Below, one piece after another: positions 1-51,062 of a stretch of DNA of 51,062 nucleotides (positions are counted from its first letter, which is position 1; every line of letters starts with the position of its first letter). Made by a program: the position numbers and the translations under genes. This stretch comes from Oscillospiraceae bacterium. Its GTDB lineage: Bacteria; Bacillota; Clostridia; Oscillospirales; CAG-272. A model generated the notes under the pieces. It did no database searches. It was not told the origin of the DNA and saw nothing but the letters and a program-made list of their open reading frames with translations. The DNA lies in assembly GCA_015063955.1 (NCBI GenBank), contig SVTD01000009.1, positions 1 through 51,062 of the forward strand, in the 5' to 3' direction.

Positions 1-63
1 AAAATTCGGGTATATCGGTGTGTTTCAAACTAAAATTTGAAAGGTGAACGAACGATCCGCACC

Positions 64-222
64 AAAGCCTCCCTCCGGGAGGGAGGTGGCTCGCGAAGCG
101 AGACGGAAGGAGTACTCGGCACGAACGTTACTTGCTCGCTTTATAGCGACTGCATTTCGTTCGTTCACGCATACTCCTTCAGTCAGCCTTGCGGCTGACA
201 GCTCCCTCTCGGAGGGAGCCTT
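64..222. repeat. MITE-like palindromic intergenic element with about 50-bp imperfect terminal inverted repeats
   Basis: Left arm aagcctccctccgggagggaggtggctcgcgaagcgagacggaaggagtac (about 65-115) matches the reverse complement of right arm atactccttcagtcagccttgcggctgacagctccctctcggagggagcctt (about 171-222); nested inner inverted repeats acgaacg/cgttcgt. Confidence 0.75.
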
Positions 223-300
223 ATTTTCGTCAGCTTAAACTCACCGATAAACCCGAATTTATCAATCCGTTTATTGTAGTTCTTTATATCGGTAAAGTTA

Positions 301-331
301 AAAGGAGCCGTTGAACAGCAACGGCTCCTTT
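301..331 (-). terminator. Intrinsic terminator downstream of ddh
   Basis: Perfect inverted repeat aaaggagccgttg aacag caacggctccttt. Confidence 0.75.
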
Positions 332-336
332 TGATA

Positions 337-1323
337 TTAAAGAAGTTCTTTTCTGAGCTCTTCGGCGCTTTTAGGGCTGAGGAGCGCGGGGGGGATATCG
401 AATACCGTCTTACAGCCGCAGTCTCCGGAAGTATTCAGCCTGTGAGCGGCACGGGCAAATGCAACGATCACTGAAGCTGTAAATTCGGGGTTTGAATCAA
501 GCTTTAAGCTATACTCGATAACGTGACGGTTTTCACCTTCAGCACCGGTCTTTCCGGTACGGATAACGAATCCGCCGTGAGGAATTCCGCTGTGATCGCG
601 GCGAAGCTCCTCCATTGAAATGAAGTGAACTGTCGTATCGTAATCTGCAAAATAGTTGGGCATTTCGCAGATCTCCTTTTCTATCCTCTCAAGATCAGCG
701 CCCTCTTTTGCTACCACAAAGCATTCTCGCTTGTGCTTTTCGCGGGTGGAAAGGATGGGCTCGTTGCCGCTTCTTACAGCCTCGAGAGCCTCGTCAACGG
801 GGATAGTATACTGCTTTGCATCGAGAACGCCCTCGATGCGACGGATCGCGTCTGAGTGTCCCTGGCTGACGCCCTTACCCCAGAAGGTGTAGTCCTTTCC
901 CTCGGGAAGGATCGCGGAGCCCAGAAGACGGTTAAGAGAAAACATACCGGGATCCCAGCCCACGGAGATCATTGCAACGTTTGAGCCCTTTTTTGCCGCA
1001 CGGTCAACGTTTTCAAAGTGCTCGGGGATCCTTGCGTGGGTGTCAAAGCTGTCAACAACGCAGAAATGCTCAGCGAGTGCGGGAGTCTGCTCGGGGAGAT
1101 CGGTGGCGCTTCCTCCGCAGAGGATCATAACGTCGATCTTGTCTTTATATTCAAGAACATCGTTTACGTGGCAAACGGGAACGCCTACTGTTCCGATCTT
1201 CAATGATTCGGGAGGGCGGCGCGTAAATACTGCAGAAAGCTCCATATCGGGGTTCTGGCGGACGGCGTTTTCGATTCCGCGTCCAAGATTTCCGTAGCCG
1301 TAAATACCTATTCTGATGCTCAT
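337..1323 (-). CDS. ddh: meso-diaminopimelate D-dehydrogenase
   Basis: GIYGYGNLGRGIE Rossmann start, DSFDTHARIPEHF, SVGWDPGMFSLNRL, WGKGVSQGHSDAIRRI are typical of Ddh; 328 aa. Confidence 0.95.
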   Translation of the reverse strand: MSIRIGIYGYGNLGRGIENAVRQNPDMELSAVFTRRPPESLKIGTVGVPVCHVNDVLEYKDKIDVMILCGGSATDLPEQTPALAEHFCVVDSFDTHARIPEHFENVDRAAKKGSNVAMISVGWDPGMFSLNRLLGSAILPEGKDYTFWGKGVSQGHSDAIRRIEGVLDAKQYTIPVDEALEAVRSGNEPILSTREKHKRECFVVAKEGADLERIEKEICEMPNYFADYDTTVHFISMEELRRDHSGIPHGGFVIRTGKTGAEGENRHVIEYSLKLDSNPEFTASVIVAFARAAHRLNTSGDCGCKTVFDIPPALLSPKSAEELRKELL

Positions 1324-1481
1324 ATTATCACCTTGCCTTTTTTGAATACACAGATATTTTAACTCACATCCTTCCCGTTGTAAAGTGAAAAATCAATAAA
1401 AATTTGCGCTTTGGGGATTTTTTTTGAAGCGTATGCAAATAATACGAAAGCGTTACTGTTATTCGCAAAAAAGGAGGAATT

Positions 1482-1910
1482 ATGGGTAAGATCGCAGTAG
1501 TGTATTGGAGCGGTACGGGAAATACCGAAGAAATGGCAGGGGCTGTCCTTGATGGGATCTGCGAGGGCGGCAAGGAGGGTGAGCTTTACAATGTTTGTGA
1601 GTTTTCGGAGAATGATACGGAAGCCTTCGATGCCATAGCATTCGGCTGTCCTGCTACGGGAAATGAAGAGCTTGAGGAGGATGAATTTGAACCGTTTTTT
1701 TCAAAGATCGAGGATAAGCTATGCGGAAAGCGGATCGCTCTTTTCGGATCCTACGGCTGGGGCGGCGGTGAATGGATGCGGGAATGGGAAGCGAGGTGCA
1801 AAGAAAGGGGAGCAGTTCTTGCCGCAAGGAGCGTTATCTGCAACGAAGCTCCCGACGGGGGAGCTATTGATGAATGCAGAAAAATGGGTAAAGCTCTGGC
1901 ACAAAATTAA
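1482..1910 (+). CDS. Flavodoxin
   Basis: VYWSGTGNTEEMA FMN-binding loop, ALFGSYGWGGGEWM; 142 aa; RBS aaggagg. Confidence 0.92.
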   Translation: MGKIAVVYWSGTGNTEEMAGAVLDGICEGGKEGELYNVCEFSENDTEAFDAIAFGCPATGNEELEEDEFEPFFSKIEDKLCGKRIALFGSYGWGGGEWMREWEARCKERGAVLAARSVICNEAPDGGAIDECRKMGKALAQN

Positions 1911-1980
1911 AGGAAATACTTGTAAAGTGGGGCAGTATATTGTAAAATAAACAGGACTTAAATTAAGGCTTGGTTCTTTT

Positions 1981-2874
1981 ATGGGTGTAATTTTCAATAT
2001 TCAAAGATACTGCCTTCACGACGGTGACGGCATAAGAACGACGGTTTTCTTCAAGGGCTGTCCCCTGAGATGTATATGGTGTCATAATCCCGAGGGGCTT
2101 TCATCCGAGCTGTCCGTTTCGTATAACAGGGAAAAGTGTACCCTTTGCGGCCGCTGTATTCCTACCTGTTCCGCAAGGGAAATAGTTGACGGCGCTGTGA
2201 TATTTGACAGAAGCAGGTGCACGTTCTGTAATAAATGCACACAGCTTTGCCTTAACAGCGCAAACGAGCTTATCGGCAAGGAGGTTAGCGCTGATGAGGT
2301 GCTCGCAGAGGCTCTTAAAGATAAGATATACTATAAGACCTCGGGAGGGGGAATAACCCTTTCCGGCGGAGAGCCCTCGATGCAGGCTGATTTTGCCCTT
2401 GAGATAATCGAAAAGGCACGCTGCGAGGGCGTAGGTGTAGCTATTGAGACCTGCGGTATGGGAAAGCGCGAGTTTTATGAAAAGGCACGGGAGCTTGGTG
2501 CAACCTTCCTTTATGATATCAAATGTATGGATCCCGAACGCCACAGAGAGCTGACGGGAGCATCAAACGAGAGGATACTTTCAAATCTTCGCTATCTTCT
2601 CAGCGAGGGGGCTGACGTAATTATCCGTCTGCCGATGATCCCCGGGATAAACGACAGAGATGAGGATATTGACGCTCTTTGCAGATTCCTTTCGGAAAAC
2701 GAAGAGAGGATACGCTACGCGGAGCTGATGCCTTATCACAGCTTCGGTGTTTCCAAGGCAGAAAGGCTGGGAAAGGAAAACGTTTTCTGCGAAAAGGATG
2801 CTACCTCAGGTGACAAGGAGCGCTGGGTCTCAGCGTTTCTTGAGAGAGGCGTCAACGTAAAGCTTTCACAGTAG
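1981..2874 (+). CDS. Glycyl-radical enzyme activating protein (radical SAM)
   Basis: GDGIRTTVFFKGCPLRCIWCHNPE (CxxxCxxC) plus two ferredoxin clusters CTLCGRCIPTC / CTFCNKCTQLC; GGGITLSGGEP. Confidence 0.95.
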   Translation: MGVIFNIQRYCLHDGDGIRTTVFFKGCPLRCIWCHNPEGLSSELSVSYNREKCTLCGRCIPTCSAREIVDGAVIFDRSRCTFCNKCTQLCLNSANELIGKEVSADEVLAEALKDKIYYKTSGGGITLSGGEPSMQADFALEIIEKARCEGVGVAIETCGMGKREFYEKARELGATFLYDIKCMDPERHRELTGASNERILSNLRYLLSEGADVIIRLPMIPGINDRDEDIDALCRFLSENEERIRYAELMPYHSFGVSKAERLGKENVFCEKDATSGDKERWVSAFLERGVNVKLSQ

Positions 2875-2881
2875 AATATTG

Positions 2882-2910
2882 AAAGACCACTTGAAAAGCA
2901 AGTGGTCTTT
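2882..2910 (+). terminator. Intrinsic terminator after the GRE activase
   Basis: aaagaccacttg aaaag caagtggtcttt followed by T-rich sequence. Confidence 0.8.
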
Positions 2911-2949
2911 ACTTTTATAATACAATGCTTATTTGCAACCCATTGACTA

Positions 2950-2978
2950 TTGACGGAAAGGTAAAATAAGGGTATAAT
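2950..2978 (+). promoter_or_regulatory. SigmaA-type promoter of the deo operon
   Basis: TTGACG - 17 nt - TATAAT. Confidence 0.7.
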
Positions 2979-3010
2979 TTATATATATATTATATTTTGA
3001 GGTGATCATT

Positions 3011-3700
3011 ATGGAAATCAAAGATATTCTCAGTAAAGTAGATCATACGGTGCTTTCTACCGTAGCAACCTGGGATGATATAAAGGCTTGCCTTGACGAC
3101 GGAATCAAGTATTCCTGCGCATCCTGCTGTATACCTGCATCCTATATAAGAGAAGCTAAGGAGTATGTTGGAGACAGGATCCCGCTTTGCACGGTTATAG
3201 GATTTCCTAACGGTTATACTACAACAAGGGCGAAGGCCTTTGAAGCCGCTGATGCCGTTCTTAACGGAGCTTGCGAGATCGATATGGTCATCAATATCGG
3301 ATGGCTCAAGGATAAAAGATACGACCTTATCCTCAATGAGATCAACGAGATAAAGAAGGCCTGCGACGGACGGCTCCTCAAGGTTATAATTGAAACCTGT
3401 GTCCTTACCGATGAAGAGATCGTGAGGATGGCAGAGATCGTTTCAAGGTCCGATGCTGACTTTATCAAGACCTCAACCGGTTTTTCTTCCGGCGGTGCAA
3501 CGATGCGTGATATGGAGCTTTTCGTTCCCAATTTGTCGGGAGAAACAAAGATAAAGGCCGCAGGCGGTATTTCCTCTCTTGAGGATGCGGAGAGGTTCCT
3601 TGAATCCGGTGCGAGCCGTCTCGGCACCAGCAGAATAGTTAAAATAGTCAAATCAATGGAGAAAGGCGAAAAAAATGACACAAAAGACTCCTCATATTGA
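3011..3700 (+). CDS. deoC: Deoxyribose-phosphate aldolase
   Basis: DHTVL, CTVIGFPNG, EIDMVINIG, KVIIETC, DFIKTSTGF motifs; RBS gaggtg before ATG 3011 (ORF extends to 3002). Confidence 0.96.
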   Translation: MEIKDILSKVDHTVLSTVATWDDIKACLDDGIKYSCASCCIPASYIREAKEYVGDRIPLCTVIGFPNGYTTTRAKAFEAADAVLNGACEIDMVINIGWLKDKRYDLILNEINEIKKACDGRLLKVIIETCVLTDEEIVRMAEIVSRSDADFIKTSTGFSSGGATMRDMELFVPNLSGETKIKAAGGISSLEDAERFLESGASRLGTSRIVKIVKSMEKGEKNDTKDSSY

Positions 3701-4427
3701 TCTTAAGGGAAGCGATCTTGGCTTCGGTAAGACAGTTCTTATGCCCGGAGACCCCCTTCGCGCAAAATTTATAGCTGAGAATTTCCTTTCTGATGCCGTT
3801 CTTGTAAACGGAGTTCGCGGTGTTAACGGATATACGGGATATTATAAGGGCGTAAAGGTATCCGTTATGGCAAGCGGAATGGGCATGCCCTCCATCGGCA
3901 TCTACAGCTACGAGCTTTACAAGTATTTCGGCGTTCAGAATATAGTACGTATCGGAAGCGCGGGTGCAATAAGCGAATCAGTTAACGTCCGTGATATAGT
4001 AGCGGGAATGGGAGCGTGTACAAATTCCGCCTTCCCGAAGCAGTATAATATGAACGGCACTATTGCTCCCATCTGCGATTTTACTCTTCTTGAGACCTGC
4101 AAAAGGGTAGCGGATCTCAGCGGAATTGAGCTTCACGTAGGTAATCTTTATTCCTCTGATACCTTCTATGATGATTCCTTCCCCTCGTCCAATTGGGGAA
4201 GGATGGGCTGTCTTGCAGTTGAAATGGAGGCGGCGGCACTTTACTGTACGGCTATGAGGCTTGGAATGAGAGCTCTTGCCATCTGCACGATCTCGGATAT
4301 TCTGTATCCTCCCTTTACTGCTCTTGATGCAGACAGCCGTGAAAAGACGTTTACGCAGATGATGACGCTTGCCCTGGATTCTGCGGTAGAATACGAAGGT
4401 CTTCCCATTCTTATTCCTAAGGACTGA
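3675..4427 (+). CDS. deoD: Purine nucleoside phosphorylase, DeoD type
   Basis: VLMPGDPLRAKFIAENFL, VNGYTGYYKG, RIGSAGAI, AVEMEAAALY. Confidence 0.95.
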   Translation: MTQKTPHIDLKGSDLGFGKTVLMPGDPLRAKFIAENFLSDAVLVNGVRGVNGYTGYYKGVKVSVMASGMGMPSIGIYSYELYKYFGVQNIVRIGSAGAISESVNVRDIVAGMGACTNSAFPKQYNMNGTIAPICDFTLLETCKRVADLSGIELHVGNLYSSDTFYDDSFPSSNWGRMGCLAVEMEAAALYCTAMRLGMRALAICTISDILYPPFTALDADSREKTFTQMMTLALDSAVEYEGLPILIPKD

Positions 4428-4429
4428 TT

Positions 4430-5596
4430 ATGAAAAGAGTATTTCTTATTGTTCTTGACAGCCTTGGCATCGGTGCGATGGCAGACAGCGCCGATTACGG
4501 CGATATAGGCGTCAATACCCTCAGATCTGTTTCACAGTCTGAAAAATTTAAAATAAATAACCTCAAAAAGCTCGGTCTTTTCAATATCGACGGAGTAGAT
4601 TATCTTGAGGGGGCAGAGAAGCCCTTGGCGGCGTATTGCCGACTTTCAGAGCTTTCCCGCGGTAAGGATACCACCATCGGCCATTGGGAGATCGCGGGCA
4701 TTGTGTCAGAAAAGCCTCTTCCCACTTACCCTGACGGGTTTCCTCCTGAGATAATTGATGAGTTTTCAAAAAAGGTAGGCAGAGGAGTTATCTGCAATAA
4801 GCCCTATTCGGGAACTGAGGTCATCAAGGATTACGGTGAGGAGCACCTGAAAAGCGGCGATCTTATCGTTTACACCTCTGCAGACAGCGTTTTCCAGATA
4901 GCCGCTCACGAGGATACCGTTCCTCTCGAGGACCTCTACGAGTATTGCAGGATCGCAAGAAGGATGCTTTCGGGAAAGCACGGTGTCGGCAGAGTTATTG
5001 CACGTCCCTTTGTCGGTGAGCCGGGCTCGTTTGTGAGAACCTCAAACCGTCACGACTTTTCCATAGAGCCTCCGAAGAAAACCATGCTTGATCTCCTCTC
5101 TGAAAAGGGACTTGATACTATTGCCGTAGGCAAGATATTCGATATTTTCGTAGGAAAGGGAATAAGCGAGCACACATATACCTCGGGAAATACAGACGGT
5201 ATGGCAAAGACTCTTGAATATGCAAAGCGTGACTTCTCGGGACTTTGCTTTGTAAATCTCGTTGATTTCGATATGCTTTACGGCCACAGAAACAATATTG
5301 ACGGCTACGCTGAAGCGCTTTCGGAATTTGACCGATGGCTTTCCGATTTCCTGCCGCTTCTCAGAAAGGACGACGTTCTTATCATAACGGCAGACCACGG
5401 ATGTGACCCGGGATATACGCAAAGCACCGATCACTCCCGTGAGCACGTCCCGTTGCTCATCTTTGGCGGTTGCATAAAGCCTGCTGATCTCGGTACGAGA
5501 GAGGGCTTTTGCACGATAGGTAAGACTATTTGCGACTATTTTTCTGCAAATGCTGAAATTGCCGGAGAAAGCATACTTTCGGAGGTTGTCGAATGA
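4430..5596 (+). CDS. deoB: Phosphopentomutase
   Basis: LDSLGIGAMADSADYGD, GKDTTIGHWEI, YTSADSVFQIAAHE, TADHGCDPG. Confidence 0.97.
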   Translation: MKRVFLIVLDSLGIGAMADSADYGDIGVNTLRSVSQSEKFKINNLKKLGLFNIDGVDYLEGAEKPLAAYCRLSELSRGKDTTIGHWEIAGIVSEKPLPTYPDGFPPEIIDEFSKKVGRGVICNKPYSGTEVIKDYGEEHLKSGDLIVYTSADSVFQIAAHEDTVPLEDLYEYCRIARRMLSGKHGVGRVIARPFVGEPGSFVRTSNRHDFSIEPPKKTMLDLLSEKGLDTIAVGKIFDIFVGKGISEHTYTSGNTDGMAKTLEYAKRDFSGLCFVNLVDFDMLYGHRNNIDGYAEALSEFDRWLSDFLPLLRKDDVLIITADHGCDPGYTQSTDHSREHVPLLIFGGCIKPADLGTREGFCTIGKTICDYFSANAEIAGESILSEVVE

Positions 5597-6003
5597 ACCG
5601 TGAAGAGCTTGTAAGATCGGCATTTGCCGCAATGCAGAATGCCTACGCTCCTTACTCCGGATATACGGTGGGAGCAGCCCTTATGACAAGGTCGGGAAAG
5701 GTATACTTGGGCTGTAATATTGAAAACGCAGCCTACGGACCCACAAACTGCGCTGAAAGAACGGCTTTCTTCAAGGCTGTCAGCGAAGGGGAGAGGGAAT
5801 TTTCAATGATAGCAGTAGTAGGCGGAAAGGGCGGTAAGGTAAACAGTCTTTTCGTCCCCTGCGGAGTATGCCGCCAGGTAATGGCCGAGTTCTGCGACGG
5901 TGACTTTGAGATAATCGTGGCAGAAAATGAAAAAAATTATAAGATATTTACCCTTTCGGAGATGCTCCCTATGGGCTTTTCTCCGAAAAACATAACTGAA
6001 TGA
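5593..6003 (+). CDS. cdd: Cytidine deaminase
   Basis: YAPYSGYTVGAAL, NIENAAYGPTNCAERTA, PCGVCRQVMAEF. Confidence 0.96.
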   Translation: MNREELVRSAFAAMQNAYAPYSGYTVGAALMTRSGKVYLGCNIENAAYGPTNCAERTAFFKAVSEGEREFSMIAVVGGKGGKVNSLFVPCGVCRQVMAEFCDGDFEIIVAENEKNYKIFTLSEMLPMGFSPKNITE

Positions 6004-6011
6004 GGTTAACT

Positions 6012-6761
6012 ATGCAGTATCATATAAAGCTTACAGAGGAGCATAAGGCAAAATATGCCATCCTCCCCGGTGACCCCGGAAGAGTAGAGAAGATCGCGGC
6101 ATATCTTGAAAATGCCGTTCAGGTAGGAAATAATCGTGAATATAACTCATATCTCGGATATCTTGACGGTGAAAGGGTGCTGGTCGTTTCCACAGGCATC
6201 GGAGGTCCCTCCTGCGCCATATGTGTTGAGGAGCTGGCAAGGATCGGCGTTGATACCTTTATAAGAGTGGGCACCTGCGGAGGTATGCAGCCTGAGGTAA
6301 AGCCCGGTGACGTGGTGATTTCTACAGGTGCCATCCGTATGGACGGAACCAGCAAGGAATATATGCCCATCGAATTTCCTGCAGTTGCCGATTTTCAGGT
6401 GACGCAGGCACTTTCTGCATCTGCCGAAAAGCTTGGGTACGATCATCACATAGGTGTGGTTCAGGCAAAGGACAGCTTTTACGGTCAGCACGAGCCTGAG
6501 AGTATGCCGAACTCCGCAGAGCTTCTGGCAAAGTGGGATGCATGGAAAAGGGGCGGCTGTCTTGCCTCTGAAATGGAGGGCGCAACCCTCTTTATAGTAA
6601 GCGCCGTAAGAAAGCTCAGAGCAGGTGCCGTGTTCCATTGCGTGTGGAATCAGGAGCTTGCGGGAACCTCAATGCCCGAAAAAAGAAAAGAGGACACGAG
6701 CGCGGCCATCAAAACTGCTATCGAAGCGCTTAGAATACTTATTGCAAAGGATAAAGCATAA
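6012..6761 (+). CDS. udp: Uridine phosphorylase
   Basis: YAILPGDPGRVEKIA, GTCGGMQ, ASEMEGATLF; RBS gaggt before ATG 6012. Confidence 0.9.
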   Translation: MQYHIKLTEEHKAKYAILPGDPGRVEKIAAYLENAVQVGNNREYNSYLGYLDGERVLVVSTGIGGPSCAICVEELARIGVDTFIRVGTCGGMQPEVKPGDVVISTGAIRMDGTSKEYMPIEFPAVADFQVTQALSASAEKLGYDHHIGVVQAKDSFYGQHEPESMPNSAELLAKWDAWKRGGCLASEMEGATLFIVSAVRKLRAGAVFHCVWNQELAGTSMPEKRKEDTSAAIKTAIEALRILIAKDKA

Positions 6762-6763
6762 AA

Positions 6764-7261
6764 ATGAAGAAGTTTTTAGTGGCTCTGCTTGTGCTTTTGC
6801 TTCTTCTGCTTTGCGGATGTGGAAAAAAGCAGCCTGAGGATACTGAGGAAACTACCGTACCCGATACCGTAACACAAAAAGAGGATGCAGACGGTACGGA
6901 TGCAAAGGAGCGGATAGCCGAATTCTTTGACGGCATCTTTGAGGATCATACCGTCGAGGAAAAGGATTCGGGGGAGAAGGTCGCAGTTTTGACAGTTCCC
7001 GATTTTCAAAAGCTGTTCGAAGGTTTTTCGGAAGGTAAGGATATCAGCATCATTGATTGTATAGCTATTGCAAAGGATAATCCCGACGTGACGAAGGAGC
7101 TTTATGTAAAGCTTGAAGCGGGGGATGACGAGAACGTAAGAGAAAAGCTTGAGGATGCCTTTATTTTCGATATGCTTGTAAATTCCATCGGCTCTGTGGA
7201 TATCGATCTTTCCGACCCCGCCGAGCGTACAGAAACGGAGGCAGACTGTGAGAATGATTAA
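6764..7261 (+). CDS. Putative lipoprotein of unknown function
   Basis: MKKFLVALLVLLLLLLCGCGKK lipobox; acidic soluble remainder. Confidence 0.75.
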   Translation: MKKFLVALLVLLLLLLCGCGKKQPEDTEETTVPDTVTQKEDADGTDAKERIAEFFDGIFEDHTVEEKDSGEKVAVLTVPDFQKLFEGFSEGKDISIIDCIAIAKDNPDVTKELYVKLEAGDDENVREKLEDAFIFDMLVNSIGSVDIDLSDPAERTETEADCEND

Positions 7262-8837
7262 AGCTTTGGCGGTTTTTCTTGCCTTCGTAATGCTGTTTTT
7301 GTCCTTTCCTGTAACGGCTGCAGATACGAAGGACGTAAATATTCATTACATCGAGCAGACCAACAACTACATAAACGGCGGACTTGATTCTGCAGCATAC
7401 GGCGATTATCTCTATTCCTACGAAGAGTTCAGGGATAAGCTTAGCGAAAGTGAGCTTTATATTGCCTGCTCTCTTCTTGCCGATGCAACCGTGGACGTGA
7501 ACTTTGATCCGGAGATCGAGGATTATATCGAAACCATTTCCAATATGATCGCTATATCGGAAAGCGAGAATCCCAACGATATAAGCGCCCAAAAGGAGCT
7601 TGATCATCTCAAGGGCGGCGGCGATTACGTAATGGATGCCATCTCACTTTGCGTTGACGCCTATTCCTTGACCTCAGAGTTCGTTGATGACGATACGGTA
7701 AAGCTCCTTTCCGACGTTATTTCGGGAGTCGACGACGTCTGCGACAGCGCCGAATCCGCGGTGAAGCTTATAAGCAATATCGAAACTGCAACGGAGCAGT
7801 ACGCAAGATACGACGTGATCCTGCAGGATATAGAAAAGAATTCCACGGGCGATCTGAATAAAGCGGCGGCGCTGATGAGAAAGCATATGAATTCTCTCTA
7901 CAACTACGCTCTCAGTCAGTACTGCGAGTATGCGGAGCAGGGGATTTGTGATATAGGTGAAACCATTTTTGATTTCGGCACCGAGGACTTTATAAACAGC
8001 CTGCCCAAGGAAGACCGTGAAGTATTTGAAATGTACGATAATTTCAATATTCTCAAGGATGCCTTTGAGCTTGGGGCTGAGGGCTCTCTGTTTTTGGGAA
8101 ACGTTATCCTGAATACAGAGGATATGGCAAAAAGGATAAGGGAGATCATAGCAGTTTCCGAGCTGAACGACGTTCTTGAGGCGGCGGCTCTCAAGGATAA
8201 GGAGAGCTTTCTTCTCGCATATGAAGACGGCGAGGCGACGGAGGATCTGTGTGATAAGTATCTTTCCACGGTTGATTATATTTTTTCAAACAGAAGAAGG
8301 GGAGAATACTGCTTCTACAGCCTGATGAAAAACGATCTCGGGCTTATCTCCTTCTTTGCCGACGACAAGGAGCTTGACGGTTGGTACGAAAAGCTTCTCC
8401 GTTTCCTGAGTGAGAGAGAGCTTTGGGTCGATAAGGTCAGCTACGATCCCGAGTGTCTTGAGATCCACAGATACGAGGTCTTTTCCGGAGTTGCAGATAC
8501 CTGGGAGGAGGCAGAAGCATATTGCCGCAGTCTCGGCGGTCATCTTGTGACCATCGGCGGCTATGAGGAAAATATGCACGTCTATAATCTCATGAAAGAA
8601 GCGGGCTACGAGAGCGCGTATATCGGTCTTTATGAAACCTCCGCCGGCGCCTGGAGATGGTGCAACGGCGAGACCGTTATCTATACCAATTGGGGCGGAT
8701 CCGAGCCCACTAATGAGGGCGGTGACGAGGACTACGGTATGTTCTATTTCAAGTTTACAGACGGAAGCTGGAATGACGGAGATTTCGATAACACCGTAAA
8801 CGGCGGTAAAGCCTTTATATGCGAATGGGATGAATAA
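7248..8837 (+). CDS. Secreted protein with C-terminal C-type-lectin domain
   Basis: Signal peptide MIKALAVFLAFVMLFLSFPVTAA; C-terminal YEVFSGVADTWEEAEAYCRSLGGHLVTI...AYIGLYETSAGAWRWCNGE...YTNWGGSEPTNEGGDEDYGMF...GSWNDGDF...FICEW matches the C-type-lectin fold. Confidence 0.88.
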   Translation: MRMIKALAVFLAFVMLFLSFPVTAADTKDVNIHYIEQTNNYINGGLDSAAYGDYLYSYEEFRDKLSESELYIACSLLADATVDVNFDPEIEDYIETISNMIAISESENPNDISAQKELDHLKGGGDYVMDAISLCVDAYSLTSEFVDDDTVKLLSDVISGVDDVCDSAESAVKLISNIETATEQYARYDVILQDIEKNSTGDLNKAAALMRKHMNSLYNYALSQYCEYAEQGICDIGETIFDFGTEDFINSLPKEDREVFEMYDNFNILKDAFELGAEGSLFLGNVILNTEDMAKRIREIIAVSELNDVLEAAALKDKESFLLAYEDGEATEDLCDKYLSTVDYIFSNRRRGEYCFYSLMKNDLGLISFFADDKELDGWYEKLLRFLSERELWVDKVSYDPECLEIHRYEVFSGVADTWEEAEAYCRSLGGHLVTIGGYEENMHVYNLMKEAGYESAYIGLYETSAGAWRWCNGETVIYTNWGGSEPTNEGGDEDYGMFYFKFTDGSWNDGDFDNTVNGGKAFICEWDE

Positions 8838-8840
8838 TAA

Positions 8841-8873
8841 AAAAGGTCTGTCACGTTTTGTGACAGACCTTTT
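8841..8873 (+). terminator. Intrinsic terminator ending the deo/lectin operon
   Basis: aaaaggtctgtcacgttttgtgacagacctttt. Confidence 0.85.
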
Positions 8874-8935
8874 CAGTTAAGAGATAAGAGAGAAAAGAGA
8901 AGAGCTTCTGCAGAAATTCGCCTGAAGGCGAATTA

Positions 8936-9364
8936 TCAGCTGAACATAGAATCGTATTTTTCTTTTTTGTTTTTTTCTTTTTTCCTTGTGGATGAGGCAA
9001 CGGCAAAGATCGCGGCAAAGATTCCGTAAAGGACTAAAAAAAGAGTCATTGCGATGATAGTCTGTGCGCCGCTTGCGATAAATCCTCCGCAAAGCACTAC
9101 CACTACGAAATAAAGAGCGGCCGTTGCAAGGAAATGGAGACCGAGCTTTGCACCGAGGGATGCCTTTTTGCTCCCGAGAAGCAGGTTAGCAAAAGCAAGC
9201 ACGACGGAAAAGGCAAGAAAGAGAAGGATCCATTTCAGTGTGGGGATAAATGCCTTGTTTGCAGAAGAGAGAAGGGTGCCTGCTATGTATGAAATGACTG
9301 TTATGACCGTGAAGATCAGACAGCCGCTTTTGATCGTATCAAGTATTAAAGAGCGCTTATTCAT
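8936..9364 (-). CDS. Four-TM integral membrane protein (DUF3021-like, tentative)
   Basis: 142 aa with four hydrophobic segments and charged C-terminus RKKEKNKKEK. Confidence 0.6.
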   Translation of the reverse strand: MNKRSLILDTIKSGCLIFTVITVISYIAGTLLSSANKAFIPTLKWILLFLAFSVVLAFANLLLGSKKASLGAKLGLHFLATAALYFVVVVLCGGFIASGAQTIIAMTLFLVLYGIFAAIFAVASSTRKKEKNKKEKYDSMFS

Positions 9365-9490
9365 AAAATACCTCTGAAAAAATAATGCACTACTATAATA
9401 TCACGATTCTCTCCGTATTTCAAGGCTATTTTTAAACTTTGCAGGGTAACAAAAATGAATAAATGAGTGAATATTTATAGTGTATATTCA

Positions 9491-9519
9491 TTGACATCTA
9501 TCAGGGTTTTTGATATAAT
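9491..9519 (+). promoter_or_regulatory. Consensus sigmaA promoter of the nusB operon
   Basis: TTGACA - 17 nt - TATAAT, perfect consensus. Confidence 0.85.
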
Positions 9520-9578
9520 GTAAAATAAGTATAAATATGGGTTTCTATGCCCTCAAAACTATAATAACGGAGATAATT

Positions 9579-9992
9579 ATGACCAGAAGAGAAAGCAGAA
9601 TCTGCGTTTTTGAGTTGCTTTATGAAGCAGACTTTCACAAGGACATCGATCCTCTGGAGGTTTACGACCGCTCACTTTCCTCAAGAGAAGCAAAGGGAAG
9701 CGAGTTTGCAAAGAGCCTCTTTACTCTTTGCGCTCTGAATATTGCAGAGATCGATAAGATCATAAGCGAGTCAGCAGAAAACTGGAAGCTTTCCAGAATG
9801 ACCGCCGTTACAAAGGCAATCCTCAGAATGGCAGTGGGTGAGATGCTCTATACAGAAGTTCCTCCCAAGGCCTGCATCAACGAGGCGGTTGAGATCTCAA
9901 AGGTATACGACGAGGGTAAGGCCCCCCGCTTTATCAACGGCGTTCTCAATAAGATCGCAAGAGCCTGCGGAAAGATCGCGGACGGTGAGTAA
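9579..9992 (+). CDS. nusB: Transcription antitermination factor NusB
   Basis: TRRESRICVFELLYEADF, AILRMAVGEMLYTEVPPKACINEAVEISKVYDEGKAPRFINGVLNKIA. Confidence 0.95.
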   Translation: MTRRESRICVFELLYEADFHKDIDPLEVYDRSLSSREAKGSEFAKSLFTLCALNIAEIDKIISESAENWKLSRMTAVTKAILRMAVGEMLYTEVPPKACINEAVEISKVYDEGKAPRFINGVLNKIARACGKIADGE

Positions 9993-10941
9993 GTTGTCAG
10001 AGGTATTTCTCGGTATAGATACCAGCAACTATACGACCTCCGTTGCAGTCGTTGACCGCGACGGAAACGTATTGGCAAACCTGAAAAAGCTCCTTCCCGT
10101 AAAGGAAGGGGAGCGGGGACTGAGACAGAGTGACGCGGTTTTCCACCATACGGTTCAGCTTCCGCTTCTTTTTGAGGCGGCGAAGGAGTTTACCGAGGGG
10201 CGAAAGATCGTTGCCGTCGGCGTATCTATGCGTCCCACGGACAGAGAGGGCTCTTATATGCCTTGCTTTCTTGCGGGAGCCTCTGCGGCAGGGGGACTTT
10301 GTCTCGGAGCGGAATGCAGGCAGTACGGCTTTTCCCATCAGTGCGGACATATAATGGCAGCACTTTACTCCTCGGAATCACAGCACCTTATCGGCAAGCC
10401 CTTTGCGGCATTTCACGTTTCCGGCGGTACTACTGACATTCTTCTCTGTACACCGGGAGAGGGTGAGCGCCCCTTCACAGTCGAGCGTGTAGGCGGAACT
10501 CTCGATATTAACGCAGGACAGGCGATCGACCGTGCGGGAGTATATATGGGGCTAAAGTTTCCTGCGGGTGCCTTTCTTGAGCGCCTTGCCCGTGAGTATT
10601 CGGGAAAGCCAAAAAGGGAAAAGATCTGCGTAAAGGGTCTTTCCTGCAATCTTTCGGGGCTTGAAAACAAAGCGTCGGCTATGTACGACAACGGTGCATC
10701 CCGTGAAGAGGTTGCGGCATTTGTTATAGACTTTATAAAAAGAACACTTATAAGGCTTACGGAGAATCTCCGTGAGGAGTATAAGGACATTCCTATAGTA
10801 TATGCCGGCGGCGTAATGAGCTGCGGCATAATAAAAGAGGAGCTTTCGGGATTCGGCTCGTTTGCTCTTCCGGCTTTTTCTGCAGACAATGCGGCAGGAA
10901 CGGCTCTGCTTGCAAGAAAAGCATATCTTAAAGAAATATAA
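9985..10941 (+). CDS. TsaD/Kae1-like paralog (peptidase M22-like, glycoprotease superfamily)
   Basis: FLGIDTSNYTTSVAVVD, SHQCGHIMAAL (HxxxH), HVSGGTTDILL, GGTLDINAGQAIDRAGVYMGL, YAGGVMS; true start GTG 9985 or TTG 9994. Confidence 0.85.
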   Translation: MSKLSEVFLGIDTSNYTTSVAVVDRDGNVLANLKKLLPVKEGERGLRQSDAVFHHTVQLPLLFEAAKEFTEGRKIVAVGVSMRPTDREGSYMPCFLAGASAAGGLCLGAECRQYGFSHQCGHIMAALYSSESQHLIGKPFAAFHVSGGTTDILLCTPGEGERPFTVERVGGTLDINAGQAIDRAGVYMGLKFPAGAFLERLAREYSGKPKREKICVKGLSCNLSGLENKASAMYDNGASREEVAAFVIDFIKRTLIRLTENLREEYKDIPIVYAGGVMSCGIIKEELSGFGSFALPAFSADNAAGTALLARKAYLKEI

Positions 10942-10954
10942 AAAGGAGGCGCCT

Positions 10955-12178
10955 ATGGATATAAGTGCTATGCGTTTTCTGTCGGCGCTGACCGTTACGG
11001 AGCTTAATCAATACGTAAAGGATCTTCTTGATCTGAATCCTCCGCTGACGGATATATACGTCAAGGGCGAGATATCAAACTATAAGGCACATTCCTCAGG
11101 CCATCTGTATTTTACCCTGAAGGATGAGGGCAGTGCTTTGAAGTGCGTAATGTTTCGCGGCAGTGCTTATTCCATGACCTTCCGACCTGAAAACGGAATG
11201 AAGGTAACGGCTCACGGAAGGATATCCTCCTTCGTTCGTGACGGAGCGTATCAGCTCTATTGCGATTCTATGGAGCCGGACGGAGTGGGCTCGCTCTATA
11301 TCGCCTTTGAGCAGCTGAAAAAGAAGCTGGAGGCAGAGGGGCTTTTCGCTGAATCAAGAAAGAAGCCTCTGCCGAAGATCCCTGCAAGGGTGGGAGTTGT
11401 AACCTCGCCCACGGGTGCCGCCGTAAGAGATATAATAAACGTTTGTAAACGCCGCTTCCCCTATGCAGAGATCATCGTTTATCCTGCACTCGTTCAGGGA
11501 GAGGGAGCTGTGGCAAGCGTTACGGCGGGAATCGAATTTTTTAATAAACGAGCTCTTTGCGACGTTCTTATCGTAGGCCGCGGAGGCGGATCCATTGAAG
11601 ATTTGTGGGCATTTAACTGCGAGCCCGTGGCAAGAGCGGTGGCAGCGTCAAGGATCCCCGTAATTTCTGCGGTGGGTCACGAAACTGACTTTACGATCTG
11701 CGACTTCGTTGCAGACAGAAGAGCCCCAACCCCCAGTGCTGCGGCAGAGATCGCAGTACCCGATATATTGGAGCTCAAGCATAAATTTAACAATATAATA
11801 TCAAGGGAAAGCGCAATACTTACGAAGCGCTTTGAGTATCTCAGAGATCATCTCAGAAGGCTCGAGCGCTCCCGCCCTCTTCTTTCTCCCATGAATACGA
11901 TCGAGGATAAAAGAATGACCGTGGCTTCTGTTCAGGACAGACTCGAGCTTTGCGTGGGTCATATAATCGAAAAAAAGAGAGCGCAGCTTTCCGGCACGGC
12001 GCAGGCACTTAACGCCCTGAACCCTCTCGCGGTGCTCAGCCGCGGATATTCGGCAGTTTTCGATAATGAGGGCAGGGTGGTAAAAAGCGTAAAAGATACG
12101 GAGATCGGTAAGACAATTGCCTTAAAGCTGTCTGACGGATCAATTTCTGCAATTGTCAAAGAGGTTAACGATGGATAA
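10955..12178 (+). CDS. xseA: Exodeoxyribonuclease VII large subunit
   Basis: LTVTELNQYVKDLLD, VKGEISNYKAHSSGHLYFTLKDE, VTSPTGAAVRDIINV, GRGGGSIEDLWAFN, SAVGHETDFTI; RBS aaaggagg before ATG 10955. Confidence 0.97.
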   Translation: MDISAMRFLSALTVTELNQYVKDLLDLNPPLTDIYVKGEISNYKAHSSGHLYFTLKDEGSALKCVMFRGSAYSMTFRPENGMKVTAHGRISSFVRDGAYQLYCDSMEPDGVGSLYIAFEQLKKKLEAEGLFAESRKKPLPKIPARVGVVTSPTGAAVRDIINVCKRRFPYAEIIVYPALVQGEGAVASVTAGIEFFNKRALCDVLIVGRGGGSIEDLWAFNCEPVARAVAASRIPVISAVGHETDFTICDFVADRRAPTPSAAAEIAVPDILELKHKFNNIISRESAILTKRFEYLRDHLRRLERSRPLLSPMNTIEDKRMTVASVQDRLELCVGHIIEKKRAQLSGTAQALNALNPLAVLSRGYSAVFDNEGRVVKSVKDTEIGKTIALKLSDGSISAIVKEVNDG

Positions 12179-12389
12179 GGATAAGATTCAGGATATGAAA
12201 TTTGAGGAGGCGCTGAAGCGACTCGAGGAAATAGTACGACTTCTTGAGGGCGGTCAGTCCCCCCTCGATCAGTCCCTTGAGCTTTACGAGGAGGCGGTAG
12301 CCCTCGTAAAGGTATGTAACGCAAGACTTGACACGGCTCAGCAGAAGGTAACGATGCTTGGAGCTAGTGATATCACGGAGGATAACTGA
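12171..12389 (+). CDS. xseB: Exodeoxyribonuclease VII small subunit
   Basis: FEEALKRLEEIVRLLEGGQSPLDQSLELYEEAVAL. Confidence 0.96.
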   Translation: MDKDKIQDMKFEEALKRLEEIVRLLEGGQSPLDQSLELYEEAVALVKVCNARLDTAQQKVTMLGASDITEDN

Positions 12390-12390
12390 T

Positions 12391-13269
12391 ATGAGTTCTC
12401 TTAAAGAACGGCTTTCTTATAACGCAGAGTTTATTGAAAAAACTCTTGATAAGCTTCTCTCAAAGGATAAGCTTAACGGCGGTAATATGGCTGAGGCTAT
12501 GAGATACGCCACCCTCGGCGGAGGCAAGCGCATCAGAGCTTTTCTTGCTATTGAGTTTTGCCGTCTCTTCGGCGGAGACGAGGAGAGAGCTGCCTATTAT
12601 GCATCCGCTGTTGAGATGGTTCACGCTTATTCTCTCGTTCACGACGATCTTCCCGCAATGGATAATGACGATATGAGAAGAGGAAAGCCCTCATGCCATA
12701 AGGCGTTCGGCGAATCCTGCGCGCTTCTTGCGGGAGACGCTCTTCTTACCTACGCCTTTGAGGTATGTGCTTCGGCTCCTCTTTCTTCGGAGAAGAATGC
12801 ACTCGCAGTACGAACTCTTGCAAAATGTGCGGGAGCTGCCGGTATGTGCGGCGGACAGGAGCTTGACCTTATGCTTGACTGCCCCGATTACGAGTCCCTG
12901 AAGAAGCTCCATTACCTGAAAACGGGCGAGCTTATTTGTGCGGCGGCAACTCTCGGCTATATCGCATCCCCCTTGGAATACGACAGCGCTACGGCTGAAA
13001 GAATTGCAGACTACGCTCTTTCCCTCGGTCTTGCATTTCAGATAGAGGACGATCTTCTTGACGTAAGATCCACCACCGAGGAGCTGGGTAAGCCCGTAGG
13101 AAGCGACGAAAAGAACGGAAAGAAGACTGTCCTTTCCTATATGTCTGTTGAAGAAGCAGATGCAGAGGCAAAGCGTCTCAGCACTCATTCTGCAGGTCTT
13201 TTCGCAGATATGGAGGGCGGAGAGGTGGTTTCCGAGCTTCCCGTTTATCTCCTTTCAAGAAAAAAATGA
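12391..13269 (+). CDS. ispA: Geranyl/farnesyl diphosphate synthase
   Basis: GGGKRIRAFLAIE, HAYSLVHDDLPAMDNDDMRRGKPSCHK, GLAFQIEDDLLD. Confidence 0.95.
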   Translation: MSSLKERLSYNAEFIEKTLDKLLSKDKLNGGNMAEAMRYATLGGGKRIRAFLAIEFCRLFGGDEERAAYYASAVEMVHAYSLVHDDLPAMDNDDMRRGKPSCHKAFGESCALLAGDALLTYAFEVCASAPLSSEKNALAVRTLAKCAGAAGMCGGQELDLMLDCPDYESLKKLHYLKTGELICAAATLGYIASPLEYDSATAERIADYALSLGLAFQIEDDLLDVRSTTEELGKPVGSDEKNGKKTVLSYMSVEEADAEAKRLSTHSAGLFADMEGGEVVSELPVYLLSRKK

Positions 13270-14039
13270 GAATAGATACTTTTCTTGCAGAGCGCGGACT
13301 TGCCAAGAGCCGCAGCTTTGCAAAAACGCTCCTTGACGAGGGCTTCGTTACGGTGAACGGAAGGGTGGTTAAAAAGGCCTCCTTTGACGTTTCGGACGTT
13401 GACGAGGTATGCGTTACGGGAGCTCCGTACAGCTACGTAAGCCGCGGAGGAGTAAAGCTTGAGGGGGCGCTGAACGCCTTTTCCCTGGACGTTTCGGGAA
13501 TGATATGCGTTGATATCGGCGCATCAAGCGGCGGCTTTACCGATTGCCTTCTCAAAAGAGGTGCGCGGAGGGTCTATGCCGTCGATTCGGGCTCGGATCA
13601 GCTTGACCCTATCCTTCGGGACGACGAAAGAGTTGTTAATATCGAAAATTATAACGCAAGAAATCTGACGGCTGCGGATCTCGGTGAGGTCTGCGATATT
13701 GCCGTTACAGACGTGTCCTTCATTTCCCAGACTCTTATAATTCCCGCGGCGGTGAAGGTTTTGAAAGACGGCGGACTTTACGTCAGCCTCATAAAGCCAC
13801 AGTTCGAGTGCGGAAAGTCGGGACTCGGCAAGGGCGGTATAGTCAAAAGCAAAAAAATAATGGCAGAGTCGGTGAAAAAGGTTATCGGCTGTGCTGAGTC
13901 CTTCGGTCTCGGATGCCGCGGACTTATCAAATCGCCCATTCAGGGCGGCGACGGAAACTGCGAGTTTCTTATGGTCTGTGTTCTCGGAGGTGAGAGCACC
14001 GTAGATGAAAAAGCTGTAAAGGAGGTAGTCGGAATTTGA
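13266..14039 (+). CDS. tlyA: TlyA family rRNA (cytidine-2'-O)-methyltransferase
   Basis: S4 domain start MRIDTFLAERGLAKSRSFAKTLLDEGFVTVNGR; DIGASSGGFTDCLLKRGA; IKPQFECG. Confidence 0.94.
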   Translation: MRIDTFLAERGLAKSRSFAKTLLDEGFVTVNGRVVKKASFDVSDVDEVCVTGAPYSYVSRGGVKLEGALNAFSLDVSGMICVDIGASSGGFTDCLLKRGARRVYAVDSGSDQLDPILRDDERVVNIENYNARNLTAADLGEVCDIAVTDVSFISQTLIIPAAVKVLKDGGLYVSLIKPQFECGKSGLGKGGIVKSKKIMAESVKKVIGCAESFGLGCRGLIKSPIQGGDGNCEFLMVCVLGGESTVDEKAVKEVVGI

Positions 14040-14869
14040 AAAAGCTTGTTTTTGTTTTGCCGAATAAGGAAAAGCAGAAAGCCATCGAGGCGGCTGAAGG
14101 CATTTGCCAAAAGATCCTTTCCTGGGGATATGATGCAGAGATTTCTGCAATGCCCGAAAACGCTCTCGAAGCCCGTTCTTTGGAACGTGCCGATTATCTC
14201 GTGGTCCTCGGCGGTGACGGCTCGATAATACAGGTCGCCCGCGCAACGACGGAGCTTAACATCCCCATCGTAGGCATCAATTACGGTAAGGTGGGATATA
14301 TGGCGGTTCTCGGCGGCGAGGAGGCTGACGAGCTTCGGGATATTCTTGCGGGAAATCATATCGTGCAGAAGCGAATGATGCTCGACGTTGATATTATCAA
14401 GGGCGACAGGAGCGTCCGCTCCTTCAGCCGCGCTCTTAACGAGGCGGTGGTATCCAACGGCCCCATCCCTCATCTCGTAGAGTTCGATCTTTATTGCGAC
14501 GGAAATCTCTGTCAGCATATCCGCTCCGACGGAATCATTATTGCAACCCCCACGGGCTCCAGCGCTTATTCCATGTCTGCAGGCGGACCGGTGATGGATC
14601 CGTCCCTCTCCTGTATCTGCGCAACGCCCATTTGCCCCCATCATTTAAACTCCCGTCCCGTGATCTTCGGCGGCGATTCAGTTCTTGAGATAAAAAACGC
14701 CCGCTGCCGCAACAATTACATCTACCTGTCAGTAGACGGTAAAGAGGTGTTTGAGATCGGCGAGGGAGACGTTGTACGTATAGCAAAGAGCAAATATACA
14801 GCATCCATAGTATCGCAAAAGAACAACAGCTTTATTGAAGTGCTTAATTCTAAACTTTCATATCAGTGA
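14036..14869 (+). CDS. nadK: NAD kinase
   Basis: VVLGGDGSIIQVAR (GGDG), GINYGKVGYMA, TPTGSSAYSMSAGGPV. Confidence 0.95.
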   Translation: MKKLVFVLPNKEKQKAIEAAEGICQKILSWGYDAEISAMPENALEARSLERADYLVVLGGDGSIIQVARATTELNIPIVGINYGKVGYMAVLGGEEADELRDILAGNHIVQKRMMLDVDIIKGDRSVRSFSRALNEAVVSNGPIPHLVEFDLYCDGNLCQHIRSDGIIIATPTGSSAYSMSAGGPVMDPSLSCICATPICPHHLNSRPVIFGGDSVLEIKNARCRNNYIYLSVDGKEVFEIGEGDVVRIAKSKYTASIVSQKNNSFIEVLNSKLSYQ

Positions 14870-14880
14870 TCGGAGAAGAA

Positions 14881-15333
14881 ATGAAAAGCAGAAGACAGAA
14901 TGTTATTCTCAGTATAATCGAAAGCCGTGACGTTGAAACCCAGGAGGAGCTTATCGACGCGCTCCGAAGCGAGGGCTTTAACGTTACTCAGGCAACTGTT
15001 TCAAGAGATATAAGAGAGCTGAAGCTTACAAAGGTAACTGCGGAAAACGGAAAATATAAGTACGTTCTTCCCGGCGTTAAAAAGGCAATGGCTCGCAGTC
15101 ACGTTTATTCGACCATATCGGCATCGGTCATCAGCGTAGAATGCGCTATGAATACCGTTGTAATAAAAACCTATCCCGGAATGGCACCTGCGGTGGCTAC
15201 GGGAATCGATTCCCACGCAATTGAAGGCGTTGTAGGCTGTATTGCCGGCGATGACACGATCTTCGTTGCCGTTGATTCCATAGAAAACGCAAATAATGCC
15301 AGAAGAGAGATAAGAAAGCTTATCGAAGCATAA
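14881..15333 (+). CDS. argR: Arginine repressor
   Basis: KSRRQNVILSIIESRDVETQEELIDALRSEGFNVTQATVSRDIRELKL; C-terminal GCIAGDDTIFVAV. Confidence 0.95.
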   Translation: MKSRRQNVILSIIESRDVETQEELIDALRSEGFNVTQATVSRDIRELKLTKVTAENGKYKYVLPGVKKAMARSHVYSTISASVISVECAMNTVVIKTYPGMAPAVATGIDSHAIEGVVGCIAGDDTIFVAVDSIENANNARREIRKLIEA

Positions 15334-15352
15334 GAGAAAGAGAGGTGCCCAT

Positions 15353-17011
15353 ATGCTTAAAGCATTGTCAATACAGAATATAGCCGTTGCTAAAAATCTG
15401 AATATCGATTTTTTTGACGGATTTACTGTTCTGACAGGTAAAACGGGTGCGGGAAAATCTGTAATTATAGACAGTATAGCTCTTCTTCTCGGTGCTAAAG
15501 GTCAGCGCGATCTTATCCGTCAGGGTGAAAGAACGGCGTCCGTAACAGCGGTTTTTGACGGAACGCCCGGAGATGGCGGCTTTGACGAAAACGGAGAGCT
15601 TACGATCGAGCGAACTCTTTCTCAGGACGGCAGAAGCACGGTTAAGATAAACGGAAAAAGCGCGTCTCTTTCCGCAATGAAGGAAACGGCGGTAAGGCTT
15701 CTTGCACTTCACGGACAGAATGATACCGTGTCCCTTTACGACCGCGGGGAGCATATAATCCTTCTTGACGGCTATGCCGATTGCCAGGATGACGTTCTTG
15801 CATACGGGGAGATATATTCAGAGCTTTGTGCCAAAAAGAGCGAGATGGCAGAGCTTGAAAGATCCCTTGAGGACAGATCTATGATGACGGATATTCTTAA
15901 ATATCAGATATCCGATATCGAAAAGGTAAGGATACAGGATCCCGCCGAGGAAGAAAAGCTTGAAAAGCTCAGAACGAAGATAAAGAGCCTTGAGCACGTA
16001 ACGAAAAATGCAAATCTCGTGTACCGCGCTTTGGCTCCCGGAGAAAAGGGCGCAAGCGCCGCGTATCTTCTTGAAAGAGCGTCGTCTGCCCTTCGCCAGC
16101 TTTCCGAGGTTATGGACAACGCCGAAGAGCTTGCCATGCGGCTCGATGAATACAGATACGAGCTTATAGACATTGCGGAGCAGGCAAGAGACGTTATCGA
16201 TTCGGATGAAGTTGCCGATCCGGAAAAGCAGCTCGATATAATCGAGTCACGCCTTGCGGCTTTCCAGCGACTTAAAAAGAAGTACGGAGGAAGCCTTGAG
16301 GACGTTATCGCCTTCAGAGACGACGCTAAAAGAAAGCTTCGCGATCTTGAGGGCGGCGAGGACCGTATGGAGGAGCTGAGGCTTGAATATCGCATCCTTG
16401 CGAAAAAAGCGACGGCGGCGGCTGATATAATCAGCGAAAAAAGAAGAGAAGCGGGAGGGCGCCTTGCCGGGGAGGTAATGGCGACCTTGAAAAGCCTTGA
16501 TATGCCGAAGGTTCGTTTTTTTGTGGATATAAGGAAAACACAGGGGGAGGATAAGTTCAACTCCCGCGGAACCGACGAGGTGGATTTCACCGTTATCACA
16601 AACCCCGGCGAGGAGGCACAGCCTCTTTATAAGATAGCCTCGGGCGGCGAGCTTTCAAGAATAATGCTTGCTCTCAAGTGTGCACAGACTAAGAAGTCAG
16701 CCCAGTCAACGGTTATTTTTGACGAGATAGATACGGGAGTTTCCGGCGGCACTGCCGAGCGCATCGGTATGAAGCTTCGGGCTCTCGCTGAAAATATACA
16801 GGTCATATGCGTTACCCACTCTGCTCAGGTATCGGCCCACGCCGACAATCATTATCTCATCGAGAAAAATGAGGTGGAGGGCAGAATGGAGAGCTCCGTG
16901 CGCACCCTTGACGGTGAGGAGAGGGTGGCAGAGCTTGCCCGCATCATTGGCGGTATCAACGTGACCGAGATGCAGTACTCGGCAGCCCGTGACCTGCTTA
17001 AAAAGAATTAA
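15353..17011 (+). CDS. recN: DNA repair protein RecN
   Basis: FFDGFTVLTGKTGAGKSVIIDSIALLLGAKG, LALHGQND, ASGGELSRIMLALK, VIFDEIDTGVSGGTA, QVICVTHSAQVSAHAD. Confidence 0.97.
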   Translation: MLKALSIQNIAVAKNLNIDFFDGFTVLTGKTGAGKSVIIDSIALLLGAKGQRDLIRQGERTASVTAVFDGTPGDGGFDENGELTIERTLSQDGRSTVKINGKSASLSAMKETAVRLLALHGQNDTVSLYDRGEHIILLDGYADCQDDVLAYGEIYSELCAKKSEMAELERSLEDRSMMTDILKYQISDIEKVRIQDPAEEEKLEKLRTKIKSLEHVTKNANLVYRALAPGEKGASAAYLLERASSALRQLSEVMDNAEELAMRLDEYRYELIDIAEQARDVIDSDEVADPEKQLDIIESRLAAFQRLKKKYGGSLEDVIAFRDDAKRKLRDLEGGEDRMEELRLEYRILAKKATAAADIISEKRREAGGRLAGEVMATLKSLDMPKVRFFVDIRKTQGEDKFNSRGTDEVDFTVITNPGEEAQPLYKIASGGELSRIMLALKCAQTKKSAQSTVIFDEIDTGVSGGTAERIGMKLRALAENIQVICVTHSAQVSAHADNHYLIEKNEVEGRMESSVRTLDGEERVAELARIIGGINVTEMQYSAARDLLKKN

Positions 17012-17046
17012 TAAATATTAACATAAAAAAAGGAGAGCTGCTAAAA

Positions 17047-18291
17047 TTGCAGCAACAAAGAACAATGAGCTTGTACCAGGAATTTATCGACAGAGGAATG
17101 CTTGCGCAGGTAACCGATCCCGAAAAGGTAAAGGACCTGCTTGATAATCAGAATATCACATTCTATATCGGCTTTGACCCCACGGCAGACAGCCTTCATA
17201 TCGGTCACTTCATTCAGATGAAGGTCATGGCACATATGCAGATGGCAGGACACCGTCCCATCGCAATTTTCGGCGGCGGTACCGCAATGGTAGGCGACCC
17301 CTCCGGTAAGAACGATATGAGAAAGATGCTCACAAAGGAAGAGATCGCTCATAACATCGACAATTTCAAGGTTCAGATGGGTAAATTCATCGACACCTCC
17401 GACGGAAAGGCTATCTTCGTAAACAACGGCGATTGGCTTCTCGATCTCAATTACATCGACTTCCTTCGTGAGGTTGGTCCTCACTTCACAGTAAACCGTA
17501 TGCTTGCGGCTGAGTGCTACAAGTCCAGAATGGAAAAGGGTCTCACATTCCTTGAATTCAACTACATGATCATGCAGTCCTACGACTTCTTCCGTCTCAA
17601 CCAGGATTACGGCTGTATCCTTGAGACAGGCGGCGACGACCAGTGGTCCAACATCATCGGCGGCGTAGAGCTCGTTCGCCGTAAGACAGGTAAGGAAGTA
17701 TACGGACTTACCTTCAACCTCCTTCTTACGAGCGAGGGCAAGAAGATGGGTAAGACAGAAAAGGGCGCACTCTGGCTTGACCCCGTAAAAACTCCTCCTT
17801 ACGATTTCTTCCAGTACTGGAGAAATATCGACGATGCAGACGTTATCAAATGTATGAAGATGCTCACCTTTATGCCCCTTTCCGAGATCGCAGAGTACGA
17901 GAAGCTTGAGGGCGCTGAGCTCAACCGCGCAAAGGAGCGTCTTGCATGGGAGGTAACAAACATCATCCACGGCAAGGAAGAGGCTGATAAGGCTCTTGAG
18001 ACTGCAAAGACTGTATTTGCAGCAGGCGGAGTCAGCGCTGATATGCCTACAACAACACTTACAGACGAGGATTTCACAGACGGTAAGATCCTCGTATCCG
18101 ATATGCTCGTTAAATCCAAGCTTGCTCCCTCCAAGGGCGAGGCTAAGCGTATCATCACAGGCGGCGGTGTTCTTGTGGGTGACGTTAAGGCTGAGGGCTT
18201 CAACGCTTCTGTAAGCGTTGAGGAGTTCGGCGAGGAAGGCGTTATCGTAAAGAAGGGTAAGAAGACCTTCCACAGATTTATTAAGGGTTAA
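17047..18291 (+). CDS. tyrS: Tyrosyl-tRNA synthetase
   Basis: YIGFDPTADSLHIGHF, GGGTAMVGDPSG, SEGKKMGKTEKGALWLD (KMSKS-type), S4 C-terminus; TTG start with aaggag RBS. Confidence 0.96.
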   Translation: MQQQRTMSLYQEFIDRGMLAQVTDPEKVKDLLDNQNITFYIGFDPTADSLHIGHFIQMKVMAHMQMAGHRPIAIFGGGTAMVGDPSGKNDMRKMLTKEEIAHNIDNFKVQMGKFIDTSDGKAIFVNNGDWLLDLNYIDFLREVGPHFTVNRMLAAECYKSRMEKGLTFLEFNYMIMQSYDFFRLNQDYGCILETGGDDQWSNIIGGVELVRRKTGKEVYGLTFNLLLTSEGKKMGKTEKGALWLDPVKTPPYDFFQYWRNIDDADVIKCMKMLTFMPLSEIAEYEKLEGAELNRAKERLAWEVTNIIHGKEEADKALETAKTVFAAGGVSADMPTTTLTDEDFTDGKILVSDMLVKSKLAPSKGEAKRIITGGGVLVGDVKAEGFNASVSVEEFGEEGVIVKKGKKTFHRFIKG

Positions 18292-18962
18292 TGTATAAAT
18301 ATCTGCTTTTTGATGCCGATAACACTCTTCTGGATTTTGACCTGGCTGAGAGGGAAGCGCTGAGAGAAACGCTTCTTCTCTCTCCTCTCGGCTTTTCGGA
18401 GGAGATCCATAAAAGATACCACGTTATAAACGATCTTGAGTGGAAAAAGCTTGAGCGGGGTGAAACAACACGCGAAAAGCTCCGTATCGACAGATTTGCA
18501 AATCTTTACCGTGAATTTGGTATGGACGGTGAACTTTACGGTTCCGAAACTGCCGATATCTATACCGGTATGCTTTCGCAGCAAGGTCAGCTTATAGAAG
18601 GTGCCGAGGAAGTACTCAGCCGCCTTTCAAAGAAATACGATTGCTATATCGTGACAAACGGTATAACAGAGGTGCAGAAGTCACGTATGGCAAGAACGCC
18701 TCTTGAAAAGTATATAAAGCACTCCTTTATTTCCCAGGAAATGGGCTGTGCGAAGCCGTCCCCATTATTCTTTGAAAAGGTATTTGAGTATATCGGTGAC
18801 GGCGACAGATCAAGGTATCTCGTTATCGGAGATTCTCTCACCTCCGATATTGCGGGAGCCTGTGCCGTAGGTATCGACTCCGTATGGCTTTCCTTTAGAG
18901 AGTCCTCTGTTCCTACGTACCGTATTGAGAAGCTTACAGAGCTTTTCTCGATTCTTGATTAA
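18291..18962 (+). CDS. HAD hydrolase, YjjG-type noncanonical nucleotidase
   Basis: YLLFDADNTLLDFDLAEREAL, VTNGITEVQKSRM, GCAKPSPLFFE, VIGDSLTSDIAGA. Confidence 0.88.
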   Translation: MYKYLLFDADNTLLDFDLAEREALRETLLLSPLGFSEEIHKRYHVINDLEWKKLERGETTREKLRIDRFANLYREFGMDGELYGSETADIYTGMLSQQGQLIEGAEEVLSRLSKKYDCYIVTNGITEVQKSRMARTPLEKYIKHSFISQEMGCAKPSPLFFEKVFEYIGDGDRSRYLVIGDSLTSDIAGACAVGIDSVWLSFRESSVPTYRIEKLTELFSILD

Positions 18963-18979
18963 CGAAAGGTCGGTATTTT

Positions 18980-19882
18980 ATGTATAAGAAATATATAGAT
19001 TTTCTCACAGATGCGGATATATCCTTTTTAAGGGATGAGCCTATGAGTCGCCACACCTCCTTTCGTATCGGAGGTCCCTGCGATCTTTTCGTAGCCCCCG
19101 AGGGAGCTGACAGCTTCAGAGATGCATATGATGCAGCTATAAAGGCAGGCCTTCGCACCTATATTCTCGGCAGGGGAAGTAACGTACTCTTTTCCGATGA
19201 AGGCTTCAGGGGAGTGGTTATATCCACGGAGAATCTCAACGGCGTTACCGTTGAGGGAAATACTCTTATAGCGGAGGCAGGTGCATCCTTTACTCACATT
19301 GCGGCAGTTGCCCGTGATGCGGGTCTTACGGGTCTTGAATTTGCATACGGTATCCCCGGCTCTGTGGGCGGTGCCGTGTTTATGAACGCAGGTGCCTACG
19401 GCGGTCAGGTGTCCGATTGCCTTGAGAGCAGTACGGCCTTTGACCCTGTAAGCGGTCATATTATCTGTACTGAGGGCGCGGATCACGAATTCGGCTACAG
19501 AAGCAGCATTTATAAAAAGAATCCCGAGAGAGTTATCCTTTCTGCAACCTTTGAGCTTAAAGAAGGAAATAAGGACGAGATCCGTGCCTATATGGAAGAT
19601 ATTATGGGTCGCAGACGTGATAAGCAGCCCCTTGAATATCCCTCTGCGGGAAGCGTCTTCAAGCGTCCCGAGGGCTATTTTGCAGGTCAGCTCATTGAAG
19701 AGCAGGGACTAAAGGGCTACACCGTGGGCGGAGCTCAGGTCTCCGAAAAGCACGCAGGCTTCATTATCAACCGCGGCGGCGCTACAGCTAAGGACGTTCT
19801 TGAGCTTATCGCACATATTCAGAAGACGGTCAACGATGCTTACGGTGTTATGCTTGAATGTGAGGTAATCTCAGTAAAATGA
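18980..19882 (+). CDS. murB: UDP-N-acetylenolpyruvoylglucosamine reductase
   Basis: HTSFRIGGPCDLFV, LGRGSNVLFSDEGF, GIPGSVGGAVFMNAGAYGG, YPSAGSVFKRPEGYFAGQLIE. Confidence 0.96.
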   Translation: MYKKYIDFLTDADISFLRDEPMSRHTSFRIGGPCDLFVAPEGADSFRDAYDAAIKAGLRTYILGRGSNVLFSDEGFRGVVISTENLNGVTVEGNTLIAEAGASFTHIAAVARDAGLTGLEFAYGIPGSVGGAVFMNAGAYGGQVSDCLESSTAFDPVSGHIICTEGADHEFGYRSSIYKKNPERVILSATFELKEGNKDEIRAYMEDIMGRRRDKQPLEYPSAGSVFKRPEGYFAGQLIEEQGLKGYTVGGAQVSEKHAGFIINRGGATAKDVLELIAHIQKTVNDAYGVMLECEVISVK

Positions 19883-20616
19883 CGGGATCATATTCAAAGA
19901 GCGCAAAGGAAGCGCTTATCGAAAGCACTGAAAAGAGAAAAAAGTGCTGTGCGAGAATGCTCTCCGATATGCTGCTTCTTTGCGAAAACGAAAGCGCTGA
20001 GGACAGGGCTGAAAGAATAGCTAAGGCACCGGAGCACTTCAAATGTGCTTCCTGCTTTTCCCACTTTCTCAAGGGCCTTTTCGTAAATTACGGTAACGTG
20101 ACCAATCCGGAAAAATCCTACCATCTTGAGCTTTCCTTCAAAAGTGAGGGTGAAAGAGATGCTGTCGGCGAGGTGCTTTTGGAGAACGGAATGCCAATGA
20201 AGGCGACCAAGAGAAAAAACAGGTATCTGCTTTATATTAAGGACAGCACGCAGATCGAGGATTTTTTCGCAGTTATCGGCGCAAACCGTCTTGCCTTCGA
20301 TCTTATGAATTCCAAGATCGTAAGAGAGGTGAGAGGCGATGCAAACCGTCAGATGAACTGCGATATGGCAAATATCAAAAAGACCTTGTCTGCGGCGGGA
20401 AAGCATATAGAAATAATCGGAGAGCTGAAAAACAGCGGAGCGATCATCCGTCTGCCCGCGGATCTCCGTGAAACTGCAGATCTCAGATTTGAAAACACTC
20501 AGGCTTCAATGGCGGATCTCGGTCTTCTTCATAATCCTCCCATTTCAAAATCGGGTGTTAAGCACAGGCTTGATAAGATCGTAGATTTCTTTGAAGAATT
20601 AAAAGAAAAAAATTAA
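19879..20616 (+). CDS. whiA: WhiA-type sporulation/cell-division regulator, short N-terminal region
   Basis: YLLYIKDSTQIEDFFAVIGAN, NRQMNCDMANIKKTLSAA, ADLGLLHNPPISKSGVKHRLDKI; 245 aa. Confidence 0.88.
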   Translation: MTGSYSKSAKEALIESTEKRKKCCARMLSDMLLLCENESAEDRAERIAKAPEHFKCASCFSHFLKGLFVNYGNVTNPEKSYHLELSFKSEGERDAVGEVLLENGMPMKATKRKNRYLLYIKDSTQIEDFFAVIGANRLAFDLMNSKIVREVRGDANRQMNCDMANIKKTLSAAGKHIEIIGELKNSGAIIRLPADLRETADLRFENTQASMADLGLLHNPPISKSGVKHRLDKIVDFFEELKEKN

Positions 20617-20634
20617 AGTAAAGGAGTGCGGCAA

Positions 20635-23600
20635 ATGGCAGATTTCGTTCATCTTCATCTTCACAGTGAATACAGCCTTCTTGACGGCGCTTGCCGCATT
20701 TCCGATATACCGAAGGCGGCAAAGAAAGCAGGACACTCAGCCTGCGCTATCACCGACCACGGAGTTATGTACGGCGCCGTTGCCTTTTATAAGGCTTGCA
20801 TCAAAGAGGGAATAAAGCCTATCATCGGGTGCGAGGTGTACTGCGCCAACGGCTCACGCCTTGATCGCGAGAGCACCGCAGACGGCCACTCCAGCCACCT
20901 CGTTCTTCTTTGCAAGAATGAGAAAGGCTATAAAAACCTCATTTCTATGGTTTCTGAGGCGTTTCTCAACGGCTTTTACGTAAAGCCGAGGATCGATACA
21001 GCGCTTCTCCGAGCTCATTCGGAGGGCCTCGTAGCCCTTTCCGCCTGCCTTGGAGGATATATTCCGAAGAGGATAGTTGCAGGCGACTACGACGGAGCCG
21101 TAGCTTATGCTCTGGAAATGAAGGAGATCTTCGGGGATGATTTTTACCTTGAGGTGCAGGATCACGGTCTTGAGGATCAGAGCTTTGTAAATGAAGCGCT
21201 GTACCGCCTGTCCGATGAGCACGGTATCCCCCTCGTTGCTACAAACGACGTTCATTACCTTAACCGCGAGGACAGCGAAGCCCAGGCTATACTTATGTGT
21301 ATCCAGACGGGTAGCTGTATCAACGACGGAAAGCCCATCGGCTTTGAGACCGATGAGTTTTACTATAAATCCACCGAGGAGATGGAGCGGCTGTTTTCGT
21401 CCCATCCCGAGGCTTTGGAAAACACGAAAATAATCGCAGAAAAGTGTAACTTTGATTTCGAGTTCGGTCACACCTATCTGCCTTCCTATAAATGTCCCGA
21501 CGGCCTTACACCTGAGGAGTATCTCAAAAATATTACCTATGAGGGACTTGTAAGTAAGGTAGCGGACAAATATATCGACTATTCCCGACACACGGAGAGC
21601 GAATATAAAGACAGGATAGAGTACGAGCTGTCAGTGATCGCCAAAATGGGATACAGCCAGTATTTTCTCATAGTTTGGGACTTCGTTCATTATTCGAAGT
21701 CTGTGGGAATACCCGTTGGTCCCGGCCGAGGAAGCGGCGCGGGAAGCCTCGTTGCTTATCTTATCGGTATCACCGATATCGATCCCCTTACCTTCGATCT
21801 TCTTTTCGAAAGATTTCTCAATCCCGAGCGAGTCAGTATGCCTGACTTTGATATCGACTTCTGCTATGACAGAAGAGACGAGGCTATCGAGTACGTGAGA
21901 AATAAGTACGGCGACGATCATACGGCTCAGATTATCACCTTCGGTACGATGGCGGCACGAGCCGTTGTGCGCGACGTGGGAAGAGCACTCGGTATGCCCT
22001 ACGGCGAGGTAGACGCCGTTGCAAAGCTTATTCCCAGAGAGCTTAACATCACTCTGGACGAGGCTCTGAAAACAAAGGAGCTCCACGAGGCGTATATCTC
22101 ATCCCACGACACGAGAAAGCTTATTGACCTGAGCCGCGCCCTTGAGGGAATGCCGCGCCACGCATCGACCCACGCGGCAGGCGTTGTAATTACGGAGCGT
22201 CCCCTCACCGATCACGTGCCTCTTGCAAAAAATAACGGCATTGCCGTTACTCAATTCGATATGACCACGGTGGCAGAGCTTGGTCTTTTAAAGTTCGATT
22301 TCCTTGCTCTTCGATATCTGACAATAATCGACTCATGTGAAAAGCTGATACGGGAAAAGGATCCCTCCTTTTCTCTTGCATCCGTTGGCTTTGATGATAA
22401 AGCTACCTATCAGCTTATCTCTAAGGGAGCAACGGACGGCGTATTTCAGCTTGAGTCGGGCGGTATGAAGCAGATGCTTTGTCAGCTTCGCCCTGAGTCC
22501 ATTGACGATATTATTGCGGCAATAGCCCTTTACCGTCCCGGCCCCATGAGCTCCATACCGAAGTATATTGAAGCCCGCCATTCCGGGAAAAAAGGTGAAT
22601 ATTCATCGCCCCTTCTTGCACCCATTCTTGATTCCACCTACGGCTGTATCGTGTATCAGGAGCAGGTAATGCAGATATTCCGGTCTGTTGCAGGATATTC
22701 TCTCGGTCACGCGGATATCGTCCGCCGTGCTATTTCAAAAAAGCACGCCGACGAGCTGATGCGTGAGAAGGATGCCTTTATCAGCGGAGCAGGCGAGCGC
22801 GGCCTTTCAAAAAAGGACGCCGAAAAGCTCTTTGAGGATATTGCAGACTTTGCAAACTACGCATTTAATAAAAGCCACGCCGCGGCATATGCCGTAACGT
22901 CCTACAGAACGGCATACCTTAAAGCTCATTATCACCTTGAATATAACTGTGCTCTTATTACGTCAGTTCTCGGAAGTCCCGATAAGATTTCGGAGTATCT
23001 TGCAGAGTGTCAGAAGAGGGGGATCAGTATCCTTCCTCCCGACGTAAACCGCAGCCGCGCAGATTTTCGCGCCGAGAACGGAGCGATCCGCTTCGGACTT
23101 GCAGCCCTTAAGAATATAGGAGTCTCCTTTATTAACGAGCTGGTCAGGGAAAGAGAAGAGGGCGGAGAATTCTCCGATTTTGACGATTTTCTCTCCCGCA
23201 CGGAAAAGCTCGGTATCAATAAGCGTCAGATGGAGGCGCTTATAAAGTCAGGTGCTCTCGACTCTCTGGGCGTTTACAGAAGCCGCCTTCTTGCAGTTTA
23301 TGAAACGCTTCTTGAAAAGTCGGGACCCTCACAGCTTGAAGGTCAGCTTGATTTCTTCTCTATGGTTTCGGAGGAGGAGCTGAAGATGCCGAAAACGGAG
23401 TTCCCCGAGATACCTGAGTTCTCAACTCAGGAAAAGCTCCGTCTGGAAAAGGAAGCCTCGGGAATGTTCCTTTCAGGTCATCTTCTCGACGATTACAGCG
23501 AAAACGTAAAGCTCTTGAAGCCTGACTCCATCGGTGCCGTAATCCGCTCCTTTACTGAGGAGGATGAAGGGAAGTACCGAGACGGTCAGCAGGTGTGCGT

Positions 23601-24117
23601 CTGTGCAACCGTTGTATCCCGAACCAATAAAACGACGCGAAACGGTGATCATATGGCATTCGTCACGGTCGAAGACGGGACAGGCTCCGTTGAGATCGTG
23701 GTTTTCCCAAAGGTTCTTTCAAAGCTCGGTCATCTTCTCACGGTGGACAGCCCCGTTTCTATCACGGGAAAGATATCGGCAAAGGACGATGAGGATCCTA
23801 AGATCCTGATGAATGACGGCGCGTTTCTATCCCAAAACGGAAAAGCTCCCTCGTTCCCAAGATCCAGAGCCCCGAAGCCTCCGAAAAAGGATATAAGGGA
23901 TCTGAAGCTTTATCTGAAGGTGCCCGGTGCAGATTCGGAGGAATTTCGGCGTGTAAGCGCATTTCTTTCGATATTTCGTGGAACCGTTCCCGTTGTTCTT
24001 TACGATTCGCAGACGAAGAAGTATTCCGCGCTCAAGGGCAGCGGAGCGGCGGTGAACGAGTTTACAGTCAACGAGCTTCGCGAGATACTTGGAGACGAAA
24101 ACGTTGTGATCAAATAA
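20635..24117 (+). CDS. dnaE: DNA polymerase III subunit alpha (DnaE)
   Basis: FVHLHLHSEYSLLDGACRI PHP domain, GPGRGSGAGSLVAY, MPDFDIDFCYDRRDE; RBS aaaggag. Confidence 0.97.
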   Translation: MADFVHLHLHSEYSLLDGACRISDIPKAAKKAGHSACAITDHGVMYGAVAFYKACIKEGIKPIIGCEVYCANGSRLDRESTADGHSSHLVLLCKNEKGYKNLISMVSEAFLNGFYVKPRIDTALLRAHSEGLVALSACLGGYIPKRIVAGDYDGAVAYALEMKEIFGDDFYLEVQDHGLEDQSFVNEALYRLSDEHGIPLVATNDVHYLNREDSEAQAILMCIQTGSCINDGKPIGFETDEFYYKSTEEMERLFSSHPEALENTKIIAEKCNFDFEFGHTYLPSYKCPDGLTPEEYLKNITYEGLVSKVADKYIDYSRHTESEYKDRIEYELSVIAKMGYSQYFLIVWDFVHYSKSVGIPVGPGRGSGAGSLVAYLIGITDIDPLTFDLLFERFLNPERVSMPDFDIDFCYDRRDEAIEYVRNKYGDDHTAQIITFGTMAARAVVRDVGRALGMPYGEVDAVAKLIPRELNITLDEALKTKELHEAYISSHDTRKLIDLSRALEGMPRHASTHAAGVVITERPLTDHVPLAKNNGIAVTQFDMTTVAELGLLKFDFLALRYLTIIDSCEKLIREKDPSFSLASVGFDDKATYQLISKGATDGVFQLESGGMKQMLCQLRPESIDDIIAAIALYRPGPMSSIPKYIEARHSGKKGEYSSPLLAPILDSTYGCIVYQEQVMQIFRSVAGYSLGHADIVRRAISKKHADELMREKDAFISGAGERGLSKKDAEKLFEDIADFANYAFNKSHAAAYAVTSYRTAYLKAHYHLEYNCALITSVLGSPDKISEYLAECQKRGISILPPDVNRSRADFRAENGAIRFGLAALKNIGVSFINELVREREEGGEFSDFDDFLSRTEKLGINKRQMEALIKSGALDSLGVYRSRLLAVYETLLEKSGPSQLEGQLDFFSMVSEEELKMPKTEFPEIPEFSTQEKLRLEKEASGMFLSGHLLDDYSENVKLLKPDSIGAVIRSFTEEDEGKYRDGQQVCVCATVVSRTNKTTRNGDHMAFVTVEDGTGSVEIVVFPKVLSKLGHLLTVDSPVSITGKISAKDDEDPKILMNDGAFLSQNGKAPSFPRSRAPKPPKKDIRDLKLYLKVPGADSEEFRRVSAFLSIFRGTVPVVLYDSQTKKYSALKGSGAAVNEFTVNELREILGDENVVIK

Positions 24118-24202
24118 GCGCTTTGTAAACTTTTTCGTATTTTCACAGTAAGTTCACAATTTTAGCATATAATCAAATCAATTCTAAGATACGGAGGCAG
24201 AT

Positions 24203-26788
24203 ATGTCCGATATCAGAAATAAAAACAACAATGAAACGGAAGAATCCGAGAAGAAGGAAAAGGTGCTGGCGATACTTGCCATTATCGGCAAGGTATCCCT
24301 CCGCGTTCTTTCCTACGTGATGAACGTTCTTCTCACCCTGATGCTTATAGGCACCACCTGCGGAATAATCATCGGTACGGTTTTCTGTATTTATATAAAG
24401 AACTACGTAGATCCCGAGGTGGATTCCTCACTTTTTGCGGCGGCAAGTGCCGATACCACAACAAGACTCTATTATATGGATTACGAGGATGAGGATGCCC
24501 GCATCAACGAGGACGGAACCCCCGTTGAGCTTGAGGATCAGCGTCTTTACAGCACGGATAACAGTATATGGGTATCCTATGAGCAGATGCCGAAGCAGCT
24601 TATAGACGCCTTCGTTTCGGTAGAGGATCACCGTTTCTTCTCCCATAACGGCGTTGACTGGAAGAGAACTGCCGGTGCCGTTCTCGGCTACTTCTTCGGA
24701 GACGGCGATTACGGCGGCTCTACCATAACCCAGCAGCTTATCAAGAACCTTACGGGTGATAACGAGGCAACGGTTCAGCGTAAGATCCAGGAGATATTCC
24801 GAGCTCTCCATCTTGAGGAGGAGATGAGCAAGGAGGATATTCTGGAGATGTACCTGAATATCGTATTCCTCGGCAATAACTGCTACGGCGTTCAGGCAGC
24901 GGCAAATACCTATTTTGATAAGGACGTCAGCGAGCTTACCGTAGTTGAATGTGCGGCTCTGGCGGGTATCGTAAAGAACCCCTCTCAGTATGAGCCGATA
25001 TATCACGATATCGTTTATAAGGAAAACGAGGACGGTGAAAAGGAAGAGGTGGGAAACCGCGCCCGCCGCAGAACCGTTCTTTATACGATGAACCTTTACG
25101 GAAAGATCTCCGATAAGGAATTTGATAAGGCGTGGGATACGGAGCTTGTCCTCGCAGGAATCAATAAGTCCGAGGATGACGAGGGCTCAGATAAGCCGGC
25201 TAACGTAAACTCCTGGTATACTGACGCAGTTATCGAGGACGTTCAGAAGGCGCTTATGGAGCAGTACGGCTACACCGAATACGTTGCAAGCCTTATGATC
25301 TATACCGGCGGTCTTCAGATCTATACATGTATGGATCCCGAGGTTCAGGGCGTTATCGATGAGGTATATACCAACGACAAAAAGGAGGACGGCTATTTCC
25401 CCTATGCAACTGACGGACTTCAGCCCGAATCCTCAATGGTAATTATAGATCCTTACACGGGCGACGTTCTCGGCCTTGCGGGAGGACGAGGCGAAAAGTC
25501 TCAGTCAAGAATCCTTAACCGCGCAACTCAGGCAAAGCGTCCCGTAGGCTCAAGCATCAAGCCTATTTCCGTGTACGCTCCCGCTATCGATACGGGCGTT
25601 GCCACGATGGGAAGCGTTTACGACGACTGTCCCGTTACTACCATGAAGGACGGAACAATGTGGCCTCATAACCTTCCTGACGTGTATAACGGATATACGA
25701 CCGTGCAGGATGCGCTCAGAAGATCTGTCAACACCTGCGCCGTAAAGATACTCCGTGACGTGGGAATCGAGTATTCCTTCGATTTCTTGAAGGATACGCT
25801 GAATATTGAAAGCCTTGTTGAGTCTTATACTACAGCAAGCGGATATACTATCAGCGACAAGGCTGAAGCTCCTCTTGCGCTCGGTCAGTTCTCATACGGT
25901 ATTACTCTGTGGGAGCTTACAGCGGCTTACGGTATGTTCCAGAACGACGGTATTTTCTGTAAGTCCAGACTCTGGTACGAGGTTCGTGACAGCGAGGGCA
26001 ACGTTATCCTCAAGAACGAGCCCGAGTATGAGATGGCCATCAGCGAGGAATCTGCCGATATCATGACTATGATGATGGAGAAGGTAGTATCAAACGGTAC
26101 AGCTACCGCAGTAACTCTTGACCAGAGAGTAAACGTTGCGGGTAAGACCGGTACGACTACTGCCGACTTTGACCGTACCTTCGTAGGCTATACGCCTTAC
26201 TACGTTTGCGGATGCTGGTTTGGCTACGATATGAACCAGGCTCTTTCCGATTTCGGAACAAGCCCCTCCGTTATCGTCTGGGATAAGGTAATGAATATGC
26301 TTCAGGATAAGATCGAGGCAAAGGCCGCAGCAAACGGCGAAGCTATCAAGACCTTCGATTATTCTAAGAACCTTCAGGAGGTAACCTACTGTAAGGATTC
26401 AGGTATGCTTCTCGGTGAGGCCTGTGCCCACGACCCCAGAGGCAGCCGATCTGAAAAGGGCTTCTTCACTCAGGATTCCGTTCCCACCGCAACCTGCGAC
26501 GTTCACGTTCTCGTGAATTACGATAAGGTAACAAAGGCTATCGCAACCGATAAGTGTCCTAAGGAAAATATAAAGCAGGTAGCTCTTGTAAGAAATGAAT
26601 CACGTCTGTTTGACTGTCAGGTAACGATCACCGATGCTCAGTATACCTACAGAAGCCTTGGAGACGTCACCAGATATCCCACATATATCGGATTTGGCTA
26701 CTATTACTACGCCGTACCCGAGGGTAAGCTGGTAGGCAGAAGCTCAGGAGAAGCACAGTTCAACTGTGCGTGCGCTGCCCATCAGTAA
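24203..26788 (+). CDS. Penicillin-binding protein 1A (transglycosylase/transpeptidase)
   Basis: AFVSVEDHRFFSHNGVDWKRT, GGSTITQQLIKNL, RPVGSSIKPISVY (SxxK), SVNTCAVK, KTGTT. Confidence 0.95.
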   Translation: MSDIRNKNNNETEESEKKEKVLAILAIIGKVSLRVLSYVMNVLLTLMLIGTTCGIIIGTVFCIYIKNYVDPEVDSSLFAAASADTTTRLYYMDYEDEDARINEDGTPVELEDQRLYSTDNSIWVSYEQMPKQLIDAFVSVEDHRFFSHNGVDWKRTAGAVLGYFFGDGDYGGSTITQQLIKNLTGDNEATVQRKIQEIFRALHLEEEMSKEDILEMYLNIVFLGNNCYGVQAAANTYFDKDVSELTVVECAALAGIVKNPSQYEPIYHDIVYKENEDGEKEEVGNRARRRTVLYTMNLYGKISDKEFDKAWDTELVLAGINKSEDDEGSDKPANVNSWYTDAVIEDVQKALMEQYGYTEYVASLMIYTGGLQIYTCMDPEVQGVIDEVYTNDKKEDGYFPYATDGLQPESSMVIIDPYTGDVLGLAGGRGEKSQSRILNRATQAKRPVGSSIKPISVYAPAIDTGVATMGSVYDDCPVTTMKDGTMWPHNLPDVYNGYTTVQDALRRSVNTCAVKILRDVGIEYSFDFLKDTLNIESLVESYTTASGYTISDKAEAPLALGQFSYGITLWELTAAYGMFQNDGIFCKSRLWYEVRDSEGNVILKNEPEYEMAISEESADIMTMMMEKVVSNGTATAVTLDQRVNVAGKTGTTTADFDRTFVGYTPYYVCGCWFGYDMNQALSDFGTSPSVIVWDKVMNMLQDKIEAKAAANGEAIKTFDYSKNLQEVTYCKDSGMLLGEACAHDPRGSRSEKGFFTQDSVPTATCDVHVLVNYDKVTKAIATDKCPKENIKQVALVRNESRLFDCQVTITDAQYTYRSLGDVTRYPTYIGFGYYYYAVPEGKLVGRSSGEAQFNCACAAHQ

Positions 26789-26803
26789 CCGAATAAAAAT
26801 AAA

Positions 26804-26836
26804 GATCACCTCATATTCTTCTGTGAGGTGATTTTT
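26804..26836 (+). terminator. Terminator-like hairpin after PBP1A overlapping the RBS of the next ORF
   Basis: atcacctca / tgaggtgat stem followed by ttttt. Confidence 0.75.
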
Positions 26837-27352
26837 ATGTTTAAGAAGCTTGGAATGAGGATCAGGATACTTACACACAGAGTAGGATGTGTTCCTAAGA
26901 TATTTCTGATAATACCCGCACTGATGCTTGCAAGCGCATTGATAATCAGACTTTCCACGGGGGGAACCCATCTTATCTATACCGTCCTCGGTGGGAGAGG
27001 GATATTTCCGGGGCCCTTTCTTTATACGGTACTGTATTCCGTAAGGCTCATACTGTTCGGTATCATATTTGCTTTTTCCGTCTTTTCATTCAGGGTGTAC
27101 GACGAGCGCCTGAGAACTGTTTTGCCCTGCGTTCTGTCTGCAATAATGCTTCTTTTGGAGTATAAGCTGATTTTCGGAGGGGTAAGTCTTATTCTTGCAA
27201 TTGCATTCTCCGTTCTTTGCGGATTTTTTGCTGTGGTCTCAATAGTTACGGCAAGGATAAAGTATCGGTCAGTCTCAGTAGTTATGCTTATATTCGCGCT
27301 TTTGCAGCTCATACATTTTATTCAGCTTATATCCCTTTCTGTATGTATTTAA
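26837..27352 (+). CDS. Hypothetical multi-TM membrane protein
   Basis: About 4-5 hydrophobic helices; RBS gaggtg 26825-26830. Confidence 0.55.
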   Translation: MFKKLGMRIRILTHRVGCVPKIFLIIPALMLASALIIRLSTGGTHLIYTVLGGRGIFPGPFLYTVLYSVRLILFGIIFAFSVFSFRVYDERLRTVLPCVLSAIMLLLEYKLIFGGVSLILAIAFSVLCGFFAVVSIVTARIKYRSVSVVMLIFALLQLIHFIQLISLSVCI

Positions 27353-27374
27353 GGGTAAAAATATTGTCTAAACC

Positions 27375-27403
27375 TTGACAAGAGGTTAAAGGTGAGTTAT
27401 ACT
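27375..27403 (+). promoter_or_regulatory. SigmaA promoter
   Basis: TTGACA - 17 nt - TATACT upstream of lipoprotein 27436. Confidence 0.75.
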
Positions 27404-27435
27404 TATATCAGTAAAAAAATGGAGGTAAGAGACCA

Positions 27436-28110
27436 ATGAACAAAATTAAAATTATTTCTCTCGTACTCGCAGTTATTATGTTGCTCCCTCTGATCGCTGC
27501 TTGCGGAACAAAGAATGATACTGCAAACAACGTAACTATCATCTTCCGTGTGCCCGAAGAAGCAGGCAAGGATGAAGACGGTAACGTAATCTACAAGACA
27601 GACGCTGAAGGAAATATCGTTTATAAGGACGAATTCAAGTATGACATTCCCGAGCTCAAGGGTACAACCGAGCTTCAGGAGAACAAGTACGATGAAAACG
27701 GTCGCGTAGTTACCGATGAAAACGGTGCTAACGTTACTGAGGCTATGATCGTTCCTACAGTTCTTTCCGCAGTTGAAGTAGCTTTCAAGAAGTATGAGAA
27801 GGACTACGAGCTTTCCGCTGATAAGACATACGTTGCATCCGCTCTCGGCCGTACAGAGGCTGAGCGTACTGACTCCGAAAAGGGTTACTACGACTACTGG
27901 CAGTGCACTATCAACGGCAACGAGTCCGATTCCGGCCGTCAGAGCGTAACCCGCGTTTACTCTGAGGACGTTATCGTATTTACATGGACATCCGGCTTCA
28001 AGAACAGAAACGATACGACAGCAGAAAGCACAGTTGACCCCAACGCAGAAACAACAGGTAAGATCGATATGGGCGATACAACTCTCGCTGATACTGAGGA
28101 AGTTGCATAA
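27436..28110 (+). CDS. Lipoprotein, possible DUF4430/transcobalamin-C-terminal-like domain
   Basis: MNKIKIISLVLAVIMLLPLIAACGT lipobox; YYDYWQCTINGNESDSGRQSVTRVYSEDVIVFTWTSG resembles the ligand-binding strand pattern; Thr/Glu-rich tail. Confidence 0.65.
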   Translation: MNKIKIISLVLAVIMLLPLIAACGTKNDTANNVTIIFRVPEEAGKDEDGNVIYKTDAEGNIVYKDEFKYDIPELKGTTELQENKYDENGRVVTDENGANVTEAMIVPTVLSAVEVAFKKYEKDYELSADKTYVASALGRTEAERTDSEKGYYDYWQCTINGNESDSGRQSVTRVYSEDVIVFTWTSGFKNRNDTTAESTVDPNAETTGKIDMGDTTLADTEEVA

Positions 28111-28126
28111 TTTCTATACGTACATT

Positions 28127-28154
28127 AAAGAGACAGACTGAGTCTGTCTCTTTT
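28127..28154 (+). terminator. Intrinsic terminator
   Basis: aaagagacagact g agtctgtctctttt. Confidence 0.85.
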
Positions 28155-28223
28155 CTTTATCTTTTGCATATTTTTCTTCATCCTGAATATAGATGTTATG
28201 ACAAATCATGATGGAGGACAAAT

Positions 28224-29732
28224 ATGGAAGCTGAGAAAATATATAAGGATATAGCCTGCCGTACCGGCGGAGATATCTATATCGGGGTTGTCGGACCCGT
28301 GCGCAGCGGAAAATCAACGTTTATAAACCGATTTATGGAAACTGCCGTGATCCCGAATATCGTAGACGAGTACGCAAAGAAAAGAGCCCGCGATGAGCTG
28401 CCCCAGAGTGCAGACGGAAAAACCGTAATGACTGCAGAGCCGAAGTTTATTCCCGATGAAGCGGTGGAGGTTTCCTTTGGCGACGGAGCCAATATTAAAA
28501 TGCGAATGATCGACTGTGTAGGTTATCTTATTCCCGGTGCCCTCGGAATGACGGAGGACGGGGAAGTGAGAATGGTAAAGACCCCGTGGTCTGATGAGCC
28601 GGTTACCTTCGAAAAGGCAGCCGAGGAGGGAACAAAAAAGGTAATGCTGGAGCACTCAACGGTGGGAATGCTTGTAACCTGCGACGGAACTGTGGGAGAT
28701 ATCCCCCGTGAAAGCTATGTAGAAGCCGAGGAAAGAATAGCCGGAGAGCTGAAAGAGATAGGAAAGCCCTTCGTGCTTATCCTTAATTCAAAATATCCTG
28801 AATCAAAGGAGGCTGAGAGCCTTGCTTTGAATCTTGAGGAAAAGTACTCCTGTCCCGTAGCGCTCGTAAGCTGTAAGGAGCTTGACCGCTCTGATATTGA
28901 AAATATACTTGAAATCCTTTTGTATGAATTCCCCGTAAGGGAGATAAGTATAAGTCTCCCTCAGTGGATCGGTGCACTTCCCGAAAACCATCAGCTCAAT
29001 ACACATATTTTAGATTGCCTGCGTAAAGCATCAGGTGCAGTACGTACGTTAAGTGACTCCCGCAGCTTTTGTGAAGGTCTCGAGGCTGCACTTTGCGAAA
29101 AGCTCAGGCTTTCCGATAACAAAGGCGCCTGCAAGGTCAGTATTTCCTCAGTGGATCTTTCCGAGGGAAGGGCTACTGTGGGAGTAGAGCTGCCCGAGTC
29201 CCTTTACTACGGTATTATCCGTGATCTGACAGGGCTTGACGTTGACAGTCAGAGTGGGCTTATTTCCATTTTACTGGAGCTTTCCGGCGCAAATAAGGAG
29301 CTTTCAAAGTATAAGGAGGCAATAGACCAGCTTGAGAGCGGAGGCTACGGAATCGTAATGCCGAAAATGCAGGATCTGACCCTTTCTGAACCGGAGATCA
29401 TAAAAAGCTCAGGTGCGTACGGGGTGCGACTGTGCGCAAAGGCGCAAAGCATCCATATGATAAGGGCTGAGATCGAAACGGAGATCAATCCCATAGTCGG
29501 TACCCAGGAGCAGGCTGAGGAAATGATACAAAGGCTTGTCGGCGAGTACGAGGACGATCCCCAGAGGCTGTGGGAGTCAAATATATTCGGGAAGAGCCTT
29601 TATGAGCTTGTGAACGACGGTCTGAATACAAAGATCGATCACCTCTCACCCCAATCACGTGAAAAGCTTTCTGAAACCCTTTCAAGAATAATCAACGAAA
29701 GCTCAAACGGTCTTATTTGTATTTTGCTGTAA
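28224..29732 (+). CDS. spoIVA: Stage IV sporulation protein A (spore coat ATPase)
   Basis: YKDIACRTGGDIYIGVVGPVRSGKSTFINRFME, DELPQSADGKTVMTAEPKFIP, IDCVGYLIPGALG, ETLSRIINESSNGLICILL. Confidence 0.97.
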   Translation: MEAEKIYKDIACRTGGDIYIGVVGPVRSGKSTFINRFMETAVIPNIVDEYAKKRARDELPQSADGKTVMTAEPKFIPDEAVEVSFGDGANIKMRMIDCVGYLIPGALGMTEDGEVRMVKTPWSDEPVTFEKAAEEGTKKVMLEHSTVGMLVTCDGTVGDIPRESYVEAEERIAGELKEIGKPFVLILNSKYPESKEAESLALNLEEKYSCPVALVSCKELDRSDIENILEILLYEFPVREISISLPQWIGALPENHQLNTHILDCLRKASGAVRTLSDSRSFCEGLEAALCEKLRLSDNKGACKVSISSVDLSEGRATVGVELPESLYYGIIRDLTGLDVDSQSGLISILLELSGANKELSKYKEAIDQLESGGYGIVMPKMQDLTLSEPEIIKSSGAYGVRLCAKAQSIHMIRAEIETEINPIVGTQEQAEEMIQRLVGEYEDDPQRLWESNIFGKSLYELVNDGLNTKIDHLSPQSREKLSETLSRIINESSNGLICILL

Positions 29733-29737
29733 TAAAC

Positions 29738-29772
29738 AAAAGCCTTGAAAAGCAATCGCTTTTCAAGGCTTT
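29738..29772. terminator. Bidirectional terminator between spoIVA and the DtxR-type regulator
   Basis: aaagccttgaaaagc aat cgcttttcaaggcttt between convergent genes. Confidence 0.85.
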
Positions 29773-29775
29773 GTC

Positions 29776-30138
29776 TTATCTGTTTGTGAATTTTTCGATA
29801 GCTTCTATGGATTCATCACTGATAACGTGCTCCATCTTGCAGGCATCCTCAGATGCCGTATCTTCGGAAACACCGAGAGAAATGAGAAATTTCGTAAGAA
29901 TATTGTGTCTTGCGTAGATCTTTTCAGCAAGCTCCCGTCCTTCATCCGTGAGAGAAAGATGGCCTTCTCGGTCGGAAACAACGTATCCTCCGTTTTTTAA
30001 AAGACCGATGGCGCGGCTTACGCTGGGTTTTGAGTAACCCATATACTCACCAACGTCTATAGCGCGGACGTAGGGATTTGACTTTGAAAGCACAAGGATG
30101 GTTTCAAGATACATTTCGCCGGATTCTTGTATTTGCAT
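29776..30138 (-). CDS. DtxR/MntR-family metal-dependent regulator
   Basis: SGEMYLETILVLSKSNPYVRAIDVGEYMGYSKPSVSRAIGLLKNGGYV...LTDEGRELAEKIYARHNILTKFL. Confidence 0.9.
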   Translation of the reverse strand: MQIQESGEMYLETILVLSKSNPYVRAIDVGEYMGYSKPSVSRAIGLLKNGGYVVSDREGHLSLTDEGRELAEKIYARHNILTKFLISLGVSEDTASEDACKMEHVISDESIEAIEKFTNR

Positions 30139-30221
30139 AGCATTCCTCTATATCTTTTGATTTTTATTATTCTAACACATTTATTATCTTAATTCAAGTC
30201 TAAATGGTGAACTATTAAAAA

Positions 30222-30782
30222 TTAAATAAAGAGAGGTCTGGGCTGAGTATTATTGATCACGTCTCTGTATGATTTTTCAAGAAGTGAGAAATCGGCGACC
30301 AGTGAATGAGGCTTTTTCTGAACGTCATCCTGTCGCATCGGAACGAAAAATATGTTTTTTCTGTTAAGGAGAGTACCTATATTTCTCAGATTTGCGCTCA
30401 TAGCATCATTGGAGGCAAGGGCAATTAATAGATTTCTGTTCTGCCTGAGATGGGCCTTTGCGCTCATGCATACTGCGGTATCCGTAATACCAAGGGCAAT
30501 TTTTGCAAGAGTATTTCCCGTACAGGGTGCAATGATTAGAAGATCAAGGGGCATAGCCGGGCCCAAAGGCTCGGAATCTCTGATGGTGTGTATGACCTTT
30601 CGTCCGCACAGCTCTTCAACCCTTTTTATAAGATCGGCAGCTTTTCCGAAACGGGTATCCGTTGTGTATACGTTTTCGCTCATAATGGGAACAACGTCCT
30701 CGCCGAGGGCGCAAAGGCGCTCAAGAGCCCTGAGGGATTCTTTGTGAGTGCAAAAGGAGCCGCAAAAAGCGTATCCTATCAT
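30222..30782 (-). CDS. dpaB: Dipicolinate synthase subunit B
   Basis: GYAFCGSFCTHKESLRALERL, IAPCTGNTLAKIALGITDTAVCMSAKAHLRQNRNLLIALASNDAMSANLRNIGTLLN, FFVPMRQDD. Confidence 0.95.
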   Translation of the reverse strand: MIGYAFCGSFCTHKESLRALERLCALGEDVVPIMSENVYTTDTRFGKAADLIKRVEELCGRKVIHTIRDSEPLGPAMPLDLLIIAPCTGNTLAKIALGITDTAVCMSAKAHLRQNRNLLIALASNDAMSANLRNIGTLLNRKNIFFVPMRQDDVQKKPHSLVADFSLLEKSYRDVINNTQPRPLFI

Positions 30783-31636
30783 AAAATTTCTCCTTTCGAC
30801 TGAATGATCGTCATAGCGGTTTTATATATTATCTCACCTGCGGTAACGGGGAAGTACCGTCCGGGGAGGGAAAGTGCGCTGATATATCTGTCAGAAAGCA
30901 GTGCCTGTGCTTTCTGTGTAAAGCCTCCCGGCAGGGATGCAAGCTCGATAAAAAGAGGACAGCGCCATTTTACAAGACAATCCTCGTCAAGTATCGGAAC
31001 GGGGACTGTGTTGAAGCAAACGTCACACTCCATAGGTGTGCTTATGAGATCTGTAAGACGGATAGGTGTGTGTCCGTCGCATTCCGCACAGGCGAGAGCG
31101 CTGTCGCTTCTCGCGGCTACGAATACCTTTCCGCCGAGGTCCGATAGCCTTGCCGAAAGGGCTTTACCGATACGTCCGTAGCCTACAACGGTAAATACAC
31201 CGTCGTGAACGGTCGTTGCCGAGTGCTCCATAGCAATCAGCATCGCGGCTTCCGCTGTGGGAACTGCGTTAAGCAAATTAAAATCGTCTCTTTCGCCGTA
31301 GTCCGTAAATATATGTCCGTGCTCCCTCGCAAGCCTTACCGTGACCGGCGGTACCTTTCCGCCGAATACGTGAGTGTTGCAGGGAAGCAGCCTGAAAAGC
31401 TCCTCTGCACTGATGTGACCGGCACCGTTGAGCATTCCGTTTTTATCGAAGGAGGGAATCGGGAGGATAACGAAGGAGTCCTTTGCCGCCTCTCTCAGAT
31501 TATCGGTCCTTTCAGCACCGTGAACCTCCCCGGATGCGCATCTCCACAGATAGCATTTGCCGATTTTTGAAAAAAGGGATGCTGCGCTCAGCATTCTCCT
31601 GTCTCCTCCGCAAATTACCGTATTTATGTTTTTCAT
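30779..31636 (-). CDS. dpaA: Dipicolinate synthase subunit A
   Basis: ICGGDRRMLSAASLF, ILPIPSF, GEHSATTVHDGVFTVVGYGRIGKALSARLS; overlaps dpaB. Confidence 0.93.
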   Translation of the reverse strand: MKNINTVICGGDRRMLSAASLFSKIGKCYLWRCASGEVHGAERTDNLREAAKDSFVILPIPSFDKNGMLNGAGHISAEELFRLLPCNTHVFGGKVPPVTVRLAREHGHIFTDYGERDDFNLLNAVPTAEAAMLIAMEHSATTVHDGVFTVVGYGRIGKALSARLSDLGGKVFVAARSDSALACAECDGHTPIRLTDLISTPMECDVCFNTVPVPILDEDCLVKWRCPLFIELASLPGGFTQKAQALLSDRYISALSLPGRYFPVTAGEIIYKTAMTIIQSKGEIL

Positions 31637-31766
31637 ATTTCTTTACCTGTCTTTTCTATTTGGGATACGTTATATTATATGCACGGATCAATTGTTTGGT
31701 CGAAATTAACATAACGAAAATGACCGTGGCATATATTGAACTATACCAAAGCTGCAGGGGTAAAGT

Positions 31767-32057
31767 ATGTCACGAAACATAAACAATAATGAGGCTGATC
31801 CCAATAGAAAGGAAAGATGTGTGATACTCGGCGAGTATATAAAAACCACGGGAGCGACAGTCAGAATGACGGCAAAGGAATTCGGGGTCAGCAAATCAAC
31901 GGTGCATAAGGACGTTTCAGAGAAGCTCAGATATGAAAATAAAAGACTGTACGAGGAAGTAAAGACCGTACTTTTAAAGAATAAAGCAGAGAGACATCTT
32001 CGCGGCGGAAACGCAACAAAAAAGAAATACATAGAAAAGCGGCTGTCCCGTAGTTGA
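31767..32057 (+). CDS. spoIIID: Stage III sporulation transcriptional regulator
   Basis: RCVILGEYIKTTGATVRMTAKEFGVSKSTVHKDVSEKL. Confidence 0.95.
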   Translation: MSRNINNNEADPNRKERCVILGEYIKTTGATVRMTAKEFGVSKSTVHKDVSEKLRYENKRLYEEVKTVLLKNKAERHLRGGNATKKKYIEKRLSRS

Positions 32058-32070
32058 GACAGCCGTTTAT
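32040..32070 (+). terminator. Intrinsic terminator overlapping the spoIIID 3' end
   Basis: cggctgtc ... gacagccg tttattta. Confidence 0.75.
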
Positions 32071-32140
32071 TTATACTGTGTTCACATTTTGATGCTAAAA
32101 TTAAGCGTAATTGGTCATTGATATTAATTGGAGGATTACT

Positions 32141-33148
32141 ATGATAGAAGACGTAATAAAGCTTGGGCTTTTAATAATAGTTATCGTATGCTCTTACTTA
32201 TCATCAAGATGGGTGCTAAACGCGGTATACAGAAGCGCCGGACTTACAAAGGAAGAGGTATTTTCCTATCGTGCATCAGTTTCGAGAAGCAAGCATTCCG
32301 GACGTCGGTTGAATAGTTGGATATTGCAGAATTCAAAGAATCCTTCAAGTACGCAAAAATACATAAATCTATATACGTTCGCAACTGCAGCAGGTGCGTT
32401 TTACGCATCACTGACTTTCATTGCCATCATAGTTGACAGTGCCGTTTTGTTCAAGATCCATATTGCGGCGGGAATCGCTTTACTTTTGTTCTATGCATTT
32501 TTGTTTGTTTCAGGCAATCAATACAAAAAAGCAAAGGAAGATAAAGGTTCTATAAAGAGCGATACCGAGGATTACGTTGATTTTATTAAAAGAAAAACTG
32601 AGGAAGAACGTGAAAAATCGGGAGCCGGCAAGAAGAATCTTTTTGTCGGAATTATTGAATTAATTATCATCATAGGTTTGATGGTATTTATCGTCGTGGC
32701 AGTAACCAAATGTACTAATGCGCCTATGACTGCAACATCGTACAGCGCGGTTTGGGATGCGGCGGAGGATATGGATTGTCTGACCTTTGATACACTTGAA
32801 AAGTACAGAGCAGACTGGAAGGACAACGAAGAAGAAAAGAGACTCTTGAAAGCTTTATCTGCTGATAAGAACGGCTTGGTTATTGAGTATTTCGAGTTTC
32901 TTGAAGATACTTACGCAAAAAATATAATGTCTCAGTGGATAGACGCATTAAGAGAAAAAGAAGGTTATGACGAAGATAGAGAAACTCTTGATAGCCGAGG
33001 AAATTATAATATTTTCGTTTATTCAAATGAAAAAACTGTCTTGAAAATGTACAGAGTGGATAAGACCCTTTTGATAATACAATATCCTAAGAATGAAAAG
33101 CCGGCAGCAGATGAGTTTCTTGTGAATATCGGATATAAGGATGAATAA
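32141..33148 (+). CDS. Hypothetical membrane protein with three TM segments and a soluble C-terminus
   Basis: RBS ggagg before ATG 32141; hydrophobic LGLLIIVIVCSYLSS, AGAFYASLTFIAIIVDSAVLF, IIELIIIIGLMVFIVVAV. Confidence 0.6.
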   Translation: MIEDVIKLGLLIIVIVCSYLSSRWVLNAVYRSAGLTKEEVFSYRASVSRSKHSGRRLNSWILQNSKNPSSTQKYINLYTFATAAGAFYASLTFIAIIVDSAVLFKIHIAAGIALLLFYAFLFVSGNQYKKAKEDKGSIKSDTEDYVDFIKRKTEEEREKSGAGKKNLFVGIIELIIIIGLMVFIVVAVTKCTNAPMTATSYSAVWDAAEDMDCLTFDTLEKYRADWKDNEEEKRLLKALSADKNGLVIEYFEFLEDTYAKNIMSQWIDALREKEGYDEDRETLDSRGNYNIFVYSNEKTVLKMYRVDKTLLIIQYPKNEKPAADEFLVNIGYKDE

Positions 33149-33152
33149 TTTT

Positions 33153-33241
33153 GTAGGGGCGACCATCGGTCGTCCGCTTGCTGAAAGAACGTTTACTGTA
33201 TTCTTTCTGTATGCAGGCGGACGACCGATGGTCGCCCCTAC
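33153..33241. repeat. Perfect 25-bp inverted-repeat intergenic element
   Basis: gtaggggcgaccatcggtcgtccgc (33153-33177) / gcggacgaccgatggtcgcccctac (33217-33241). Confidence 0.9.
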
Positions 33242-33271
33242 GATGTTTTTTGTGAAATAAATCTCATTAGT

Positions 33272-33317
33272 GAAAATCTTTGCAAAAGTCGCACTTACAG
33301 CTTCTGCAAAGATTTTC
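33272..33317 (-). terminator. Hairpin downstream of xylB
   Basis: gaaaatctttgca ... tgcaaagattttc, 13-bp perfect stem. Confidence 0.6.
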
Positions 33318-33328
33318 GTTTATTTATT

Positions 33329-34822
33329 TCAGATATCTGCAAGAGCGTGGTACTGCGCTTTGAGGGCGGGGTAGATCTCTTTGTAGATGTTATAGTATTT
33401 TTTGTACTGTGCCGTAGCATCGCTGTCGGGAGAAAGCTTTTCTCCGTCACGAACAGCACGGCGGCATCCCTCCTGAACAGAGGAATATACGCCTGCAGCA
33501 CATCCGCCGAGTATCGCCGCGCCAAGAGCGGGACCTTCGTCGGATTCCATAGTCTTTACGTCGATGCCGAAGCTGTCGCAAAGGATCTTTCTCCAGAGGG
33601 GGCTCTTTGCGCCGCCGCCGCAGAGCGCCATATCAGAGGTAGTTACCCCCATTTCTCCGAGAACCTCAAGGCAGGAGCAAAGGGAATAGGAAACGCCCTC
33701 AAGCACCGCGCGGCCCATATGAGCCTTCGTGTGCATTGCGGAAAGACCGAAGAATGCACCGCGCACCTTAGTATCGAGGAGAGGTGTACGCTCACCCATA
33801 AGATAGGGAAGATAGAGAAGTCTGTCGGCTCCTATGGCGATCTTTTCAGCTTCTTTATCGATTTCCTTATATGAAAGGTTCTCCGCAACGTTGTGCTTGA
33901 ACCAGTTGAGGGAAAGACCTGCCGCCTGAGTTACGCCCATAACGTGCCACTGACCGGGAACTGCGGTGCAGAAGGTGTGAACTCTGCCGCTTTTATCGAT
34001 CTCGGGCTTATCCATATGGGCAAAAACTACGCCGCTGGTACCAACGGTAGTAAATGCCTTACCGCATTCTACAACGCCGCAGCCAACAGCCGCCGCTGCG
34101 TTGTCTCCGGCACCTCCCGCAACGGGAATACCCTCGGTAAGACCTGTCAGAGCGGCAACGTCTGCCGTAATATGGCCCGTAACGTCGGGGCTTTCGTAAA
34201 CCTTTGCAAGGAGCGCTTTATCAATACCGAGCTTTTCGAGAACCTCGTCACTCCAGCATCTTCCGGGAATATCGAGAAGCTGCATACCGGATGCGTCGGA
34301 GACCTCGGTTGCAAACTCGCCTGTGAGCTTAAATCTGATATAGTCCTTGGGAAGAAGGATGTGTGCACAGCGAGCATAGTTTTCAGGCTCGTGGTTTTTT
34401 ACCCACATGATCTTGGATGCGGTAAATCCTGCAAGGGCAGGATTTGCGGTGATCTCGATAAGTCTTTCGTGACCTACAAGCTCTTCGATCTGCTTACACT
34501 CTTCGGCTGTTCTTCCGTCACACCAGATGATGGATCTTCTGATTACCTTGCAGTCATCATCAAGCATTACGAGACCGTGCATCTGTCCTGAAAGACCGAT
34601 GCCTGCTATCTCGCCGTCCTTTGCCGCAGGGCAGATCTTTTTCAGTGTTTCTACAACTGCATTCCACCAGTCCTCGGGCTCCTGCTCCGCCCAGCCGTTT
34701 TGGGGCTGATAAAGAGGATACTCAACGGTGGCTGAGGCAATAACGTGGCCTTCCGTGTCAAAAAGGGCGCTTTTCGTGCCTGAGGTACCGATATCGATAC
34801 CTATCAAATACTTGTTTTCCAC
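33329..34822 (-). CDS. xylB: Xylulokinase
   Basis: YLIGIDIGTSGTKSALFD, GLSGQMHGLVMLD, IIWCDGRTAEEC, LPKDYIRFKLTGEFATEVSDASGM, GGGAKSPLWRKI. Confidence 0.96.
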   Translation of the reverse strand: MENKYLIGIDIGTSGTKSALFDTEGHVIASATVEYPLYQPQNGWAEQEPEDWWNAVVETLKKICPAAKDGEIAGIGLSGQMHGLVMLDDDCKVIRRSIIWCDGRTAEECKQIEELVGHERLIEITANPALAGFTASKIMWVKNHEPENYARCAHILLPKDYIRFKLTGEFATEVSDASGMQLLDIPGRCWSDEVLEKLGIDKALLAKVYESPDVTGHITADVAALTGLTEGIPVAGGAGDNAAAAVGCGVVECGKAFTTVGTSGVVFAHMDKPEIDKSGRVHTFCTAVPGQWHVMGVTQAAGLSLNWFKHNVAENLSYKEIDKEAEKIAIGADRLLYLPYLMGERTPLLDTKVRGAFFGLSAMHTKAHMGRAVLEGVSYSLCSCLEVLGEMGVTTSDMALCGGGAKSPLWRKILCDSFGIDVKTMESDEGPALGAAILGGCAAGVYSSVQEGCRRAVRDGEKLSPDSDATAQYKKYYNIYKEIYPALKAQYHALADI

Positions 34823-34832
34823 CTTCGACCTC

Positions 34833-36146
34833 TCAGGAAAAGATTACGGAGTTTACAACGCTCTCAAGGTATTCCTGTCTGCCGCTTTCGGGCTTAACGT
34901 CGTCGGAGAGAGAAAGGGCATAGTCGGAAAGGGATTCGAGAGTAGCTGTGCCGTTTACGATATCAAGGCCGATACCGCTGTTATAGGATGCGTATCTGTT
35001 CTCAACGAATTCTTCGATTCTGCCGTCCTCGATAAGCTTGTAGGCGTTGATAAGACCGAGTGCAAATGCATCCATACCTGCGATATGAGCGAGGAAGATG
35101 TCCTCAATAGTATTGGAGCCGCGGCGAGTCTTTGCGTCAAAGTTGAGACCGCCGTTTGTAAATCCGCCTGCCTTTACGATCTCATACATTGCATAAGTCG
35201 TATCGTAAACGTTGGTGGGGAACTGGTCTGTGTCCCATCCGAGATGGTTGTCGCCCTGGTTTGCGTCAACGGAACCGAGGATACCGTTGTCACGGCAGAT
35301 ACGAAGCTCGTGCTCGAAGGTGTGACCTGCGAGAGTTGCGTGGTTTGCTTCGATATTAAGCTTGAAATCGCGGAGAAGATCGTACTTGTGGAGGAAGCCG
35401 AGAACGGTAGCCGCATCAAAGTCGTACTGATGCTTTGTAGGCTCCTTAGGCTTAGGCTCGATGAAGAAGTCGCCTGTAAAGCCCTTTGAGCGCGCATATG
35501 CTACCGCCATCTTGAGAAGACGTGCATAGTTGTCGATTTCAAAGCCCATCTTAGTGTTGAGAAGGGTCTCGTAGCCCTCACGGCCGCCCCAGAATACGTA
35601 GCCTGTACCGCCAAGCTCGATAGTAATATCAATAGCCTTCTTTACCTGAGCTGCCGCATAGGCGAAAGCATCAGCGTAGGGGCTTGTTGCCGCACCGTGC
35701 ATATATCTTGCGCGGGAGAAGCAGTTTGCAGTACCCCAAAGAAGCTTAATGCCGTACTTTTCCATCTGCTCCTTGATGATGGGAACGATGATATCAAGAT
35801 TCTTCTGGAAATCGGAAAGGGACTCTCCCTCGGGAGCGATGTCTCTGTCGTGGAAGCAGAAATACTCGATGCCAAGCTTGTGCATCATTTCAAAGCCTGC
35901 ATATACCTTCTGCTTGTAGATCTCAAGGGGATCTGCACCGCCGAAGGACTTATCGATAGTTCCGATACCGAACATATCAGTACCGTCAGCGCAGAGGGTG
36001 TGCCAGTAGCACATAGAGAAGCGGAGGTGCTCAGCCATTGTCTTGCCGCCGATCACGCGATCCTTGTCATAGTACTTAAAAGCAAGGGGATTCTTGGATT
36101 CGGGGCCCTCATAATTGATTACGGGAATGTTAAAAAGCTCATTCAT
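34833..36146 (-). CDS. xylA: Xylose isomerase
   Basis: [74 protein letters not shown]. Confidence 0.98.
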
Positions 36147-36219
36147 TGGTGTTCTTACCTTTCTTATATTTTATTAATTACACTTTACCACATTATGTTA
36201 TAAATTGCAATGAAAACAT

Positions 36220-36250
36220 AAAAAACAGCGGCCTTGAACCGCTGTTTTTT
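36220..36250 (-). terminator. Intrinsic terminator downstream of sialidase-fold gene 1
   Basis: aaaaaacagcgg ccttgaa ccgctgtttttt. Confidence 0.85.
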
Positions 36251-36263
36251 ATGAATTTAAATA

Positions 36264-37466
36264 TTATTCCCAACCGCCGGTATATCCGGAGGCGCGGAGC
36301 TCTGCCATTTCAGCGTCGCGCTTCTTGAATGCTTCAAGAGCCTCGTCGCCGCCGGCATTATCGCCGAGGCGCCACTTTGTCCAGAGAACGCTTGTGTTGC
36401 CTTCGCCGGGCCAGGGCTGATAGTAAACCGTAAGGATAGAACCGTCGGGAAGCTCAACGGATGCAGGGTATCCCATATCGCAAACGTAGGGTACTCTGTC
36501 ATTGATGGTGTAATCCTCAGTCCAGGTTTCACCGCCGTCGTAGCTTACCACAGCGCGCTCACTTCGGATACCGTTTGTTCTTCTGGAGTAAGAGCAGATA
36601 ACGGCACCTGAGGAGTGTACCATAAGGTGAGGAGGCATACCGTCAACACCGATGCATTTGGGTGTGGACCACGTAGCACCCTTATCATCGGAGTATGTGA
36701 TATATGTAGAGAGCATAGGCTCAGTCTTTCTCTCGTGAACGCGGATAGCGCCGAGAAGACGGCCGGAGGGAAGCTCTACGATGTGAGGCTCGTGCATATT
36801 CTCAACGATGCAGTCCTCGCCAACGGGAACGGTACCCGTGTGAGTCCACGTATAACCGCCGTCGTGGCTGGAGTATACAACGATGGGGGAGGGAGCAACG
36901 TACTCGTTGATCATTTCCTTACCCATATATACGAGAGTTCCGTCCTTGCAAACACTGGGGCCGTGAGGAGCTGTAAGGTTTACTCTGATGGGATCGGACC
37001 AGGTGATACCGTAGTCCTCGGAAACCTTTACGTAGGAGCGGTTTCCTGTAGCAAAGAACTCGGGATCAAGAGTTCTGAGAGCGTCGCCGAAGCCCTTGGA
37101 GATAGCCTTGGGGCCGTCACCGAACCAAGGGTATTCCTGAATCTGATCGAAGAAGTTATCAAGTGTTTCGGTGAACCAGCTGAAGACCATCTTGCCGTTA
37201 CCGCAGTAAACGATACCTGCGTCTCTGTCATCGAAGTAGGAGTCGTTTACGATAATGGGGGGAGACCATGTCTTTCCCTGGTCATAGCTTACGTACATGC
37301 AGTTTTTTCCGCAGGGGTCAACGTGGGAAAGACGCATGGAGGACGCTACGCAGTAAAGCACTCCGCGGTCGTCGATCGTTACGCTGGGCCAGCCGTTATA
37401 GTTAAACCAAGTACCTTTGAGGTTATTAACACGGCCGTGCTCCGTTTCGGGGAACATGAGTTTCAT
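36264..37466 (-). CDS. Sialidase-fold (BNR/Asp-box) glycoside hydrolase-like protein, paralog 1
   Basis: Asp-boxes SYDQGKTW, SEDYGITW, SHDGGYTW, SDDKGATW, SYDGGETW; likely ATG 37466 (MKLMFPETEHGR); no signal peptide. Confidence 0.85.
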   Translation of the reverse strand: MKLMFPETEHGRVNNLKGTWFNYNGWPSVTIDDRGVLYCVASSMRLSHVDPCGKNCMYVSYDQGKTWSPPIIVNDSYFDDRDAGIVYCGNGKMVFSWFTETLDNFFDQIQEYPWFGDGPKAISKGFGDALRTLDPEFFATGNRSYVKVSEDYGITWSDPIRVNLTAPHGPSVCKDGTLVYMGKEMINEYVAPSPIVVYSSHDGGYTWTHTGTVPVGEDCIVENMHEPHIVELPSGRLLGAIRVHERKTEPMLSTYITYSDDKGATWSTPKCIGVDGMPPHLMVHSSGAVICSYSRRTNGIRSERAVVSYDGGETWTEDYTINDRVPYVCDMGYPASVELPDGSILTVYYQPWPGEGNTSVLWTKWRLGDNAGGDEALEAFKKRDAEMAELRASGYTGGWE

Positions 37467-37575
37467 AATAGTAATTCCTTTCTTGTGTCGCCACATGTCG
37501 TGTACATACTAGTGCATTATAAACGAATAGTTTTTCAAATGCAAGCAAATACAGGAAAAAAATGAAAGTAATTTG

Positions 37576-38244
37576 TTAATATCCGTTGCTTACAACAACC
37601 GTAGCACCGCTGCTACCTTCAATATATGCAGTAAGCCTTATGGATTTGACCGAATAGATCTCTTTTCCCGCGGTCAGTTTAAAGGAGGAGATCACGGAAT
37701 CCTCATTCGTTGTATTTTCTGTGAGATGATAGTACCATCCGCCGTCCTGATGGATATCGTCGTATAGATATACTTCAAGATACCCCTCAGCAATTACCGC
37801 CTCTGCATCAACGTAGCTTTTGATCTCAAGAGCTTTCTCTGTTCCGTCCTTGAGAGTGTATTCAAGGAGAAAATAAGGCTTCACAAGGCTGTCAGGCGAG
37901 ATCTTTTCAGACTGTTCGACCCATAGTTCTTTATAGTCTGATCCTACGAGTGAATCATCGCTTGAGGGAATAACGTCAAAAACTGCAATATCCTTACCGG
38001 ACACCCAAGGCTCGTGCCATTCGGTCAGCCTTGTATAGTTACCGTACGTCGTAAGCTCATCGTAAAAGCCGATAAGGCAGGGAAGCGGGGGCTCAGTCTC
38101 CGGCGGTGAGGTGGTTACCTCGGAAACTACTATATTGATATTATCGGTATCAAAGGTCGTTTCCTCTTTTTCATTATCCCGGGCTGTACAGGAGCACAGC
38201 AAAACGGATAGCGCAATTATGAGAATAAGTCCTCTTCGTATCAT
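37576..38244 (-). CDS. Lipoprotein of unknown function
   Basis: MIRRGLILIIALSVLLCSCTARDN lipobox; overlaps the stop of the upstream sialidase-fold gene by 4 nt. Confidence 0.75.
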   Translation of the reverse strand: MIRRGLILIIALSVLLCSCTARDNEKEETTFDTDNINIVVSEVTTSPPETEPPLPCLIGFYDELTTYGNYTRLTEWHEPWVSGKDIAVFDVIPSSDDSLVGSDYKELWVEQSEKISPDSLVKPYFLLEYTLKDGTEKALEIKSYVDAEAVIAEGYLEVYLYDDIHQDGGWYYHLTENTTNEDSVISSFKLTAGKEIYSVKSIRLTAYIEGSSGATVVVSNGY

Positions 38245-39446
38245 GCTTCTTCTGCTTTTCTGCGTTCCTTCATCTCAGCGTCAAGCTTCTTGAATGCTTC
38301 GAGAGCTTCGTCGCCGCCTGCGTTGTCACCGAGGCGCCAGGTGGAGCAAAGAACGCTTGTGGGGTTCTCCCCGGGGGCTCTCTGATAGTATACCGTCAGG
38401 ATAGAGCCGTCGGAAAGCTCAACGGATGCGGGATAACCCATGTCACAAACGTAGTGAAGGTTATCGTTTATTGTGTAATCTTCAGTCCATGTTTCACCGT
38501 TATCGTAGCTGACAACGGCTCTCTGACTTCTGATGCCGTTTGTTCTTCTGGAATAAGAGCAGATAACGGCACCTGAGGAATGTACCATTAGATGAGGAGG
38601 GCTTCCGTCAACGCCGATACACACGGGCTTTGACCAGGTCTTGCCCTTATCGTCGGAATATGTAGTAAATACGGTAAAGAAGGGATCGAGGTCGTTACAG
38701 TGAACTCTGATAGCTCCGAGAAGTCGGCCGGAGGGAAGCTCTGTAACGTGGGGCTCGAAGGTGTTGAGGCTTGTGATAATATCACCGTTGGGAACAGTAC
38801 CTGCGATCTCCCAGGTATGTCCGCCGTCACAGCTTACGCAGGCGGTAACGGGAGGACGCTCGCAGCTTTCATCGTCTCCGTCATCTCTTCCCATACGGTT
38901 GCCGAGATAAACGATCGTACCGTCCTTGCAAACACAGGGTCCGTGAGGCGCGGTAACGGGTACTCTTACAGGCTCGGACCAGGTTATACCGTAGTCCTCG
39001 GAAAGCATAACGAAGGAGCCGCAATATTTTTTGAACTCTTCAGGGGGAAGGTCTCTGAGAGCACCGCCAAAGCCGCGAACAAGAGCCTTGCCTGCATCGC
39101 CGAACCAATCGTATCCCTGAATATGATCGTAGAAATCGTGGCTTCCGACTGAGAACCAGTTAACAAGGAGGCGGCCGTTACCGAGATAAACGATACCCAT
39201 ATCGCGGTCATCGGCAAAGGTGTCGTTGATCACGATGGGAGGAGACCAGGTCTTACCCTCGTTGTAGCTGACGTACATACAGTTCTTACCCGCGGGGCAA
39301 ACGTGGGAAAGACGGAACGCAGATGCAGTAGCGTAGAGAACGCCGCGGTCGTCCTTGCAAACCGTTGGCCAGCCGTGATAGTTAAACCAGCTTGTAGCCT
39401 TGGGGCTGACGCGTCCGTGGACCGCGTCGGGGAACATAAGCTTCAT
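38241..39446 (-). CDS. Sialidase-fold (BNR/Asp-box) glycoside hydrolase-like protein, paralog 2
   Basis: Co-linear with paralog 1 over full length (MKLMFPDAVHGRVS... WRLGDNAGGDEALEAFKKLDAEM); Asp-boxes SYNEGKTW, SEDYGITW, SCDGGHTW, SDDKGKTW, SYDNGETW. Confidence 0.87.
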   Translation of the reverse strand: MKLMFPDAVHGRVSPKATSWFNYHGWPTVCKDDRGVLYATASAFRLSHVCPAGKNCMYVSYNEGKTWSPPIVINDTFADDRDMGIVYLGNGRLLVNWFSVGSHDFYDHIQGYDWFGDAGKALVRGFGGALRDLPPEEFKKYCGSFVMLSEDYGITWSEPVRVPVTAPHGPCVCKDGTIVYLGNRMGRDDGDDESCERPPVTACVSCDGGHTWEIAGTVPNGDIITSLNTFEPHVTELPSGRLLGAIRVHCNDLDPFFTVFTTYSDDKGKTWSKPVCIGVDGSPPHLMVHSSGAVICSYSRRTNGIRSQRAVVSYDNGETWTEDYTINDNLHYVCDMGYPASVELSDGSILTVYYQRAPGENPTSVLCSTWRLGDNAGGDEALEAFKKLDAEMKERRKAEEA

Positions 39447-39620
39447 AATTTATATCCTTTCGCACATATAATTATATTTTAATTTTAAACCATTAATCCC
39501 GTCAATTCAATAGAAAACATAAAAGTTTACTATAAATTATTCTTCTTTTTCCATTATTTTTACATAGCAAGAATGATCTCCGGTATTAATTAACTTTACT
39601 TTCGTTGATCTCTGAAAGCC

Positions 39621-39651
39621 GCACCTGCTCGGGTTTATCCTGGGCAGGTGC
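39621..39651 (+). terminator. Orphan terminator-like hairpin in a divergent intergenic region
   Basis: GCACCTGC ... GCAGGTGC followed by ttactttttt. Confidence 0.55.
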
Positions 39652-39662
39652 TTACTTTTTTC

Positions 39663-39690
39663 TTGATTTATTAAAAAACCGTGATATACT
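39663..39690 (+). promoter_or_regulatory. Putative promoter for GH43
   Basis: TTGATT - 16 nt - TATACT. Confidence 0.5.
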
Positions 39691-39718
39691 TAATGTATAA
39701 AATGATCGGAGCTTTGCT

Positions 39719-41128
39719 ATGAAAAATCAAGCCTTTAATCCAATACTTCCCGGATGGGAATATATCCCCGACGGGGAGCCTCACGTGTTCGGCGACCGTG
39801 TATATCTTTTCGGAAGTCACGACCGCTTTGACGGTGATGATTACTGCCAGAACAACTACGTTTGCTGGTCAGCTCCCGTTGACGACCTTTCCGACTGGCA
39901 GTTCCACGGCGAGATATTCGACGTAAGAAGCGATCCTCTCAACGAAAACGGTGAGTTCTGCGGCTATGCTCCCGACTGCTGTCAGGGACCTGACGGGCGG
40001 TTCTATCTTTACTATGCCTTGAACAACCATCTTGCAATGTCCGTTGCCGTTTGCGACTCTCCGGCAGGGAAGTATACCTTCCTCGGTCATATGAAAACTC
40101 CCGAGGGAAGGATATGGGGAACGGATACGGGCGATGCATACGTTTTCGATCCCGGTGTCCTCGTTGACGACGACGGCAGCATTCATCTTTATATGGGCTT
40201 CTCGCCTACAGACGGTATGAAGGGCTGCGACCTTGAAATTTTTCTCAGGCGATGGAATACCAAGGGATGTCATCACGTTGAGCTTTGCAGCGATATGGTC
40301 ACAATGAAGACTGAGCCGATACTTGTGGTCCCCGGCTGTGAGGCGTCTGCAGATACTTCCTTCGAGGGTCACGCCTTTTTTGAAGCTCCCAGCATACGGA
40401 AGTTCTTCGGAAAATACTATTTTATATATTCCTCTGAGCATTTTCAGGAGCTTTGCTATGCTGTCGGTGATGCACCCACGGGTCCCTTTGAATATAAGGG
40501 CAGACTTGTCAGTAACGGTGATATAGGTATGGTTGAGGGCTGGCATCCTATGAACCATATCGGAAACAATCACGGAAGTCTTGTTGAGATAGAAGGGAGC
40601 TACTACGTTTTCTATCACAGACATACCAATAATTCAGATTATTCAAGACAGGCCTGCGCGGAAAAAATCGAGCTTCTCGCGGACCGTACCTTCCTGCAGG
40701 CTCCTATTACAAGCTGTGGTCTTAACGGAGGGCCTCTCAGAGCCGCGGGTGAATACAGAGCAAGCATCGCCTGCAATATGACGGCAGACAGGGAGAATTC
40801 ACCTTATATTACGCAAAACGGCACCGACCGTGAGGAAAATGACGATCAGTATATTAAAAATATGACTGACGGAGCCTTTGCTGGCTTTAAATATTTCGAT
40901 TTTAAGGGCGGAGAGAGCCTTTCCGTAGTAGTTAAGGCAGACGGCGACGGATGCCTTGAGGTGTCAAACGAGCCCTTGGGAAAACCGATTATCACCGTTT
41001 TTATAAAAGACTCCAAAGAACCCTGCCGTTTTATTGGCGACGGCACCCTTGATCCCGGAATCAAGCCGCTGTTTTTTACCTATAAGGGTAGCGGCAGCTG
41101 TGATTTTATATCCTTTAGCTTTAATTGA
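39719..41128 (+). CDS. Glycoside hydrolase family 43-like protein with C-terminal beta-sandwich (CBM-like)
   Basis: FNPILPGWEYIPDGEPHVFGDRVYLFGSHDRFDGDDYCQNNYVCWSAPVDDLSDWQ, YAPDCCQGPDGRFYLYYAL, FDPGVLVDDDGSIHLYMGF, FFEAPSIRKFFGKYYFIYSS. Confidence 0.9.
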   Translation: MKNQAFNPILPGWEYIPDGEPHVFGDRVYLFGSHDRFDGDDYCQNNYVCWSAPVDDLSDWQFHGEIFDVRSDPLNENGEFCGYAPDCCQGPDGRFYLYYALNNHLAMSVAVCDSPAGKYTFLGHMKTPEGRIWGTDTGDAYVFDPGVLVDDDGSIHLYMGFSPTDGMKGCDLEIFLRRWNTKGCHHVELCSDMVTMKTEPILVVPGCEASADTSFEGHAFFEAPSIRKFFGKYYFIYSSEHFQELCYAVGDAPTGPFEYKGRLVSNGDIGMVEGWHPMNHIGNNHGSLVEIEGSYYVFYHRHTNNSDYSRQACAEKIELLADRTFLQAPITSCGLNGGPLRAAGEYRASIACNMTADRENSPYITQNGTDREENDDQYIKNMTDGAFAGFKYFDFKGGESLSVVVKADGDGCLEVSNEPLGKPIITVFIKDSKEPCRFIGDGTLDPGIKPLFFTYKGSGSCDFISFSFN

Positions 41129-41137
41129 GAGGAAACT

Positions 41138-42325
41138 ATGATAACTGTAGATTTTAAAGGAAAAAAGCTTCCGCTTCTCGGTCTTGGTACTATGCGCTTT
41201 CCGCTGATCGAGGGAAGCACCGATGCCAAGGATATTGACGTTGAAAAAACTGCCGAGCTTATAGATACGGCAATGTCGGCCGGGGTCAATTATTTTGATA
41301 CCGCATATCCTTATCACGCATCTCAGTCAGAGATCGTTCTCGGAAAGCTGCTTTCAAAATACCCGAGAGGATCGTATTATCTTGCAACTAAGTTTCCGGG
41401 TCATCAGATACTTTCATCATATGATCCCGCATCGGTTTTTGAGGATCAGCTTAGAAAATGCAGCGTTGACTATTTCGATTTCTATCTCTTACATAACGTA
41501 TATGAAAATTCCATCGATACCTATAACGACCCGAAATGGGGAATTATTGATTACTTCGTAAAGCAGAAAAGGGAAGGGCGCATAAAGCATCTGGGCTTTT
41601 CATCTCACGGCGGTGTTGAGCTTTTGAGAAGATTTCTCGATCAACACGGCGATAATATGGAGTTCTGCCAGATACAGCTTAATTATCTTGACTGGACGCT
41701 CCAGGATGCAAAGGAAAAATGCCGCCTGCTCGATGAGTACAATATTCCCATATGGGTAATGGAGCCCGTTCGCGGAGGAAAGCTTGCAACACTGAGGGAA
41801 GAGGATACGCGCTCTCTTATGGAGATACATCCGGATTGGTCAAGTGCCGAATGGGCATTCCGCTGGCTTCAGGGCGTAGATAACGTAAAAATGATCCTCA
41901 GCGGTATGACAACAGTAGACCAGCTTCGGGAAAATATCAATACCTTTTCAAACTACCAAAAATTAACAAATTATGAACAACAGGCCCTTTATAAAATTGC
42001 AGACAAAATGAGGGATACCGTACCGTGTACCGCCTGCAGATACTGTACCGAGGGATGTCCGCAGGGAATAGATATTCCGGAAATGCTTGCAAATTATAAC
42101 GAGATATGCTTTTCGCCATCCTTTAATATAGGAATGCGGATGGATGCCGTACCTGAGGGTCGGCGCGCACAGGACTGCATAGGATGCAACAGATGTACGT
42201 CGGTTTGTCCGCAGAAGATCGATATACCGTCAGCGCTGTCAGATTTTACGGTAAGGCTTGAGAAGCTGCCTAAGTGGGCAGATATATGCAGAGAGCGTGA
42301 AAAAGCTGCCAAAGGCGCCAAATAA
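41138..42325 (+). CDS. Aldo/keto reductase with C-terminal 4Fe-4S ferredoxin domain
   Basis: LPLLGLGTMRFPL, NYFDTAYPYH, HLGFSSHGG; CTACRYCTEGCPQGIDIP and CIGCNRCTSVCPQKIDIP. Confidence 0.93.
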   Translation: MITVDFKGKKLPLLGLGTMRFPLIEGSTDAKDIDVEKTAELIDTAMSAGVNYFDTAYPYHASQSEIVLGKLLSKYPRGSYYLATKFPGHQILSSYDPASVFEDQLRKCSVDYFDFYLLHNVYENSIDTYNDPKWGIIDYFVKQKREGRIKHLGFSSHGGVELLRRFLDQHGDNMEFCQIQLNYLDWTLQDAKEKCRLLDEYNIPIWVMEPVRGGKLATLREEDTRSLMEIHPDWSSAEWAFRWLQGVDNVKMILSGMTTVDQLRENINTFSNYQKLTNYEQQALYKIADKMRDTVPCTACRYCTEGCPQGIDIPEMLANYNEICFSPSFNIGMRMDAVPEGRRAQDCIGCNRCTSVCPQKIDIPSALSDFTVRLEKLPKWADICREREKAAKGAK

Positions 42326-42357
42326 CAACAAAAACGGGCATAGTCCCGTTTTTTTGT
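42326..42357 (+). terminator. Intrinsic terminator
   Basis: aaaaacggg catagt cccgttttttt. Confidence 0.8.
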
Positions 42358-42385
42358 TGACCTTTGGGAAACAATATGATATAAT
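42357..42385 (+). promoter_or_regulatory. SigmaA promoter of coaX
   Basis: TTGACC - 17 nt - TATAAT. Confidence 0.75.
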
Positions 42386-42492
42386 AATTTTTTAGAAAAA
42401 CAATACCGTTCGATCATAGCCTTTTTTTCTACCTTATGAGTTGAGGGAATAGCAGTAAGACGGATTCAAATAACTCCCCATTCCCAAAGATC

Positions 42493-42524
42493 CAATTATA
42501 CAAAATGCAAATTTTGTATAATTG
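42493..42524. repeat. Perfect 14-bp palindrome (operator- or hairpin-like) in the coaX leader
   Basis: caattatacaaaat gcaa attttgtataattg. Confidence 0.75.
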
Positions 42525-42569
42525 AGGGAAGCGAAAACAGAGGTTTATGTATTATTTATGGAGGTTTTT

Positions 42570-43379
42570 ATGCTGCTTTGCGTAGATATCGGCAATACCA
42601 ATATCAATTTCGGTATTTTTAACGGCTCTGCAGACGAGCTTATTTTGAGCTTTTCAATTTCAGCTCATACCAGACGCACTGCTGACGAGTTTTCTCTCGT
42701 TATAAAGCAAATGATGCGCGAATCTCTTGGCGATGTTCTACCCGATTCATTTTGCATTTCCTCCGTGGTGCCCACTCTTACGCAGGACGTTTCATACGCC
42801 TGTAAAAAGATCTGCGGCTGTGAGCCCTTCGTTATTTCCTCGGGCACAAAGACCGGCTTTCCCATAAAAATCGACGTACAGTCTCAGCTCGGTGCGGATA
42901 TCGTTTCCAATACAGCGGCAGCTTTCAGATTCGTGGAGCCTCCCTTTGCCGTTATTGACGTTGGCACTGCAACTACCGTAACTGCAGTAGATTCGAAGGG
43001 ACAGCTTATAGGTACTGCCATCGCTCCCGGTGCAAATATTTCTTTTGAGGCTCTCAGGGACTCCTGTGCGCTTCTTACTGATATTTCATTCACAATGCCT
43101 GAATCAGTCATCGGTAAAAACTCTCAGGACAGCATCAGAAGCGGTATTTTTTACGGTCATATTTATATGATCGACGGATTTATAAGGCAGATCCGCTCAG
43201 AGCTTTGTGGGGACGGCGAAAAGCTTTCTCTGATAGGAACCGGCGGGCTTTCCGAAAAGATCCTTCCTTATTGTCGCAATAAATTTGAGATTATTCCCGA
43301 TCTTACGCTGAAGGGAGCGGCAGCGCTCTACTATCATAATACTCAGAATCGCCATCGCAATTATACAAAATCCGTTTAA
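42570..43379 (+). CDS. coaX: Type III pantothenate kinase
   Basis: LLCVDIGNTNINFGIF, FAVIDVGTATTVTAVDSKGQLIGTAIAPGANIS, LIGTGGLSEKI; RBS ggagg before ATG 42570. Confidence 0.95.
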   Translation: MLLCVDIGNTNINFGIFNGSADELILSFSISAHTRRTADEFSLVIKQMMRESLGDVLPDSFCISSVVPTLTQDVSYACKKICGCEPFVISSGTKTGFPIKIDVQSQLGADIVSNTAAAFRFVEPPFAVIDVGTATTVTAVDSKGQLIGTAIAPGANISFEALRDSCALLTDISFTMPESVIGKNSQDSIRSGIFYGHIYMIDGFIRQIRSELCGDGEKLSLIGTGGLSEKILPYCRNKFEIIPDLTLKGAAALYYHNTQNRHRNYTKSV

Positions 43380-43389
43380 TTATACAAAA
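43358..43389. repeat. Two direct copies of (c)aattatacaaaa at the coaX 3' end
   Basis: caattatacaaaat 43358-43371 and aattatacaaaa 43378-43389; same 14-mer as 42493-42506. Confidence 0.7.
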
Positions 43390-43439
43390 CTCTTTTTCAT
43401 TTATTCGTTAATTAAGCCAAGGCTTGATTATATAAATTC

Positions 43440-43506
43440 AATACATGCGTTTTACCGTCGATGATTCGCGGAAAACAGCATCGGGGTTCAAGTCCCCGGA
43501 GGTATT
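43440..43506 (+). ncRNA. Candidate structured cis-regulatory RNA (three-way junction) enclosing the SD of the ECF S-component gene
   Basis: P1 aatac/gtatt; P2 atgc gtttt [a] ccg [t] cga tgat tcg cgg aaaac [a] gcat; P3 cgggg ttcaagt ccccg; SD ggagg at 43498-43502 in P3/P1 junction; ATG 43510. Folded by hand. Confidence 0.55.
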
Positions 43507-43509
43507 TCT

Positions 43510-44133
43510 ATGTCAAATAAAATTGACAGACGTTCTGTTACACAAAAGCTTGTGTATCTTTCGTTTTTAGCAGCACTTATCGTAGTTCTGCAGGTCCTCG
43601 CATCGTACATTAAGGTGGGAGCCGTCAGCATTTGCCTTGTTCTTCTCCCTATTGTATTCGGAGGAATGCTTTTCGGTTTGAATGCCGGCTTGTTTCTCGG
43701 TATTGTGTTTGGATTGCTCACCTTCATTCTTGGTCTTACCGGCTTTGATCCCGGAACACTGGCGATGATACAGTTCAAGCCCATTGAAACATTCGCTATC
43801 TGCGTAATAAAGGGTGCACTTGCAGGTCTCCTCTCTTCCCTTGCGTATAAAGGAATGTTCAAGCTTACAAAGAATAACGTTTATCTCTCGTCTTTAGTCG
43901 GATTTATCGTTGCTCCTGTTGTCAATACTTCGATCTATATTCTCGGTGTTGCATTATTCTTCAAGGATTTCTATCAATTTACCCAAAGCGGATTCGCTTT
44001 GATCGTTGCTATCTTTATAGCAATTATCGTTAATTTTATTTCTGAGTTTCTTCTTAACGTTATCTGCGGACCTCTCATTGCGCTGGCGGCGTCAAGAAAT
44101 AAGTCCGTAAAGAAGATCTTATATAAACAGTAA
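43510..44133 (+). CDS. ECF transporter S component (pantothenate PanT-like from context; substrate unproven)
   Basis: TQKLVYLSFLAALIVVLQVLASYIKVGAVSICLVLLPIVFGGMLFGLNAGLFLGIVFGLL; six hydrophobic helices; VAPVVNTSIYILGVALFF; adjacent to coaX. Confidence 0.8.
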   Translation: MSNKIDRRSVTQKLVYLSFLAALIVVLQVLASYIKVGAVSICLVLLPIVFGGMLFGLNAGLFLGIVFGLLTFILGLTGFDPGTLAMIQFKPIETFAICVIKGALAGLLSSLAYKGMFKLTKNNVYLSSLVGFIVAPVVNTSIYILGVALFFKDFYQFTQSGFALIVAIFIAIIVNFISEFLLNVICGPLIALAASRNKSVKKILYKQ

Positions 44134-44162
44134 GCTTTATTTCATTTGTTTAAAATAAGTTC

Positions 44163-44191
44163 TTGCTTTTTTTCATCCAATATGATATAAT
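44163..44191 (+). promoter_or_regulatory. SigmaA-like promoter for the 44243 gene
   Basis: TTGCTT - 17 nt - TATAAT. Confidence 0.6.
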
Positions 44192-44242
44192 TTTATACAG
44201 TATATTTTATACAATAAATTCAATAACATTTTGGAGGATATT

Positions 44243-44686
44243 ATGGCTGCACCCAAAGTAAAAGTCAGAGTTATGTACTCTACAAAGAAGGCTAAGGTTA
44301 AGACATTTGCCGAGGCTATCTCCCAGGCATTCAAGTGCCTTGCAAACCAGGTTCCCGGTGACTTCCCTTGCGATAAGGAAAGAGTTGTTTTCATCGGTAT
44401 GACAATTAAGGACGCTCCCGAAGACAAGCTTCGTCTTTTCTGCCGCGAGCTTACTCCTGCAAGAGCTCAGAACGTAGCTCTCTTCGTTGACGGACCTAAG
44501 GGAGACGACAACAAGGGTCTTAAGGTTATCATCGATACTCTCAAGGAGGCAGGCACAAACGTGCTTACAGATGATATCTACTACGTAAACGGCGGTCCCG
44601 CTATCTTCGGCGGTAAGAAGATCAGCCTTGAAGAGCGTACAGAGATCGTACGTTGGGCTGAGGGCATCGTTGCTAAGCTTTCCTGA
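44243..44686 (+). CDS. Small conserved-looking flavodoxin-like protein of unknown function
   Basis: MAAPKVKVRVMYSTKKAKVKTFAEAISQAFKC alternating beta/alpha pattern, RAQNVALFVDGPKGDDNKGLKVIIDTLKEAG; RBS ggagg. Confidence 0.55.
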   Translation: MAAPKVKVRVMYSTKKAKVKTFAEAISQAFKCLANQVPGDFPCDKERVVFIGMTIKDAPEDKLRLFCRELTPARAQNVALFVDGPKGDDNKGLKVIIDTLKEAGTNVLTDDIYYVNGGPAIFGGKKISLEERTEIVRWAEGIVAKLS

Positions 44687-44692
44687 ATACAT

Positions 44693-44724
44693 AAAAATCG
44701 GCGGAAATTCCGCCGATTTTTTTT
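44693..44724 (+). terminator. Intrinsic terminator
   Basis: aaaaatcggcgg aaat tccgccgatttttttt. Confidence 0.9.
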
Positions 44725-44734
44725 GCAAAAGGGG

Positions 44735-44763
44735 TTGACAAGTACAATTGTCGATGCTATACT
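44735..44763 (+). promoter_or_regulatory. SigmaA promoter of the ylxM-ffh operon
   Basis: TTGACA - 17 nt - TATACT. Confidence 0.8.
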
Positions 44764-44823
44764 ATGTAAAGCGTTTTGCTTTACAGCCAAATTCATCCAC
44801 AGCTATGAAAGCGCGGTTAAGAT

Positions 44824-45171
44824 ATGTTTAAAAAAGATATGCATATTTCCCTGCTCCTTGACTTTTACGGAGATATTCTTTCAGAGCGCCGTCGGGAGCT
44901 GACGGGTCTATATTATAACGATGACCTTTCCCTTTCGGAGATCGCTGAAATATCAGGCATTTCCCGCCAGGGTGTGCGTGATGCCGTAAAAAAGAGCGAG
45001 GCTGAGCTTCTCAATCTTGAGGAAAAGCTGGGGCTTGCCGGAAGATACGAGGAGCTGAGAGTTCAGCTTGCAAATATCTCCCGTGAGCTTGGCTCCATAG
45101 AGCTTGAGGATGAGGTAAAGGAAAACAGGCTGAAAAGCATAGCAAAAGAGCTCTCTGAGCTGAATATTTAA
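44824..45171 (+). CDS. ylxM: YlxM-type SRP-associated helix-turn-helix protein
   Basis: LLDFYGDILSERRRELTGLYYNDDLSLSEIAEISGISRQGVRDAVKKSEAELLNLEEKLGL; immediately upstream of ffh. Confidence 0.93.
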   Translation: MFKKDMHISLLLDFYGDILSERRRELTGLYYNDDLSLSEIAEISGISRQGVRDAVKKSEAELLNLEEKLGLAGRYEELRVQLANISRELGSIELEDEVKENRLKSIAKELSELNI

Positions 45172-45186
45172 AGGAGGCGCGGTAAG

Positions 45187-46524
45187 ATGAGTATGTTCTC
45201 AAGTCTTTCCGAAAAACTGAATAAGGCTTTCGGAAAATTCCGTAATAAGGGTAAGCTTACCGAGGCCGATATTAAAGAAGGAATGCGCGAAATAAAGCTT
45301 GCCCTCCTTGAGGCAGACGTAAGCTTTAAAGTAACGAAGGATTTTATAAAGCAGGTTTCCGAGCGTGCTGTAGGCGCCGAGGTTCTTGAGAGCCTCGTTC
45401 CCTCCCAGCAGATCGTAAAGATCGTAAATGAGGAGCTTATCCGCCTTATGGGCAGCACTCAGTCAAAGCTTGAGATCGCTTCAAATCCTCCGACTGTTAT
45501 AATGATGTGCGGTCTCCAGGGCGCAGGTAAAACAACCCACTCCGCAAAGATCGCGTCACTTTATAAAAAGCAGGGCAAGAATCCCCTTCTCGTTGCCTGC
45601 GATATTTACCGTCCTGCGGCTATCAAGCAGCTTCAGGTAGTAGGTGAAGCGATAGGTGTTCCTGTATTTGAAATGGGCACAGAGAACCCCGTAAAGATCG
45701 CAAAGGAGGCTCTCAGCTACGCAAAGCGACACGGACACGATATGGTATTTATTGATACCGCAGGCCGTCTCCACATTGATGAAGTTCTGATGAATGAGCT
45801 TTCTGAGATCAAAAAGGTAACGAACCCCAATGAGATCCTTCTCGTAGTTGATGCAATGCTCGGTCAGGATGCGGTCAACGTTTCCAAATCCTTCAATGAC
45901 CTCCTTGACATTACGGGCGTAGTTCTCACAAAGCTTGACGGTGATACACGAGGCGGTGCGGCACTTTCCGTCCGTCACGTTACGGGTAAGCCCATCAAAT
46001 TCGTAGGTACAGGCGAAAAGCTTGATACCATCGAGCCCTTCTACCCCGACAGAATGGCATCCAGGATCCTCGGTATGGGCGACGTGCTCACTCTTATTGA
46101 GAAGGCTGAGCAGGCTATAGACCAAAAGAAGGCTGAGGAGCTTGAAAAGAAGATCCGCGAAAACACCTTTACCCTTTCCGATTATCTCGATCAGCTGAGA
46201 CAGCTCAAAAAAATGGGCAGCCTTGAAAGCATTATGGCGATGATGCCCGGTATGAACTCCGGAGCGCTCAAGGATGCAAAGATCGATGAGGGCGCAATGG
46301 CAAAGACCGAGGCGATCATCCTCTCCATGACACAGAAGGAGCGAGACCGCCCCGATATTATCAACGGCTCCCGCCGCAAGCGTATTGCAAAAGGAAGCGG
46401 AACTTCAGTTGAAGAGGTCAACCGCCTTATGAAGCAGTACGAGCAGATGAACAAAATGATAAAGCAGTTCAGCGGTATGGGCAAAAAAGGCAAAAAAAGG
46501 ATGAAAATGCCGTTTAACATATAA
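45187..46524 (+). CDS. ffh: Signal recognition particle protein
   Basis: [59 protein letters not shown]-domain [14 protein letters not shown]. Confidence 0.98.
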
Positions 46525-46585
46525 CGGATTTTTATATAAATTAAAACAAAAAACAAAATCAAAAACATTTTTGGAGGACAAAAAA

Positions 46586-46828
46586 ATGGTTAAGATCAGA
46601 CTTAGAAGAATGGGCGCAAAGAAGGCTCCCTTTTACCGTGTAGTTGTTGCAGATTCCCGCTATCCCCGTGATGGCCGTTTCATCGAAGAGGTTGGTACTT
46701 ACAACCCCATGACAGAGCCTGCAACCGTTAAGCTTAACAAGGAAGCAATCGACAAGTGGATCGCTAACGGCGCTCAGCCCACAGACACCGTAAAGGCTCT
46801 TATCGAAAAGTACTCTGACGCTGAGTAA
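46586..46828 (+). CDS. rpsP: 30S ribosomal protein S16
   Basis: [42 protein letters not shown]. Confidence 0.98.
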
Positions 46829-46848
46829 TATCGGCCCGGAGGAAGTCA

Positions 46849-47085
46849 ATGATAGATCTTGTTCGTCTTCTTGAGGATATGGCAAAATCCATCGTTGATA
46901 ACCCTGATGAAGTAAAAGTAAGCCAGGAGATCAACGGTGATAACGTCACATTAACACTCAAGGTCGCTGAGAGCGATATGGGAATGGTCATCGGAAAGCA
47001 CGGCAATATTGCAAGAGCTATCCGTACCGTAACCAAGGCTGCCGCAAAGCTTGCGGACATGAAGGTAAACGTTGAGATAAGATAA
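46849..47085 (+). CDS. khpA: KH-domain RNA-binding protein
   Basis: MIDLVRLLEDMAKSIVDNPDEVKV... MGMVIGKHGNIARAIRTVTKAAA (GxxG KH loop). Confidence 0.95.
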   Translation: MIDLVRLLEDMAKSIVDNPDEVKVSQEINGDNVTLTLKVAESDMGMVIGKHGNIARAIRTVTKAAAKLADMKVNVEIR

Positions 47086-47094
47086 CTCACGATA

Positions 47095-47125
47095 AAAAGA
47101 CTGCCCTTTCGGGCAGTCTTTTTGT
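47095..47125. terminator. Bidirectional terminator between convergent khpA and MATE gene
   Basis: aaaaagactgccc tttc gggcagtcttttt. Confidence 0.9.
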
Positions 47126-47126
47126 A

Positions 47127-48497
47127 TTATGCGGCATCCTTTTTGGGAAATTTGCGCCGCATAAAGATAAAGCATATAAAATGAACCATAAAGGTAATAC
47201 CCCAGGAAAGAGGATATGATAAAAACAGCATAAATTCCGTGTGATATTCGGGGATCCTGAACACCGTGAACACCCAGAGAATGCGAAGTCCGCAGGCACC
47301 CAGAAGCGAGACTACCGTAGGCGTTACGGCATACCCCATTCCGCGGATCGCACCGACTATGCAGTCCATAAGACCGCAGACAAAGTAAAAACAGCAAACA
47401 AGCTTCATTCGCGTAAGCCCCGGATCAAGGATCTCGGGACGGGGGTCATAGATGGAAAGAAGCTGTTCTCCGAAAACAAAGGCAAGATTTCCGAGAAGCA
47501 GACCAGTTACGGCAGAGCTTGCGCAGGAGGTAAAGGCTATCCTGTTCAGGCGGCTGTACTTCCCTGCTCCCACGTTCTGGCTTACAAAGGTGATAGCACC
47601 CTGAGAGAATGCGTTCATTGCAACCCAAACAAAGCCCTCGATGCTTGCGGAAGCGGCACTACCGGCCATTACAACGGGGCCGAAGCCGTTGATGGATGAC
47701 TGAAGCACCACGTTTGAAAGGGCGAAAACAACGCCCTGAAATCCCGCGGGAATGCCTATTCTGAGTATTTTCAGCACGATCTTTTTGTCGGGCCTGAGCT
47801 TTCTTATATCGAATTTATAGCAATCCGTTTCCCTTGCGAGGCAAATTACGATCATAGCGGCAGAAACGACCTGAGAAATAACTGTTGCAAGAGCTACTCC
47901 CGCCACGTCCATTTTAAATACGATAACGAAAATGAGGTTCAGTACAACGTTTACGACTCCTGCGATCGCAAGAAAATACAGAGGCATCTTGGTATCACCC
48001 TTTGAACGGAGGATGGAGCTTCCGAAATTGTAGACGAGCATTGCTATCATTCCGAAGAAATATATCCTCAGATAAAGAGCTGAAAGCTCTCTCACCTCGT
48101 CGGGAGTCTGCATAAGTATAAGAAGATCGTCTGCAAATACGGTGCCAATTAACGTCAGCAAAACTCCGCTTACGATGCTTATAAAGAATGAGGTATGTAT
48201 AGTCTTTGATACTCCCTCGCCGTCCTTTGCTCCCATATAGTGAGCCGTAAGAACGTTCGCACCGGTAGAAAGACCGAGGAAAAGATTGGTCATAAGGTTA
48301 ACGAGAGAGGTGGTAGAGCCAACGGCCGCAAGTGAGTTTTCGCTTGCAAAGTTTCCAACGACAATGATGTCTGCAGCATTAAAAAGAAGCTGAAGAATGC
48401 TTGAGAGCATCAGCGGAAGCACAAGACGCAAAAGCCCCGGCAGTATAGGCCCTGAGCACATATCTATCGAATATTTGTTTTTTGCCAATCCCATCAC
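47127..48497 (-). CDS. MATE family efflux transporter
   Basis: PLMLSSILQLLFNAADIIVVGNFASENSLAAVGSTTSLVNLMTNLFLGLSTGANVLTAHYMGAKD; 12 TM pattern. Confidence 0.95.
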   Translation of the reverse strand: MMGLAKNKYSIDMCSGPILPGLLRLVLPLMLSSILQLLFNAADIIVVGNFASENSLAAVGSTTSLVNLMTNLFLGLSTGANVLTAHYMGAKDGEGVSKTIHTSFFISIVSGVLLTLIGTVFADDLLILMQTPDEVRELSALYLRIYFFGMIAMLVYNFGSSILRSKGDTKMPLYFLAIAGVVNVVLNLIFVIVFKMDVAGVALATVISQVVSAAMIVICLARETDCYKFDIRKLRPDKKIVLKILRIGIPAGFQGVVFALSNVVLQSSINGFGPVVMAGSAASASIEGFVWVAMNAFSQGAITFVSQNVGAGKYSRLNRIAFTSCASSAVTGLLLGNLAFVFGEQLLSIYDPRPEILDPGLTRMKLVCCFYFVCGLMDCIVGAIRGMGYAVTPTVVSLLGACGLRILWVFTVFRIPEYHTEFMLFLSYPLSWGITFMVHFICFIFMRRKFPKKDAA

Positions 48498-48636
48498 CTT
48501 GCTTTGAATAGATATATATATTATAATACCGGATTCGACTCAATACAATGAGAATAACAATTTGTTAACAAAATACTTGCTTATTCAGCTACATGCTGAT
48601 ATAATCAATATAACACTTTTATAAACGGAGAAAGTT

Positions 48637-49740
48637 ATGGAAAAAAGAAGAAACGGCGAAATTGACCTTCTTCGGTTTGTTTTTTCGTTATTTATCGTTA
48701 TTTTTCATTTTAATGAGATCTATAATCACAACGTTTTCTCAAAAGGAAGTATATTTGTTGAATATTTCTTTTTGGTTATGGGCTATCTTATGGCGAGCCA
48801 CGTAAAAAGACGCTCTTATCCTGAAGCAATGTCATCAGGTCAGATCGCTAACGAAACATGGAGATTTACGTATAATAAGATTAAGGTCATATTTCCCTAC
48901 TACGTCAGCGCTGTGATCGGACACATAATTATAAGACATATAATAGTTCACCGTATGAGCTTTCACGATACCGTTGTAGGACTGCTACGAAGCATTCCCA
49001 CCTTTACACTCACCTTCCTAGGTCTGCTTCCCGAGCGTGATACGCAGTTTTACGTAGGTAATACGTGGTTCCTTGCGGCAATGGTGTTCGCTATCCTTAT
49101 ACTCTATCCCATGCTTTTAAAGTCATACGACTTCTCCCTAAAGATCGTCTTCCCTTTCATAAGCATGATATCACTCGGATATCTGTACGCTACCAAAGGC
49201 ACTCTTCTTATCTGGGACGGCTGGACCGGCTTTTGTTATGAGGGCGCGATTAGAGGAATTGCTGAGATTTCCCTTGGAGCAGTTCTTTTCTGCCTCTCAG
49301 AGCTCCTGACCGAAAGATTCAAGAAGGTCATAACGTCGAAAAATATCGTTTTAAAATCAATTTTAACGCTTATTAAGGCGGGATTCTTTGCAATTCTTGT
49401 CATCTATGCATTCGGGTACGATCTCGGCCCCAATTATTCAATTCATGCTCTCCTCATAACCGCCATCGCAGTACTTTTGTCCTTCTCTGACGTTGGATAT
49501 AGCATCCCGGACTCAAAGGTAACAAGATTTTTGGGAAAGCTTGCCCTTCCCATCTTTATCTTCCACGGATTTATGAGATGGACATTCCACGATATCTACC
49601 CGGCAGAGGCAGTTACAGTTAAGATGTTCATATTTATGATAGTGGTAAGCATTGCTTTTTCACTTGTAATGATGTGTCTTACAGACCTTATTATGAAAGG
49701 CCTCAAGGCCCTTGGAAAAACAATATCAAAGCACATTTAA
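48637..49740 (+). CDS. Acyltransferase 3 family membrane protein
   Basis: RNGEIDLLRFVFSLFIVIFHFNEIYNH, SIFVEYFFLVMGYLMA, LALPIFIFHGFMRW; about 10 TM. Confidence 0.9.
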   Translation: MEKRRNGEIDLLRFVFSLFIVIFHFNEIYNHNVFSKGSIFVEYFFLVMGYLMASHVKRRSYPEAMSSGQIANETWRFTYNKIKVIFPYYVSAVIGHIIIRHIIVHRMSFHDTVVGLLRSIPTFTLTFLGLLPERDTQFYVGNTWFLAAMVFAILILYPMLLKSYDFSLKIVFPFISMISLGYLYATKGTLLIWDGWTGFCYEGAIRGIAEISLGAVLFCLSELLTERFKKVITSKNIVLKSILTLIKAGFFAILVIYAFGYDLGPNYSIHALLITAIAVLLSFSDVGYSIPDSKVTRFLGKLALPIFIFHGFMRWTFHDIYPAEAVTVKMFIFMIVVSIAFSLVMMCLTDLIMKGLKALGKTISKHI

Positions 49741-49748
49741 TAAATGGA

Positions 49749-49777
49749 AAGCCCGTAGCAAATAAAGCTACGGGCTT
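49749..49777 (+). terminator. Intrinsic terminator
   Basis: aagcccgtagc aaataaa gctacgggctt attgtt. Confidence 0.8.
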
Positions 49778-49809
49778 ATTGTTAATATGAATCATTTTCA
49801 TAGTTTAAT

Positions 49810-49987
49810 AATTCACTTCGTGAATTGTGAAATATCTCCCTTTGGTCGATGTGAAATGAAATTTGCCCACATTCGCGTCAGCGAATATTTCACATTTGCA
49901 AAGCAAATATTTCACAGCGAAGCTATTTCACTTGCCCGAAGGGCAAATTTCGTTGAAAAAAGCACTTGCGAAAGCAAGTGCTTTTTT
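49810..49987. repeat. Array of short unrelated hairpins separated by an ATTTCAC/GTGAAAT linker, ending in a terminator hairpin
   Basis: attcacttcgtgaat, attcgcgtcagcgaat, atttgcaaagcaaat, agcgaagct, ttgcccgaagggcaa linked by atttcac; final aaaaagcacttgcgaaagcaagtgctttttt. Confidence 0.8.
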
Positions 49988-50048
49988 CTGCGAAAGACGG
50001 GCAATAAGGTGCGTAAACAAGGGTAAAAACGAAGAAAAGGTGCGCAAC

Positions 50049-50195
50049 CTATCCGCTGCATTTGCCCAGCAGCGTTAGTAAAGCTATAATCACAATTGCC
50101 ACCCAAAAGCCACTGGAACAGCCGAGGCCGCCACTGCCGCCGCCCGAGCCGCCACTGGTGCTTTTGAAGGCGTGAAAATCATTCATATCGGGCAT
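50049..50195 (-). CDS. 48-aa Gly/Ser-rich single-TM micro-protein (not in supplied ORF track)
   Basis: Reverse-strand reading MPDMNDFHAFKSTSGGSGGGSGGLGCSSGFWVAIVIIALLTLLGKCSG*; RBS AAGGAGG upstream of the ATG (complement of cctcctt at about 50204-50210). Confidence 0.7.
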   Translation of the reverse strand: MPDMNDFHAFKSTSGGSGGGSGGLGCSSGFWVAIVIIALLTLLGKCSG

Positions 50196-50209
50196 CGCGT
50201 TTTCCTCCT

Positions 50210-50617
50210 TCATACATCATATCCGACCCTGTCTGGTATGTGACCCGTTTCTTGATACAACCGAAAAATTTTAAATATAATTCGCATCGCCATCATGCCG
50301 ACGCCGTTATCCAGTGTTCTCCAACAAAAGTGACTGTTTTCTACCGTGATCTTTCCCTCATTGAATAGTGCCGTGTAGTCAACATCGCGTTCAATTCGTT
50401 TAACGATTAGCTTTTTTCGGCCGCTGGGCATGCGCTTAAGTTTTTCGTGTATTTCTGGTTCGACAAAAGCATTCCTACTAATCGTGATCAAGCCATCATA
50501 TATGTGGTCGGAGTTTCGCAGTTCCTCTACATTTAGGTTATATGCTGCGTACTCATATACCACCGTGTTTTCGTCCTGTAGGGCAATTCTTGCAGCCCCT
50601 CCATAACCGTGGCTCAT
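50210..50617 (-). CDS. Hypothetical protein, translationally coupled to the SWIM protein
   Basis: 135 aa ORF; start overlaps the upstream stop (50614-50617). Confidence 0.65.
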   Translation of the reverse strand: MSHGYGGAARIALQDENTVVYEYAAYNLNVEELRNSDHIYDGLITISRNAFVEPEIHEKLKRMPSGRKKLIVKRIERDVDYTALFNEGKITVENSHFCWRTLDNGVGMMAMRIIFKIFRLYQETGHIPDRVGYDV

Positions 50618-51062
50618 AATGTGAAACTGCCGTTGTCTTTGCCATCGATGGCGAGGGCAAACAGCGTTCCTTTGTTCACTGCTGCAAAGTATCCAGTCTC
50701 ATCGTACTGCGCCGCGTAGTGTTTTTCGATCAGCTCCAGCGTTTCACGCAGCTGCAGCATAGCCGCAAATTCGTGCTTGCAGTTGTAGCTGCAGAAGCAG
50801 GAGCAAATCAGCTGGCTGATCTCACCGTTGCGGTATTCAAACTCCACCTCGTATGCCTCACTGCCTTCGACGATGGCATAGCCCTTGGTGCCGTCGATAC
50901 TGATGTATCTGACCTTGTTTTCCATGTAGTATTCGTGGCCGCGCTCTGCGATCGCTGCGGTGACATTCATACCCTTGAGGTCATCCAGACGGAATGTGGT
51001 ATCGTCGCTGCCGCTGACGAACTCATCGTCTTCCTTTGCCGGTGCCTTAAACCATGTTACCG
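50614..51062 (-). CDS. SWIM zinc-finger domain protein, N-terminus runs off the window
   Basis: LICSCFCSYNCKHEFAAML (CxC...CxH SWIM motif) preceded by RGHEYYMENKVRYISIDGTKGYAIVEGS; reading frame stays open from 50970 to 51062 (VTWFKAPAKEDDEFVSGSDDTTFRLDDLKGMNVTAA). Confidence 0.75.
   Translation of the reverse strand, partial: VTWFKAPAKEDDEFVSGSDDTTFRLDDLKGMNVTAAIAERGHEYYMENKVRYISIDGTKGYAIVEGSEAYEVEFEYRNGEISQLICSCFCSYNCKHEFAAMLQLRETLELIEKHYAAQYDETGYFAAVNKGTLFALAIDGKDNGSFTL

Follow-up and report, generated by a model that had tools for sequence, protein, structure and literature searches.

The closest described counterpart of the RNA reported here is the pan motif (RF01749), a hairpin with two highly conserved bulged A residues that lies before panB, panC and aspartate decarboxylase genes and that its original authors suggested to be a dimeric protein-binding motif (PMC2864571). 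Since 2010 the motif has remained an orphan, with no ligand or binding partner reported in the literature searched, in which the work that followed the 2010 description consists of transcriptome papers that do no more than list pan upstream of panB. Recent genome-wide papers on ncRNA discovery do not refer to pantothenate in their main text, and a 2017 survey of 224 RNAs, which lay outside the search, may describe the panT leader. CoA is a conspicuous gap among riboswitch ligands (reviewed in PMC10043782; PMC9971707).

The leader analyzed here lies in a window of 51,062 nt (the whole stretch of DNA that was studied). Like THF and other vitamin riboswitches it stands before the gene of an ECF vitamin S-component, whereas unlike them it has no match in Rfam. 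No family matches the leader above threshold, no riboswitch family matches at E values up to 10, and a lax search returned only a T-arm fragment of the mascRNA and tmRNA models together with chance matches. The search for known classes that the original prediction had proposed (pan, THF and other vitamin motifs) thus placed the leader in none of them.

A conserved hairpin before panT

The gene downstream of the leader encodes an ECF S-component whose best-matching PDB chains are 4rfs (3.4e-8) and 6zg3 (6.1e-5), both from structures of ECF-PanT (PMC11521937; PMC7755397). No panB was found in the source genome (84% complete), consistent with dependence on pantothenate uptake. Given the solved ECF-PanT relatives, the neighboring coaX and the genome without panB, the protein is best assigned as PanT, the pantothenate uptake protein (Table 1). 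The conserved 147-aa protein encoded after panT (44243-44683, plus strand) has no match in Pfam or NCBIfam.

Table 1. Positions of the panT leader elements and adjoining genes in the window
Feature	Position	Strand	Basis or remark
coaX, type III pantothenate kinase, gene before panT	42570..43379	+	PF03309 1e-54
Upstream hairpin without bulged As, at the place of the second pan-like hairpin in tandem leaders	43409..43430	+	fold
P1 of the original prediction, probably not functional	43440-43444 with 43502-43506 (in 43440..43506)	+	
P2, pan-like hairpin	43445..43481	+	MFE fold, pair probabilities, covariation, CM match 33.7 bits
P2 basal helix AUGC/GCAU	43445-43448 with 43478-43481	+	
P2 mid helix GUUUU/AAAAC, 5 bp	43449-43453 with 43472-43476	+	
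P2 bulged A, 5' side, atop the 5-bp mid helix	43454	+	invariant column, 22 leaders; same place in pan hairpins
P2 apical helix and loop	43455-43471	+	
P2 bulged A, 3' side, base of the 5-bp mid helix (C-A-G)	43477	+	invariant column; same place in pan hairpins
P3, accessory hairpin with T-loop, CGGGG-UUCAAGU-CCCCG	43482..43498	+	closing G-C, loop rule, stem covariation
Shine-Dalgarno GGAGG of panT, touching P3	43498..43502	+	sequence; same adjacency in relatives
panT, ECF S-component, 207 aa	43510..44133	+	PF12822 (ECF_trnsprt) 1.3e-11

The original prediction had folded the 67-nt leader by hand into three helices, P1, P2 and P3, and both its coordinates and its base pairs agree with the sequence and with the minimum-free-energy (MFE) fold. 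The MFE of positions 43430-43530 is -29.2 kcal/mol (z -3.57; none of 200 shuffles was as low). All three helices, whose absence from the MFE fold had been named as grounds for abandoning the prediction, are present in this structure; with longer flanking sequence the core of P2 (P2a-P2c) and P3 retain pair probabilities of about 0.74-1.00, whereas P1 is weak. P2 folds, as predicted, into a 15-bp hairpin with bulges at A43454, U43458 and A43477. The two As, one on each strand and one at each end of a 5-bp helix, are invariant in related leaders, while the U43458 bulge is not kept in relatives because the apical helix is variable. The 51-kb window contains, both strands counted, 38 strict matches to the P2 geometry taken without conservation; the geometry alone is thus common by chance, and the case for P2 rests on conservation.

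Conservation was assessed among the leaders of orthologues of the window's panT, drawn mostly from metagenome-assembled genomes. The element common to these leaders is P2, comprising the basal UGC/GCA, the 3' bulged A, the 5-bp helix, the 5' bulged A and the variable apical helix, and both bulged As are invariant in 22 of 22 aligned leaders. Across 47 distinct leaders 93.6% of cells are paired, both sides change at 8 of the 11 pairs, and the covariation score is reached by none of 500 shuffles. The covariation is 0.457 for the true structure vs at most 0.184 for slid structures in the same 47 leaders. All the figures for these leaders lean towards the structure since the alignment was fitted to the model; an earlier alignment made with MAFFT gave the same picture. 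A lack of covariation or poorly conserved bulges would have spoken against the original prediction, and the comparison of homologous leaders came out strongly in favor of P2 on both counts. Six of the 30 panT-like loci in the first set have no recognized hairpin, which we count against the explanation favored below.

The hairpin precedes panT across the order Oscillospirales. A covariance model of the panT-leader hairpin (R1) run on 245 genomes of the order matches in 66, and each of the 30 R1 loci examined has a PanT-like ORF directly downstream and an adjoining coaX. When a degenerate hairpin pattern was run against GTDB genomes, at least 117 sites were found. Among the matches listed, the downstream ORF is PanT by HMM in 112 of the 114 that were readable, the two other sites also encode PanT by tblastn, and in 89 of 117 CoaX is encoded no more than 2-2.5 kb away; the matches listed include Faecalibacterium prausnitzii, Flavonifractor sp. 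An82 and Intestinimonas butyriciproducens. In each genome that has two bona fide intergenic matches, both are upstream of PanT paralogues. Outside the order, two of 250 sampled genomes of the phylum match, both inside coding sequence. At loci L068 and L211 the ORF after the leader is PanT-like with an N-terminal cysteine-rich extension that resembles a zinc ribbon (MQQNPFRCNLCGGKIEF...VCDSCGTKQ).

P2 and P3 are conserved at the Shine-Dalgarno, P1 is not

The basal GCA of the hairpin is followed after 0-1 nt by GGAGG in all 117 matches listed, the spacing range being part of the scan pattern, and unselected loci show the same 0-1 nt spacing with rare exceptions (e.g., L249). Invariant unpaired As and a near-fixed site beside the Shine-Dalgarno of the same gene throughout an order are not expected of an unregulated structural hairpin that sets only basal translation or mRNA stability, and we regard such a passive role as very unlikely.

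In the original prediction the switch was a three-way junction in which P1 closes over the Shine-Dalgarno. P1 does form in the MFE structure of 43430-43530, but its pair probability is 0.06-0.12 once longer flanking sequence is included, the 5-bp match occurs in the window alone among 14 related P3-bearing leaders, and the partner strands are not conserved. P1 was accordingly dropped as a mask of the Shine-Dalgarno, and a junction switch of this kind is most improbable.

P3 fared differently. Its 5-bp stem, its TTCAAGT loop and the position of GGAGG are as originally described, and the hairpin is real and conserved: the closing G-C is present in 28 of 28 P3 hairpins, the stem pairs covary, and all 26 of the 7-nt loops follow the T-loop rule U-N-N-R-A-N-Y. 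In the window's family P3 sits between P2 and the Shine-Dalgarno, while outside this group it is usually absent and P2 stays, so that P3 is an accessory element. T-loops often form tertiary or ligand pockets, and the docking partner of the P3 loop is perhaps a bulged A. With the T arm of tRNA the hairpin shares the closing G-C, the 7-nt U-N-N-R-A-N-Y loop and its invariant first U and fifth A, whereas it differs in standing alone in an mRNA leader. The matches of P3 to the T arm of the tmRNA and mascRNA models might be taken to mark a tRNA remnant or tRNA-like element, but no tRNA or tmRNA was found, and the many relatives that keep P2 without any P3 refute this reading, which is scarcely credible.

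In 52% of 158 leaders the 50 nt upstream of the hairpin form a more stable fold than shuffled versions do, vs 12% in a control stretch. A terminator-like call at 43481-43499 in the window's leader consists of P3 followed by the Shine-Dalgarno with no T-run, and a terminator was rejected.

Comparison with pan RNAs

In pan hairpins the 5' bulged A lies above a 5-bp helix and the 3' bulged A below it. The first hairpin has the geometry of the panT hairpin in 19 of 20 RF01749 loci, as do many of the second hairpins. A typical pan core reads GG-GCAGU-A-UCC..GGA-ACUGC-A-CC and a typical panT core GC-GYYGU-A-UCC..GGA-ACRRC-A-GC. One clear discrepancy concerns the base pair beneath the 3' bulged A, which is G-C in 26 of 26 distinct pan hairpins and C-G in 47 of 47 panT leaders. 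This difference is the reason for reporting the element as a pan-related variant and not as a member of RF01749.

Both this pair and the failure of the single hairpins to detect each other would fit an unrelated RNA class that resembles pan by convergence: a covariance model of pan hairpins run over 220 kb of panT loci matched none of the main panT hairpins, and R1 finds none of the pan hairpins. The sole match of the pan-hairpin model in the 220 kb was, however, to a second hairpin upstream in the panT leader of L017, which led us to test for tandem copies in panT leaders. An additional upstream hairpin that shares the geometry is present in 17 of 163 panT leaders vs 3 of 721 control stretches, and the upstream copies in L017 and L024 bear the pan-type G below the bulge. 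Furthermore, the Rfam pan model aligns end-to-end with tandem panT leaders: it scores 31.8 bits for L184 (E 0.1 across all families) and 29.8 bits for L204/L017 (E 0.003 for the genome concerned), the better score still being below the RF01749 gathering cut-off of 36.2 bits. Both forms occur in genome G248, where panB follows a pan-like tandem match (32.8 bits) and panT a single hairpin. The tandem copies, the shared pathway, these sub-threshold full-length alignments, the pan-type G of the upstream copies, the identical 5-bp spacing of the bulged As and the similar core (GCNGU-A-UC..GA-ACNGC-A) all argue against convergence, which we consider quite improbable.

Thus the window's leader resembles RF01749 in its two bulged As at the ends of a 5-bp helix and in the pantothenate gene downstream, and some panT leaders are tandem as in pan. 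It differs in several respects. Firstly, a panT leader usually has one hairpin whereas most known pan RNAs have two in tandem, and the upstream hairpin in the window is without bulged As. Secondly, the panT hairpin abuts the Shine-Dalgarno whereas pan RNAs abut a terminator, and the gene that follows is panT and not panB, panC or the aspartate decarboxylase gene. Finally, one clade of panT leaders has an added T-loop hairpin. With one hairpin, a C-G pair and no match in Rfam, the element in the window does not formally belong to RF01749. The broader part of the original prediction, a vitamin-linked cis-regulatory leader at the ribosome-binding site and related to pan, is well supported by the conservation of P2, the putative PanT gene and the bulge geometry.

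In canonical tandem pan loci the 5' arm of the terminator is complementary, by eye, to the 3' edge of hairpin 2 (e.g., CGGAAGG/CCTTCCG in L039). At the RF01749 loci L034, L039, L040 and L051 this pairing makes a plausible antiterminator, and several of these loci precede a Rossmann-type gene (DUF2520-like, by eye) instead of panB. A pan RNA is also present in the genome of B. subtilis.

A candidate translational operator and its sensor

Taken with the gene downstream, the structure and position of the hairpin suggest that the leader probably acts in cis as an operator of panT translation, with a single pan-type hairpin as its basis, and represses uptake when pantothenate or CoA is in ample supply. 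P2, stacked in the window's clade beside P3, would form the core of the operator. Under such replete conditions a factor would recognize the two bulged As and hold the hairpin folded (the direction of repression is assumed), and the folded hairpin would keep the 30S subunit off GGAGG so that no PanT is produced. If the vitamin runs short, the hairpin would be left unbound and be opened by ribosomes, restoring uptake. The canonical tandem pan RNAs may use the same bound state to free the terminator that lies upstream of panB, panC and related genes; a stabilized hairpin in such a leader would favor termination, giving the same sign of control. A single-hairpin variant of pan that acts on translation before an uptake gene would extend the class from synthesis to transport, in common gut bacteria.

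As to the factor, a protein repressor appears to have a slight edge over direct binding of a small molecule, given the few invariant nucleotides and the dimeric protein-binding motif suggested in the first description (PMC2864571). CoaX is absent from 3 of 64 pan-bearing genomes, of which two are 97-98% complete (G100 and G152); as an RNA-binding sensor CoaX is therefore at least not general. The same two genomes, in which CoaX is no obligatory partner, are compatible with a direct riboswitch in which P2, in the window's clade together with P3, binds pantothenate, a pathway intermediate or CoA without protein. The tight link to one metabolite pathway and the retention of the T-loop hairpin in one clade also favor such a riboswitch, but a 30-37-nt hairpin in which two As and their flanking pairs are invariant looks more like a protein site, as the original authors of pan had proposed, and we judge direct binding possible if on the whole unlikely. 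In its most economical form the hairpin of about 37 nt, alone or with the T-loop hairpin, would be a minimal RNA that senses pantothenate or CoA directly, and the tandem pan RNAs would be its dimeric form, a rather unlikely proposal. Since CoA is missing from the reviewed riboswitch ligands a direct sensor is nevertheless the more exciting possibility, and such a hairpin, if real, would be the missing CoA/pantothenate riboswitch. For identifying the sensor, protein or not, the panT leader offers a handle in that the RNA is short, has one obvious output and lends itself to two point mutants.

Other features of the window are given here as observations. A perfect palindrome, AATTATACAAAATGCAAATTTTGTATAATT, lies before coaX (42494-42523); additional half-sites occur at 43359 and 43378, upstream of panT, and the 13-mer AATTATACAAAAT has three copies in the 2.07-Mb genome, all at the coaX-panT locus. 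When up to 2 mismatches are allowed, the palindrome is present in 97 of 192 genomes of the family, usually once per genome. It lies beside unrelated genes in other genera, and we therefore do not claim it as a pantothenate operator; an operator, a dif-like site or another function are candidates. Proteins similar to the 147-aa ORF after panT (MKMRVLYSTGNKK...) adjoin the palindrome in other genera (L270, L277). A Gut-1 RNA (RF01706), a small RNA whose function is unknown and which was at first detected in human gut samples alone, lies at 49882-49955 on the minus strand (66.5 bits), and a weaker Gut-1 match is found downstream of panT in L028 (3150-3226, minus strand).
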